Source of the DNA: Planctomycetota bacterium
Lineage (GTDB): Bacteria > Planctomycetota > Planctomycetia > Gemmatales > Gemmataceae
Assembly: GCA_016873095.1 (NCBI GenBank)
Contig: VGYC01000043.1
Coordinates: 1-43,682 of the forward strand
Direction of reading: 5' to 3'
Length of the DNA stretch: 43,682 nucleotides
Shown one piece after another: positions 1 through 43,682 of this stretch. The position numbers and the translations under genes are program-made. Within the stretch, counting starts at the first letter, position 1. Each line of letters opens with the position of its first letter. The notes below the pieces were generated by a model that saw only the letters and a program-made list of their open reading frames with translations, had not been told where the DNA came from and ran no database searches.

Positions 1-204
1 ATGCTGGCGTACAGCCTTCTCGTGCGGCAACTGCGGCAGAACCGTGCGCAGGAATGGGCACTCCAACGGCTGACGACCATCGGCGAAGCCTGTCGCGCGA
101 TGCTGCGTGAAACCCTGCGGACAACCCTGGGCTGGGCCATCAAGCAGGTCACCGAGTTTTCGCAGCGTCCGGACCATGTGGTCGCTCAGCTGGGGTTGGC
201 TTAA
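1..204 (+). CDS. Transposase, C-terminal fragment (DDE type, IS701/IS4-like)
   Basis: The reading frame is open from the first base of the window and stops with TAA at 202-204, so only the last 67 residues are visible and the true start lies upstream. The fragment carries the run LAYSLLVRQLRQNRAQEWAL followed by TTIGEACRA and an amphipathic helix ending in VAQLGLA. This resembles the helical tail that follows the last catalytic Glu region of IS701/IS4-like DDE transposases common in planctomycetes. The catalytic residues themselves are not in the window. The gene ends a few bases before an interrupted WD40 gene that continues in the same frame, which supports it being the tail of an insertion sequence. 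Family assignment is by eye and moderate; mobile-element origin is more certain than the family. Confidence 0.6.
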   Translation: MLAYSLLVRQLRQNRAQEWALQRLTTIGEACRAMLRETLRTTLGWAIKQVTEFSQRPDHVVAQLGLA

Positions 205-216
205 GATTGCAAAACT
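1..216 (+). mobile_element. Right end of an insertion sequence (partial)
   Basis: The transposase tail ends at 204. Recognisable sequence of the interrupted downstream gene begins between about 205 and 220, where the translated frame reads TLVNTDNGRLIIDS. The element end must therefore lie in that short interval. The exact terminus, inverted repeat and target duplication cannot be fixed because the left end is outside the window. Confidence 0.5.
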
Positions 217-306
217 TTAGTCAATACCGACAACGGCCGGCTCATCATCGATTCCAGGGGGCCCGATGTTAAAGTCATCGTCAGCAAGGAGGGCAAGGAA
301 CTCGAG
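205..306 (+). other. In-frame remnant of the WD40 gene upstream of its GTG
   Basis: Codons 205-306 are open and in frame with the WD40 gene that follows. They encode a beta-rich stretch (NGRLIIDSRGPDVKVIVSKE) that joins smoothly to the first annotated residues, IDVKTGTTVKRLSSGRYEIS. In planctomycete proteins this kind of sandwich normally sits between an N-terminal kinase or transmembrane part and the repeat region. I infer that the native gene extended further upstream and was cut by the insertion sequence ending near 205-216. Confidence 0.6.
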
Positions 307-3300
307 GTGATCGATGTGAAGACCGGCACGACAGTGAAACGTCTGTCGTCGGGACGTTACGAGATTTCGCTCAAGGGTGACCGGAGCGATGTGAAGCTGG
401 ACAGGCAGGGCTTCACGTTGACGCGCTGGGGACAACAGCTTGTACGCGTGCGACAGGAGACCGCCACGGAGAGACTGGACCGCGAGTTCGCCCTAGTCGT
501 CCGCGCCGGCCGCGACGAACTCTCTGCCGACGAGAAAGACCAATTGCTCGCACAGAATGACCCCTTGCTCGGTCAACTTGCCGATCCGCCCACCAAAAAG
601 GTCATTGACCTGTTCGCAAGGCTGCCCGATGCTGCCCGCCAGCAACTCTTGAGGGACGAGTACCTCAAGTGGAAATATGCGTCGCTCAATGCGGACCGGC
701 AAAAGGTGTATCGCGACGCTCTCGCGGTGAACATCGAAATAGCGAAAAAGCAGGGAGTGCAAGTCCCGGCTGGGATGTCCCTCGGAGCCTTGCAAAAAGC
801 CGATGTCGGCTTCGCCATCGTCAATATTCCCGAGTCGGCGGCGCGGGTCGTCAGCTTCTACATCTTGTTGCCCGAGCATCCACAGCCGATCTGGGTTACG
901 GTCGTCGGTGCCCGCGCGGCGGGGACCCGAGCGTATATCAATGAGCATCTTGGAAAGCTCAGTAGCTTGCGTGAGCGGCCCTACAGCCGCGACCTAAACC
1001 AGGCTAACGGCGGAGAAGCAGTCGGCCCCCTCGCGAGTTTCACGATTGGTGCCAACGTTCTCCGTGTCGCCTACGCACACGATGGGTGCGATGTGCTGGC
1101 TTTTGGCGACGGCGGCGTGCGACGCATCAATTTCGGCAAGGGTGAAGCCGTCTGGGGTGCGCCGATTCCGAGATGGGGTTGGTCTCTGGCGGTCTCCCCC
1201 ACGGAGCTACGGGTATTGACTGGCGGCACCGATGGCATCATCCGCATGTGGGACCAGCGAACTGGCAAGCTGATTCGCGAATTCGCGAAGCATGGCGGGG
1301 ATGTCTGGGGGCTCGCATTCCTGCCAGGCGGCAAGACATTCATCTCGGGGGGCGACGACAAGACGATTCGCCTTTGGGATGTGGAAAGCGGCCAGGAATT
1401 GCGCCGGTTTGCCGGAGTTGACGAAGGGGTGCGCTGCCTGACGCTGTCGCGCGATGGCCGCACGCTTGTCACCGCCGGGAAAACCGTGCACGTCTGGGAT
1501 GTGGCAACCGGCAAGGAAATAAAAACGTTGAAGGGACACCCGGAAGTGGTAACAAGCGTGGCTTTCTCACCCGACGAGAAAACGATTCTCACGACCAGCC
1601 ACGACTGGACCATGCAACTGTGGAACATCGAGACGGGGGAGCTGTTGCGAAAGTTCGAAGGCCATGCCAGTGGCGTCGAGGGCGCCGCCTTCACTCCGGA
1701 TGGGCGTTTGATCGTATCGTGCAGCCTTGATCGGACGGTCCGCGTGTGGGATGTTACCACGGGCAAAGAGTTGCACCGTTTCCTGGATCACAAAGCGGGC
1801 GTGGTGGGAGTGGCCGTCGCTCCGGACGGTCGGCAGGCCGTCACCGGCAGCTCTGACGGCACGGTGCGGCTGTGGCGGCTGCCACCGCCGGCCGCCCTGG
1901 CCAACGACAAGAAGGTCGGCGAAATCCGCCGCATCGACGTACTGCATCCAATCAACGGCCATGTGGCCGTGTTTGCCGACGGCCGCCGGGTCCTCACTCC
2001 AAGCGATGACGCGCTGCGCATCTGGGATTTGGAAACCGGGAAGCTGCTGCGCCGCTTCGAGGGCGGACGAGGGTCTGCGCGCCCGTGCGCCCTGTCCCCG
2101 GAGGGTCGGCAGGTGCTGACCGGCACGCTTGAAGGAGAAGTCGTGCTCTGGGACGTGGAGACTGGCCGAGAGGTCAAACGCATCAAGGGACACAAAGGCC
2201 TGGTGGCGGCGCTCGAATTTTCGCCCGATGGCAAGCAAGCCCTCTCGGGGGCCTTCGACGGGACAGTCCGTCTCTGGGAATTGGCCAGCGGCAAGGAACT
2301 GCGCCACATTGACATCGATCCTGCTATCCAGGTCTTTTGCGTGAGATTCAGTCCCGACGGCCGGCATGCCATGGCCGGGACACTTGCAGCGACTCGCCAT
2401 ATGTGGGAGCTCAAGACAGGCAAGGAACTGAGGCGCTTCTCCGGGCACAGCAACTGGATCCTCAGCGTCGCCATTTCCCCTGAGGGCCGGCATGCTCTCT
2501 CGTGCAGTGTCGATGGCAGCGTTCGGCTTTGGGAAATGGCTACAGGCAAAGAGCTGCGCCGATTTGTCCAGAGCAAGGTAGGAGTCCCGTGTGTCGCCTT
2601 TTCACTCGACGGCCGGCGGGCTCTGTCAGGCGGCGGCGACATACTGCGCCTCTGGGACGTGGAGACCGGCGAACAGCTCATTGCTCTCGAAGGGCATGCT
2701 GGGTCGCTTGATGGCGTCGCGTTCACTCCCGATGGCCGACGGGCCGTCTCCGCGAACCGGGCAGGAATCCTGCGTTACTGGCAGCTGCCGGAACCGTCGA
2801 AGGGGCCGGAGCCCGGGCTGAATGACGCGCTGAACCGTGTGGAGGCCGACTTGAAAGCTCTACTGGCTCGCGAAACCGAGGGTAAAACTGATGTCAACCT
2901 GTTGCGCGCCGAAGTCGCCAGGTTCCTTTGGCGGCACGCAGGCACTACTCAGGCAATCCGGGCGGGCGAGATTCTGACCCGTCTTCCCTCTCCGCTCGAC
3001 AAGCTCGATCCCGCAAAAGTCCCCGCAGCCTACCGCAGTGACAAGCTCAAGGAACTGGTGGCCGTGCTCCAAGGCCACGAACATGCCGTGAATCACGTTG
3101 CTTTCCATCGGGACGGGGCCTTGCTAGCGTCCAATGCTCCCGAGGAAAAAGCTTCGCGTCTCTGGAGTTTGGTCGATGGCGCAGCCCCGATCAAATCGGT
3201 AAAGCTCGAAGGGCATACGGAGAATACCTGGACCGTTGCCTTCAGTCCTGATGGAAAACTGCTGGCAAGCAGCAGTTCCGACAAGACGGTACGCTTGTGG

Positions 3301-4245
3301 AAACTAAAGGGAGACAAGCCAAAGGAGTGGGCCATCGTGCAAGGGTACACGTGGTCCATTTCGTGGTTGGCTTTTTCTCCCGACAGCAAGACTTTGGCTT
3401 CCAGCAGTTGGGACCCCCAAAAGCGCGGGATCGTGCGACTCCTGGACGTCAGCGGCGATACGCCGACGGAGCAAGCCGTTCTTGTCGGGCACGCGTTTCA
3501 AGCGCAAGGAGTTGCATTTTCTCCGGACGGGCGCACGCTTGCCTGCGGCAGCCTGGACGGCACTGTACGGTTGTGGGACCTAAAGCGGGCGCGCCCAGCC
3601 GTTCAACATGTCCTGACTCATCCCAATCCAGTAAACCTGGTGGCATCCGCCCCCGACGGCCGAAGCTTGATCTCCAGCTGTGATGATGGGCAGTTGCGTC
3701 TCTGGGACCTGAGCAAAGACAAGCCGGAACAACGTGCCGCCCTGCCCGGTCAATGTGCAGCGTTTTCCCCGGACGGCCGGACCGTCGCTTCCGTGGGAAG
3801 TGACGGGAAGGTCTTCCTCTCGGATGCATCCTTCGAAAATGACGTGGTCAAGTGGCAGCTTCCGGGCGCTTCTTTTGTTACCTTTGCACCTGACGGCCGA
3901 CACCTTGCAGTCGGCTCCACGAAAGGCGTCATTTACATTCTCCGGCTCGGTTATCTGGGAAAGCCGGCGCAACAGGACAAGATCGACGCTGCTGTCAAAG
4001 CCGCTCACGCCTGGCTGAAACTCGTCAACGAAGGCCACTACGCCCAAAGCTGGGAACAATCCAGCACAACCAACAAGAAGGGCGTCGCGAAGCAAGACAT
4101 GGTGGCATTTACAGCACGTTGTTCGGCAAGCTTGGCAAGCTGGAGTCGCGTGGTATCCTCAACCGGCACTTTCATACATCGTTGCCCGGAGTGCCGGACG
4201 GAGCCTATGTGGTCATGCAATTCGAGGCGACTTACAAGAACTTGA
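307..4245 (+). CDS. Giant WD40-repeat protein (three propellers, DUF4019), 5'-truncated and frameshifted
   Basis: Residues 1-50 finish a small beta-sandwich (SGRYEISLKGD) and 55-240 are a helical linker. Three groups of seven WD40 blades follow at about 241-528, 537-828 and 911-1215, recognisable by GH...SPDG...VRLWD spacing; the first blade of group one and the last of group three are degenerate. A helical linker separates groups two and three. A DUF4019-like unit (AHAWLKLVNEGHYAQSWEQ) begins at about 1227 but runs out of frame after KQDMVA; the last 46 residues are out-of-frame junk. The GTG start at 307 has AAGGAA at 295-300, but the frame is open to 205, so it is probably a secondary start left after an insertion sequence removed the true 5' end. 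The protein likely acted as a scaffold. In its present form it is probably a decaying gene, unless the frameshift is a sequencing error. Confidence 0.75.
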   Translation: MIDVKTGTTVKRLSSGRYEISLKGDRSDVKLDRQGFTLTRWGQQLVRVRQETATERLDREFALVVRAGRDELSADEKDQLLAQNDPLLGQLADPPTKKVIDLFARLPDAARQQLLRDEYLKWKYASLNADRQKVYRDALAVNIEIAKKQGVQVPAGMSLGALQKADVGFAIVNIPESAARVVSFYILLPEHPQPIWVTVVGARAAGTRAYINEHLGKLSSLRERPYSRDLNQANGGEAVGPLASFTIGANVLRVAYAHDGCDVLAFGDGGVRRINFGKGEAVWGAPIPRWGWSLAVSPTELRVLTGGTDGIIRMWDQRTGKLIREFAKHGGDVWGLAFLPGGKTFISGGDDKTIRLWDVESGQELRRFAGVDEGVRCLTLSRDGRTLVTAGKTVHVWDVATGKEIKTLKGHPEVVTSVAFSPDEKTILTTSHDWTMQLWNIETGELLRKFEGHASGVEGAAFTPDGRLIVSCSLDRTVRVWDVTTGKELHRFLDHKAGVVGVAVAPDGRQAVTGSSDGTVRLWRLPPPAALANDKKVGEIRRIDVLHPINGHVAVFADGRRVLTPSDDALRIWDLETGKLLRRFEGGRGSARPCALSPEGRQVLTGTLEGEVVLWDVETGREVKRIKGHKGLVAALEFSPDGKQALSGAFDGTVRLWELASGKELRHIDIDPAIQVFCVRFSPDGRHAMAGTLAATRHMWELKTGKELRRFSGHSNWILSVAISPEGRHALSCSVDGSVRLWEMATGKELRRFVQSKVGVPCVAFSLDGRRALSGGGDILRLWDVETGEQLIALEGHAGSLDGVAFTPDGRRAVSANRAGILRYWQLPEPSKGPEPGLNDALNRVEADLKALLARETEGKTDVNLLRAEVARFLWRHAGTTQAIRAGEILTRLPSPLDKLDPAKVPAAYRSDKLKELVAVLQGHEHAVNHVAFHRDGALLASNAPEEKASRLWSLVDGAAPIKSVKLEGHTENTWTVAFSPDGKLLASSSSDKTVRLWKLKGDKPKEWAIVQGYTWSISWLAFSPDSKTLASSSWDPQKRGIVRLLDVSGDTPTEQAVLVGHAFQAQGVAFSPDGRTLACGSLDGTVRLWDLKRARPAVQHVLTHPNPVNLVASAPDGRSLISSCDDGQLRLWDLSKDKPEQRAALPGQCAAFSPDGRTVASVGSDGKVFLSDASFENDVVKWQLPGASFVTFAPDGRHLAVGSTKGVIYILRLGYLGKPAQQDKIDAAVKAAHAWLKLVNEGHYAQSWEQSSTTNKKGVAKQDMVAFTARCSASLASWSRVVSSTGTFIHRCPECRTEPMWSCNSRRLTRT
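4099..4112 (+). other. Single-base frameshift joining the two halves of the WD40/DUF1080 gene
   Basis: Frame 1 reads KQDMVA up to 4107; frame 3 reads IYSTLFGKLGKL from 4107. Joined, KQDMVA-IYSTLFGKLGKL aligns without a gap to the second tandem unit, KQEVVDQQKGLFKKLGNL, at about 4447-4500. One base, an A after GCA in the run GCATTTAC, appears to be missing. No slippery heptamer of the X XXY YYZ type is present, so programmed -1 frameshifting is unlikely. Confidence 0.75.
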
Positions 4246-5309
4246 AAGTCACCGAAACGGTGACAGCCATGCTGGAAAAAGACGGCCAATGGCGGGTCGC
4301 GGGTTACAAGTTCGCGCCAGTATCCAATCCGGCTGCAATTCAAGCGGCGGCACGCGCTGCCGAGGCCTGGCTCAAGCTCCTGGATCAAGAACAGTACGGC
4401 CAGTGCTGGGAGCAATCCAGCGCTTTCAGCAAGAAGGCCATTGGCAAACAAGAAGTGGTCGATCAGCAAAAGGGTTTGTTCAAGAAACTCGGGAATCTTG
4501 CGTCGCGGACCATTGTCAGTCGGCAATTCGCCACTTGGCTGCCAGGTGGGCCGGACGGTGAGTATGTCGTCATCAAGTTCCAGTCGCGCTACAAGAATTT
4601 GCCAGAAGCCATCGAAACCGTCACCCCCATGCTAGAAAACGACGGCCAATGGCGGGTCGCGGGCTATCAGGTCGTGCCCGGGAAGCTTCTGCCGGCGGAG
4701 CCCACTGAAAAGCTGCCGCCCGATCTGGGCGCCGCCTGGGCTCCACTCTTCAACAACAAGGACCTCGCGGGCTGGAAAGCCGTAGGCGGCACGCCGGCGA
4801 CCTGGAAGATGGAGAACGGCGTCCTCCGCGGCGCCGGCAGCGCCGGCTACCTCGTCAGCGCGCGCAGCTATCGCGATTTCCAGTTGCGCGGCGAAATCCG
4901 CATCAGCCCCGGCGCCTCCTGGGGATTGCTGTTCCGCACCGATCCTGCCGGGCTTGAAAAGAACCCACCCAAACGCGGTCTGGCCGCCAAGATGATTTAC
5001 AAGGGGCAGACCAATGACGTTGATGGGCATATGCGCATGCGCGTCGAGATCACCAGAGACGGCAAGGAGCATGTCGGCCACACGAGTAACATCAAGCCCA
5101 ACGACTGGTTTCCATTCGAATTGACCGTCAAGGGCGTTGACGTCCATTTGAAGATTGCGAACCAGGGAGGTCTCGGCGCCGCCGGACCACCGCTGCCGCC
5201 GCCGGCCCCGATCATCTTGCAGTTGGTCGATGGCAATTCCGTGCTCGAGGCGCGCAATCTGGAAATCAAGGAGTTGCCGACGACCGCGGCCAAGACGCAG
5301 CAGAGGTGA
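4119..5309 (+). CDS. DUF4019 repeats plus DUF1080 domain: 3' half of the frameshifted WD40 gene
   Basis: This open frame begins with a TTG that has no convincing ribosome site, and its first residues are the middle of a DUF4019-like unit, so it is best read as the continuation of the upstream gene. Residues 1-68 complete unit one (ending DGQWRVAGYKF) and 73-185 are unit two (AEAWLKLLDQEQYGQCWEQ to DGQWRVAGYQV), a clear tandem duplication. From about residue 205 comes a DUF1080 (3-keto-disaccharide hydrolase-like) jelly-roll domain, with the typical entry LFNNKDLAGWK, then WKMENGVLRG and WGLLFRTD, ending near 385. DUF1080 domains bind or cleave carbohydrates in characterised relatives; activity here is not established. 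A DUF1080 domain on a WD40 scaffold suggests an extracytoplasmic carbohydrate-related protein, by inference. Confidence 0.7.
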   Translation: MFGKLGKLESRGILNRHFHTSLPGVPDGAYVVMQFEATYKNLKVTETVTAMLEKDGQWRVAGYKFAPVSNPAAIQAAARAAEAWLKLLDQEQYGQCWEQSSAFSKKAIGKQEVVDQQKGLFKKLGNLASRTIVSRQFATWLPGGPDGEYVVIKFQSRYKNLPEAIETVTPMLENDGQWRVAGYQVVPGKLLPAEPTEKLPPDLGAAWAPLFNNKDLAGWKAVGGTPATWKMENGVLRGAGSAGYLVSARSYRDFQLRGEIRISPGASWGLLFRTDPAGLEKNPPKRGLAAKMIYKGQTNDVDGHMRMRVEITRDGKEHVGHTSNIKPNDWFPFELTVKGVDVHLKIANQGGLGAAGPPLPPPAPIILQLVDGNSVLEARNLEIKELPTTAAKTQQR

Positions 5310-5453
5310 AACCGGCCGATCAGGACTGGTGGCGACAACAAAAAGCAATGAATACGGACATGCGTCGTTGAAGCTCGCTTTCCGGCTTCCGGCAGCCGAT
5401 CCCGCGTGCGAAGCGGCCCAGCGAGCTTCGGCGACGCATGTCTGCGATGATCG

Positions 5454-7826
5454 TTACAGCTTCGGCGCGCCGGCGGGTGCGATGATGGTCGTGCTTTCTG
5501 TTTCGATGACCGGGCCGGACGGAAGGACAGGAGCGCTCATCTCGGCGCGGAAGCGGACATCGCCGGCTTTGAGCGCTTCCACCTCGATGGTGTAGACGTA
5601 GGACTTGCCGGGTTCGACGTTGTCGAGCTTGCCGAAGGTCACGACCTGGCCGGCGATGTTGCCTTGCACCGTTCCCGGCCCCTTGGCGCCGACCAGCTTC
5701 ATCTCCGCCGGGGCGATGCCCTTGACCTCCACCTGGTTCGCGACCAGCGTGCCGGTGTTCGTGACGGTGATCTGATAGGTGAGCGTCTTCTTGACCTCGA
5801 CCGGGTCGCCGATGTCGATCATCTTGAATCCGAGTCCCGGCCGGCCTTGAATCTCGAGCGCCGCCTGGGCATCGGCACGTAGCCCGGCGTCGCCGGTGGC
5901 GTTGGCCTGCTGGACCGCGGCGGCAGTGATCTTCTCGCACTTTGTCGTCAGCGTCAACAGCTTCTGTTCGCGCGGCTGCAGAGCGCCTATCGACCAGACG
6001 ACCTCGTTGCCGGCGAACCGGCCTCCCTGGTCGGCGCTGACGAAACTCAGCTCGGGCGGCAACTGATCACGGACGACGACGTTATTCCCAGGCGTTTCGC
6101 CGGTGTTGGCCACGCGGATCACGAAGCCGGCCTGGTCGCCGACAAAGCGCGTCTTCGGCCCTTCGATGGCCAGCGTCAGCTTGCCCGGCATTGGTTGCGG
6201 CACGACGGGCGCCAGCGCGACGTTGACGGCGGCTTCGCCGGCGTCCGCCAGCCCGCCATCGGCCGTCACCGTCACACGCGTCGTCAACCGGCCCGCTTGC
6301 CGCGGCGTCAGCGTCAAGATCACCGTGCGGGATTGCCCCGGCGCCAGGCTGGCCAGGCTGGGTTCGCCTTGCTTGGTCAGCTGCAATGGGTTTGCCTTGC
6401 TCAGGTGTTCGAGAACCTGCTCGAACTGCGCCGTCAGCACGATGTTCTCCACCATCGTGCCGCCGGTGTTCGTCAGCGTGATCTGGTAGTCGATGGGCGA
6501 GTTGACCGTGCCCGTCGGCGGCGCGGCAATGGTCATCTTCAGACCGGGCGCAGTTACCTGCGTCGTGAAACACTTTTCATCCTTGTAGCCTTCTTCTGTC
6601 TGCACGCTGGCACACGAGGTGATCGGGCCAGGTTTCAGGGCGCGGTAGACGGCCTGGATGCTGTGCGTCTGCCTCGGCGGCAGCGTGCCCAGGGCCCACG
6701 TCAGCACCTTGCCGTCGGTGAACGCCGGCGGGGTGGAGCGCAGATACTGCAACCCGTCCGGAATGACGCTGGTCACGGTCATCGCCCGGCTCTCCACCTT
6801 GCCGTTGTTCAAGACGGCGGTGTTGAAGGCGGCCTCCTGCCCCAGCGCGATGCCGGACGGACCGGAATGGGTCAGCGCCACGGACGGCGCCAGCCATTCC
6901 ACAGTGGTCTCGCCCCTGGCGATCGGGATGGCTGTGCCACTCGGCGAGGTTGGATCGGGCGGGCGGATGACTTCGATGCCAATCTTGCTCATGCCGGGCA
7001 ACGGCGCCAGCTCAAGCAACGTTGCATGGGCATTGCCCGCAAGATCGGTGATCGAGAGGAACTCGCGCGTCCGACTTGGAACGAAGACGGCTTCTGGACC
7101 TTCCAGCACGGTGTAGCGGACCCGGTAGTTGGCGAGCGGTTTCTGATCGGTATGGCGGAGAATCTTGGTCGTCAGCACGTGCTCGGTGCCGGCACGCACC
7201 GAGGCCGACGGCGGGAAGATCCAGTTGGCATCCACCCAGTGGCAAGTCAAGTACACCTTGCTCTTCTCCCAGTCGTTGATCTCCGGCGCGTAGATGGTGA
7301 GATGGCTGTCCCCCTCGATGGCGGAACTGATGACGCACCACGATTGACCGGGCCGGATCGTGAAGTCGTCGTTGGGATTGTCGTTTCCGCGGGTGATGGT
7401 GTGTTCCTTGAAGTCGGTATAGCTGACTGCGTACTTGTTGTTGACCTTGTAGCCGCGTCCTGGGTTGATGCCGCTCTCGTCCACCTCCATGATGCTGCCC
7501 ACGCCTTCGAGAAGCCATTCGATACGGCGCTTGCGGCGCGGATCCCCTTCCTTGTCGCGGACGGTGGCGATGAGGACAAACTGAGTACGGACGGGGTTGG
7601 TGGGATCGACCTTGGGCCGGACTTCGAGGCGGATGGCATGGGGATCGTAATTGCTGAAGTAACCGGCGCCCCCCGGTTTCGCGTGCGTGGGCACAATGTC
7701 GCCAAAGCAGAAGAGGTTGCTGGGAAAATAGGAGGGATTGTGCGTTCGTCCGCGGTTACAGCCGGACGATGTGCACAGACTGCCCGCCAGCAGCAAGAGC
7801 GCCAGGCGTGATCCCGTGCCAGTCAT
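5454..7826 (-). CDS. DUF11-repeat surface lipoprotein
   Basis: I place the start at ATG 7826, giving 790 residues. A GGAGG lies at 7839-7843 and the protein then begins with a signal peptide (MTGTGSRLALLLLAGSLC) ending in SSGC, with Cys23 as possible lipidation site, although the -3 residue is not ideal. An open extension to 7871 lacks these signs. Residues about 30-330 form a beta-rich N-terminal part of unknown family that mentions no catalytic motif. From about 330 onward come three to four DUF11-type immunoglobulin-like repeats, marked by VTNTGTLVANQVEV, VANTGETPGNNVVVRDQLP and closing segments such as VVWSIGALQP. Such repeats occur in large planctomycete cell-surface proteins and are structural. 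The neighbours give no functional link. Exported structural role is likely; a binding partner is unknown. Confidence 0.82.
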   Translation of the reverse strand: MTGTGSRLALLLLAGSLCTSSGCNRGRTHNPSYFPSNLFCFGDIVPTHAKPGGAGYFSNYDPHAIRLEVRPKVDPTNPVRTQFVLIATVRDKEGDPRRKRRIEWLLEGVGSIMEVDESGINPGRGYKVNNKYAVSYTDFKEHTITRGNDNPNDDFTIRPGQSWCVISSAIEGDSHLTIYAPEINDWEKSKVYLTCHWVDANWIFPPSASVRAGTEHVLTTKILRHTDQKPLANYRVRYTVLEGPEAVFVPSRTREFLSITDLAGNAHATLLELAPLPGMSKIGIEVIRPPDPTSPSGTAIPIARGETTVEWLAPSVALTHSGPSGIALGQEAAFNTAVLNNGKVESRAMTVTSVIPDGLQYLRSTPPAFTDGKVLTWALGTLPPRQTHSIQAVYRALKPGPITSCASVQTEEGYKDEKCFTTQVTAPGLKMTIAAPPTGTVNSPIDYQITLTNTGGTMVENIVLTAQFEQVLEHLSKANPLQLTKQGEPSLASLAPGQSRTVILTLTPRQAGRLTTRVTVTADGGLADAGEAAVNVALAPVVPQPMPGKLTLAIEGPKTRFVGDQAGFVIRVANTGETPGNNVVVRDQLPPELSFVSADQGGRFAGNEVVWSIGALQPREQKLLTLTTKCEKITAAAVQQANATGDAGLRADAQAALEIQGRPGLGFKMIDIGDPVEVKKTLTYQITVTNTGTLVANQVEVKGIAPAEMKLVGAKGPGTVQGNIAGQVVTFGKLDNVEPGKSYVYTIEVEALKAGDVRFRAEMSAPVLPSGPVIETESTTIIAPAGAPKL

Positions 7827-7899
7827 CGACGATACCTGCCTCCGCGGAGCACCCCGCAATCCACGCCCCATGGTGCACTAGGGGACTCTCAACGCGAGG

Positions 7900-7927
7900 T
7901 CTATACGTCGTGCCCGAAAAGAAACAA
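7900..7927 (-). promoter_or_regulatory. Candidate sigma-70-like promoter for the DUF11 lipoprotein
   Basis: Read on the minus strand, TTGTTT (7927-7922) is followed after 16 bases by TATAGA (7905-7900), about 75 bases upstream of the chosen start at 7826. Both boxes match the consensus only partly, so this is a candidate only. Confidence 0.3.
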
Positions 7928-8064
7928 GCGGAATCGCCGCCGGAAGCAGGGAACCGCGGGCAGGTGCGCGAAGCTGGGAAAAATGTCTACGAGAAACCAA
8001 CCGTTGTGCAGCGGCGTGAGCCAGGCAGGATGCGAGCTATCTCCCGCTGCTGAATGCATGCGAT

Positions 8065-8406
8065 TCAGGAGTCGCCGCTCGCCGACAGCAACAACCCGCG
8101 CAGCACAAGGCCGGCGACGAAGTTCACGCTCCACAAGAGAATGATCAGCACACGTGATTCCCACAGATCCTTTTGAAACACGATGAGCAGACCGAGCGCC
8201 CAGACAAACAGCGTAAAGAATCCGCCGTAGGGTACCCAGACCGTGACGGCGGCCAAGATGCCCACCAGCAGCGCCGACTTCCAGGCAAACGTGGAGAGCG
8301 CACCGAAATCGAATGACTCGATGAAGAAGCTGTAGAGGAAAATGACGGCGACCCAGACGATGGCCGTGTAGCCGAAGACCAAAGCGAAGAGGACCATCTC
8401 GCTCAT
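8065..8406 (-). CDS. Small integral membrane protein, four predicted helices
   Basis: A 113-residue protein with four hydrophobic segments: about 4-27 (LFALVFGYTAIVWVAVIFLY), 38-60, 61-82 (FFTLFVWALGLLIVF) and 89-108. I recognise no family. ATG 8406 is preferred; an upstream TTG at 8424 would make the start overlap the stop of the HEAT gene (8421-8423) and is also possible, which would imply translational coupling. The gene lies 14 bases downstream of that stop and is probably the last gene of a HEAT-HEAT-membrane protein operon. No charged catalytic motif is visible. Function unknown; it could anchor or insert the HEAT proteins at the membrane, but that is only positional inference. Confidence 0.68.
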   Translation of the reverse strand: MSEMVLFALVFGYTAIVWVAVIFLYSFFIESFDFGALSTFAWKSALLVGILAAVTVWVPYGGFFTLFVWALGLLIVFQKDLWESRVLIILLWSVNFVAGLVLRGLLLSASGDS

Positions 8407-8420
8407 AGTTCTACAGGGCG

Positions 8421-10064
8421 TCAATTCGTCAGCGAGTCGAGCAGTTCCTTGGTGTTTTTCTTCAGTTCGGCGTGCGTCTTGGGGTTGGCGTTGATGGCTT
8501 GAAGTTGCATGACAACGTCCTTGCGGCGGAGGACCCGCTCGGCGCCCATGCGGCCGAGGGCCTGGATGGCCATGACGCGGCCGTCGCCGTAGCCTTCATC
8601 CTTTGCCGTTGTCGCGCTGCCCTTCGCTTCAACGCCTCCGGAACTGCCTACAGTGACCGCCTTGCCCTTGTAGATGAGTATCTGATCATTCTTGAGGAAT
8701 TCCAGCAGCACGTCCAGGACCTTGTCTGGCGCATCGGCGGCTTGCAGGACGCCGAGCATGTAGGCGCAGTCATACCGGAGCATGGTGTTCTTGTCGGTCT
8801 TGGCTTCGACCATGACCTTGCCAAACGTGGGATAGACACCGGGGAAGTTGCCGAGGTTGAGCTTGTGAACGCGCAGCGCCCAGACGATGCGCTCGCGGAC
8901 AAGTGAATGGTCCTTTGGGTTCTCGAGAACGCGGAGCAAGCTGGGAACCGCGTCCTCGGCTTCCTTGCGCGGCCCGATCTTGGCCAGGGCCGTTGCCGCT
9001 TCGACGCGTGCTTCCGCGTATTCACTGGTATTGGCCAGCAGCTTGACGAGCGGCCCGATGGCGGGCTCCGCCTTTTCGCCGATGCCGCCCAGCGCCAGCG
9101 CGGCGTAGCGGCGCACCTCCTTCTCGGGATCAGCCAGGGCCTTGATGAGCGGACTGACCGCGGAAGCGGCGGCATCGCCCAGGTTGCCAATGGCGGCCGC
9201 AGCTTGCGGCTTCAGCTCCGCATCGCCGTCACGCAGCGCCTCGAGCAAGATCGGCAATGCCGGCGCTGCCTCGGGGCCACCGATGTTCGCCAGCGTCAGG
9301 GCCGCGTTTCGCTTAACCTCCGGGTCCGCGTCCGCCAGCGCCGGCTTGATCAGCACGGCGATCTTGCCGTCCTCCGAAGTGACGATCTTGTTGAGCACGC
9401 TCAGGGCGGCGATGCGCAGCGCGGAATTGTCGATCTTGCAGCAGGCGACGAGTTCGTCGAGAGCGCCGCGTGCCTCCTCGGGGTCCAGGCGTCCCAGCGA
9501 GCCGGCGGCGTCGCGCTGGACGAGGATGTCGCTATCCTTGAGCGCCTTCTTGAGGCCCTTCACGGATGCAGCGCCGATTCGTCCGAGCGCCCAGGCAGCG
9601 TTTTGCCGCACCGTGACATTGGGATCATCCACGGCCGTCTCCAGGGCTGCCAGCGCAGCCTTGGCGTCCGGGCCGAACTTGCCCAGGGAAAGCGCCGCGC
9701 TCCGCCGCACCAGTGGATCGGTATCCTTGGCAAGGGCCTGCGTGAGGGCCTGGACAAGATCCGGATCTTCGAGCGCTTTGAGGGCGGCACGGCCGATGTC
9801 ACCCAAGGCCAAGGCCGCCGCCTCGCGGACCGAGCCGGCCTTGTCCTCGCGCAGCGTCTTTTTCAGGTCGTTGATCGCGGATGACGCCGAGCTGCCGAGT
9901 TTGCCGAGCGCGAAGGCGGCGCTGCGCCGCGTCTTTTCGGCCTTGCCTTCCTTCAGTTGCTTTTGCCAGGCATTGGCGTCGCGCCCGAGAAAGGTCTGTC
10001 CACGCGCGCCGCCAACGCTCGCTACCAGCAACCCAGCGACAACGAGCAGTCGAGTACCAACCAT
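8421..10064 (-). CDS. Exported HEAT-repeat protein
   Basis: Start at ATG 10064 is supported by AGGAGG about seven bases upstream and by an immediate signal peptide (MVGTRLLVVAGLLVASVGG, cleavage near GARGQ). The upstream extension to 10139 lacks both. The mature protein begins with FLGRDANAWQKQLKEG and then carries roughly a dozen HEAT/PBS-lyase-type repeats of about 38 residues, each with the pattern VRRSAALSLGKFG followed by a second helix such as AKAALAALETAVDD. Repeats run from about residue 40 to 375; the C-terminal 170 residues have weaker repeats. These solenoids bind proteins; no enzymatic residues are visible. It is preceded at 74 bases by a second HEAT gene in the same direction and followed by a small membrane protein. 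Periplasmic scaffold is the likely role. Confidence 0.85.
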   Translation of the reverse strand: MVGTRLLVVAGLLVASVGGARGQTFLGRDANAWQKQLKEGKAEKTRRSAAFALGKLGSSASSAINDLKKTLREDKAGSVREAAALALGDIGRAALKALEDPDLVQALTQALAKDTDPLVRRSAALSLGKFGPDAKAALAALETAVDDPNVTVRQNAAWALGRIGAASVKGLKKALKDSDILVQRDAAGSLGRLDPEEARGALDELVACCKIDNSALRIAALSVLNKIVTSEDGKIAVLIKPALADADPEVKRNAALTLANIGGPEAAPALPILLEALRDGDAELKPQAAAAIGNLGDAAASAVSPLIKALADPEKEVRRYAALALGGIGEKAEPAIGPLVKLLANTSEYAEARVEAATALAKIGPRKEAEDAVPSLLRVLENPKDHSLVRERIVWALRVHKLNLGNFPGVYPTFGKVMVEAKTDKNTMLRYDCAYMLGVLQAADAPDKVLDVLLEFLKNDQILIYKGKAVTVGSSGGVEAKGSATTAKDEGYGDGRVMAIQALGRMGAERVLRRKDVVMQLQAINANPKTHAELKKNTKELLDSLTN

Positions 10065-10138
10065 GAAAGAACCTCCTGCGGCCGCAAGCTCTGAAATGAA
10101 TTCAAGATTGAAGAATTGAAAACGACTCAGTGCTGGCA

Positions 10139-11332
10139 TCAGTCGTCGGTCTTGGTCTTGCTTTTGCCTTTGTCCTTCGTCTTGTCCTTGGTGTTATCCT
10201 TCGACTTGTCCTTGGTGCGTCCCTCGATGGTGTCTATGACCATCTCGGCAAGCTTTTTCATGGGGACGGGGGCCTTGGGATCGGCGACAACGGACTTGAT
10301 GGCGGGCACAGCGGACATGGCTGCCCCCTCCATGCGCCCCAGCGCCCACAGGCTGGTCATGACCACATCTGTCTGCTTGTCCTTGAGGGCGGAAGTGAGG
10401 GGAAGGACGGCGCTCTTGGCCTTGGGCCCGCAGCTGCCAAGCGCCTGCGCCGCCTGCACGCGAACGAGCGGGTCGTGGTAGTCCAGCATCTTGGCGATGC
10501 TGGCCAGACGGGATTCGCTGAACTCGTTGGCGAGCGACATGACCGCCATGTGCGCCCAGATGCGCACCGCCGGCTCCGCTTCCCTGGTCGTCGAAACAGG
10601 ATCGAGGTATTGAATGAGCTGCTTCTGGTGCGAAGTGGCGGCGCCATGGCCGAGGCGCCCAAGCGATTGCACGATCGCCAGGCGTACGGCCGAAGTCGGC
10701 TCGATGCCGAGAGCCTTGCCGAGACCGACGATGGCATCGATGGAGGGAACCTTCTTGCGCGTATCCTGGCCAACGGAACCCAGGGCCATCGCCGCCGCTT
10801 GCCGGGTCTCCCAGGTGCCACGATCGCGCAGCGTCGTCAGCAGAGAGGGGATGGCGGGGGCCGCCGCTGGACCCAGCTTGCCCAGAGCGAGTGCGGCCTG
10901 CGTACGCACGATTGCCTGGCTATCGTTCAGGAGGCGGTTCAGCACCTTGATCGCCCGCTCGACGTGCTTGGGCTGAGGATCGTCGAAGCTGTTGAAGATG
11001 TTGCCCAGAGCCATGGTGGCGTTGACTCGGATGCTGATATCGATCGGCGCGCTGGGAGAGTGCTTCTCCAGTTCGGCAAGCAATGCCGGGATGGCTTCAT
11101 AGGAGCGAGCGCCGAAATTCTGCACAGTCTGGATCGCCACTTCTCCCTTGCTGCGATCCCTCGAGGCGATGGCCTTGATCCATTCCTCTACGGACTTGCC
11201 GGCGAATTCCGTCAGCGTCGGCTCCTCGGAAGTCTTCTTGTCTTTTTCTTTCGTGCCGGCTTTCTGCGCCGCCGCCGGATCGGAGAAGGCAACGATGCCG
11301 ACCATGAAGGCAACTGAAAGAAAATAACGCAT
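10139..11332 (-). CDS. Exported HEAT-repeat protein with Lys/Asp-rich tail
   Basis: A 397-residue protein starting at ATG 11332 with a signal peptide (MRYFLSVAFMVGIVAFSDPA, cleavage near AAAQ). After a charged linker, the segment TEFAGKSVEEWIKAIASRD resembles the opening of the neighbouring HEAT protein. HEAT repeats follow from about 60 to 360, for example VRTQAALALGKLGPAAAPAI and VRVQAAQALGSCGPKAKSAV. The last 25 residues are a low-complexity Lys/Asp/Thr tail built from repeats of KDKTKD, which could contact nucleic acid or acidic polymers or be a disordered linker. It is first in the run of minus-strand genes 11332-8065. Paralogy with the next gene suggests an old tandem duplication. Confidence 0.85.
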   Translation of the reverse strand: MRYFLSVAFMVGIVAFSDPAAAQKAGTKEKDKKTSEEPTLTEFAGKSVEEWIKAIASRDRSKGEVAIQTVQNFGARSYEAIPALLAELEKHSPSAPIDISIRVNATMALGNIFNSFDDPQPKHVERAIKVLNRLLNDSQAIVRTQAALALGKLGPAAAPAIPSLLTTLRDRGTWETRQAAAMALGSVGQDTRKKVPSIDAIVGLGKALGIEPTSAVRLAIVQSLGRLGHGAATSHQKQLIQYLDPVSTTREAEPAVRIWAHMAVMSLANEFSESRLASIAKMLDYHDPLVRVQAAQALGSCGPKAKSAVLPLTSALKDKQTDVVMTSLWALGRMEGAAMSAVPAIKSVVADPKAPVPMKKLAEMVIDTIEGRTKDKSKDNTKDKTKDKGKSKTKTDD

Positions 11333-11397
11333 GACTCGCCCTTTGCGGATGAAACTGCCGTTGCGAATGCCTCCGACGCTTCCGCTTCGCCAGGTTC

Positions 11398-11427
11398 ACG
11401 ATACCACGACCTGGATTGGCCGATCAA
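11398..11427 (-). promoter_or_regulatory. Candidate promoter of the HEAT operon
   Basis: On the minus strand TTGATC (11427-11422) precedes TATCGT (11403-11398) with an 18-base spacer, 66 bases ahead of ATG 11332. Each box matches four of six consensus positions, so support is weak. Confidence 0.3.
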
Positions 11428-11505
11428 CCAGAAAACGCAAGGCAGGCAGGGGCTTGCGCGAATGAAGCGGAATCCACTCGCCGCCGAGGCGCAAGCACCG
11501 CGGCC

Positions 11506-12420
<915 letters not shown>

Positions 12421-12512
12421 GGAGAGGGGCTTGGCGAGCGGTTTTTCAGGGCGGCCCCGGCAAATGCCTTGCCGCCCCTGTTCGAGCCTGTTTTTGACGC
12501 AGTTCCCTTTCT

Positions 12513-13421
12513 TCAGAATAATCGACGCATGTCCGCATTACCAGAGGCGCCGAGCAGATTCCAAGCCGCAGCGCAGACACCGGTGGTCACGCGGGCCAGG
12601 AAGTCAAAATCGAGTGTGTCCGGAGTGTCGCTGAACTTGTGATAGTGCGGATTGCGGAAGAATGACGTATCCGTGATCATCAGGGCGTGAAAGCCCTGGT
12701 CCCAGAACGAACTGTGATCGCTGAGTCGCGTCTCGCCTAGCAGTCGGCCATCGCCGGGAACGGCGATCAGTTCGACGGGCAAGCCCGGCACGCTCTTGAG
12801 ACCGGAAGTGACAATGTGCAGCAATTCCGCCGACGCTTCGTTGCCGACGACACCAATGAAATCGCCCACGTCCGGGTACATGCCGCGCAGGGCCACGGGC
12901 ATCATCTGACTGCCGGGCCGAAGATCGGTGAAGCCGAGCATCTCCAGCGAGATCATGCCGCGAAGGTCGGTGCCCGCCTGCCGCAGTAAGCGGCTATGGC
13001 GGGCGCTGCCCAGCAGGCCATATTCCTCGAGGTCATAGCCAGCCAGCGGGATGCGCGCCTGGCAAGAACCGCATGTCTTGAGCCGTGGCCCAAGCCAGGC
13101 TGCCAGTTCGAGCAGCGCTGCCACGGCCGAGGCATTATCGTCGGCCCCCGGCGAGTCCGGCACCGAATCATAATGCGCGCCGATGACAACGAGCGGCAGA
13201 TCTTCGTCCCCCGGCGTCGGGTCGGTCAGCACGTTCAGGCATGCTTGCCCCGCCTCGCGCGCCGATTCGACGCGCGTCTTGAATCCGGCTTGTTGCAACG
13301 CCCCCGCAATGTGATCGCGTGCCTGCGCATGCTCCACCGTCCCCGGCACGCGCGGCGCCGCCGCCAGGAACTCAACATGCTTCTGCAGCCGCGCACGAAG
13401 ATTCTGATCGTCCATCTGCAT
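12513..13421 (-). CDS. M28-family zinc aminopeptidase
   Basis: A 302-residue metallopeptidase. The co-catalytic zinc ligands of family M28 can be placed: His83 in GAHYDSVP, bridging Asp94 in PGADDNAS, catalytic base Glu132 and ligand Glu133 in [11 protein letters not shown], Glu160 in SLEMLGF, and the final His in [10 protein letters not shown]. Length fits the catalytic domain alone. No signal peptide is visible at the chosen ATG (13421; a second ATG at 13415), so it may be cytoplasmic. M28 enzymes remove N-terminal residues from peptides; some relatives are carboxypeptidases or glutaminyl cyclases, and substrate cannot be told from sequence. Its gene lies 92 bases upstream of the DUF1559 gene on the same strand. 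Confidence 0.88.
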
Positions 13422-13691
13422 ATTGATAGGGCGCTGCGGGAAAAGAAGGTCGGCATTCTACAAGATCCGGCGGCAAGTTGAACACGAGCCGCCAGCGCGA
13501 CAACCGCCTCCATGATCCCGCGTTCGCTCTGACGGCGGCAGGGTGGGGAATCTGGTGAAGGCGCCTGGCACGCGTGAATCTGCAGTTCTGCCGAAGCTGT
13601 ATGGTTGGTCTGGTCGATATTAACGGTTGAACCGGTTTTGCCGGATTTGGCAAAGACGCTGGCTATCGTTGGTCGGCGGAAACGGACTTCG

Positions 13692-15299
13692 ATGAGCATG
13701 CGATTTCACCAACAACCTGGCACCGCCGTGCGTGCGGAGTCGACTCTGCTATCGAGACTGGCAGCGACATTGCTGGCTGGTGTCGTGGCGCTTGCCGGTG
13801 GCTGCGTCGCGACGGGGCCGTGTGAGTGGTTTCGCAATGGTCTAAAGGTCGGTCCCAATTATGGGAAGCCGCCGGCGTCGCTGGCTCAGGCCTGGATCGG
13901 CGTGGAGGATCCCCGGGTGCACGGGCCGCCGCCGCGCGACGGCAACTGGTGGGAGGTCTTCCAGGATCCGATCCTGACCTCGCTCATCAACCGGGCCTAT
14001 CAGCAAAACCCGAACTTGCTGGCCGTCGGCACGCGTGTTCTCCAGGCACGCGGTCAGCAGGCGATCGCCGTCGGCAAGCTCCTGCCGCAGAACCAGCAAG
14101 TGCTTGGTCTCTATCCATATGGCACCATCGACGGCGTCCCGACGCAGATCAACGTGACGGCCTTCAATCTGACCTGGGAGGTCGATTTCTGGGGCAAGTA
14201 CCGCCGGCAGATCGAGTCGTCCAATGCCAAGCTCGATGCCTCGATCGACAATTACGATGACGCCCTGGTGACACTGCTGGCTGACGTGGCCACTCAATAT
14301 GTCGAGTTCCGAATTGCCCAGCAGCGCATCAAGATCGCACGCAACAACCTGGAATCACAAGAAAAAGTGGTGGCTGTCGCCGAGAGGCAACAAAAGGTCG
14401 GCACCACGACGGCCCTCGACGCGCAACAGCTACGCACGCTCATGGAGCAAACCCGCTCCACGATTCCCGCGTTGCAGATTGCGCTCGGCCGGGCCAATGA
14501 CAAGCTTTGCATTCTCCTGGGAGAGCCGCCACACGACCTGGAGCCGGAGCTGGGGCCGGGTCCGGATCTGGATAGCTTGCCGATGCCAATGACACCGGCC
14601 GTGGTCGCGGCCGGCATTCCGGCCGACTTGCTCCGCCGCCGACCCGATGTCCGCAGCGCCGAGCGCGAGGTCGCGTCCCAGAGCGCCCAGATCGGCGTGG
14701 CCAAGGCGGATCTTTATCCCGGTATGTCCATCGGCACCGCGCTCGGGCATGCCAATCTATTGCTCGGGCCGATGCTGGGGTCGAGCGGCTTTCTGGCCTT
14801 CGTCACGCCGCAGTTCACATGGAACTTCTTGAACTACGGTCGCATCTGCAACAACATCCACGTCCAGGAAGCCAGGACGCAGGAACTGATCGCCAGCTAC
14901 CAGAACAAGGTGCTGACAGCCTCGCAGGAAGTGCAGACGGCGCTGCGCGGCTTTCTGCGCTCCCAGGAACAGGCCGACGCACTGGCCCGCGGTGTCGCCG
15001 CGGCGCTGGCCGCCACCAGAATTGAGCAGGCACGCTTCGGCGCCATCAAGGCGGACGTGAATCGCCTGTTCAACTTGGAAAATTCGCAACTGCAGGCGCA
15101 GGATCAGCTGGCGATCGCGCAGGGCAATATCGCCCTTTACTTGATCAACGTCTATCGCAGCCTGGGCGGCGGCTGGGAACTGCGCCTGCAAGCGGACAGC
15201 TGCGCCACCGCGCCGGTGGCCCTTGTTTCTGTGCAATCGGAGATGCCCGCCAGCGTGGAATCCGTGCCGTCACCCCGCATGTTGCCGCAGCACAGATGA
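13692..15299 (+). CDS. RND-type efflux outer-membrane lipoprotein, NodT family
   Basis: I choose ATG 13692 (535 residues), just ahead of a lipoprotein signal peptide with AGGC at residues 35-38; the open frame extends to 13605 but that stretch does not look coding. The protein then shows the typical NodT/OprM opening KVGPNYGKPPASL, the segment NWWEVFQDPILTSLINRAYQQN, two tandem outer-membrane efflux (OEP) domains with long coiled-coil helices, and the hallmark RRRPDVRSAEREVASQSAQI. Such trimeric channels connect an inner-membrane pump and a membrane-fusion protein to the outer membrane. No pump or adaptor gene is adjacent, so the partner must be encoded elsewhere. A small secreted Cys-rich protein follows 37 bases downstream and may be co-transcribed. 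Confidence 0.9.
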   Translation: MSMRFHQQPGTAVRAESTLLSRLAATLLAGVVALAGGCVATGPCEWFRNGLKVGPNYGKPPASLAQAWIGVEDPRVHGPPPRDGNWWEVFQDPILTSLINRAYQQNPNLLAVGTRVLQARGQQAIAVGKLLPQNQQVLGLYPYGTIDGVPTQINVTAFNLTWEVDFWGKYRRQIESSNAKLDASIDNYDDALVTLLADVATQYVEFRIAQQRIKIARNNLESQEKVVAVAERQQKVGTTTALDAQQLRTLMEQTRSTIPALQIALGRANDKLCILLGEPPHDLEPELGPGPDLDSLPMPMTPAVVAAGIPADLLRRRPDVRSAEREVASQSAQIGVAKADLYPGMSIGTALGHANLLLGPMLGSSGFLAFVTPQFTWNFLNYGRICNNIHVQEARTQELIASYQNKVLTASQEVQTALRGFLRSQEQADALARGVAAALAATRIEQARFGAIKADVNRLFNLENSQLQAQDQLAIAQGNIALYLINVYRSLGGGWELRLQADSCATAPVALVSVQSEMPASVESVPSPRMLPQHR

Positions 15300-15336
15300 C
15301 GTGGCCGAAGGGCAACCTTGTCAAACCGAGGATTTC

Positions 15337-15675
15337 ATGATCCGACATGCCTGGTTGCCGGTTCTTGTGCTGCTCGCGAGCGTCTCCGGACTCCGCGCTC
15401 AACCGCCATGCTGCGACGCGCCGCCCGCCGGCTATCTTGGACGATTGTGTCCGGCCGGCGGTTGCCATCCTTACGGCGGCGGACTGTTTCACTGGTGGAA
15501 GTCGCACTGTTTCCCCCGCTGCTGCGCTCCCGACGACTACCGTCGCAAGCCGTTTCCCAAAGTCTGCCGTCCCGCGTGTCTGTGCGCTTTTTCGTGGACT
15601 TCCGAAGTCTATTACCCTCAAAGCAGTGTCATGCCGGCTCAAACAGTGCTTGACGGGCGGGAAAAATTGCCATAG
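15337..15675 (+). CDS. Small secreted Cys-rich protein
   Basis: The likely start is ATG 15337, which gives 112 residues with an immediate signal peptide (MIRHAWLPVLVLLASVSGL, cleavage near RAQ). The mature part contains twelve or so cysteines, many paired, in a pattern CCDAPP...CPAGGC...FPRCCAPDDYRRKPFPKVC. Aromatic and proline-rich spacing suggests a disulfide-bonded or metal-binding surface protein. I do not recognise a named family, although similar short Cys/Pro proteins occur in planctomycetes. It sits 37 bases behind the NodT-type channel gene in the same direction, so co-transcription is plausible. Coding status is supported by the signal peptide and the ordered cysteine pattern. Confidence 0.62.
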   Translation: MIRHAWLPVLVLLASVSGLRAQPPCCDAPPAGYLGRLCPAGGCHPYGGGLFHWWKSHCFPRCCAPDDYRRKPFPKVCRPACLCAFSWTSEVYYPQSSVMPAQTVLDGREKLP

Positions 15676-16086
15676 CGGTCTTCGTGGGCGACGCTGCCAG
15701 CGTTGCGGCGTGCATGCCGGTTGGGGCATTGCACGTTCCGCGCGGCGCGTTCAGAGCGAATCCGTGAGTGTGCGTTTCTGGCTGCGGCATTGTGCTGCGC
15801 GATGGGCGTGGCGTTCTGAGCCCACATCGTGGCTGGAAGGCGAACTGCCTTTCTGAAATCCGCACGCGTGGGCCGACGCTTCGGCGCCGAGTCTGTAATA
15901 CCATTATCATCAAGCCGTTGCACTTCACCTGGCCGTCTTTACGATACTGCGTCCTTGCAGGCGGACAGGCAAGTGAACGGGGTCGTTCGCCGCCAAACGA
16001 GTTCGTGATGGCCGAGCCTTTCCAAGCGATTTCAGCCGGGGCGGCCGTCACCGTTTTCGTCCCCATTGGGCACAGGAGGCAGCGCC
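15676..16086. other. 411-base intergenic region
   Basis: No convincing gene is seen here: the open frames on both strands lack signal, start context or recognisable sequence. It contains a short perfect hairpin GCCGA-CGCT-TCGGC at 15872-15885 and, further downstream, a possible promoter for the hydrolase-propeller gene. Confidence 0.5.
15918..15945 (+). promoter_or_regulatory. Candidate promoter of the hydrolase-propeller gene
   Basis: TTGCAC at 15918-15923 and TACGAT at 15940-15945 are 16 bases apart, about 140 bases ahead of the start at 16087. The match to a sigma-70 consensus is partial. Confidence 0.25.
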
Positions 16087-18351
16087 ATGAAGTTGCTGAA
16101 GATCATTGGGGCCCTGACCGTTGGCCTGGCCGTGTCTGCGCCTGTCAGCGCCGGTGGACAACAGGGCCACGAGAGCCAAGTTCTGCAGACGCCGGGTGGA
16201 GTGCGGTTCGGTATTCTGGGCGCCACGGGCCGTGTTCCCGCGCCAATCCTGTTTGTTTTGTCCAGCACTTTGGAGGTTTCACTTGGGGACAAGGCCTATG
16301 TGGAATGCGGCACAATTCTGGCCAAGCATGGTTTCCTTTGCGTTTCGGTCGATCTCCCATGCCACGGCAAGGAGCGCAAAACGGATGATGCGGACGGCCT
16401 CGACGGCTGGAGGGCGCGCGTGCAGAAAGGGGAGGCACTGACCACCGAGTTTTCGGCCCGTTGTTCCAAGGTGCTGGATCATTTGATTGAGCAAGGTTAT
16501 GCCGATCCCCAGCGGGTTTGCGCTTGCGGCACGTCGCGCGGTGGATGCATGGCCCTGCACTTTGCCGCCGCCGATCCGCGCGTGAAGGTCGTCGCGGCGT
16601 TTGCCCCCGTCACCAATCTGCTTGCACTTCATGAATTCGCCGGGACGAACAAGCACGCCGCCACCAAGGCGCTGGCGCTTGCGAACCATGCCGACAAGCT
16701 GGCCGGGCGGCCAATTTGGATCTGCATCGGCAACAAGGATGATCGCGTCGGCACGGATGACGTCATCGCCTTCAGGCGCCGGCTGACCGCCGCCACGGTC
16801 GCCCAGGGCAAGGCTGTCCCCGTCGAGTTGCACGTCATGCCCACGGTCGGCCATGCCATCCATGCGAGAGCGCACGCAGAAGCCGCGGCCTGGATCCTGG
16901 CATCGCTCCCGAAACGCAAACCGCAGATTGCCGAAGTGCTGGCGATCGGCAATCGCCTCGAGTTGTTCGTGGACGACAGGCTGATCGACCGCATGCAGGG
17001 GGCCAACCTGGTGCTGCATCAACCCGTGCCCCGCGAAATCGCCCTGAAAATGGATCAACCGTGGGAACGGGTCTGGGACGAATTGCCGGACGCCGAGCGC
17101 AAGAAGCAGATCGCGCGCGGCGTCTGGAGCGGCCCGACTCCGATTGGGTTCACGTCGGTCATGAAGGATAGCGATGTGTATCGCTTGTACTACACGTGGG
17201 ACCGCAGCGATCAGCCATCCATGACGGGCTATGCCGAAAGCCGCGACGGCATTCACTGGACCAAGCCTAAGCTGGGCATCGTCGATTTTCGTGGATCGAA
17301 GGCCAACAACCTGATCCTGTCAGAACACAAGATGTGGGCTTTCGCCCCCTTTCGCGACGCCAATCCGAAGGCCAAGCCGGAAGAACGGTACAAGGCGCTT
17401 GCTGGCGGCCCTCCGCTGGTCGCCTTCGTCTCGCCCGACGCCATATACTGGAAAAAGCTTCGCCAAGAGCCGGTGCTGACCGACGGCGCGTTTGACTCGT
17501 TGAATGTCGCATTCTGGGACACCGAGCGCAAGCAATACGTCGCCTACTATCGCGATTACTATCCGTCGGGAGTCGCCGCCTACGAGGCCGCTAACCTGGA
17601 TGGCGTCAAGTTCAATCGGGACATCAAACGTGCCACGTCCACCGACTTCGTTCACTGGACGAAAGGAGAGTGGCTCGACTACGGCGGGCCGCGCGAGCAT
17701 CTCTACACGAACGGGATCACTCCTTACTTTCGAGCGCCCCACCTTTACGTCGGGTTGCCCATGCGTTTCCTGTTCAATCGTAAACGGATCGCGGACCATC
17801 CGTACGAGGGACTCTCGGACGCAGTGTTCATGAGCCGTCGTGACGGCAAGCACTGGGACAGACGTTTCATGGAAGCCTTCATCAAGCATGGCTCGGAGCC
17901 CGAAAACTGGACGGAGCGGAATCCCCTGCCGACATGGGGTGTGGTGCCCACCGGTCCGGCGGAAATGTCGATGTACTGGGTCGAGCATTTTCGACATCCG
18001 ACGATTCGGCTCCGCCGCGGCACGCTGCGCACCGATGGCTTCGTATCCCTGCGCGCCGGCGCTGCAGGCGGGCACATAGTGACCAAGCCCTTGACGTTTA
18101 CCGGCGAGCGCCTGGTGCTCAACTACGCCACCTCGGCCGCGGGGAGCGTGCGTGTCGAGGTTCTGACACCCGCCGGCGAGCCGATCTCTGGACTTTCGCT
18201 CGAGCAGGCCCCGGAATTGTACGGCGATAGCATAGCGGAGGAGTACCGCTGGAAGTCCAAGGGCGCGCTTGGCAAGTGGGCGGCCAAGCCCGTTCGCTTG
18301 CGGCTCTCCCTGAAGGATGCCGACGTCTACTCTCTGCGCTTCACTCCGTGA
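16087..18351 (+). CDS. Exported alpha/beta hydrolase fused to a GH43/GH32-like beta-propeller
   Basis: ATG 16087 is fixed by AGGAGG at 16074-16079 and by the signal peptide that follows (MKLLKIIGALTVGLAVSAPV, cleavage near SAGG). Residues about 35-275 are an alpha/beta hydrolase of the dienelactone hydrolase/prolyl-oligopeptidase-like type: nucleophile elbow GTSRGG with Ser150, acid Asp218 or Asp219 in GNKDDRVG, and His256 in VGHAIH. Residues about 285-650 look like a five-bladed glycosidase propeller: LFVDDRLIDR, then YRLYYTWDRS, YAESRDGIHWTKPKLG, WDTERKQYVAYYRDY. The last 100 residues form a beta-sandwich. The catalytic carboxylates of the propeller cannot be assigned with confidence. The combination suggests removal of an ester (for example acetyl) and handling of a glycan by one secreted protein. 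It appears monocistronic. Confidence 0.8.
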   Translation: MKLLKIIGALTVGLAVSAPVSAGGQQGHESQVLQTPGGVRFGILGATGRVPAPILFVLSSTLEVSLGDKAYVECGTILAKHGFLCVSVDLPCHGKERKTDDADGLDGWRARVQKGEALTTEFSARCSKVLDHLIEQGYADPQRVCACGTSRGGCMALHFAAADPRVKVVAAFAPVTNLLALHEFAGTNKHAATKALALANHADKLAGRPIWICIGNKDDRVGTDDVIAFRRRLTAATVAQGKAVPVELHVMPTVGHAIHARAHAEAAAWILASLPKRKPQIAEVLAIGNRLELFVDDRLIDRMQGANLVLHQPVPREIALKMDQPWERVWDELPDAERKKQIARGVWSGPTPIGFTSVMKDSDVYRLYYTWDRSDQPSMTGYAESRDGIHWTKPKLGIVDFRGSKANNLILSEHKMWAFAPFRDANPKAKPEERYKALAGGPPLVAFVSPDAIYWKKLRQEPVLTDGAFDSLNVAFWDTERKQYVAYYRDYYPSGVAAYEAANLDGVKFNRDIKRATSTDFVHWTKGEWLDYGGPREHLYTNGITPYFRAPHLYVGLPMRFLFNRKRIADHPYEGLSDAVFMSRRDGKHWDRRFMEAFIKHGSEPENWTERNPLPTWGVVPTGPAEMSMYWVEHFRHPTIRLRRGTLRTDGFVSLRAGAAGGHIVTKPLTFTGERLVLNYATSAAGSVRVEVLTPAGEPISGLSLEQAPELYGDSIAEEYRWKSKGALGKWAAKPVRLRLSLKDADVYSLRFTP

Positions 18352-18590
18352 GTGAAGAAGGAGGATAGGGAGCGACGGGGAAACGGGCTTGACGAAAGGA
18401 GCATTGACTGTTGCCACGCCTGACGAACGGATGCAGTTGACCGGGCCGGCGTTCTGGCTGCCCCTGGCTTGAAGTCGTTGAAGCCGGTACGGCAACTGAA
18501 CTTGGTCATTGAACTGACCCGCTGGCGAAGGGTGCGTTTCTGCCGCGGCCACCGCAGCTTGGCTGAGCGTTCGCGTTCAAGTCGGTGGCG

Positions 18591-21500
18591 CTATTGCGGC
18601 GCGAAGCCTCGTCGCATGGTGTTCTCCGTGATGGTTCGCGGGAGGACGAATTGCAGGAGGTAATCCGGGCCGCCGGCCTTCGAGCCGATGCCGGACAGCT
18701 TGAAGCCGCCGAACGGCTGGCGATGCACGAGGGCGCCGGTGATCTTGCGGTTGATGTAGAGATTGCCGACGCGGAACTCGCGGCGAACTCGGCGAATGTT
18801 GGCGGGGCTGCGCGAATACAGCCCGCCGGTCAACGCGTACTCTGTCCCGTTGGCCACGGCGAGCGCCTCGTCAAGATCGCGAGCTTTGATGACCGCCAGC
18901 ACCGGGCCAAAAATCTCTTCCTGGGCGATGACTGCGCTGGGCGAAACGTCGGCAAAAATGTGCGGACCAACGAAGTATCCTTCGTCGGCGAACGGGCCGA
19001 CATCGCCCGCATGAACCAGGCGCGCTTCCAGCTTGCCCCTGGCGATGTACCCGAGAATGCGATCACGGGCGTCGGCGTCGATGACGGGGCCGACGGCGCA
19101 GCCGGGATCCTCGGCGGGAGCGATCTTCAAGCTCTTGGTGGCTTCCACGAGTCGTTGCAGGAACGCATCGTGCAGCGGTTCCAGAACGATGGCACGCGAG
19201 CAAGCGGAGCATTTCTGTCCCTGGTAACCGAAGGCGCTGGCGACAACGCCGTGGACGGCCTCGTCGAGATCGGCATCGTCATCGACGATGATCGCGTTCT
19301 TGCCGCCCATCTCGGCAAGGACGCGCTTGACGTGGTCCTGTCCCGGCGCCATGTCGGCCGCCTGGCGATTGATGAGCAGGCCGACGCCTCGCGAACCGGT
19401 GAAGGCGATCAAGGCCACGTCGGCATGCTGAACCAGCGTCGGACCGATCTCCTCGCCGACGCCGGGCAGGTAGTTGGCCACGCTGCTAGGCAGTTCAACT
19501 TCTTGAAAGATCTCCATGAGCTTGGCGGCGACGACGGCAGATTGCTCGGCCGGCTTCATCACCACTGTGTTGCCGCTGACGAGCGCCGCCGTCGTCATGC
19601 CGCACAGGATGGCCAGCGGGAAGTTCCACGGGGCAATGACCACGACGACGCCGCGCGGCTCGTAGAAGTACTCGTTCTCTTCGCCGGGCACATCCGCGTG
19701 CTTACCTCTGGACAGGCGCAGCATGTCGCGTGCATAGTACTCGCAGAAATCGATGCTCTCGGCGACATCGGCGTCGGCCTCGCGCCAGGGCTTGCCGCAC
19801 TCGAGGGCCTGCCAGGCCGCCAGTTCAAATCGCCGTCGCCGCATTACCGCGGCGACACGAATTAGGTAGTCGGCCCGTGTTTGGACCGGCGTGTCGCGCC
19901 ATGCCGGAAACGCGCCCCAGGCCGCAGCAACGGCTTCATTTGCCTGACTCACGGACGCGCGACCGCAGCGACCGACGATTTCGCGACAATGCGATGGATT
20001 GACCGAATCGATGTACGCCGCCGTTGCCACCGCCGTCTTGCCGATCACAGGCGGATAGGAACGACCAAGTTGCGCCCGCACCTGCGCCAGCGCCGCGTGC
20101 ATCGTGCCACGCGCTTCTTCCTGGCTGAAGTCGGTGAGCGGTTCGTTGACGAATGCCCTCACCCCCGACCCCTCTCCCAGAAGGAGAGTGGAGAGTTGGG
20201 TCGACCCGTCTCCAGAAGGGAAAGGGGAAGGTATGATCGCGCCGTGACCATGCAGATTTGGATTCATGAGCAATTGCTCCTCGGGCACGTGCTCGGTGAA
20301 GCTGGCCCGCAAGAATGAATCGTTGGCGGTGTTTTCCAGAAGCCGGCGGACCAGGTAGGCCATGCCCGGCAGCAACTCGCCATAGGGAGTGTAGACGCGG
20401 ACGCGCTGGCCCATGGCGGCAAGGGCGTCCTTCACCGGGTCGGCCATGCCGTAGAGCATCTGGATCTCGAGCGTGCCCGGCGGCAGACGCAATTCCTGGG
20501 CGACGGCGAGGGCGTGGGCGAGACTGCGGACATTGTGACTGCCGAATGCCGGCCTCAGCCAGCGATGGCTCTCGAGCAGGAAGCGCGTCAGCTTCTCGTA
20601 ATTGACGTCGGTCTGCCATTTGTGCTCGAAGACGGGGACGGGCCAGTTCTCCTGAGCCGCCCTGACAGTTTCGTAGTCCCAGTAAGCGCCCTTGATGAGC
20701 CGCACCCAGACAGGCGTGCCGCGCTCCTTTGCCCAGGCGGCGAGTGCGTGCAGGTCGCGTTCACCATCGCGGAGGTATGCCTGGATGGCGATGCCGACGT
20801 CAGGCCAGTCGCGAAACTCGTCGTCCTCCAGCACCTCGCGGAAGATGCGCAGCGTGACGTCCTTGAAGGCGAACTGCTCCATGTCGACGTTGATGAAGGC
20901 GCCATGCCGTCGCGCCGAGCGCAGGATCGGCCGAAGACGATCGCGCACTGCCTGGCTAGTTCCGTCCGGATCAATGGGGTCGAACTGGCTGTAGATGGAG
21001 CTGAGCTTGATGGAAACATTGACACGTGGCAACGGTCCGTCAGGGCCATGATCGATCTGGTCGATGGCCGGAAACGCCGCCACCGGGCCGGTTAAACCCT
21101 CGATGAGGTGGATGTACTCCTGCTGGTGCCGAACGGCCTCGGCCTCGGTGATGGTCGCCTCGCCGAGCAGATCGACGGTGAAGGCGAGCTTGCGGCGGCG
21201 CAAGCGCACCACGGCCGCCAGCGCCTCGTCGAGATTGGTCCCGGCGATGAAACGCCGCGCCAGCCGCGTGGCGTTGAAGCGTGCTGCCCAGGCGAGCAGA
21301 TTGACGGCCGGGCCATGGCGCGGCAGCCAGCGCAGTCCGCGGCGTGCCCAGCCAGGCAGTGCGTCGCCGGCTTCCGCGAAATATTCGCGAAGATGCCGGC
21401 TGATCGACTCGGGGGAGCGCAGCACGGGAAGCACGTCGATGAAGCGGAAGAGTTGCAGCTTCACCGCCTCGTCCGCCATCGACCATTCCATGAGGCGTTC

Positions 21501-21599
21501 ATCCAGCCAGCCTGGCGTGAGTGGCAAGGCCCCGCGTCCGTCGAGCCGGGCAAACAGCTCGCTTCCGAAAGCGCGGGTTAGGGTTTCCAGGTCCGGCAT
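18591..21599 (-). CDS. putA: Bifunctional proline dehydrogenase / 1-pyrroline-5-carboxylate dehydrogenase
   Basis: This 1002-residue enzyme oxidises L-proline to glutamate in two steps. The FAD-dependent proline dehydrogenase barrel spans about 110-445, with RVNVSIKLSS near 190 and RLIKGAYWDYE near 300. The NAD-dependent aldehyde dehydrogenase half spans about 505-980: APWNFPLAI, the ELGGK-like AEMGGKNA, catalytic Cys797 in GYQGQKCSACSR and EEIFGPVLAV. There is no N-terminal ribbon-helix-helix DNA-binding domain, so it is not an autoregulatory PutA. Between the halves, residues about 455-482 (PSPFPSGDGSTQLSTLLL and flanks) are encoded by a palindromic repeat inserted in frame. ATG 21599 lacks a clear Shine-Dalgarno. 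It is transcribed divergently from the kinase gene. Confidence 0.95.
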   Translation of the reverse strand: MPDLETLTRAFGSELFARLDGRGALPLTPGWLDERLMEWSMADEAVKLQLFRFIDVLPVLRSPESISRHLREYFAEAGDALPGWARRGLRWLPRHGPAVNLLAWAARFNATRLARRFIAGTNLDEALAAVVRLRRRKLAFTVDLLGEATITEAEAVRHQQEYIHLIEGLTGPVAAFPAIDQIDHGPDGPLPRVNVSIKLSSIYSQFDPIDPDGTSQAVRDRLRPILRSARRHGAFINVDMEQFAFKDVTLRIFREVLEDDEFRDWPDVGIAIQAYLRDGERDLHALAAWAKERGTPVWVRLIKGAYWDYETVRAAQENWPVPVFEHKWQTDVNYEKLTRFLLESHRWLRPAFGSHNVRSLAHALAVAQELRLPPGTLEIQMLYGMADPVKDALAAMGQRVRVYTPYGELLPGMAYLVRRLLENTANDSFLRASFTEHVPEEQLLMNPNLHGHGAIIPSPFPSGDGSTQLSTLLLGEGSGVRAFVNEPLTDFSQEEARGTMHAALAQVRAQLGRSYPPVIGKTAVATAAYIDSVNPSHCREIVGRCGRASVSQANEAVAAAWGAFPAWRDTPVQTRADYLIRVAAVMRRRRFELAAWQALECGKPWREADADVAESIDFCEYYARDMLRLSRGKHADVPGEENEYFYEPRGVVVVIAPWNFPLAILCGMTTAALVSGNTVVMKPAEQSAVVAAKLMEIFQEVELPSSVANYLPGVGEEIGPTLVQHADVALIAFTGSRGVGLLINRQAADMAPGQDHVKRVLAEMGGKNAIIVDDDADLDEAVHGVVASAFGYQGQKCSACSRAIVLEPLHDAFLQRLVEATKSLKIAPAEDPGCAVGPVIDADARDRILGYIARGKLEARLVHAGDVGPFADEGYFVGPHIFADVSPSAVIAQEEIFGPVLAVIKARDLDEALAVANGTEYALTGGLYSRSPANIRRVRREFRVGNLYINRKITGALVHRQPFGGFKLSGIGSKAGGPDYLLQFVLPRTITENTMRRGFAPQ
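20155..20235. repeat. Dispersed palindromic repeat inside putA
   Basis: The plus strand reads CCCTCACCCCCGACCCCTCT followed by CCCAGAAGGAGAG, a pattern typical of widespread intergenic palindromic repeats in bacteria. CTCTCC at 20172-20177 and GGAGAG at 20183-20188 form a perfect six-base stem with a five-base loop. A second, decayed copy of the motif (GTCTCCAGAAGGGAAAGG) follows at about 20208-20225. Its length keeps the putA frame open. Confidence 0.7.
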
Positions 21600-21641
21600 G
21601 GATAGGGAGATTCAATAGGTCAAGCGGACATTTCGCGGACC

Positions 21642-21647
21642 ATTGTA
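21642..21647 (-). promoter_or_regulatory. Candidate -10 box for putA
   Basis: On the minus strand TACAAT lies about 43 bases ahead of the putA ATG and matches five of six consensus positions. No good -35 box is seen at the usual distance. Confidence 0.25.
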
Positions 21648-21757
21648 GAGAAAACGAATCTGGGCCAAGATGTCCCGCTCTCGTGCGTCCCTCCGGTCGC
21701 TCACGCTCATGGCTCGCCTTGTCGGACATTATACGAGGCCTCCGCTATCATCTCTAA

Positions 21758-22618
21758 ATGCCAGGTCAACGCATCGGCACATTCACCGTTCTCCGCACAC
21801 TGGGAAAAGGGGCTCACAGCACCATCCTGCACGTCCGCTGCAGCAACGATTCGCGGCAGTATGCTCTCAAGGTCGTGCCCATCGAAAGCAAGGAATCGCT
21901 CAAGTTTCTGACGCAGGCCCAGCATGAATTCCGCGTCGCCCAGATGCTCGACCACAAGAACCTCATCAAGATCTACGCGCTGGAGACGCCGCGCGACTGG
22001 CTGTTTCGCATCCGCAAGGTGCATCTGCTGATCGAGTTTGTCAACGGGCTGACGCTGGACAAGGTGAAACCCTTATCGTTGCCGCGACTGGTGCAGGTGT
22101 TCGAGAAGGTCGCGGCCGGGATGGTGCAAATGCATCGCCGCGGCGTCTATCACGCCGACCTCAAGCCGAACAACATCATGCTCAGCAAGACCGGCGAGGT
22201 GAAGATCCTTGACTACGGCCTGGCGTGGATCAAGGGAGAACCCAAGGATCGGGTGCAGGGGACGCCGGAGTACATGGCCCCCGAGCAGGCAAGGCAGGGC
22301 ACTGTGAACGAGGGCACCGATCTCTATAACCTTGGCGCGACCATGTACCGCCTGGTAACGTTTCGGCTGCCGCCGTCGCCGGTCAGCGCCGGGGAAGGGA
22401 TGCCGATGAACGCCAAGACGTTCAAGAGCGTGTACAAGCCGGTGCAGGAAGTCGCGCCGCAAACGCCGGTCGCGCTGTGCAATCTCATCAACCAGTGCCT
22501 GTCATTCAACGCCAACCAGCGTCCGGAGCGCATGAGCGAAGTGCAGAGAGCGCTCGATCATCTCGTGGAAAAACTCGTCAAGGGGCCGGAGGAGCGGCTC
22601 GAGACGATCGAGTGGTGA
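21758..22618 (+). CDS. Hanks-type Ser/Thr protein kinase, cytoplasmic, non-RD
   Basis: A 286-residue protein that is essentially one kinase domain: glycine loop LGKGAHST (15-22), ATP-anchoring Lys38 in ALKVV, helix C Glu57 in QHEFRV, catalytic loop HADLKPNN with Asp134, Lys136 and Asn139, metal-binding DYG at 152-154, APEQ at 174-177 and Asp188 in TDLYNLG. The Arg normally preceding the catalytic Asp (HRD) is Ala, so this is a non-RD kinase, and DFG is DYG. Catalytic residues are otherwise intact, so it should be active. There is no transmembrane segment or sensor domain, unlike most planctomycete kinases; it may act as a soluble regulator. The start at ATG 21758 gives the shortest usual lead-in to the glycine loop; no clear ribosome site is visible. 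Substrate is unknown. Confidence 0.92.
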   Translation: MPGQRIGTFTVLRTLGKGAHSTILHVRCSNDSRQYALKVVPIESKESLKFLTQAQHEFRVAQMLDHKNLIKIYALETPRDWLFRIRKVHLLIEFVNGLTLDKVKPLSLPRLVQVFEKVAAGMVQMHRRGVYHADLKPNNIMLSKTGEVKILDYGLAWIKGEPKDRVQGTPEYMAPEQARQGTVNEGTDLYNLGATMYRLVTFRLPPSPVSAGEGMPMNAKTFKSVYKPVQEVAPQTPVALCNLINQCLSFNANQRPERMSEVQRALDHLVEKLVKGPEERLETIEW

Positions 22619-22644
22619 AGGGGCGCCCTCAGGGCAGGACCTTC
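22617..22644. terminator. Possible bidirectional hairpin between convergent genes
   Basis: The gap between the kinase stop and the convergent transporter stop holds nested arms GAAGG (22617-22621)/CCTTC (22640-22644) and GCCC (22625-22628)/GGGC (22632-22635). There is a bulge and no T-run, so terminator function is only suggested by position. Confidence 0.3.
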
Positions 22645-22646
22645 GA

Positions 22647-24275
22647 TCACGTTTCCTTGTCCCCCGGCATCTTGCTGATGCCCTCCTCCGCGCGGAAATC
22701 CGGTTGTGCGGTGATGCCCTCGGTCATGGCGCGCTCGAGCGCGACTTCCTCGGCGACGATACGATTGAATCGCTTGGCCACCGGGATGAAGATGATGACC
22801 ACAGCGACCATCATGGCGGAAAACATCAGAAAGTACGTCCCCGGATTCATGGTTGGATAGAGCCGGGCAATGGGAGCATTGATCAGCAGGTTGCCGAGGA
22901 AGACGGTGAGCAGCCACAGCGACGTCACGAAACTCTTCATGGATTTGGGGGCGGCCACGAAAGCCAGTTCGAGACCGGTTACCGAAACCAGGATCTCGGC
23001 GACGGTGATGACCAGGTAGGCAATCATCTGCCACCAGATCGAAACCTTGTTCTCCGGGCGCACGTAGGGATCGTTCAGGGTGTCAGGAAGCGTCGCCGAA
23101 ACGGCCGCGGCCGGCGCAATCGGCGCTGCGGAGCCGATGGATGCCACGGACCCGGCGCGAAGAGCAGGCAGACGTTCCTCGGCAGTTTTTCTCGCCTCGG
23201 GTGAGATCAGGCGATTGACCGCCGGGGCCAGCAGTGTCTCGGAGGGGCCCGCCAGATAGCCGGCCACGGCCGTGATCCCCATGCAAATCGCGGTCAGCAA
23301 GAAGCCGATGAGCATCTTGTCGGTGGCGCGCACCTTGATGCCGCGGCGGTCCAGCGCCACCCAGAGATAGGTGATGGCCGGCAAGAGCAGTACGATCAGC
23401 ACCGGATTGAGCGCCTGCATCTGTTCGGGTTCCACCTGAAAGCCCGGCAGCACCGTCCACTCCATGTACGAGTAGGCGAAGAAGATCCAGGTGCTCGATG
23501 CCTGGTCGAAGATGGCCCAGAAGAACATGACCAGCAGGAACAAGCCCAGGATGCGGCCGAGCACCTTCCACTGCAAGGCGCGTTCCTCCGGCGTCTTGTG
23601 GCGGCGTTCGATCTTCTCGACGGCATAGAAGTGCTTGCCGGACGCAAAAATGGCAAAGGCAACGGCCATCAGGATCGCCGGAAACAGAAAAGCGATGGCA
23701 TAACCATACCGGGTGCGGATCATCGGTATGGCGAACTGCGAGATCGCTGCGCCGATGTTGATCGCCATGTAGAACATCGAGAACGCGGAACTGCGCAGCT
23801 GTTCCTGTCCAGGCCGCTGCTGATCGTAGGTCATGCCCATCAATGTCGAAATGTTCGGCTTGATGACACCGCTACCCATCGCCAGCAGGCACAGGGCGAT
23901 GAACAGATATAGCGGTTCTTCCACGCCGAGAATCACGTGGCCGAGTATGTACGGTATGGAGAACCAGACGATCGTCCGGTATTTCCCGAAGTAATTGTCG
24001 GCGAGAAAGCCCCCGACGAGAGGCAGGAAATAGGAGGCGGCGATGAAGAACGACATGTACGTCGTTGCATTCGATTTGCCGAGTCCCAGCTGGTCCGCCA
24101 TGTAGACGCTCAGGATGGCACGCATGCCGTAATACGAGCAGCGCTCGGCGAATTCGCCCCAGAAGATGAACCAGAAGCCGATGGGATGCTGCTTGAGGAA
24201 GCCGATAAGCCCGTTGCCGGTTGGCGGCGGAGGAGAGGGATCAACCGAGATTGCGCCTTCGTTGCTGATCGCCAT
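22647..24275 (-). CDS. Proton-dependent oligopeptide transporter (POT/PTR2 family)
   Basis: A 542-residue MFS transporter with 12-14 predicted membrane helices. The POT proton-coupling motif ExxERxxYY is present as EFAERCSYYG (Glu41, Glu44, Arg45, Tyr48, Tyr49), with Cys in place of the usual Phe at 46. The PTR2 signature region GSGVIKPNISTLMGMTYDQ and FYMAINIGAAIS follow. A Pro/Ala-rich insertion at about 385-400 (SIGSAAPIAPAAAVSATLP) lies between helices on the loop side. The family imports di- and tripeptides with protons; the exact substrate cannot be read. Its start overlaps the end of a small membrane protein gene by 35 bases in another frame, so the two are probably translationally coupled. 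Confidence 0.92.
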   Translation of the reverse strand: MAISNEGAISVDPSPPPPTGNGLIGFLKQHPIGFWFIFWGEFAERCSYYGMRAILSVYMADQLGLGKSNATTYMSFFIAASYFLPLVGGFLADNYFGKYRTIVWFSIPYILGHVILGVEEPLYLFIALCLLAMGSGVIKPNISTLMGMTYDQQRPGQEQLRSSAFSMFYMAINIGAAISQFAIPMIRTRYGYAIAFLFPAILMAVAFAIFASGKHFYAVEKIERRHKTPEERALQWKVLGRILGLFLLVMFFWAIFDQASSTWIFFAYSYMEWTVLPGFQVEPEQMQALNPVLIVLLLPAITYLWVALDRRGIKVRATDKMLIGFLLTAICMGITAVAGYLAGPSETLLAPAVNRLISPEARKTAEERLPALRAGSVASIGSAAPIAPAAAVSATLPDTLNDPYVRPENKVSIWWQMIAYLVITVAEILVSVTGLELAFVAAPKSMKSFVTSLWLLTVFLGNLLINAPIARLYPTMNPGTYFLMFSAMMVAVVIIFIPVAKRFNRIVAEEVALERAMTEGITAQPDFRAEEGISKMPGDKET

Positions 24276-24498
24276 GCATGAACCTCGTGATTTGGGCCTG
24301 CGTGTGCGGCCCCCTCAAGGTGGGATGCGGCGTCGCCCCCACGGGCTTTGCCAGGTTGACGAACAATTCCCGGGCTCCCCAGAGCGCGGCCAGGGCATAG
24401 CAGAGAATCGCCGCGACGATTGCCAGCGCCGCCATGATCAGGATCACGGGCAACGCCAGGACCGCCAACGGCAAACCGAGCCATTTCGCCTCATCCAT
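24241..24498 (-). CDS. Small membrane protein overlapping the POT transporter gene
   Basis: An 85-residue protein starting at ATG 24498, with GGAG eight bases upstream (CCGGAGATGCCTC). Residues 6-42 are strongly hydrophobic (LGLPLAVLALPVILIMAALA onward), one long or two short membrane helices; the tail is polar and basic (HGDQQRRRNLG). I recognise no family. Its 3' end overlaps the first 35 bases of the transporter gene in a different frame. The overlap, ribosome site and hydrophobic profile support it being real, perhaps an accessory or stability subunit of the transporter, which is only an inference from position. Confidence 0.6.
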   Translation of the reverse strand: MDEAKWLGLPLAVLALPVILIMAALAIVAAILCYALAALWGARELFVNLAKPVGATPHPTLRGPHTQAQITRFMHGDQQRRRNLG

Positions 24499-24587
24499 GA
24501 GGCATCTCCGGTTACTGGTGATTCGCGGTCACAACACGCGATGCAATCGCGAGGCATGCGGCGAGCGCGAAACGTAAACAATTCCAC

Positions 24588-25817
24588 TCAGAATCGCAAG
24601 GCCAGCCGGCCGAGCCGCCCTTCCGTCTCGGCCATCAGCGCGTCCTCCTCGGCCTCGTCTTTGGCGAGGTACGTCACCGAGAAGCGCAAGAAGGGCCCGG
24701 CGTTGTCCCACGGCACGCAGATCACCGATTGTTCGCCGATCAGGAATTGCGATGCTTCCTCGGCGTTGGCAAACGTCTTGTCCCCACAGGCCTTCGGCGC
24801 CCGCACATAGAGAAAGTAGGTCCCGCCCGGCATGCTGGCTCGGAAGCCGACCTTGTTCAGCACGGCAACCAGCTTTTGCAGGCGGCGGCGATACTTGTCG
24901 CGGATACGGTCGCCTATCTCTGGATGCTCCAGGGCGGCGCGCGACGCTTGCTGGATCGCCATGAACTGGCCCGAATCACAGTTGTCCTTGACGTCGGCGA
25001 AGGCTTGCACGATCTTCGGATGCCCGGCCACGAAGGCCATGCGCCAGCCGATCATGTTGAAGCCCTTGGACATCGAGTGAATCTCGACGCCGACTTCCTT
25101 GGCTCCATCCACTTGCAGGAAGCTCAAGGGCGGCGTCTCGTAGCTCAGCAAGATGTGGGCGGCGTCCTGCACGACGATGATCCGGTTGGTCAAGGCAAAG
25201 TCGATGATCTTTCGATAAAAGTCGCGCGTCGCCACCGCGCCGGTGGGACTGTTCGGATAGTTGATGACCAGCAGCTTGGCACGCTTGCGTATGTCCTGCG
25301 GGATCGACGCCAGGTCAGGGTAGAAGCCGTTCTCCTCCAAGAGCGGCAGGTTGTGAACCTCGCCGCCATAGTACTTGGTGTGTGTGCCGGCGACGGGATA
25401 GCCGGGGACGGTCATGAGCGTCACGTCGCCGGGATTGATGAAGACGGCCGGCATCATGGCCAGTGCCGGCTTGGAGCCGATGGCATGATTGACCTCCGTC
25501 TCCGGGTCGAGAGTGACACCGAAGACCTTTTTCATGAAACCGGCGGCGGCGTCCTTGAAGGCCGCGATGCCGTTGTCCGCGTAGCCGCGATTCTCGAGCT
25601 TGTCGATCTCGCGTTTGGCAACCTCGCGAACCAGCAGGTCGGCCATGTCGTCGTTCTCGCCGATGCCAAAGTCGAGCAGCTGTCGGTGCGGATGAGCTGC
25701 CAGCACGGCACGCTTGGCGCGTTTGATCTTCTCGAACTTGTAGATCTCCGTGCCCTTGCCGTAATTGATGCCGCCAAGGCGTTCGGCAAAGAGCGGCTGG
25801 AACCAGGGGTCGGTCAT
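24588..25817 (-). CDS. dapL: LL-diaminopimelate aminotransferase
   Basis: A 409-residue class I/II PLP-dependent aminotransferase, the length typical of DapL (about 410). The PLP Lys is Lys251 in IHSMSKGFNMIGWR; Asp218 in VVQDAAH contacts the pyridine nitrogen, Asn189 lies in INYPNSPTG, and Arg378 in FLRFSVTY binds the substrate carboxylate. Other family-like runs are RGYADNGIAAFKDAA, FINPGDVTLMTVPGYPVAGT and ADVKDNCDSGQFMAIQ. DapL converts tetrahydrodipicolinate directly to LL-diaminopimelate with glutamate as donor, bypassing succinylated or acetylated intermediates on the way to lysine and meso-DAP. ATG 25817 has GAGGAA upstream. It is divergent from the sigma factor gene (113-base gap) and co-directional with the membrane protein/POT pair. 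Confidence 0.92.
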   Translation of the reverse strand: MTDPWFQPLFAERLGGINYGKGTEIYKFEKIKRAKRAVLAAHPHRQLLDFGIGENDDMADLLVREVAKREIDKLENRGYADNGIAAFKDAAAGFMKKVFGVTLDPETEVNHAIGSKPALAMMPAVFINPGDVTLMTVPGYPVAGTHTKYYGGEVHNLPLLEENGFYPDLASIPQDIRKRAKLLVINYPNSPTGAVATRDFYRKIIDFALTNRIIVVQDAAHILLSYETPPLSFLQVDGAKEVGVEIHSMSKGFNMIGWRMAFVAGHPKIVQAFADVKDNCDSGQFMAIQQASRAALEHPEIGDRIRDKYRRRLQKLVAVLNKVGFRASMPGGTYFLYVRAPKACGDKTFANAEEASQFLIGEQSVICVPWDNAGPFLRFSVTYLAKDEAEEDALMAETEGRLGRLALRF

Positions 25818-25930
25818 GACGTTCCTCGTATTTCAAGCGCGTACAGCCAATATCAAGAGTATAGCGGGGTGGCGAGGTCGGCAGGTTTTTTTCGCGGCTT
25901 GCCTACCACGTCGCGTTGTCGGCGGGTAAA

Positions 25931-26614
25931 ATGGCCGGACCACGGAAGCGAAGCACATTCCACATGAAGGGGCATACCTTGGCATTGACCGCCCGGGACC
26001 GGGAGATCTTGAAGCGCTGCCTGCATCATGAGCCGGGCGCCTGGAACGATTTTGTTGATCGCTTCCTGGGGCTCATTTATCACGTCATTCAGCACACCGC
26101 GCACCTGCGCAGCATGCCGTTGCGTCCCGAAGACACCGAGGACATCGCCGCCGAAGTGCTGCTGGCCATGGTCGCCAACGACTATGCGACCTTGCGCGCA
26201 TTCAAAGGGCAAAGCAGCCTGGCAACCTATCTGACGGTGATTGCCCGGCGAACGTGCGTGCATGAACTATCGCGCCGCGCCGCCGCCCGCGAGGTCTTGC
26301 CCGCCGGCGGCGATGGCAAGGCTATCGAGGAAGAACACTACGAGGACCGCTCGGCGTCCAGCGGCCTGGAATCGCTCGAGGAGGTCTCACGCCTGCTGCA
26401 AAAGTTGCCCGGCCGGGACCGCGACGTGGTGCGCCTCTATTACCTCGAAGGCCGATCCTACGAGGAGATCAGTACCGAACTGAACATGCCGGTGAACAGC
26501 ATCGGTCCCATACTGACGCGCGCCCGCGACAAGCTGCGCAAGGACGAAAACACCTCGCCGCAGCCCCGATTGCGGCCGACACGCCCCGAACCGGAAGACG
26601 ACGACCTGCCATGA
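25931..26614 (+). CDS. Sigma-70 family RNA polymerase sigma factor, ECF-like
   Basis: Region 2 (about residues 30-110) includes the core-binding run DFVDRFLGLIYHVIQHTA and the -10-recognition part FKGQSSLATYLTVIARRTCV. Region 4 (about 150-205) has LPGRDRDVVRLYYLEGRSYE and the helix-turn-helix ISTELNMPVNSIGPILTRAR. Regions 1 and 3 are absent, as in ECF factors. The tail is Pro/Arg/acid-rich and probably disordered. Three starts compete: TTG 25916, ATG 25931 (chosen) and ATG 25964, which gives MKGHTLALTARD; none has a strong ribosome site. No anti-sigma gene is adjacent, which is common in planctomycetes, where kinases or other proteins can control ECF factors. Target genes are unknown. Confidence 0.88.
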   Translation: MAGPRKRSTFHMKGHTLALTARDREILKRCLHHEPGAWNDFVDRFLGLIYHVIQHTAHLRSMPLRPEDTEDIAAEVLLAMVANDYATLRAFKGQSSLATYLTVIARRTCVHELSRRAAAREVLPAGGDGKAIEEEHYEDRSASSGLESLEEVSRLLQKLPGRDRDVVRLYYLEGRSYEEISTELNMPVNSIGPILTRARDKLRKDENTSPQPRLRPTRPEPEDDDLP

Positions 26615-26620
26615 CTATCT

Positions 26621-26650
26621 TTGGTCCCAGGCAGAGCCGGGGAACGAGTT
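26621..26650. repeat. Degenerate palindromic repeat downstream of the sigma factor gene
   Basis: TTGGTCCCAGGC-AGA-GCCGGGGAACGA forms an imperfect inverted repeat (nine of twelve positions paired). It resembles a dispersed palindrome of the type CGTTCCCAGGCAGAGCCTGG seen in many bacteria. It starts seven bases after the sigma gene stop and could act as a transcription-end hairpin. Confidence 0.45.
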
Positions 26651-26818
26651 GTTACGCTCGCGACAGCCTTTCCTACGATGGTCGGTCCTAATAGTAATAT
26701 ATTCCCTGCCTTTTCCCAGTGGCGAACGGGCTGGGGCTGGAGACCGTATTGACCAGAAGGTTGCGCAAGTGCTGCGCGTTCGGGTTTGGACTAGCGTCAC
26801 AACCGGGAATGCTGATCC

Positions 26819-27787
26819 ATGATTGAGGTTGACAAGCTCACCAAGTATTTCGGGCCGGTCCAGGCTATCGACCGGGTCACTTTCCAGGTGGACAAGGGAG
26901 AAATCGTCGGCTTCCTCGGGCCCAACGGCGCAGGCAAGACCACGACGATGCGCATCCTGACCAGCTACATGCCGGCGACCAGCGGCATCGCCAAGGTGGC
27001 GGGCTACGACGTCATGACCGAGTCCACCGATGTCCGCCGCAACATCGGCTATTTGCAAGAGAGCGTTCCCCTTTACGGCGAAATGCGTGTCTTGGAGTAC
27101 CTCGACTACCGCGCCAAGCTCAAGGGAGTGCCACGTGGGCAGCGCGCCCAGCGCATCGGATATTGCCTGGAACGCTGCCGGCTGCGCGAGGTCACGCGCC
27201 GTCTGATCGGCACGTTGTCGCGCGGCTATCGGCAACGCGTCGGCCTCGCCGACGCCATGGTCCACGACCCGCCCATCCTGATCCTCGACGAACCTACCGC
27301 CGGCCTCGACCCGCTGCAGATTCGCGAGACGCTGGCGCTCATCAAGGAATTGGGACAGAGCCACACGATCTTGCTGTCCACGCACATCCTCTCCGAGGTG
27401 GAGGCGGTGTGCGAGCGTGTCATCATCATCAACGCCGGCCGCATCGGCTTCAGCCAGTCGCTGGCCGAGATCGAGTCGGAATCGCGCATCTTGCTGGAAG
27501 TGCGCGGTCCTTCCGAGCAGGTGAGCGGGACCTTGCGCGGCATCAGCGGCGTGTCGCAGGTGAAACCGCTTGGCCAGGACGACGGCCTGGCATCGTTCGA
27601 GATTCGCACCCAGGAAGAGACCGACCTGCGCGAGGCTGTGAGCCGGGCCGTCACCGACAAGGGCTGGCTGGTGTGCCGCCTCGATCTGAAATACCGCCGC
27701 CTCGAGGACGCGTTCTTCGACGTCTTGCGCGAGGAAGACCCGCTCAAGGAGTTGGAAAAGAGCTCGGAAGCAATCAAGAAGATCTAG
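26819..27787 (+). CDS. ABC transporter ATPase, GldA-like
   Basis: A 322-residue nucleotide-binding subunit: Walker A GPNGAGKTT (34-42), Q-loop Gln80 in GYLQES, signature LSRGY (133-137, variant of LSGGQ), Walker B ILILDEP (153-159, Asp157 and Glu158) and H-loop His189 in LLSTHIL. Residues about 225-322 form the C-terminal extension typical of ABC-2 exporters of the GldA/NatA type. Start ATG 26819 has a modest GGGA upstream. It opens a four-gene operon with the permease (63-base gap), the GldG-like protein and the DUF4340 protein. In Bacteroidetes GldA-GldF-GldG serve gliding motility; in planctomycetes the substrate is unknown. Confidence 0.93.
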   Translation: MIEVDKLTKYFGPVQAIDRVTFQVDKGEIVGFLGPNGAGKTTTMRILTSYMPATSGIAKVAGYDVMTESTDVRRNIGYLQESVPLYGEMRVLEYLDYRAKLKGVPRGQRAQRIGYCLERCRLREVTRRLIGTLSRGYRQRVGLADAMVHDPPILILDEPTAGLDPLQIRETLALIKELGQSHTILLSTHILSEVEAVCERVIIINAGRIGFSQSLAEIESESRILLEVRGPSEQVSGTLRGISGVSQVKPLGQDDGLASFEIRTQEETDLREAVSRAVTDKGWLVCRLDLKYRRLEDAFFDVLREEDPLKELEKSSEAIKKI

Positions 27788-27840
27788 TGTTCAGTTTTCA
27801 GTTTTGCCTGAACACTGAAAAACTGCACACCGAAAACTGC
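27786..27840. repeat. Hairpin-forming AT-rich repeat between ABC ATPase and permease genes
   Basis: AGTGTTCAG (27786-27794) and CTGAACACT (27808-27816) are a perfect nine-base inverted repeat with a 13-base loop. The left arm starts in the ATPase stop codon. The unit CAGTTTT recurs (27792-27805), with complementary AAAACTG copies at 27817-27839. The AT-rich composition stands out from the GC-rich genes around it. It may weaken or process the transcript between the two genes. Confidence 0.6.
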
Positions 27841-27850
27841 TGGAGAGTTC

Positions 27851-29410
27851 ATGGCAACGAGAGCCATCAAACGCAAGCGTGATCCTGGACCGGGGGGGCC
27901 GAACTGGGCGCCGATCCCGGAGCGGGCGCCGTCCATCATCCGGGCGGACAAGGCCATCGTCTTTCGCATGCTTGGCATGGTCGGACTGGTGTTCACGGCT
28001 GTCGGCACGCTGGCCATGGCCGCGCCGTCGTGGAAGATGAACTACATGATCGGCCCCGAGTGGGGCTTCTTCTGGTTCACCATCGGCGTCGGCTTGTTGC
28101 TGTTCCACGCCATCAGCGACGCGGAGATTCAGTATCGCCGGACGTACGGGGCGCTGGGTCTGGTGCTGCTGTTCGCCGGCATAGCCGCCAAGGTGCTGCC
28201 CGCCGGCGACGCCGGCATGGGGGGCGGCTTCCTGGCCTTTGGCGTACCCGCGCTGACTCTGGCTCTTGGCTTTCTGCTGGCGGTGCTTCGCCATGAGTCC
28301 GACTCGTTCTGGCGGAAGATGATCTTGCGGATCATCGGTCTGACCGGGGCGGCAATGGTGCTGGCCGGCTTCCTGGCCGGCAACGTCAACAGCAACTTCC
28401 TGCGCGGCGAGGGGCTGTTGCTCCTCATCCTCGGTCTCTTCTATGTGTCGGCTTTCATCGCCATGCAGGAGACCGGCAGCAACACGGGTTACCGCGCGGG
28501 GCTGGCCCTCGGCGTCGTCGGCATACTGGCCTTTCTGGTAGCGTTGTTTCGCTCGTTGCGCCCGGCGCTCTTCGGCCTGCCCGCGAGCGAAGCGTACATG
28601 GTTCCCGACGGCTTGATCCTCATGGCGATGGCGTTGCTCTATGTGGCGCTGTCCCTTGGCATCTGCTGCGACTGGCCGGTTGTCGTGCTGACACGTCGTG
28701 AGCTGGCTGCGTTCTTCTATTCGCCAATTGCCTACATCGTCATCCTCGGCTTCGCCGTGGTCGGCTGGCTGACCTTTGCGAAGTTTGTCGGACAGGTGCT
28801 CAGCTCCGGACCGGTGATGGAGCCAATCATGGCGCGCTACATTCTCGATTTCACGCCGGTCATCTGCCTGATTCTCATCGCGCCGGTGATCACCATGCGC
28901 TTGATCAGCGAGGAGAAGCGTTCCGGGACGCTGGAAGTATTGCTGACCGCACCGGTCAACGAGACGTCGGTGGTGCTGAGCAAGTACTTCGCCGCCTGCA
29001 TCTTCTTCACGGTGGCGCTGACGCCGTGGTGGTTGTTCCTGGTTTCCTTGCGTGTGTTCGGCGGGCAACCGTTCGACTATCGGCCGCTCTTGAGCTTTTT
29101 CATAGCCCTATCATGCTCGGGAGCCGGCTTCATCGGCGTCGGCCTGTTTTTCTCGAGCGTGACGAAAAATCAGATCATCGCAGCCGTGCTGGCCTTCGCC
29201 GCCATTATGGGACTGACCGTGGTATTCTGGCTGGGCATGGACGCGGCCCCGCCCTGGCGCGAGATCTTCGGCCATATCTCCTACCTCGACATGTGGATCA
29301 GCGCGCTCGAAGGACAGTTCGCCCCGCGCTACCTGCTGTTCCACGTGTCCCTGGCGGTGTTCTTTGTCTTTCTGACGATCAAGGTGTTGGAAGCGAGGAA
29401 GTGGACGTGA
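27851..29410 (+). CDS. ABC-2 permease, GldF-like, with N-terminal membrane extension
   Basis: A 519-residue integral membrane protein. ATG 27851 follows GGAGAG. The C-terminal half (about 280-519) is a GldF/ABC-2-type permease: RRELAAFFYSPIAYIVILGF, then the cytoplasmic coupling motif RLISEEKRSGTLEVLLTAPV, and about six membrane helices. The N-terminal half adds six to seven further hydrophobic segments (for example about 38-58, 70-87, 96-115, 128-146) not expected in a minimal GldF, so it looks like an added membrane module. It ends in a GTGA overlap with the next gene at 29407-29410, a sign of translational coupling. Confidence 0.88.
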   Translation: MATRAIKRKRDPGPGGPNWAPIPERAPSIIRADKAIVFRMLGMVGLVFTAVGTLAMAAPSWKMNYMIGPEWGFFWFTIGVGLLLFHAISDAEIQYRRTYGALGLVLLFAGIAAKVLPAGDAGMGGGFLAFGVPALTLALGFLLAVLRHESDSFWRKMILRIIGLTGAAMVLAGFLAGNVNSNFLRGEGLLLLILGLFYVSAFIAMQETGSNTGYRAGLALGVVGILAFLVALFRSLRPALFGLPASEAYMVPDGLILMAMALLYVALSLGICCDWPVVVLTRRELAAFFYSPIAYIVILGFAVVGWLTFAKFVGQVLSSGPVMEPIMARYILDFTPVICLILIAPVITMRLISEEKRSGTLEVLLTAPVNETSVVLSKYFAACIFFTVALTPWWLFLVSLRVFGGQPFDYRPLLSFFIALSCSGAGFIGVGLFFSSVTKNQIIAAVLAFAAIMGLTVVFWLGMDAAPPWREIFGHISYLDMWISALEGQFAPRYLLFHVSLAVFFVFLTIKVLEARKWT

Positions 29411-31956
29411 CCACGATGACTCCCGAACTTTCGCAAATACGCCGCGAGGCGCGGACGCTGAGCATCGGCAGCTTCTGGGGCGCGCTGGGCTTCTTCCTAC
29501 TCGCCATCTGGCTGGGCGCCAAGTTTCCGGACCAGTCCGGACTCGCCACCGTGCTCTGGCTGCTGTGCGCCGCTGTCCTGGGCACGGCCATACTGCTGCT
29601 CGTGGAAAGCACGCGCTCGGCCGCCACCGTCGAGCGGCTCACCAAACTCAAGGATTTTGTCGGGCTCGGCCTGCTTGTCGGCGGAGCGATTGTCTTCTTG
29701 CTCGGCGCCTGGCTGTTCTTCTCGCAGCATCGCGAGGCCCTGGGCGAGGCCGGCGCCCTGTGCTTGCTGGGACTGATCGGCCTCGGGGTCGGCTGGAACC
29801 AGCGGCAACGGCAAACGACCCAGTCGCGTCAAGATCGCATCATGGAACGGCTCGTGGCCGGCCGCCAGAAATTCGGACCGATCGCCCTGCTCGTCGGCCT
29901 GGGCTGTGTCATCGTCGCCATCTGGCTGCGCTTCGGCTGGAAGGCCGAGTTCCCGGAATGGGGCGGCATGCTGGCGCTGGGCTTCATCTTCATCGCCGCC
30001 GGTCTCTGGTTGTTTCTGTCGAACAATGTCACGGCCGCTTCCACGCGGATTCTCATCCTCATCGTCGGCGGCCTGATCGGTCTGAATATCGCGGTCATGA
30101 CCGCTGCCCGCATCTGGCTGTGGCGCGACGAGGTGTTCTTCAAGGGCATCACCGAATGGCGCGGGCCCGAGGGCTGGCGTATCTGGCTGTGTGCCTACGT
30201 GGGACTCTTCGGCCTGGCCCTCATGTTCGGCAGCTTCTATCTCGCCCGCACCGACATCCGCGTCAATCCGTTTGTCCGCCGCGTGCTCTATGGCTACAAC
30301 GCCGTTTTCAGCGGCTTGCTGCTGCTGGCCTTTCTGGTGTGTCTCAACATCGTCGTCTACGCGGCCTATCCACTCACGTTCGACTGGTCCGAAGAGCGCG
30401 GCCTCTACACCATCAGCGCGAGCACGCAGAACATTCTCGAAGGGCTCAAGAAGGACGTGAAGGTCTACTCGGTGATGAGTCCGCGGACGCGCGTTTACAA
30501 GGATCTGCAGGTTCTGCTTGACAACTGCAAGGCCGTCACCGGCAAGTTCCAGGTCGAACTGCTCTCGCCCGACCAGAACTTCGCGGAATTCAACCGGCTG
30601 GCCAAGCGCTATCCGGAGATCATGCCGGACTCGAAGGGCGGCCTGGATGACTCGCTCGGCCGTGGCTTGCTCGTGGTCTACGGGCCGGAGCCGAAAAAGG
30701 CGGACGACAAATCCCCGCCGCATGTCTTCATCCCGGCGCGCAAGTTGTTCGACATCAAGCAGACCGGCTTCCACAAGGGGGGCGGCAATCAGAGCTACAC
30801 CTTCATCGGCGAAAAATCCCTGATGACCGAACTGCTCTTCCTCATGCAAGGGCAGCGGAAATCCAAGATCTATTTCTTGCAAGGCGATGGCGAGATCAGC
30901 GTCAAGGAGAACATGCGCCCGCGCACCCAGCTACACCTGCCCTTCGACCAGATGGGCATGGGAACGCTCATCGACCGGCTGAAGAAGGAAAACTACGAGG
31001 TGGAGGGCCTGAACTTCGGTCCCGGCAAGGACGACGGCACGACCATATATGTCAAGCCGTCCGGAGCCGACAAGCGCATCGACATTCCCGGTGATGCCGA
31101 AAAGAGCATCGTGGTCGTTGCCGGCCCCAGCCAGCCGTTGCCCAAGGAGACGCTCGACGCCCTGTCGCGCTACATGGACCGCGGCGGCCGGCTGATCGTG
31201 CTGATGGACGTGTCGGCGGAGCGCAAGAGCAACGACATGAAGGGCACCGGCCTCGAGGAGCTTCTCAAGAAATACAACGTGGACGTGACCAATGAATATG
31301 TGATGCGGTTTCCCAGCCGGCAAGGGGACGTTCCAGAGGTGGTGTATGCCATGACGCCGAGCAAGAGCGAGAGCATGCTGGCTCGCAAGTTCACCGACGT
31401 GTTCGCGCTCTGGTCAGCGCGAGTAGTGAAGCCAACCACGCAGTCACCGACGTTCAAGGCGGAAGCGTTGCTTGAAATCGGGCCGATCGGCGTGCGGACG
31501 CCTCTGGGCAACGTCCGGCAAACCAAGATCTGGGCAGAAGGTCAAGTGTCGGCGCTGTACGAGTCCTTCAACCACGCGCTGGAACTGGAAGAAGCGGGCC
31601 GGCTGGATGCCAAGCTGAGCCGTGAGCCCTTGCCCGTGGCCGTCACCGTGACCGAAACGGGAGGCCGGCCGCGCCTGGCCGTCTTCGGCGACGCCGAGTG
31701 GGCCACCGACTATTTCTTGAACAATCGCAACCTGCGCGCCTTGCTGTTCGACGACGACCTGGCTTACAACCTGCTGGTCAGCACCTTCGACTGGCTGGCG
31801 GAGCGCCCCAGCGTCGGCGCCCGCCCGAAAAACGCCGAGTTCTACACCATGGAGCCGAAGGTCGAGCGGGCCCGCATGATCCTGCTGCCATTATGGCTCA
31901 TGATCGTCGTCATCGTCTGCCTGGGCCTGGGCATCTGGCTGGTGCGGAGGAAGTAA
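29407..31956 (+). CDS. GldG-like ABC transporter auxiliary protein
   Basis: An 849-residue membrane protein. GTG 29407 is preferred: it overlaps the permease stop (GTGA) and has GAGGAA upstream; ATG 29416 is an alternative, and the open frame back to 29026 is only the shadow of the permease gene. Residues 1-325 hold about nine hydrophobic segments. From about 330 a periplasmic GldG/ABC_transp_aux domain follows (TFDWSEERGLYTISASTQNI, then VKVYSVMSPRTRVYKDLQVL), with an FGDAEWATDYFLNN segment near 760. One last helix (about 822-843) ends in the basic tail LVRRK. GldG-type proteins pair with GldF in the same complex, and the gene order here matches. Confidence 0.88.
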   Translation: MTTMTPELSQIRREARTLSIGSFWGALGFFLLAIWLGAKFPDQSGLATVLWLLCAAVLGTAILLLVESTRSAATVERLTKLKDFVGLGLLVGGAIVFLLGAWLFFSQHREALGEAGALCLLGLIGLGVGWNQRQRQTTQSRQDRIMERLVAGRQKFGPIALLVGLGCVIVAIWLRFGWKAEFPEWGGMLALGFIFIAAGLWLFLSNNVTAASTRILILIVGGLIGLNIAVMTAARIWLWRDEVFFKGITEWRGPEGWRIWLCAYVGLFGLALMFGSFYLARTDIRVNPFVRRVLYGYNAVFSGLLLLAFLVCLNIVVYAAYPLTFDWSEERGLYTISASTQNILEGLKKDVKVYSVMSPRTRVYKDLQVLLDNCKAVTGKFQVELLSPDQNFAEFNRLAKRYPEIMPDSKGGLDDSLGRGLLVVYGPEPKKADDKSPPHVFIPARKLFDIKQTGFHKGGGNQSYTFIGEKSLMTELLFLMQGQRKSKIYFLQGDGEISVKENMRPRTQLHLPFDQMGMGTLIDRLKKENYEVEGLNFGPGKDDGTTIYVKPSGADKRIDIPGDAEKSIVVVAGPSQPLPKETLDALSRYMDRGGRLIVLMDVSAERKSNDMKGTGLEELLKKYNVDVTNEYVMRFPSRQGDVPEVVYAMTPSKSESMLARKFTDVFALWSARVVKPTTQSPTFKAEALLEIGPIGVRTPLGNVRQTKIWAEGQVSALYESFNHALELEEAGRLDAKLSREPLPVAVTVTETGGRPRLAVFGDAEWATDYFLNNRNLRALLFDDDLAYNLLVSTFDWLAERPSVGARPKNAEFYTMEPKVERARMILLPLWLMIVVIVCLGLGIWLVRRK

Positions 31957-32023
31957 GACAAGCCGCTCCAAGCAAGCTTGTATCACGCAGGTCTGGGAGA
32001 AAACTATCTAGAGTGGGTTATCC

Positions 32024-34822
32024 ATGAACTTCAAAAGCACCGCGTTGCTCTTTGGTTTGCTGCTGGCGATGCTCTGGACCTTTGGTCTCATGCTGGCCGT
32101 CAAGCGCGGCAGCGCCGACGACAACGCCATCCTGCCCAGCTTGCAGGGCGCCGGCGATGTCGTCATCGACAGTGTCATCATCACCCGGGACAAGGACAAG
32201 AAGCCGGAGAAGATCGTCCTCACGAAGGACAAGGAAAACTGGCGGATGCAACAGCCGCCGCTGGCGACCTCGGTGCGCGTCGAGTCATTCAAGGTCACGC
32301 AGATCATCAATCAGGTGAAGGAAGCCCGCCGCGACGACGAGGCGGATCCCACCAGCAGTCTGTCCTTTTATGACCTCGACAAGCCGGGCATGGTCGTCAC
32401 TCTCAAGGGCTACATCGAGAAAAAGAAAGACGATGAGAAGATCAAAGGTCCGGAAAAGGAATGGAAGCTGAACATCGGCAAGGAGCAAAGTGGCTTCGTC
32501 TACGTCACATCGTCGGATCGGCCCAGCAAGGTGGCCGCGGTGCGCAAGACGACGCTCGACAGCATCTTTTTCGCGGATGTCAATGCGCTGCGTCCGAAGA
32601 ACATGCTCGATGTGATCGAGTCCACGGCCCGGGTCATCGACATCAAGAGGGGCAAGTCCGAGGCCGGCGCCGTCGCGGAACTGGAGTTTCGCAAGAACGA
32701 CGACGGCACGTGGCGTTTCGTCAAGCCGAACTTTGGACTGGCCGACGCCGAGGGGCCCAAGGTGCCGGAGAACAAGCTGGCCGTCACGCCACCGCCCAAG
32801 CAGGAGGGGGGCGTCAAGGGACTGCTGGCCGCCATCAGCAACATCCGTGTGGCCTCCGACGCCGATTTCGTGCCGCTGAGCGACGCCGCCATGGCCAGCT
32901 ATGGCCTGGAGGATGGCAAGGCGAGCCTGCGCATCGCCGTCAGCTCTTCCCTGGAAAAGAAGAGCGACGACAAGAAGGACGATGCCGCCCGGGAAGCATT
33001 GCTCATCGGCTTCAAGGTGCAAGGCAAGGACCAGTATTACGCCAGGCTATCGACCGACCAGGGCGTTCAGAAAATCGACGCCAAGGTGCTGGAGCCGATC
33101 TTCGCGGCGCTCAAGGATCCCGGCAAGCTGCGCAGCCGCGATCTCATTCCGGCCGACACCAAGAACGTGGATGCCATCGACCTCCGCCAGGGCAAGGACC
33201 TTAACGTCCTCGTCAAGCTACGGCGGCCCGACGAAAAGAACTGGCAAATCTACTTCGGCAGCGAGGGCAAGAAGGCCGATGACAAGTCGGTGCAGTCGCT
33301 CATCGAGACCCTGCAAGCCAAACGCGAAGTGAAGGACTTCATCGACGTCGCCGAGACCGACGCCAAGAAGAAGGACGCCGACATGGGCTTTGCCCAGCCC
33401 GCCGCCGAGGCCGTCCTCTACAGCGAGGGCCTGGAAAAACCCAAGGACGACAAGAAGGACGACAAGGACAAGGATGAGAAGAAGCAGGACGACAAAAAGA
33501 AGGACGACAAGAAAGAGGAGCCGAAGCTCAAGAAGGACGTCAAGCCGCTGGCGACGCTCGTTTTCGGCAAGGTGGAGGGCGATCTGGTTTACGTCAAGCG
33601 GACGACGCCCGACGGCGGCGTGGCCAGGATGCAGGTGCCGAGGTCGGTCCTGGACAAGGCGTTTCCCACGCAGGGCGCCATCGCGTTTCTCGATTCCAGC
33701 TTGCCAGCGCTCGACGAATTCAAGGTGACCGGCCTGGAACTGGAACGCGGCAAGGACAAGTTTGTCGTCTCCAAGGGTCGCGGCGAGCAGTCGGACCGCT
33801 GGCTGCTCAAGGACCAAAAGGATTACGCGGGCAAGAGCTTCGCCGATGCACCGCAGATGAACATGGTGCTGTCCATGCTCGGCAATCTGCGCGCTCAGAA
33901 ATGGGTGGAGAAGATCGGCCCCAAGGACGACCTTGACAAGTACGGACTCGCCAAGCCGGATGTGACCGTGACTGTGAGCCTGGGCAAGGACCAGCTGACG
34001 CCGGCCAACATCTCGACCATCGTCGGCTTGTTCGCCACCGGCACGGCGGACGGCGCCATCGTCGGCGTTGCCGCCCTGCGGGCCGCCTCCGAGAAAGACA
34101 AGGGTGACGCCGTCACCTTCAAGTTCGGCAAGGAGATCAAGGAGAAGGAAAAAGACAAGGAGACGACGCTGGTTTACGCCACGCGCAGCGGCACCGACCT
34201 GGTGTTTCAGGTGTCGCCGGCGGTTGTCAAGCTGCTCAAGGACACGGACCTGCGCGACCGTTCCTGGCTGAGCCTGCTGCAACCGGTCCTCGACGCCGGT
34301 CTGGTCGGCATGGCCGCGTCGCCGGACGGCCTGGCGCCGCTGTGGCTTGGCTCGCCCTTGTCCACCGGCCGGGTGATGACGGGCTTTGACCCAGCCAAGG
34401 TCACGGACATCAAGCTGGCCATCCGCAGCCGTTTCGAGTTGCGCAGCCTCTCCTTCCAGTGGAACGCCAAGGACAAGGACTGGCAGGACAAGTCCGGCTT
34501 GCAAGAGTTCACTGCCGACCCCGACAAGATCAAGCAATTTCTCGACTGGCTCAATGAGCTGAACGCAGAGCGGTTCATCTTCCTTTCCGGCGGCCCGCCG
34601 GAAGAACAAAAGCTATCCGCGAAAGACGCGACGCTCAAGATCGACCTGACGGTGGACGGCAAGACGCTAACATTGACGGTCGGTGCTCCGCACGACGGCC
34701 GCGGTTTCTTCGCGACCTCGAGCGCCTGGCCGGAAGTCGTCTTCCAGGTCCCGGCCGCGCGCATCGAGCAGATCCTGCAAGGGGCGGAATATTTTGCGAA
34801 GCCCAGGGTTGCAGCCAGGTAG
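32024..34822 (+). CDS. DUF4340 repeat protein, membrane-anchored
   Basis: A 932-residue protein anchored by one N-terminal helix (FKSTALLFGLLLAMLWTFGL, residues 3-22) with the rest outside the membrane. Several DUF4340-like units are seen, each with a pattern such as KENWRMQQPP, VESFKVTQIINQVKEA, and later DRWLLKDQKDYAG and KDWQDKSGLQEF. Residues about 469-505 are a low-complexity Lys/Asp run built from KKDDK repeats, which separates two halves. DUF4340 proteins are commonly encoded next to Gld-like ABC genes and are presumed partners of the transporter. The start at ATG 32024 follows GAGTGGG; the gap from the GldG-like gene is 67 bases. No catalytic residues are evident. Confidence 0.85.
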   Translation: MNFKSTALLFGLLLAMLWTFGLMLAVKRGSADDNAILPSLQGAGDVVIDSVIITRDKDKKPEKIVLTKDKENWRMQQPPLATSVRVESFKVTQIINQVKEARRDDEADPTSSLSFYDLDKPGMVVTLKGYIEKKKDDEKIKGPEKEWKLNIGKEQSGFVYVTSSDRPSKVAAVRKTTLDSIFFADVNALRPKNMLDVIESTARVIDIKRGKSEAGAVAELEFRKNDDGTWRFVKPNFGLADAEGPKVPENKLAVTPPPKQEGGVKGLLAAISNIRVASDADFVPLSDAAMASYGLEDGKASLRIAVSSSLEKKSDDKKDDAAREALLIGFKVQGKDQYYARLSTDQGVQKIDAKVLEPIFAALKDPGKLRSRDLIPADTKNVDAIDLRQGKDLNVLVKLRRPDEKNWQIYFGSEGKKADDKSVQSLIETLQAKREVKDFIDVAETDAKKKDADMGFAQPAAEAVLYSEGLEKPKDDKKDDKDKDEKKQDDKKKDDKKEEPKLKKDVKPLATLVFGKVEGDLVYVKRTTPDGGVARMQVPRSVLDKAFPTQGAIAFLDSSLPALDEFKVTGLELERGKDKFVVSKGRGEQSDRWLLKDQKDYAGKSFADAPQMNMVLSMLGNLRAQKWVEKIGPKDDLDKYGLAKPDVTVTVSLGKDQLTPANISTIVGLFATGTADGAIVGVAALRAASEKDKGDAVTFKFGKEIKEKEKDKETTLVYATRSGTDLVFQVSPAVVKLLKDTDLRDRSWLSLLQPVLDAGLVGMAASPDGLAPLWLGSPLSTGRVMTGFDPAKVTDIKLAIRSRFELRSLSFQWNAKDKDWQDKSGLQEFTADPDKIKQFLDWLNELNAERFIFLSGGPPEEQKLSAKDATLKIDLTVDGKTLTLTVGAPHDGRGFFATSSAWPEVVFQVPAARIEQILQGAEYFAKPRVAAR

Positions 34823-34836
34823 TTGACCTGCGAGCA

Positions 34837-35070
34837 TCAGCAACACGTGACGCGTTGCGGGCCCACCTCGAAATAGCCGACCTCGCGAGACCACACCGGG
34901 CCCGTGGCGAAGAATCGGCTGACCGAGCCTGCATTCATGGCAGCAATCGCCGGGTGCCGTTCGCCGGACTTGCCGGCCGGCTCGACCTGCCGCTCCGGCT
35001 TCGGTTCCACGGCAGGCCTGGGATTGAGTTCGACACGGTCCAGCATCTCGATCAAGCTTTGACGCAGCAT
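34837..35070 (-). CDS. Small hypothetical protein
   Basis: A 77-residue protein from ATG 35070, with AAGGAG at 35082-35077 six bases ahead of the start, the strongest argument for a real gene. The N-terminus MLRQSLIEMLDRVELNPRPA is helical and is followed by a Pro/Glu/Lys-rich stretch; the C-terminal 30 residues (SRFFATGPVWSREVGYFEVG) are aromatic and end in two cysteines. No signal peptide, membrane helix or known domain is seen. It could be a short peptide with a processed tail, but no modifying enzyme is nearby. It converges on the DUF4340 gene and diverges from the next membrane protein gene. Confidence 0.55.
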   Translation of the reverse strand: MLRQSLIEMLDRVELNPRPAVEPKPERQVEPAGKSGERHPAIAAMNAGSVSRFFATGPVWSREVGYFEVGPQRVTCC

Positions 35071-35233
35071 GACTGACTCCTTGCAGAGGTTGTTTGTTAT
35101 GCTCTGCCGGTTCCAGCGATTGCGGAGGCGGTCCGGGGACATGCGTCTTTGCTGAATGAAAATCCCGCGAATCATGTTGGACCTGCATAATCTATAATCT
35201 CTTTGCCCCGGCATGTTCAGCAGGAGGCATCAC

Positions 35234-35575
35234 GTGGTGACCCTACTATTCTTAGTTGTTGTGTTTTGGTTGCTACACGCCATGTTGGCACTTACCCTCA
35301 GCATCCCGATTGCGGCCTGGAGTCGCTTTCGTTGGCACCGGTGGGAGATCCTGGCGTTGATTGTGCCATATGGCGTCTGGGCATTGACATTGGCTCTGGA
35401 TACGAACCCTGCAGGATGGGTGCTCCTCAGCGTTGCAATTGCTGTGGCGACACTCATCCGGGTCGTCGTGGGCAATCGCCATCCGGGCTCAGCTTGCCCG
35501 AAGATTCTCATGGGCTCTCTGTGCGTAATTGCCTTCTTGCTAATCTGGATCATGCCGCCAATGCTGCCGCAATGA
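35234..35575 (+). CDS. Small membrane protein, three to four helices
   Basis: A 113-residue hydrophobic protein. AGGAGG at 35222-35227 sits six bases before GTG 35234, so I choose this start over ATG 35213, which would lie upstream of that ribosome site. Hydrophobic segments: about 3-26 (LLFLVVVFWLLHAMLALTLS), 37-54, 59-78 and 92-110. No known domain is recognised, and the charged residues between helices are few. It stands 137 bases ahead of trpE on the same strand. Confidence 0.6.
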   Translation: MVTLLFLVVVFWLLHAMLALTLSIPIAAWSRFRWHRWEILALIVPYGVWALTLALDTNPAGWVLLSVAIAVATLIRVVVGNRHPGSACPKILMGSLCVIAFLLIWIMPPMLPQ

Positions 35576-35712
35576 CACTTCGACCACTCTTGGCGATAGA
35601 CTCACCAGGCTCAAGTGCGATTTCTTGCACATTTCGATTCGCGTGCTTCCCCCATTGCACTCACCCCTCCAGGCAGTAAGGTAAATTCGACCTCTCGATC
35701 CCTGGAGATGCG

Positions 35713-37200
35713 ATGCGCCATTTTCCCGATCTCGATGCCTACCTTATGCTGGCGCGGGACTACAGCCTGGTGCCGGTGTACCGGCAACTGATGGGCGACA
35801 CCATTACGCCGGTGAGCGCATTCAACCGCATCCAGGAAGGAGAATGGTGTTTTCTGTTCGAGAGCGTGGTGGGCGGCGAGCGCCTCGGGCGCTACAGCTT
35901 CCTGGGGGCCGGTCCGTTTCTTACCTTTCAGGCCTGGGACCGCCGGGTGCGCATCCAGCCGGCTGGAGGCGCGCTGCAAGAGCGGGAGCACGCCGATCCG
36001 TTGCGGTTGCTGGAAGAGACAGTGCAAGCCTACCGGGCTCCGCACCTTCCGGGCTTGCCGCGTTTCTGTGGCGGGGCGGTCGGCTACGCCGGCTACGATG
36101 CCGTCCGCTATGTCGAGCGCTTGCCCAACGCGCCTCCGGACGATCGGCATCTACCCGATCTGTGCTTCGCGCTTTACGACCGCATGGTCATCTTCGATCA
36201 CATCAACAAGACCATCGCGGCGGTGGCGCACGCGCATGTGGATACCGCCGATCCGCAGCGCGGCTATGTCGAGGCTTGCGAGCGCGTGGATCGGCTGGTG
36301 CATCGGCTGCAAGCTGGTGGTGACGAGTTGCCGCTGGCCGACATCGCAGCCGCCGGCGACGTGCGCCGCGATTACACGTCGAACTTCGGGCCCGGCGCGT
36401 TTGAAAAGGCCGTCGAGCAGTGCAAGGAGTACATCCGCGCCGGCGATATCTTTCAGGTGGTTCTCAGCCAGCGCTTCCGTACCGAGACAAGGGCTAGGCC
36501 GTTTGACATCTATCGCACGCTGCGCGTGGTCAATCCCAGCCCGTTCATGTTCCATCTGAAGGTCGGCGAGTTCTGTCTCGTGGGCAGTTCGCCGGAGATC
36601 ATGGTTCGCGTCGAGGGGGACCGGGTGACGATCCGGCCGCTGGCGGGGACGCGTCGGCGCGGCGCATCGGAGGAAGAAGACGCCCGCCTTTCCGCCGAGC
36701 TGCTTGCCGACCCGAAGGAACGGGCCGAGCACATCATGCTGGTCGATCTTGGCCGCAATGATGTCGGCCGCGTGGCTCGCTTTGGCAGCGTCGAGCTGAA
36801 TGATGTGATGACCGTCGAGCGCTACAGCCACGTGATGCACATTTGCAGCAACGTGACCGGGCAACTGCAGGCGGGTAGGACTGCGTTCGATGCCCTGCGC
36901 GCGTGCCTGCCCGCCGGGACGCTGTCGGGCGCGCCGAAGGTGCGGGCCATGGAGATCATTGACGAGCTGGAGCCGCACCGTCGCGGTCCCTACGGCGGCG
37001 CCGTGGGTTACATCGATTTCAGCGGCAACATGGACACCTGCATCACGCTGCGCACCATGGTCATCATGGGGCAGACCGTCGATTTGCAAGCCGGCGCCGG
37101 CGTAGTCGCCGACAGCGTCCCGGAGAAGGAACGTGAGGAAACCGAGAACAAGGCGATGGGCCTGCTGCGGGCGCTTGATATCGCTGAGGGACGGCCATGA
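35713..37200 (+). CDS. trpE: Anthranilate synthase component I
   Basis: A 495-residue chorismate-utilising enzyme. It makes anthranilate from chorismate, with ammonia supplied by a glutamine amidotransferase subunit (TrpG), in the first step of tryptophan synthesis. The N-terminal domain has [20 protein letters not shown], matching the tryptophan feedback-site region. The catalytic domain shows [78 protein letters not shown] and [15 protein letters not shown], all typical of TrpE rather than PabB or isochorismate synthase. Start ATG 35713 follows GGAGATGCG. No trpG or other trp gene is adjacent, so the pathway is dispersed. No leader peptide or attenuator is obvious. Confidence 0.95.
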
Positions 37201-37345
37201 CGGATTGTCTCAGAATCCGGCGATCCGGGGAGGGCAGATAATTGACGGTGGACGGCCGCCACGCCATCGGCTATTCTGGAGTTACTCCCCCCAATGACGG
37301 CCCGCCATCGCCCTCACCAAACGAACAATCGATCGATGGCTAGGC

Positions 37346-38632
37346 ATGAAGCATCCCCATTCGTGCAATTCGAGCGAGCACGCACTCACGCGGCGCCAGA
37401 TGCTGCAATCCCTGGGCGTCATCGCCGGCGCCACAGGCGTGGCTGGTCTTGCCGAGCCGATCTTCGCCCAGCAAGCGCGCAGGCGGCAGAAGCAGGTCCT
37501 GTTCGTCTGGCTCGACGGCGCGATGAGCCAGCTTGAGTCCTGGGACCCCAAACCGGGAACGCAATTCGGCGGGCCATTCAAGTCGATTCAGACCCGGCTT
37601 CCAGGAGTCCGTCTGAGTGAACTGATGCCGCGCATGGCCGAGCGCATGAATCGCTTCGCCATTGTGCGCAGCATGCACACGCGATTTGAGGACCACTCGC
37701 AGGCGGTGGACCCCATTCAGCGGGGCGATCCCAAGAATCGCGGAGTACCGTACCCGTTTCTGGGCTCGGCCGTGTCCAAGCTCTTGGGGGACCAGGGCAG
37801 CGGCCTGCCGCCGTACATCCATATCAAGCCAGGCAGTGGGGGTTTTTTCTATCAGGACGCCGGTTTCCTCGGTGCAGAATATGGCGCCTTGACATTGGGG
37901 GACGGCAATCCGCCGGCGAATCTGGCAGCGCCGGAAGGCGTCACTGCCGAGATCGATCGGGCCAGAAGCGAACTGCGCGAGGCCGTCAACCAGCGTTTCT
38001 TGCGCCATCGGACCAGGCTGCTCAGCAATACCTACGAGCATACTTTCCGCATTGCCCGACAGATGATGAATCACCGCAGCCTGTTCGACCCCGCGCGGCT
38101 CGGCCGCAAGGATCTGGATCGCTACGGCGGCACGGAATTTGGGCGGCACATGTTGCAGGCACGTCGGTTGCTCGAGGCCGGCGTGACCTTCGTGAAGGTC
38201 ACCATGTATCACTGGGACACCCACGGCGACAACTTCAATTGCCACCTGAGCGGCGTGCCGCAAGTGGATCAGGCCCTGTCGGCTGTACTGGACGATCTTA
38301 CCGACCGAGGCATGTACGAGCACACGGTGGTCGTGGTGCTTTCGGAATTCGGACGGACCCCCAAGATCAATGGCCGCATCGGTCGCGACCACTGGCCGGA
38401 GTGCTGGTCGCTGGGCATTGGCGGCGGCGGCATCAGGCCGGGGGTCGTCATCGGCGCCACCAGTGCCAAGGGCACTTTCAATGCCGGCGCTGAATACGAT
38501 ATCGGCCACGTGTTCCACACCATCTTTCGCGCCCTGGGCATCAACCCCGACAAGACCGAGTACGACAACAACGGCCAACCGCTGCCGATTGCCCACGAGG
38601 ACTGCTCGGCCATCAGGGGACTGCTCGCCTGA
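37346..38632 (+). CDS. DUF1501 protein (sulfatase/phosphatase-like fold), Tat-exported
   Basis: A 428-residue protein beginning with a twin-arginine signal (LTRRQMLQSLGVIAGATGVA, Arg16-Arg17), so it is exported folded. The domain is DUF1501, related to the alkaline phosphatase/sulfatase superfamily: VLFVWLDGAMSQLESWDPKP near the N-terminus carries the acidic metal-site candidates, HWDTHGDNF is in the middle and SEFGRTPKINGR...RDHW near 345-360. In planctomycetes DUF1501 genes almost always sit next to DUF1549/DUF1553 genes, as here. Substrate is unknown; a role in degrading sulfated or complex polysaccharides has been suggested for such clusters but not shown. It is the first of four genes, followed after 51 bases by a WD40 gene. 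Confidence 0.92.
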   Translation: MKHPHSCNSSEHALTRRQMLQSLGVIAGATGVAGLAEPIFAQQARRRQKQVLFVWLDGAMSQLESWDPKPGTQFGGPFKSIQTRLPGVRLSELMPRMAERMNRFAIVRSMHTRFEDHSQAVDPIQRGDPKNRGVPYPFLGSAVSKLLGDQGSGLPPYIHIKPGSGGFFYQDAGFLGAEYGALTLGDGNPPANLAAPEGVTAEIDRARSELREAVNQRFLRHRTRLLSNTYEHTFRIARQMMNHRSLFDPARLGRKDLDRYGGTEFGRHMLQARRLLEAGVTFVKVTMYHWDTHGDNFNCHLSGVPQVDQALSAVLDDLTDRGMYEHTVVVVLSEFGRTPKINGRIGRDHWPECWSLGIGGGGIRPGVVIGATSAKGTFNAGAEYDIGHVFHTIFRALGINPDKTEYDNNGQPLPIAHEDCSAIRGLLA

Positions 38633-38683
38633 GCCTGCGTGGTTGAACCTGCTTCGTGTGTTCACCGTTCGGAGAACGAGCCA

Positions 38684-39730
38684 ATGAAGATCGAGCCGAA
38701 GGCAACCAAGCTGGAGCGCGTGGTCCGCTACGAACGGCAGATGCATTGCTGCCGTCTCAGTCCCGATGGCGCTTACCTGTACGGCGCCGGCTTCGACGGC
38801 AGACTGCACCGCTGGACCCTGAACCAGAAAGACCGGCACGAGTCGTTCGCCGCTCACCAGGGCTGGGTCGAAACCATGGTGTTGCATCCGGACGGCTCAC
38901 AGCTATTCACCGCCGATTCGTGGGGCCAGGTCAGTTGCTGGCCGGTGGGTCCGGGCATTCCCAAGCGCCGCTGGACGATCCAGGACGCGCATTTAACCTG
39001 GCTGCGGCGCGTGACCGTCAGTCCACGCGGCGACCGGATCGCCACCTGCGGTAATGACCACAAAGTCCGCGTCTTCTCCTCAGGCGAAGGCAAGCTGATC
39101 CGCGAATTGACGGGTCACGAGCACGCCGTCCTGAGCCTCGCTTTTCATGCCGACGGCAAGAGTCTGACCAGCGGCGATCTCTTCGGAAACGTCAGGCACT
39201 GGGACCTGAGCACCGGCAAATGCCTTCGCAGTCTGGACGCTTCCAGGCTCTACAAGAAGTTTCACCAGTATGACCAGGGCGGCGTTCGTTGCATGACCTT
39301 CGACACGGCCTTCCGATGCCTTTACTGCGGCGGCTTTGAGGGAACCAATGCCAACCAGGCCCAGGGCACGCCCACGGTCATCGCGCTCGACTGGGCGAGC
39401 GGGAAGATTCAGACGATCATGACACCGCGAAATGCATTCACCGGACCGATCCTCGATGTCGTCTATCACCCGGCCGGATACCTGATCGGCGCCGGCAGCA
39501 GCGAGGCAGGCGGGGTGCTGTGGTTCTGGAAGCCGGGGCAGGCGAAGAACCAGCACGAGGTCCGCTACGAGAACTCATTCCGCGGCCTTGATCTGCATCG
39601 CAACGGTGCCCGTCTAGCCGCCGCGGCGTTCGGCGATCGCGGCGGTCAACGCGGCGGCAACGGACGACGCCTCACCAACGGCGAATATGTCGGCTTCGAG
39701 GGCAGCATCGCGCTTTATACGCTAGCATGA
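38684..39730 (+). CDS. WD40-repeat protein, single propeller
   Basis: Start ATG 38684 has GGAG at 38671-38674 and gives 348 residues; the open extension to 38639 has no support. There is no signal peptide, unlike the genes on either side, so it may be cytoplasmic. Six to seven WD40 blades fill the protein: MHCCRLSPDGAYLYGAGFDG, VETMVLHPDGSQLFTADSWG, LRRVTVSPRGDRIATCGNDH, VLSLAFHADGKSLTSGDLFG and a divergent last pair. A Gly/Arg-rich patch (GDRGGQRGGNGRR) lies near the C-terminus. It lies between DUF1501 and DUF1549 genes (51- and 54-base gaps), and such WD40 genes recur in these clusters, probably as scaffolds. Confidence 0.88.
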   Translation: MKIEPKATKLERVVRYERQMHCCRLSPDGAYLYGAGFDGRLHRWTLNQKDRHESFAAHQGWVETMVLHPDGSQLFTADSWGQVSCWPVGPGIPKRRWTIQDAHLTWLRRVTVSPRGDRIATCGNDHKVRVFSSGEGKLIRELTGHEHAVLSLAFHADGKSLTSGDLFGNVRHWDLSTGKCLRSLDASRLYKKFHQYDQGGVRCMTFDTAFRCLYCGGFEGTNANQAQGTPTVIALDWASGKIQTIMTPRNAFTGPILDVVYHPAGYLIGAGSSEAGGVLWFWKPGQAKNQHEVRYENSFRGLDLHRNGARLAAAAFGDRGGQRGGNGRRLTNGEYVGFEGSIALYTLA

Positions 39731-39784
39731 TCGGTCGAGTGCCGACTGCCCACGCCCGGCAGTAGACGGGAACACGAGGTTGTC

Positions 39785-41431
39785 ATGACGAACAGGTTGG
39801 TAATCTTGTGCGTGTGGGCAGTGACGGCGTCCGTGGTCTCCGGGCAGCAACCGGTGCACCAGCGCATCGACAAGGCGACTGCGGAACGTAACGGTGGCGC
39901 GATGGCGAGCCTTGCCTCCGACGCGGAGTTTTTGCGTCGTGTGTATCTCGACTTGACCGGCATCATTCCGGCCGCCGCCGAAACACGGAAGTTTCTCGCC
40001 GACTCAGACCCGAACAAACGTGCCAAAACGATCGACTTGCTGCTGGCAAGCAAGGACTTCTCCCGCCGCATGCGCGAGGTGGTGAGCGTCATGTTGCTCG
40101 AGCGCCGCGCGGGCACGGTCATCTCCGATCAGGAGTGGAACAAGTTTGTCGAGGGCGCGTTCGCGGCCGACATGCCCTGGGATCAATTCGTTCGCGAATT
40201 GATCTCGGCAGACGGCAGCGATGCCAGGACACGGCCTGCCATTCGTTTTTTCGTCGATGGCGGGCGAAGTTCGCATGACCAGATGACGCAGGACGTCGCG
40301 CGCCTGTTTCTTGGTATGAACCTGCAGTGCGCCCAGTGTCACAATGATCGCAATATTCGCGAATACGAACAGGCGCATTATTTCGGCATCTACGCGTACC
40401 TTCGCCAGAGCAAGCTGCAAACCGACAAGTCACAGAGGGCTTTTCTGATCGAAACCGTCGCCAAGGACAAGATGGAGTTTCAGTCGGTCTTCTCCAAGAA
40501 CAAGCAGTTCACCGGGCCGCGCCTGCCCGATCGTGGCGAGGTCGCCGTGCCCGCGTTCAAGAAGGGAGACGAGTGCGCGGCTCCCGCCAAGGACGGGTTT
40601 CCGGGTGTGCCGAAATTTCGGCCACGGCAGCTGCTGGCGCGTGACCTGACCGCTGCTGATAACCGTCGTTTCGTCCGCAATGCCGTCAATCGATTCTGGT
40701 TCCTGATGATGGGCCGCGGCCTGGTGCACCCGCTTGATCTGTTGCATGTCAAGAACCCGGCTTCGCATCCGGATTTGCTTGAATTTCTTGTGGATGACTT
40801 TGTTGCCCACAAGTTTGACGTCAAATACTTGCTCCGCCAGATTGCTCTCAGCCAGTCCTACCAGCGTTCCAGCATCCTTCCCGGCGATATCGATCCCGCA
40901 GCCGTGAAACCAGAGAGCTATCGCGTCGCCAATGCGAAGGGATTGTCCTCGGAACAGCTGGCCTGGAGCTTGATGCGCGCGACCGGCAATCTCGAACGCA
41001 TCGCGGCCACGCCGCTGTCGAAGAAGTCGAAATTCACGTACAAGGACTATGTGAATGGACGGCTTCCGGCGCCTGACAATCTCTCCGACGTCATGAAGCT
41101 TTTTGCAGCCGCATTCGGCAACTCGGCCGGCAGCCCGGAAGTCGATTTCACCCCTTCGGCCAGCCAGTCGCTGTTCTTGCTGAATGACAAATTGCTCCGG
41201 AACTGGCTGACGCCGCGCGACGGCAACCTGGTTGACAGGTTGACGAAGGAAAGCAATTCCGACAGGATCGCCGAAGAACTCTATCTGGTCAGCTTGAGCC
41301 GATTGCCCGACGATGAAGAGAAAGCTCTGGTCCGCGGTTCTCTCGAACGACACAAGAGTCGGCGCTCGCAAGCGCTCGGTGATTTAGCATGGGCACTGCT
41401 GACTTCCGCCGAGTTTCGCCTCAACCATTGA
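39785..41431 (+). CDS. DUF1549/DUF1553 protein with CxxCH motif
   Basis: A 548-residue exported protein (signal MTNRLVILCVWAVTASVVSG). The DUF1549 part (about 25-235) has the hallmark FLRRVYLDLTGIIPAAAETR and the CxxCH motif Cys182-Ala-Gln-Cys185-His186 in LQCAQCHND, which could bind haem c or a metal. The DUF1553 part (about 285-545) has NRRFVRNAVNRFWFLMMGRG, SYQRSS and the C-terminal ELYLVSLSRLPDDEEKALVR. The usual cytochrome-like PSCyt1 domain at the N-terminus is missing. GAGG lies nine bases ahead of ATG 39785. It is the central member of the DUF1501-WD40-DUF1549-DUF1501 cluster. Biochemical activity of the family is unknown. Confidence 0.92.
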   Translation: MTNRLVILCVWAVTASVVSGQQPVHQRIDKATAERNGGAMASLASDAEFLRRVYLDLTGIIPAAAETRKFLADSDPNKRAKTIDLLLASKDFSRRMREVVSVMLLERRAGTVISDQEWNKFVEGAFAADMPWDQFVRELISADGSDARTRPAIRFFVDGGRSSHDQMTQDVARLFLGMNLQCAQCHNDRNIREYEQAHYFGIYAYLRQSKLQTDKSQRAFLIETVAKDKMEFQSVFSKNKQFTGPRLPDRGEVAVPAFKKGDECAAPAKDGFPGVPKFRPRQLLARDLTAADNRRFVRNAVNRFWFLMMGRGLVHPLDLLHVKNPASHPDLLEFLVDDFVAHKFDVKYLLRQIALSQSYQRSSILPGDIDPAAVKPESYRVANAKGLSSEQLAWSLMRATGNLERIAATPLSKKSKFTYKDYVNGRLPAPDNLSDVMKLFAAAFGNSAGSPEVDFTPSASQSLFLLNDKLLRNWLTPRDGNLVDRLTKESNSDRIAEELYLVSLSRLPDDEEKALVRGSLERHKSRRSQALGDLAWALLTSAEFRLNH

Positions 41432-41578
41432 AGGTACGGTTACGGACAGCCAGTTCATCCCGGTTCTCCGCTTGAGAGTTCACCGAGACAACCGAGAACA
41501 CGGCTTCGAGATTTTCCTTGCCGGCCCAACCGGTTACCTTACAGTCAGCAGGCAGAGAATGCTGATTCGGAGAGAGCC

Positions 41579-43057
41579 ATGCTTCGCATCCTGGGCTCGC
41601 CAAGAACGGCATGTGACGGCATGACGAGGCGCGACCTGCTTCATCTGGGCGGACTGGGTTTGTTTGGAGTCGGAGTCGCGGACTTGTTTCGCCTGCAAGA
41701 CGCACAAGCGGCCGGCGGCCGCGACAGTCATTTCGGCCGCGCCCGCTCCTGTATTCTCATCCACCTGTTCGGAGCCCATGCGCAGCACGAAACATTTGAT
41801 CCCAAACCAGATGCGCCTGCCGAGATACAGGGCGAGCTGAAAGCGATCGCCACCTCCGTTCCGGGAGTGTCGATCGGTGAAGGGCTGCCCAGAATTGCCC
41901 GGGTCATGGATCGATTGACGGTGGTTCGGTCGCTGACGCATCCGTGGCCGTTTCACGGTGTCCATTATGCATTGTCCGGAATCCCGACGATCAGCCAGAC
42001 GGTGGAAGCGGACCCGACCGACCGCAGCCTGTGGCCATTTATCGGATCGGTAGTGGATTACGTCGAGGCGGGACGAGCGAACTCGGCGCCGGCCATGCCG
42101 CAGAATATCGCCCTGCCCTTCCGGCTTTATTCCAGGGCGAACTTTCGACTGCTGGGCGGCCCTTATGCCGGTTTCCTGGGCAGCCGCTTCGATCCGATCT
42201 GGACCGAGTTTGCGGGCCGTGGGACGCGCGCGGTTCCAAATCCAACGGCCAAACCCGATGTCTTCGATCCCTACGGCGGCATCCGCGCCGAAGACGGTAT
42301 CGATCTCACCGGGCCGATTCCCACCGATCTTTCGCCGCAACGAGTCGGGCTCAGGCGGTCGCTGCTCCAGCAACTGGACCAGAGCCGTTCCTGGCTCGAT
42401 GGGCAGGACCGCGTCCAGGCTTTTGGCCGGCACCAGGAACTGGCCTACGCGCTGCTGACTTCACCGCGGCTGGCACGCGCGCTGGATATCCATCAGGAGT
42501 CGGAGGCTGTCCGGACACGCTACGGCATGACGCTTTTCGGACAGTCGCTGCTGGCGGCCCGCCGGTTGGTCGAAGGAGGTGGACGTTTCGTGACCGTGTT
42601 CTGGGACGCATACGGCGATGCGACCGGCGGCTGGGACACGCACTACTACCACTACCCACGTCTCAAGGAACTGCTCTTGCCCGGTCTGGATGAAGCATTC
42701 TCGGCGTTGATTCTCGATCTGGAGGCGCGTGGTCTTCTCGATGAGACGCTGGTCCTGGTATTGAGCGAGCATGGCCGGACGCCGCGGCTGACCAACCGGC
42801 CCGGCGGCGGCCGCGAACACTGGTCGTCAGCATACTGCGGAGTCCTGGCCGGCGGCGGCGCGGCGCGCGGTGGAATCGTGGGCCGAAGCGACGGGAGCGG
42901 CGGACAGGTTGCCGATACACCCGTGTCACCCAAAGATATTCTCGCCACCGCCTTGCATCTGCTCGGCGTCGATCCACACATGATGGTACCCGACCGCCTC
43001 AATCGACCCGTGCCTGTCGCCGGCGACGGTCTCGTACGACCGGAGATCCTTGGCTAG
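41579..43057 (+). CDS. DUF1501 protein, second paralogue, Tat-exported
   Basis: A 492-residue protein with GGAGAG ahead of ATG 41579. The leader holds the planctomycete pattern CDGMTRRDLLHLGGLGLFGV with Arg17-Arg18, a Tat signal. The DUF1501 domain shows ARSCILIHLFGAHAQHETFD, IARVMDRLTVVRSLTHPWPF, GGWDTHYYHYPRLKELLLPG and LSEHGRTPRLTNRPGGGREHW. It differs from the first paralogue in length and has more His in the active region, so the two may act on different substrates. It lies 147 bases behind the DUF1549 gene; the longer gap may hold its own promoter. Confidence 0.92.
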   Translation: MLRILGSPRTACDGMTRRDLLHLGGLGLFGVGVADLFRLQDAQAAGGRDSHFGRARSCILIHLFGAHAQHETFDPKPDAPAEIQGELKAIATSVPGVSIGEGLPRIARVMDRLTVVRSLTHPWPFHGVHYALSGIPTISQTVEADPTDRSLWPFIGSVVDYVEAGRANSAPAMPQNIALPFRLYSRANFRLLGGPYAGFLGSRFDPIWTEFAGRGTRAVPNPTAKPDVFDPYGGIRAEDGIDLTGPIPTDLSPQRVGLRRSLLQQLDQSRSWLDGQDRVQAFGRHQELAYALLTSPRLARALDIHQESEAVRTRYGMTLFGQSLLAARRLVEGGGRFVTVFWDAYGDATGGWDTHYYHYPRLKELLLPGLDEAFSALILDLEARGLLDETLVLVLSEHGRTPRLTNRPGGGREHWSSAYCGVLAGGGAARGGIVGRSDGSGGQVADTPVSPKDILATALHLLGVDPHMMVPDRLNRPVPVAGDGLVRPEILG

Positions 43058-43166
43058 CCGCGTCCCCTCTGCTCCACACGCCACGAAAGCGACAGCCCGC
43101 TCGCCTGGGCATAAGATACCTGGGTAACTCGCTTCAAGTGCGAGCAAGACCCCAGGCGGAGCAGCC

Positions 43167-43592
43167 ATGGCCCAGAAGAAGAAAACGGCGCGTGTGACTG
43201 CCCCAAAGAGAACGAAAAAGCCGCCGGCGAAACCAAGGTCGAATCGGAAGAAGACGGACCCCGGTGACGGTGCCGGAAACGTGGCAGCCGCGAACTTCGC
43301 CGCGATCGACATGCTGCCGCTGGAACGAAACGACGCGCGGACAGGCACGGACATTGCCGCCCTGAAGCAAGGCTTCGTCAATAATCTGCACTACGTGCAG
43401 GCCAAGTTTCCGGCGGTCGCCACGCGGAACGACTACTACATGGCATTGGCCTACACGGTTCGCGACCGGCTGCTGCACCGCTGGATTCACACGGCCCAGA
43501 CCTATTACGAACAAGCCAGCCGCACGGTCGGCTACCTGTCCGCCGAATACCTGCTCGGCCCGCACTTGGGCAACTGTAATGGTTCAGCCTGA
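43167..43592 (+). pseudogene. glgP: Glycogen phosphorylase, N-terminal fragment interrupted at 43574
   Basis: Residues 1-35 are a Lys/Pro-rich tail (MAQKKKTARVTAPKRTKKPP) and residues about 60-136 match the start of glycogen/starch phosphorylase: ALKQGFVNNLHYVQAKFP, DYYMALAYTVRDRLLHRWIH, RTVGYLSAEYLLGPHLGN. Intact enzymes are over 800 residues and continue GPHLGNNLLNLGI; here the frame reads CNGSA-stop right after GPHLGN. The break falls at 43574/43575, after which the DNA no longer looks like phosphorylase. The pyridoxal phosphate Lys and phosphate site are absent, so the fragment cannot be active. The Lys-rich N-terminal extension is unusual and may be lineage-specific. It is 109 bases behind the second DUF1501 gene. 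Confidence 0.8.
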
Positions 43593-43682
43593 TCTGGAAA
43601 AACGCGACGTTCGAGTTAGCGACAAAAATGACATCCCTTGAAACGCTCAGGGGATTGTACACGTGCTTGGGTCCGAGGCTAC
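43575..43682. mobile_element. End of an inserted element (possibly IS66-like), running off the window
   Basis: Foreign sequence starts where the phosphorylase match stops: TGTAATGGTTCAGCCTGATC. The terminal GTAA at 43576-43579 is a hallmark of IS66-family ends, but no transposase gene is visible in the remaining 108 bases, and the other terminus is outside. It does not match the element end at the left edge of the window, so two different elements are involved. Confidence 0.4.

Follow-up and report, generated by a model that had tools for sequence, protein, structure and literature searches.

Our main finding is that a single reading frame of a planctomycete of the family Gemmataceae encodes an alpha/beta hydrolase with a conserved Ser-Asp-His triad, a beta-propeller and a C-terminal beta-sandwich, and that hydrolases of the same subfamily are recurrently fused or closely linked to such propellers in other genomes. 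We read the product as a carbohydrate esterase that is secreted and whose propeller engages a glycan, at a probability of about 0.47; this is the best explanation because of the two folds and the sugar-type genes that neighbour related hydrolases. The protein would then be a serine esterase of the DLH/S9-like alpha/beta hydrolase kind, secreted and borne on a five-bladed propeller and a beta-sandwich. The propeller would hold a sugar chain, polymeric or oligomeric, that is acylated or lactonised, and offer it to the esterase, which would take off the ester group by means of Ser150, Asp218 and His256. An earlier note on this DNA had put forward acylated polysaccharides as substrates, and the substrate may be of that kind.

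Three domains in one reading frame

The window, that is, the whole stretch of DNA analysed (43,682 nucleotides), is the entire contig C43 of an 8.36-Mb draft genome in 548 contigs. The features of the fusion gene are as follows:

16074..16079, + strand, Shine-Dalgarno sequence AGGAGG, 7 nt 5' of the ATG (sequence read)
16087..18351, + strand, CDS of the hydrolase-propeller-sandwich fusion, 754 aa, called P0001 (reading frame and full-length model)
16087..16155, + strand, signal-peptide-like N terminus, residues 1-23, MKLLKIIGALTVGLAVSAPVSAG (sequence only)
16177..16905, + strand, alpha/beta hydrolase, residues 31-273 (Pfam, alignment, Foldseek)
16534..16536, + strand, Ser150, predicted nucleophile, in GTSRGG, a GxSxG elbow (83/83 rows)
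16738..16740, + strand, Asp218, predicted triad acid, in NKDD (80/83 rows, 3 gaps)
16852..16854, + strand, His256, predicted triad base, in GHAIH (78/83 rows, 5 gaps)
16906..16950, + strand, short junction, residues 274-288 (boundary at which separately encoded hydrolases end and separately encoded propellers start)
16951..18051, + strand, propeller of GH43/GH32/GH130 fold, residues 289-655 (AlphaFold2 model, Foldseek, VIA-align)
18052..18348, + strand, C-terminal beta-sandwich, residues 656-754 (strands in both models, 6n1a alignment)

The frame runs uninterrupted from the ATG at 16087 to the stop at 18351, and the arrangement of three domains in one chain that the earlier note had proposed is borne out by this frame, by Pfam and by confident models. 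A wrong start codon was considered and rejected, the Shine-Dalgarno sequence and the ATG being in agreement. An assembly chimera was rejected as well, given the single open frame, a GC content like that of the flanks (58-66% over the gene and 61-65% in the flanks, in 500-base windows), the precise junction and the presence of similar fusions in other assemblies; this rejection is not a formal one, because the genome is a 548-contig draft. The signal-like start makes the export assumed by the earlier note plausible, and the protein is probably exported; residues 1-26 have a pLDDT below 50 in the full-length AlphaFold2 model. Five neighbouring proteins of the window scanned against Pfam (an efflux protein, PutA, an M28 peptidase and two HEAT-repeat proteins) included no sugar enzyme, which counts against our reading. 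The gene for PutA, a bifunctional proline dehydrogenase and aldehyde dehydrogenase, lies at 18591-21599 (- strand), convergent with the fusion gene, and adjacent genes for HEAT-repeat proteins of 572 and 397 aa occupy 8424-11332 (- strand).

The hydrolase half matches Peptidase_S9 best in Pfam (PF00326, E 2.3e-13, 50.6 bits against a cut-off of 22.6), then DLH (PF01738, E 1.3e-9, 38.4 bits against 21) and Esterase (E 1.5e-7, above its curated cut-off). The full triad is found in 78 of the 83 aligned hydrolases, window protein included, the remaining five being gapped at those positions. The earlier note had placed the triad at Ser150, Asp218-219 and His256; Asp219 drops out, as it is an Asp in just 5/83 rows. 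The invariance of GTSRGG, identical in 83/83 rows, is partly by construction, because the motif sits in one of the two patterns used to find the loci. Asp218 and His256 are absent from both patterns, and all three triad residues are invariant (11/11 rows) in an alignment that predates the pattern-based scan. Judging from these residues, the alignment and the fold match, the hydrolase half looks catalytically complete.

The propeller and the sandwich were modelled together from 57 sequences (pLDDT 91.8, pTM 0.91). The full-length model has a similar pLDDT (90.4) and a pTM of 0.74, because of which the orientation of the domains is less certain; its strands over residues 653-753 form the C-terminal sandwich. 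Foldseek matched the propeller model to GH43, GH32 (1uyp) and GH130 enzymes. Among the 50 VIA-align matches listed, it superposes on structures from families GH130, GH43, GH62 and GH159, with Z 19.9-23.4 across 241-295 residues and 6-17% sequence identity. The propeller is thus predicted to be of the GH-clan type with five blades, a number taken from alignment and fold match.

The structure prediction that the earlier note had proposed as a check therefore upholds a 'GH43/GH32-type propeller' as regards the fold, and not as regards family membership. Residues 289-754 gave zero Pfam matches even at E<=10, and so no match to GH43 (PF04616), GH32 (PF00251) or GH130 (PF04041). A ready-made family name was rejected, as Pfam was empty and the sole NCBIfam match scored 15.7 against a cut-off of 500. 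Among the 57 family members aligned (alignment A1, from which fragments and weak rows were left out), Pfam at E<=0.01 found BNR_2 in six and GH32N in one (GH32 E 4.7e-5).

One of the top fold matches is 6n1a, the GalNAc deacetylase of F. plautii (Z 23.0 over 295 residues, 3.5 A), which aligns through the sandwich (model residues 23-462). The F. plautii enzyme uses a metal. The propeller and sandwich might accordingly resemble a metal-dependent deacetylase, or be some other non-glycosidase hydrolase, so that both halves would deacylate. This we regard as very unlikely: a weak profile match (E 1.5e-4) speaks for it, but that match weakens to E 0.016 once blade 1 is removed, and 6n1a is not singled out by the superpositions, since rows within Z 1 are tied.

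Residues of the putative propeller active site

In GH43 enzymes, the catalytic residues are two Asp and one Glu in a funnel. To place the catalytic residues of GH32, 12 GH32 proteins found in related genomes were combined into a profile, which hhalign aligned with the propeller family. Profile and family align over the whole length (probability 85%, E 6.1e-6 with a library of one), and the alignment was repeated with five other members as anchor, six anchorings in total. Two acidic residues are of interest:

17065..17067, + strand, Glu327, close to the site aligned with the GH32 nucleophile (acidic in 50/57 rows: Glu 39, Asp 11)
17494..17496, + strand, Asp470, aligned by hhalign with the Asp of the GH32 RDP motif (57/57 rows)

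In all six anchorings, the RDP Asp falls on Asp470 and the acid/base Glu on Arg549. The nucleophile Asp lands on no carboxylate in any of the six, but four anchors lack an insertion, and in these an acidic residue, at position 327 or next to it, lies within two residues of the nucleophile site. The insertion, of about 22 residues right after Glu327, is common to the window protein and its nearest relative. These placements are to be read with care: in ungapped HMMER alignments the RDP match is displaced by a few residues, and profile alignments can slip by a few residues where blades are concerned. For GH130, the Asp of the EDP motif stands opposite Asn473 of FDSxN in one HMMER alignment, and hhalign against seven GH130 proteins gave nothing informative.

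Among 48 close members, 17 columns are conserved to 80% or more and yet differ in the window protein. We consider six of these, picked for their position in blades 1-3 and written with the family residue first, which 44-46 of the 48 keep in each case: Y355F, T357S, R370T, H417W, N418A and Q472L. The nearest relative, a stand-alone propeller 62% identical to that of the window protein, has the first five residues changed as well and keeps Gln472. The six residues would line the pocket; together with the insertion they would amount to a remodelling of it toward binding, altered specificity or unusual catalysis.

The earlier note had allowed that the propeller might be a binding domain only. That reservation is reasonable, given the Arg in place of the acid/base Glu and the lack of a carboxylate exactly at the nucleophile position. 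A purely binding propeller is nevertheless given less weight, because of the acidic residue near the nucleophile site in the insertion-free anchors, and catalysis stays possible because most members have this acid in addition to Asp470. From the residues alone, glycan binding or altered catalysis seems likelier than standard GH43/GH32 cleavage.

These observations bear on a serious alternative to our reading, namely that both domains are catalytic: the propeller would act on glycosidic bonds, as a hydrolase or a phosphorylase whose active site is rearranged, and the protein would both deacylate and cut its glycan. Several lines point that way. The fold is that of GH43 and GH130 enzymes, at Z of about 20-23; the NCBIfam model of beta-1,2-mannobiose phosphorylase (GH130) weakly matches 16/57 members at E<=0.01 (best 2.1e-7); and two more propeller carboxylates, Glu537 (44/57) and Glu626 (48/57), are conserved in addition to Asp470 and the acid at 327. 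There are precedents in known esterase-GH43 enzymes, and Lac161_ORF10, described as five-bladed with weak kinship to DUF377, hydrolysed lactose (PMC5342196). The Arg at the acid/base position argues against it, as do the insertion beside Glu327 and the changed residues in the window protein and its nearest relative. We therefore hold a second enzyme in the chain to be possible but doubtful, and prefer a propeller that engages the glycan for the esterase.

Recurrent pairing of hydrolase and propeller

Hydrolase loci were collected from named genomes with two hydrolase patterns, one of which contains GTSRGG. The best 80 of 90 come mainly from Planctomycetota and Verrucomicrobiota, with a few from Jiangella, Chitinophaga and others. 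Two loci with long frames (L231 and L232, neither fused) were added to give 82; near-copies and two loci on one contig (L215, L217) were kept, and L230 and L233-L239 are repeats and were not counted.

Six of the 82 hydrolases are fused to a propeller, 17 have one within 450 bp (14 of them co-directional and 3 on the opposite strand), 16 have one within 7 kb and 43 have none, the last count being an argument against our reading. For the 63 loci with 1.5 kb of sequence on both sides, the corresponding numbers are 5, 12, 13 and 33. Fusion or linkage within 450 bp was thus found for 23/82 hydrolases versus 28/395 control ORFs, these being the other ORFs at the same loci as found by a crude caller (Fisher p 6e-7, related genomes being treated as independent). 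In genome G367, hydrolase and propeller are adjacent genes in the same order as in the fusion. Separately, locus L101 (11787-14336, genome G445) holds, beside its main hydrolase, a more distant one (profile E 2e-7) about 27 bp 5' of a propeller gene on the same strand.

At the genome level, the hydrolase subfamily was found in 9 of the 392 phylum genomes searched (E<=1e-20), versus 49 of 170 in one other family. All nine are also among the propeller-positive genomes, of which there are at least 51/392; the resulting Fisher p of 6e-9 is optimistic because 51 is a lower bound, two candidates having been scored per genome.

The propeller family itself is large and found mainly in Planctomycetota and Verrucomicrobiota. 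P0001 is matched in 48 of 61 Gemmataceae genomes, its own included, at E<=0.001 (weak hydrolase matches included), and the 51 or more genomes of the phylum match it at E<=1e-25. The phylum matches listed cover the propeller or its parts, a few also reaching the hydrolase end, and most lie in frames that leave no room for a second large domain. The family is expanded in some genomes, with 38 P0001-matching segments in G413 and 24 in G121, a few of them hydrolase.

Other domains are found N-terminal to these propellers: a BNR-type domain, GDPD, CBM_4_9 (below its cut-off) and Abhydrolase_3. The genome under study has a second fusion of hydrolase and propeller on contig C247 (L005:331-2412), where the hydrolase is of the Abhydrolase_3, HGGGF type (E 8.7e-58) and the frame stops early, before the sandwich. 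Elsewhere in this genome, GDPD (E ~3e-31) is joined to a distant family propeller on contigs C25 and C169 (L008:367-2727 and L009:487-2733), and the sialidase-like BNR_2 (E 4.3e-10) precedes another on contig C5 (L011:1-2394). Six loci (L016, L019, L020, L021, L024 and L047) have a domain of about 300 aa ahead of the propeller; BNR_2 matches it weakly in L047 (E 0.014) and not in L016, which the other four resemble by eye. Kinship was also considered with 18 beta-propeller proteins of Paludisphaera, called homologues of AGW45552 (PMC5352709). They probably belong to a different family, because AGW45552 is described as a Piru_Ver/HEAT/cytochrome protein (PMC5342196); this judgement comes from the descriptions in the two papers.

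Both trees are quick ones, with SH-aLRT support only. In the hydrolase tree (84 rows, two sequences below 180 aa omitted and four added), a starred branch parts the window protein from six other fusions, and parsimony requires 6 changes of the fused state, 3 of them forced; the fused label clusters no more than expected by chance, since shuffled labels needed as few changes in 66 of 500 trials. In the propeller tree (96 rows, propellers below 330 aa or more than 3 kb off omitted), fusions lie in three places, with 4 changes, 3 of them forced. The window protein groups with its relative of 62% identity, five others form a second group, and the third place is that of L205. The last (L205:5237-7714, from a Verrucomicrobiales MAG) has the reverse order, the propeller being N-terminal and the GTSRGG hydrolase C-terminal. 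The trees alone are no proof of separate origins, because the changes can be gains or losses. Separate origins are likely, because the propeller partners differ and one order is reversed, and so the pairing likely arose more than once.

This recurrence also bears on whether the fusion has any function as such. Two secreted proteins could have been joined neutrally or by accident, their halves not cooperating, in which case a peptidase or a lactonase might make up the hydrolase half. Peptidase_S9 is indeed its best Pfam match, and not one match in 60 other genomes of the family spans both halves. The five nearest hydrolase relatives (L146, L147, L210, the genome's own paralogue on contig C67, which is outside the 82 loci, and L149) are separate genes without a propeller nearby, one of them at a contig end; in G121, taken to be the source of L147, the nearest propeller and the second-nearest hydrolase are on different contigs. 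Against this stand the close linkage and the fact that hydrolases of one subfamily are fused to propellers lying in three parts of the propeller tree, once in reverse order, and we consider an accidental joining quite unlikely.

The genes around the hydrolases fit, weakly, with sugar or sugar-acid metabolism. Of 136 flanking proteins, 105 were scanned, with no control set; the 31 omitted were those above about 600 aa and others, known propeller genes among them. In the 25 of 71 families listed, the matches included Gfo/Idh/MocA oxidoreductases (6), DUF1501, PhyH and the regulators GntR and FCD (4 each), BNR_2 (3), and the enolase superfamily, the SASA carbohydrate esterases and BD-FAE (2 each).

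A wider proposal, which we offer tentatively and think rather unlikely as a whole, is that the propellers form a large uncharacterised sugar-active family with a non-canonical site (Asp470, Asn473, Arg549, His552 and mostly Glu327 with His417-Asn418), repeatedly coupled to a GTSRGG esterase, deacylation and cleavage together being one step of a sugar-acid pathway. If true, it would open a way into a large set of putative planctomycete sugar enzymes that are still unassigned, with the esterase partner as a readily assayed domain that points toward the substrate. Because the fusion recurs, once in reverse order, a comparison of full-length with split proteins could test functional coupling.

Comparison with known systems

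The hydrolase half shares its fold with YjfP, PET46 and the CE7 acetyl xylan esterases, which are among the solved folds closest to it by Foldseek, but it does not match the CE7 family (PF05448, AXE1), scoring 16.7 bits against a cut-off of 21. The propeller resembles GH130, GH43 and GH32 enzymes (9gph, 4qqs, 1uyp) in fold, at Z of about 20-23 for GH130 and GH43; it differs from them in its low identity (6-17% among the matches listed) and in the Arg at the GH32 acid/base position. The beta-galactosidase Lac161_ORF10, from a cosmid assigned to Verrucomicrobia, has a five-bladed propeller too, with weak family kinship only, and the description with which we compared it mentions no esterase fusion (PMC5342196).

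Our literature search found no esterase-propeller fusion in planctomycetes, which is no proof of absence, and no description of this propeller family, of the esterase subfamily or of their repeated joining. The kind of protein is not new, because fusions of esterases with glycosidases are known (PMC8417218). BeCE15A-Rex8A is described as having an N-terminal carbohydrate esterase, a short link and a glycan enzyme, as in the window protein, but with GH8 in place of the propeller and a glycosidase part proven active (PMC8417218). BeGH43/FAE of Bacteroides eggerthii, a multicatalytic arabinofuranosidase-feruloyl esterase, likewise carries a GH43 domain and an esterase in a single chain; it is a GH43 member from a xylan-type locus as described there, whereas the window protein belongs to another lineage, has no GH43 membership and was seen in no such locus (PMC8417218).
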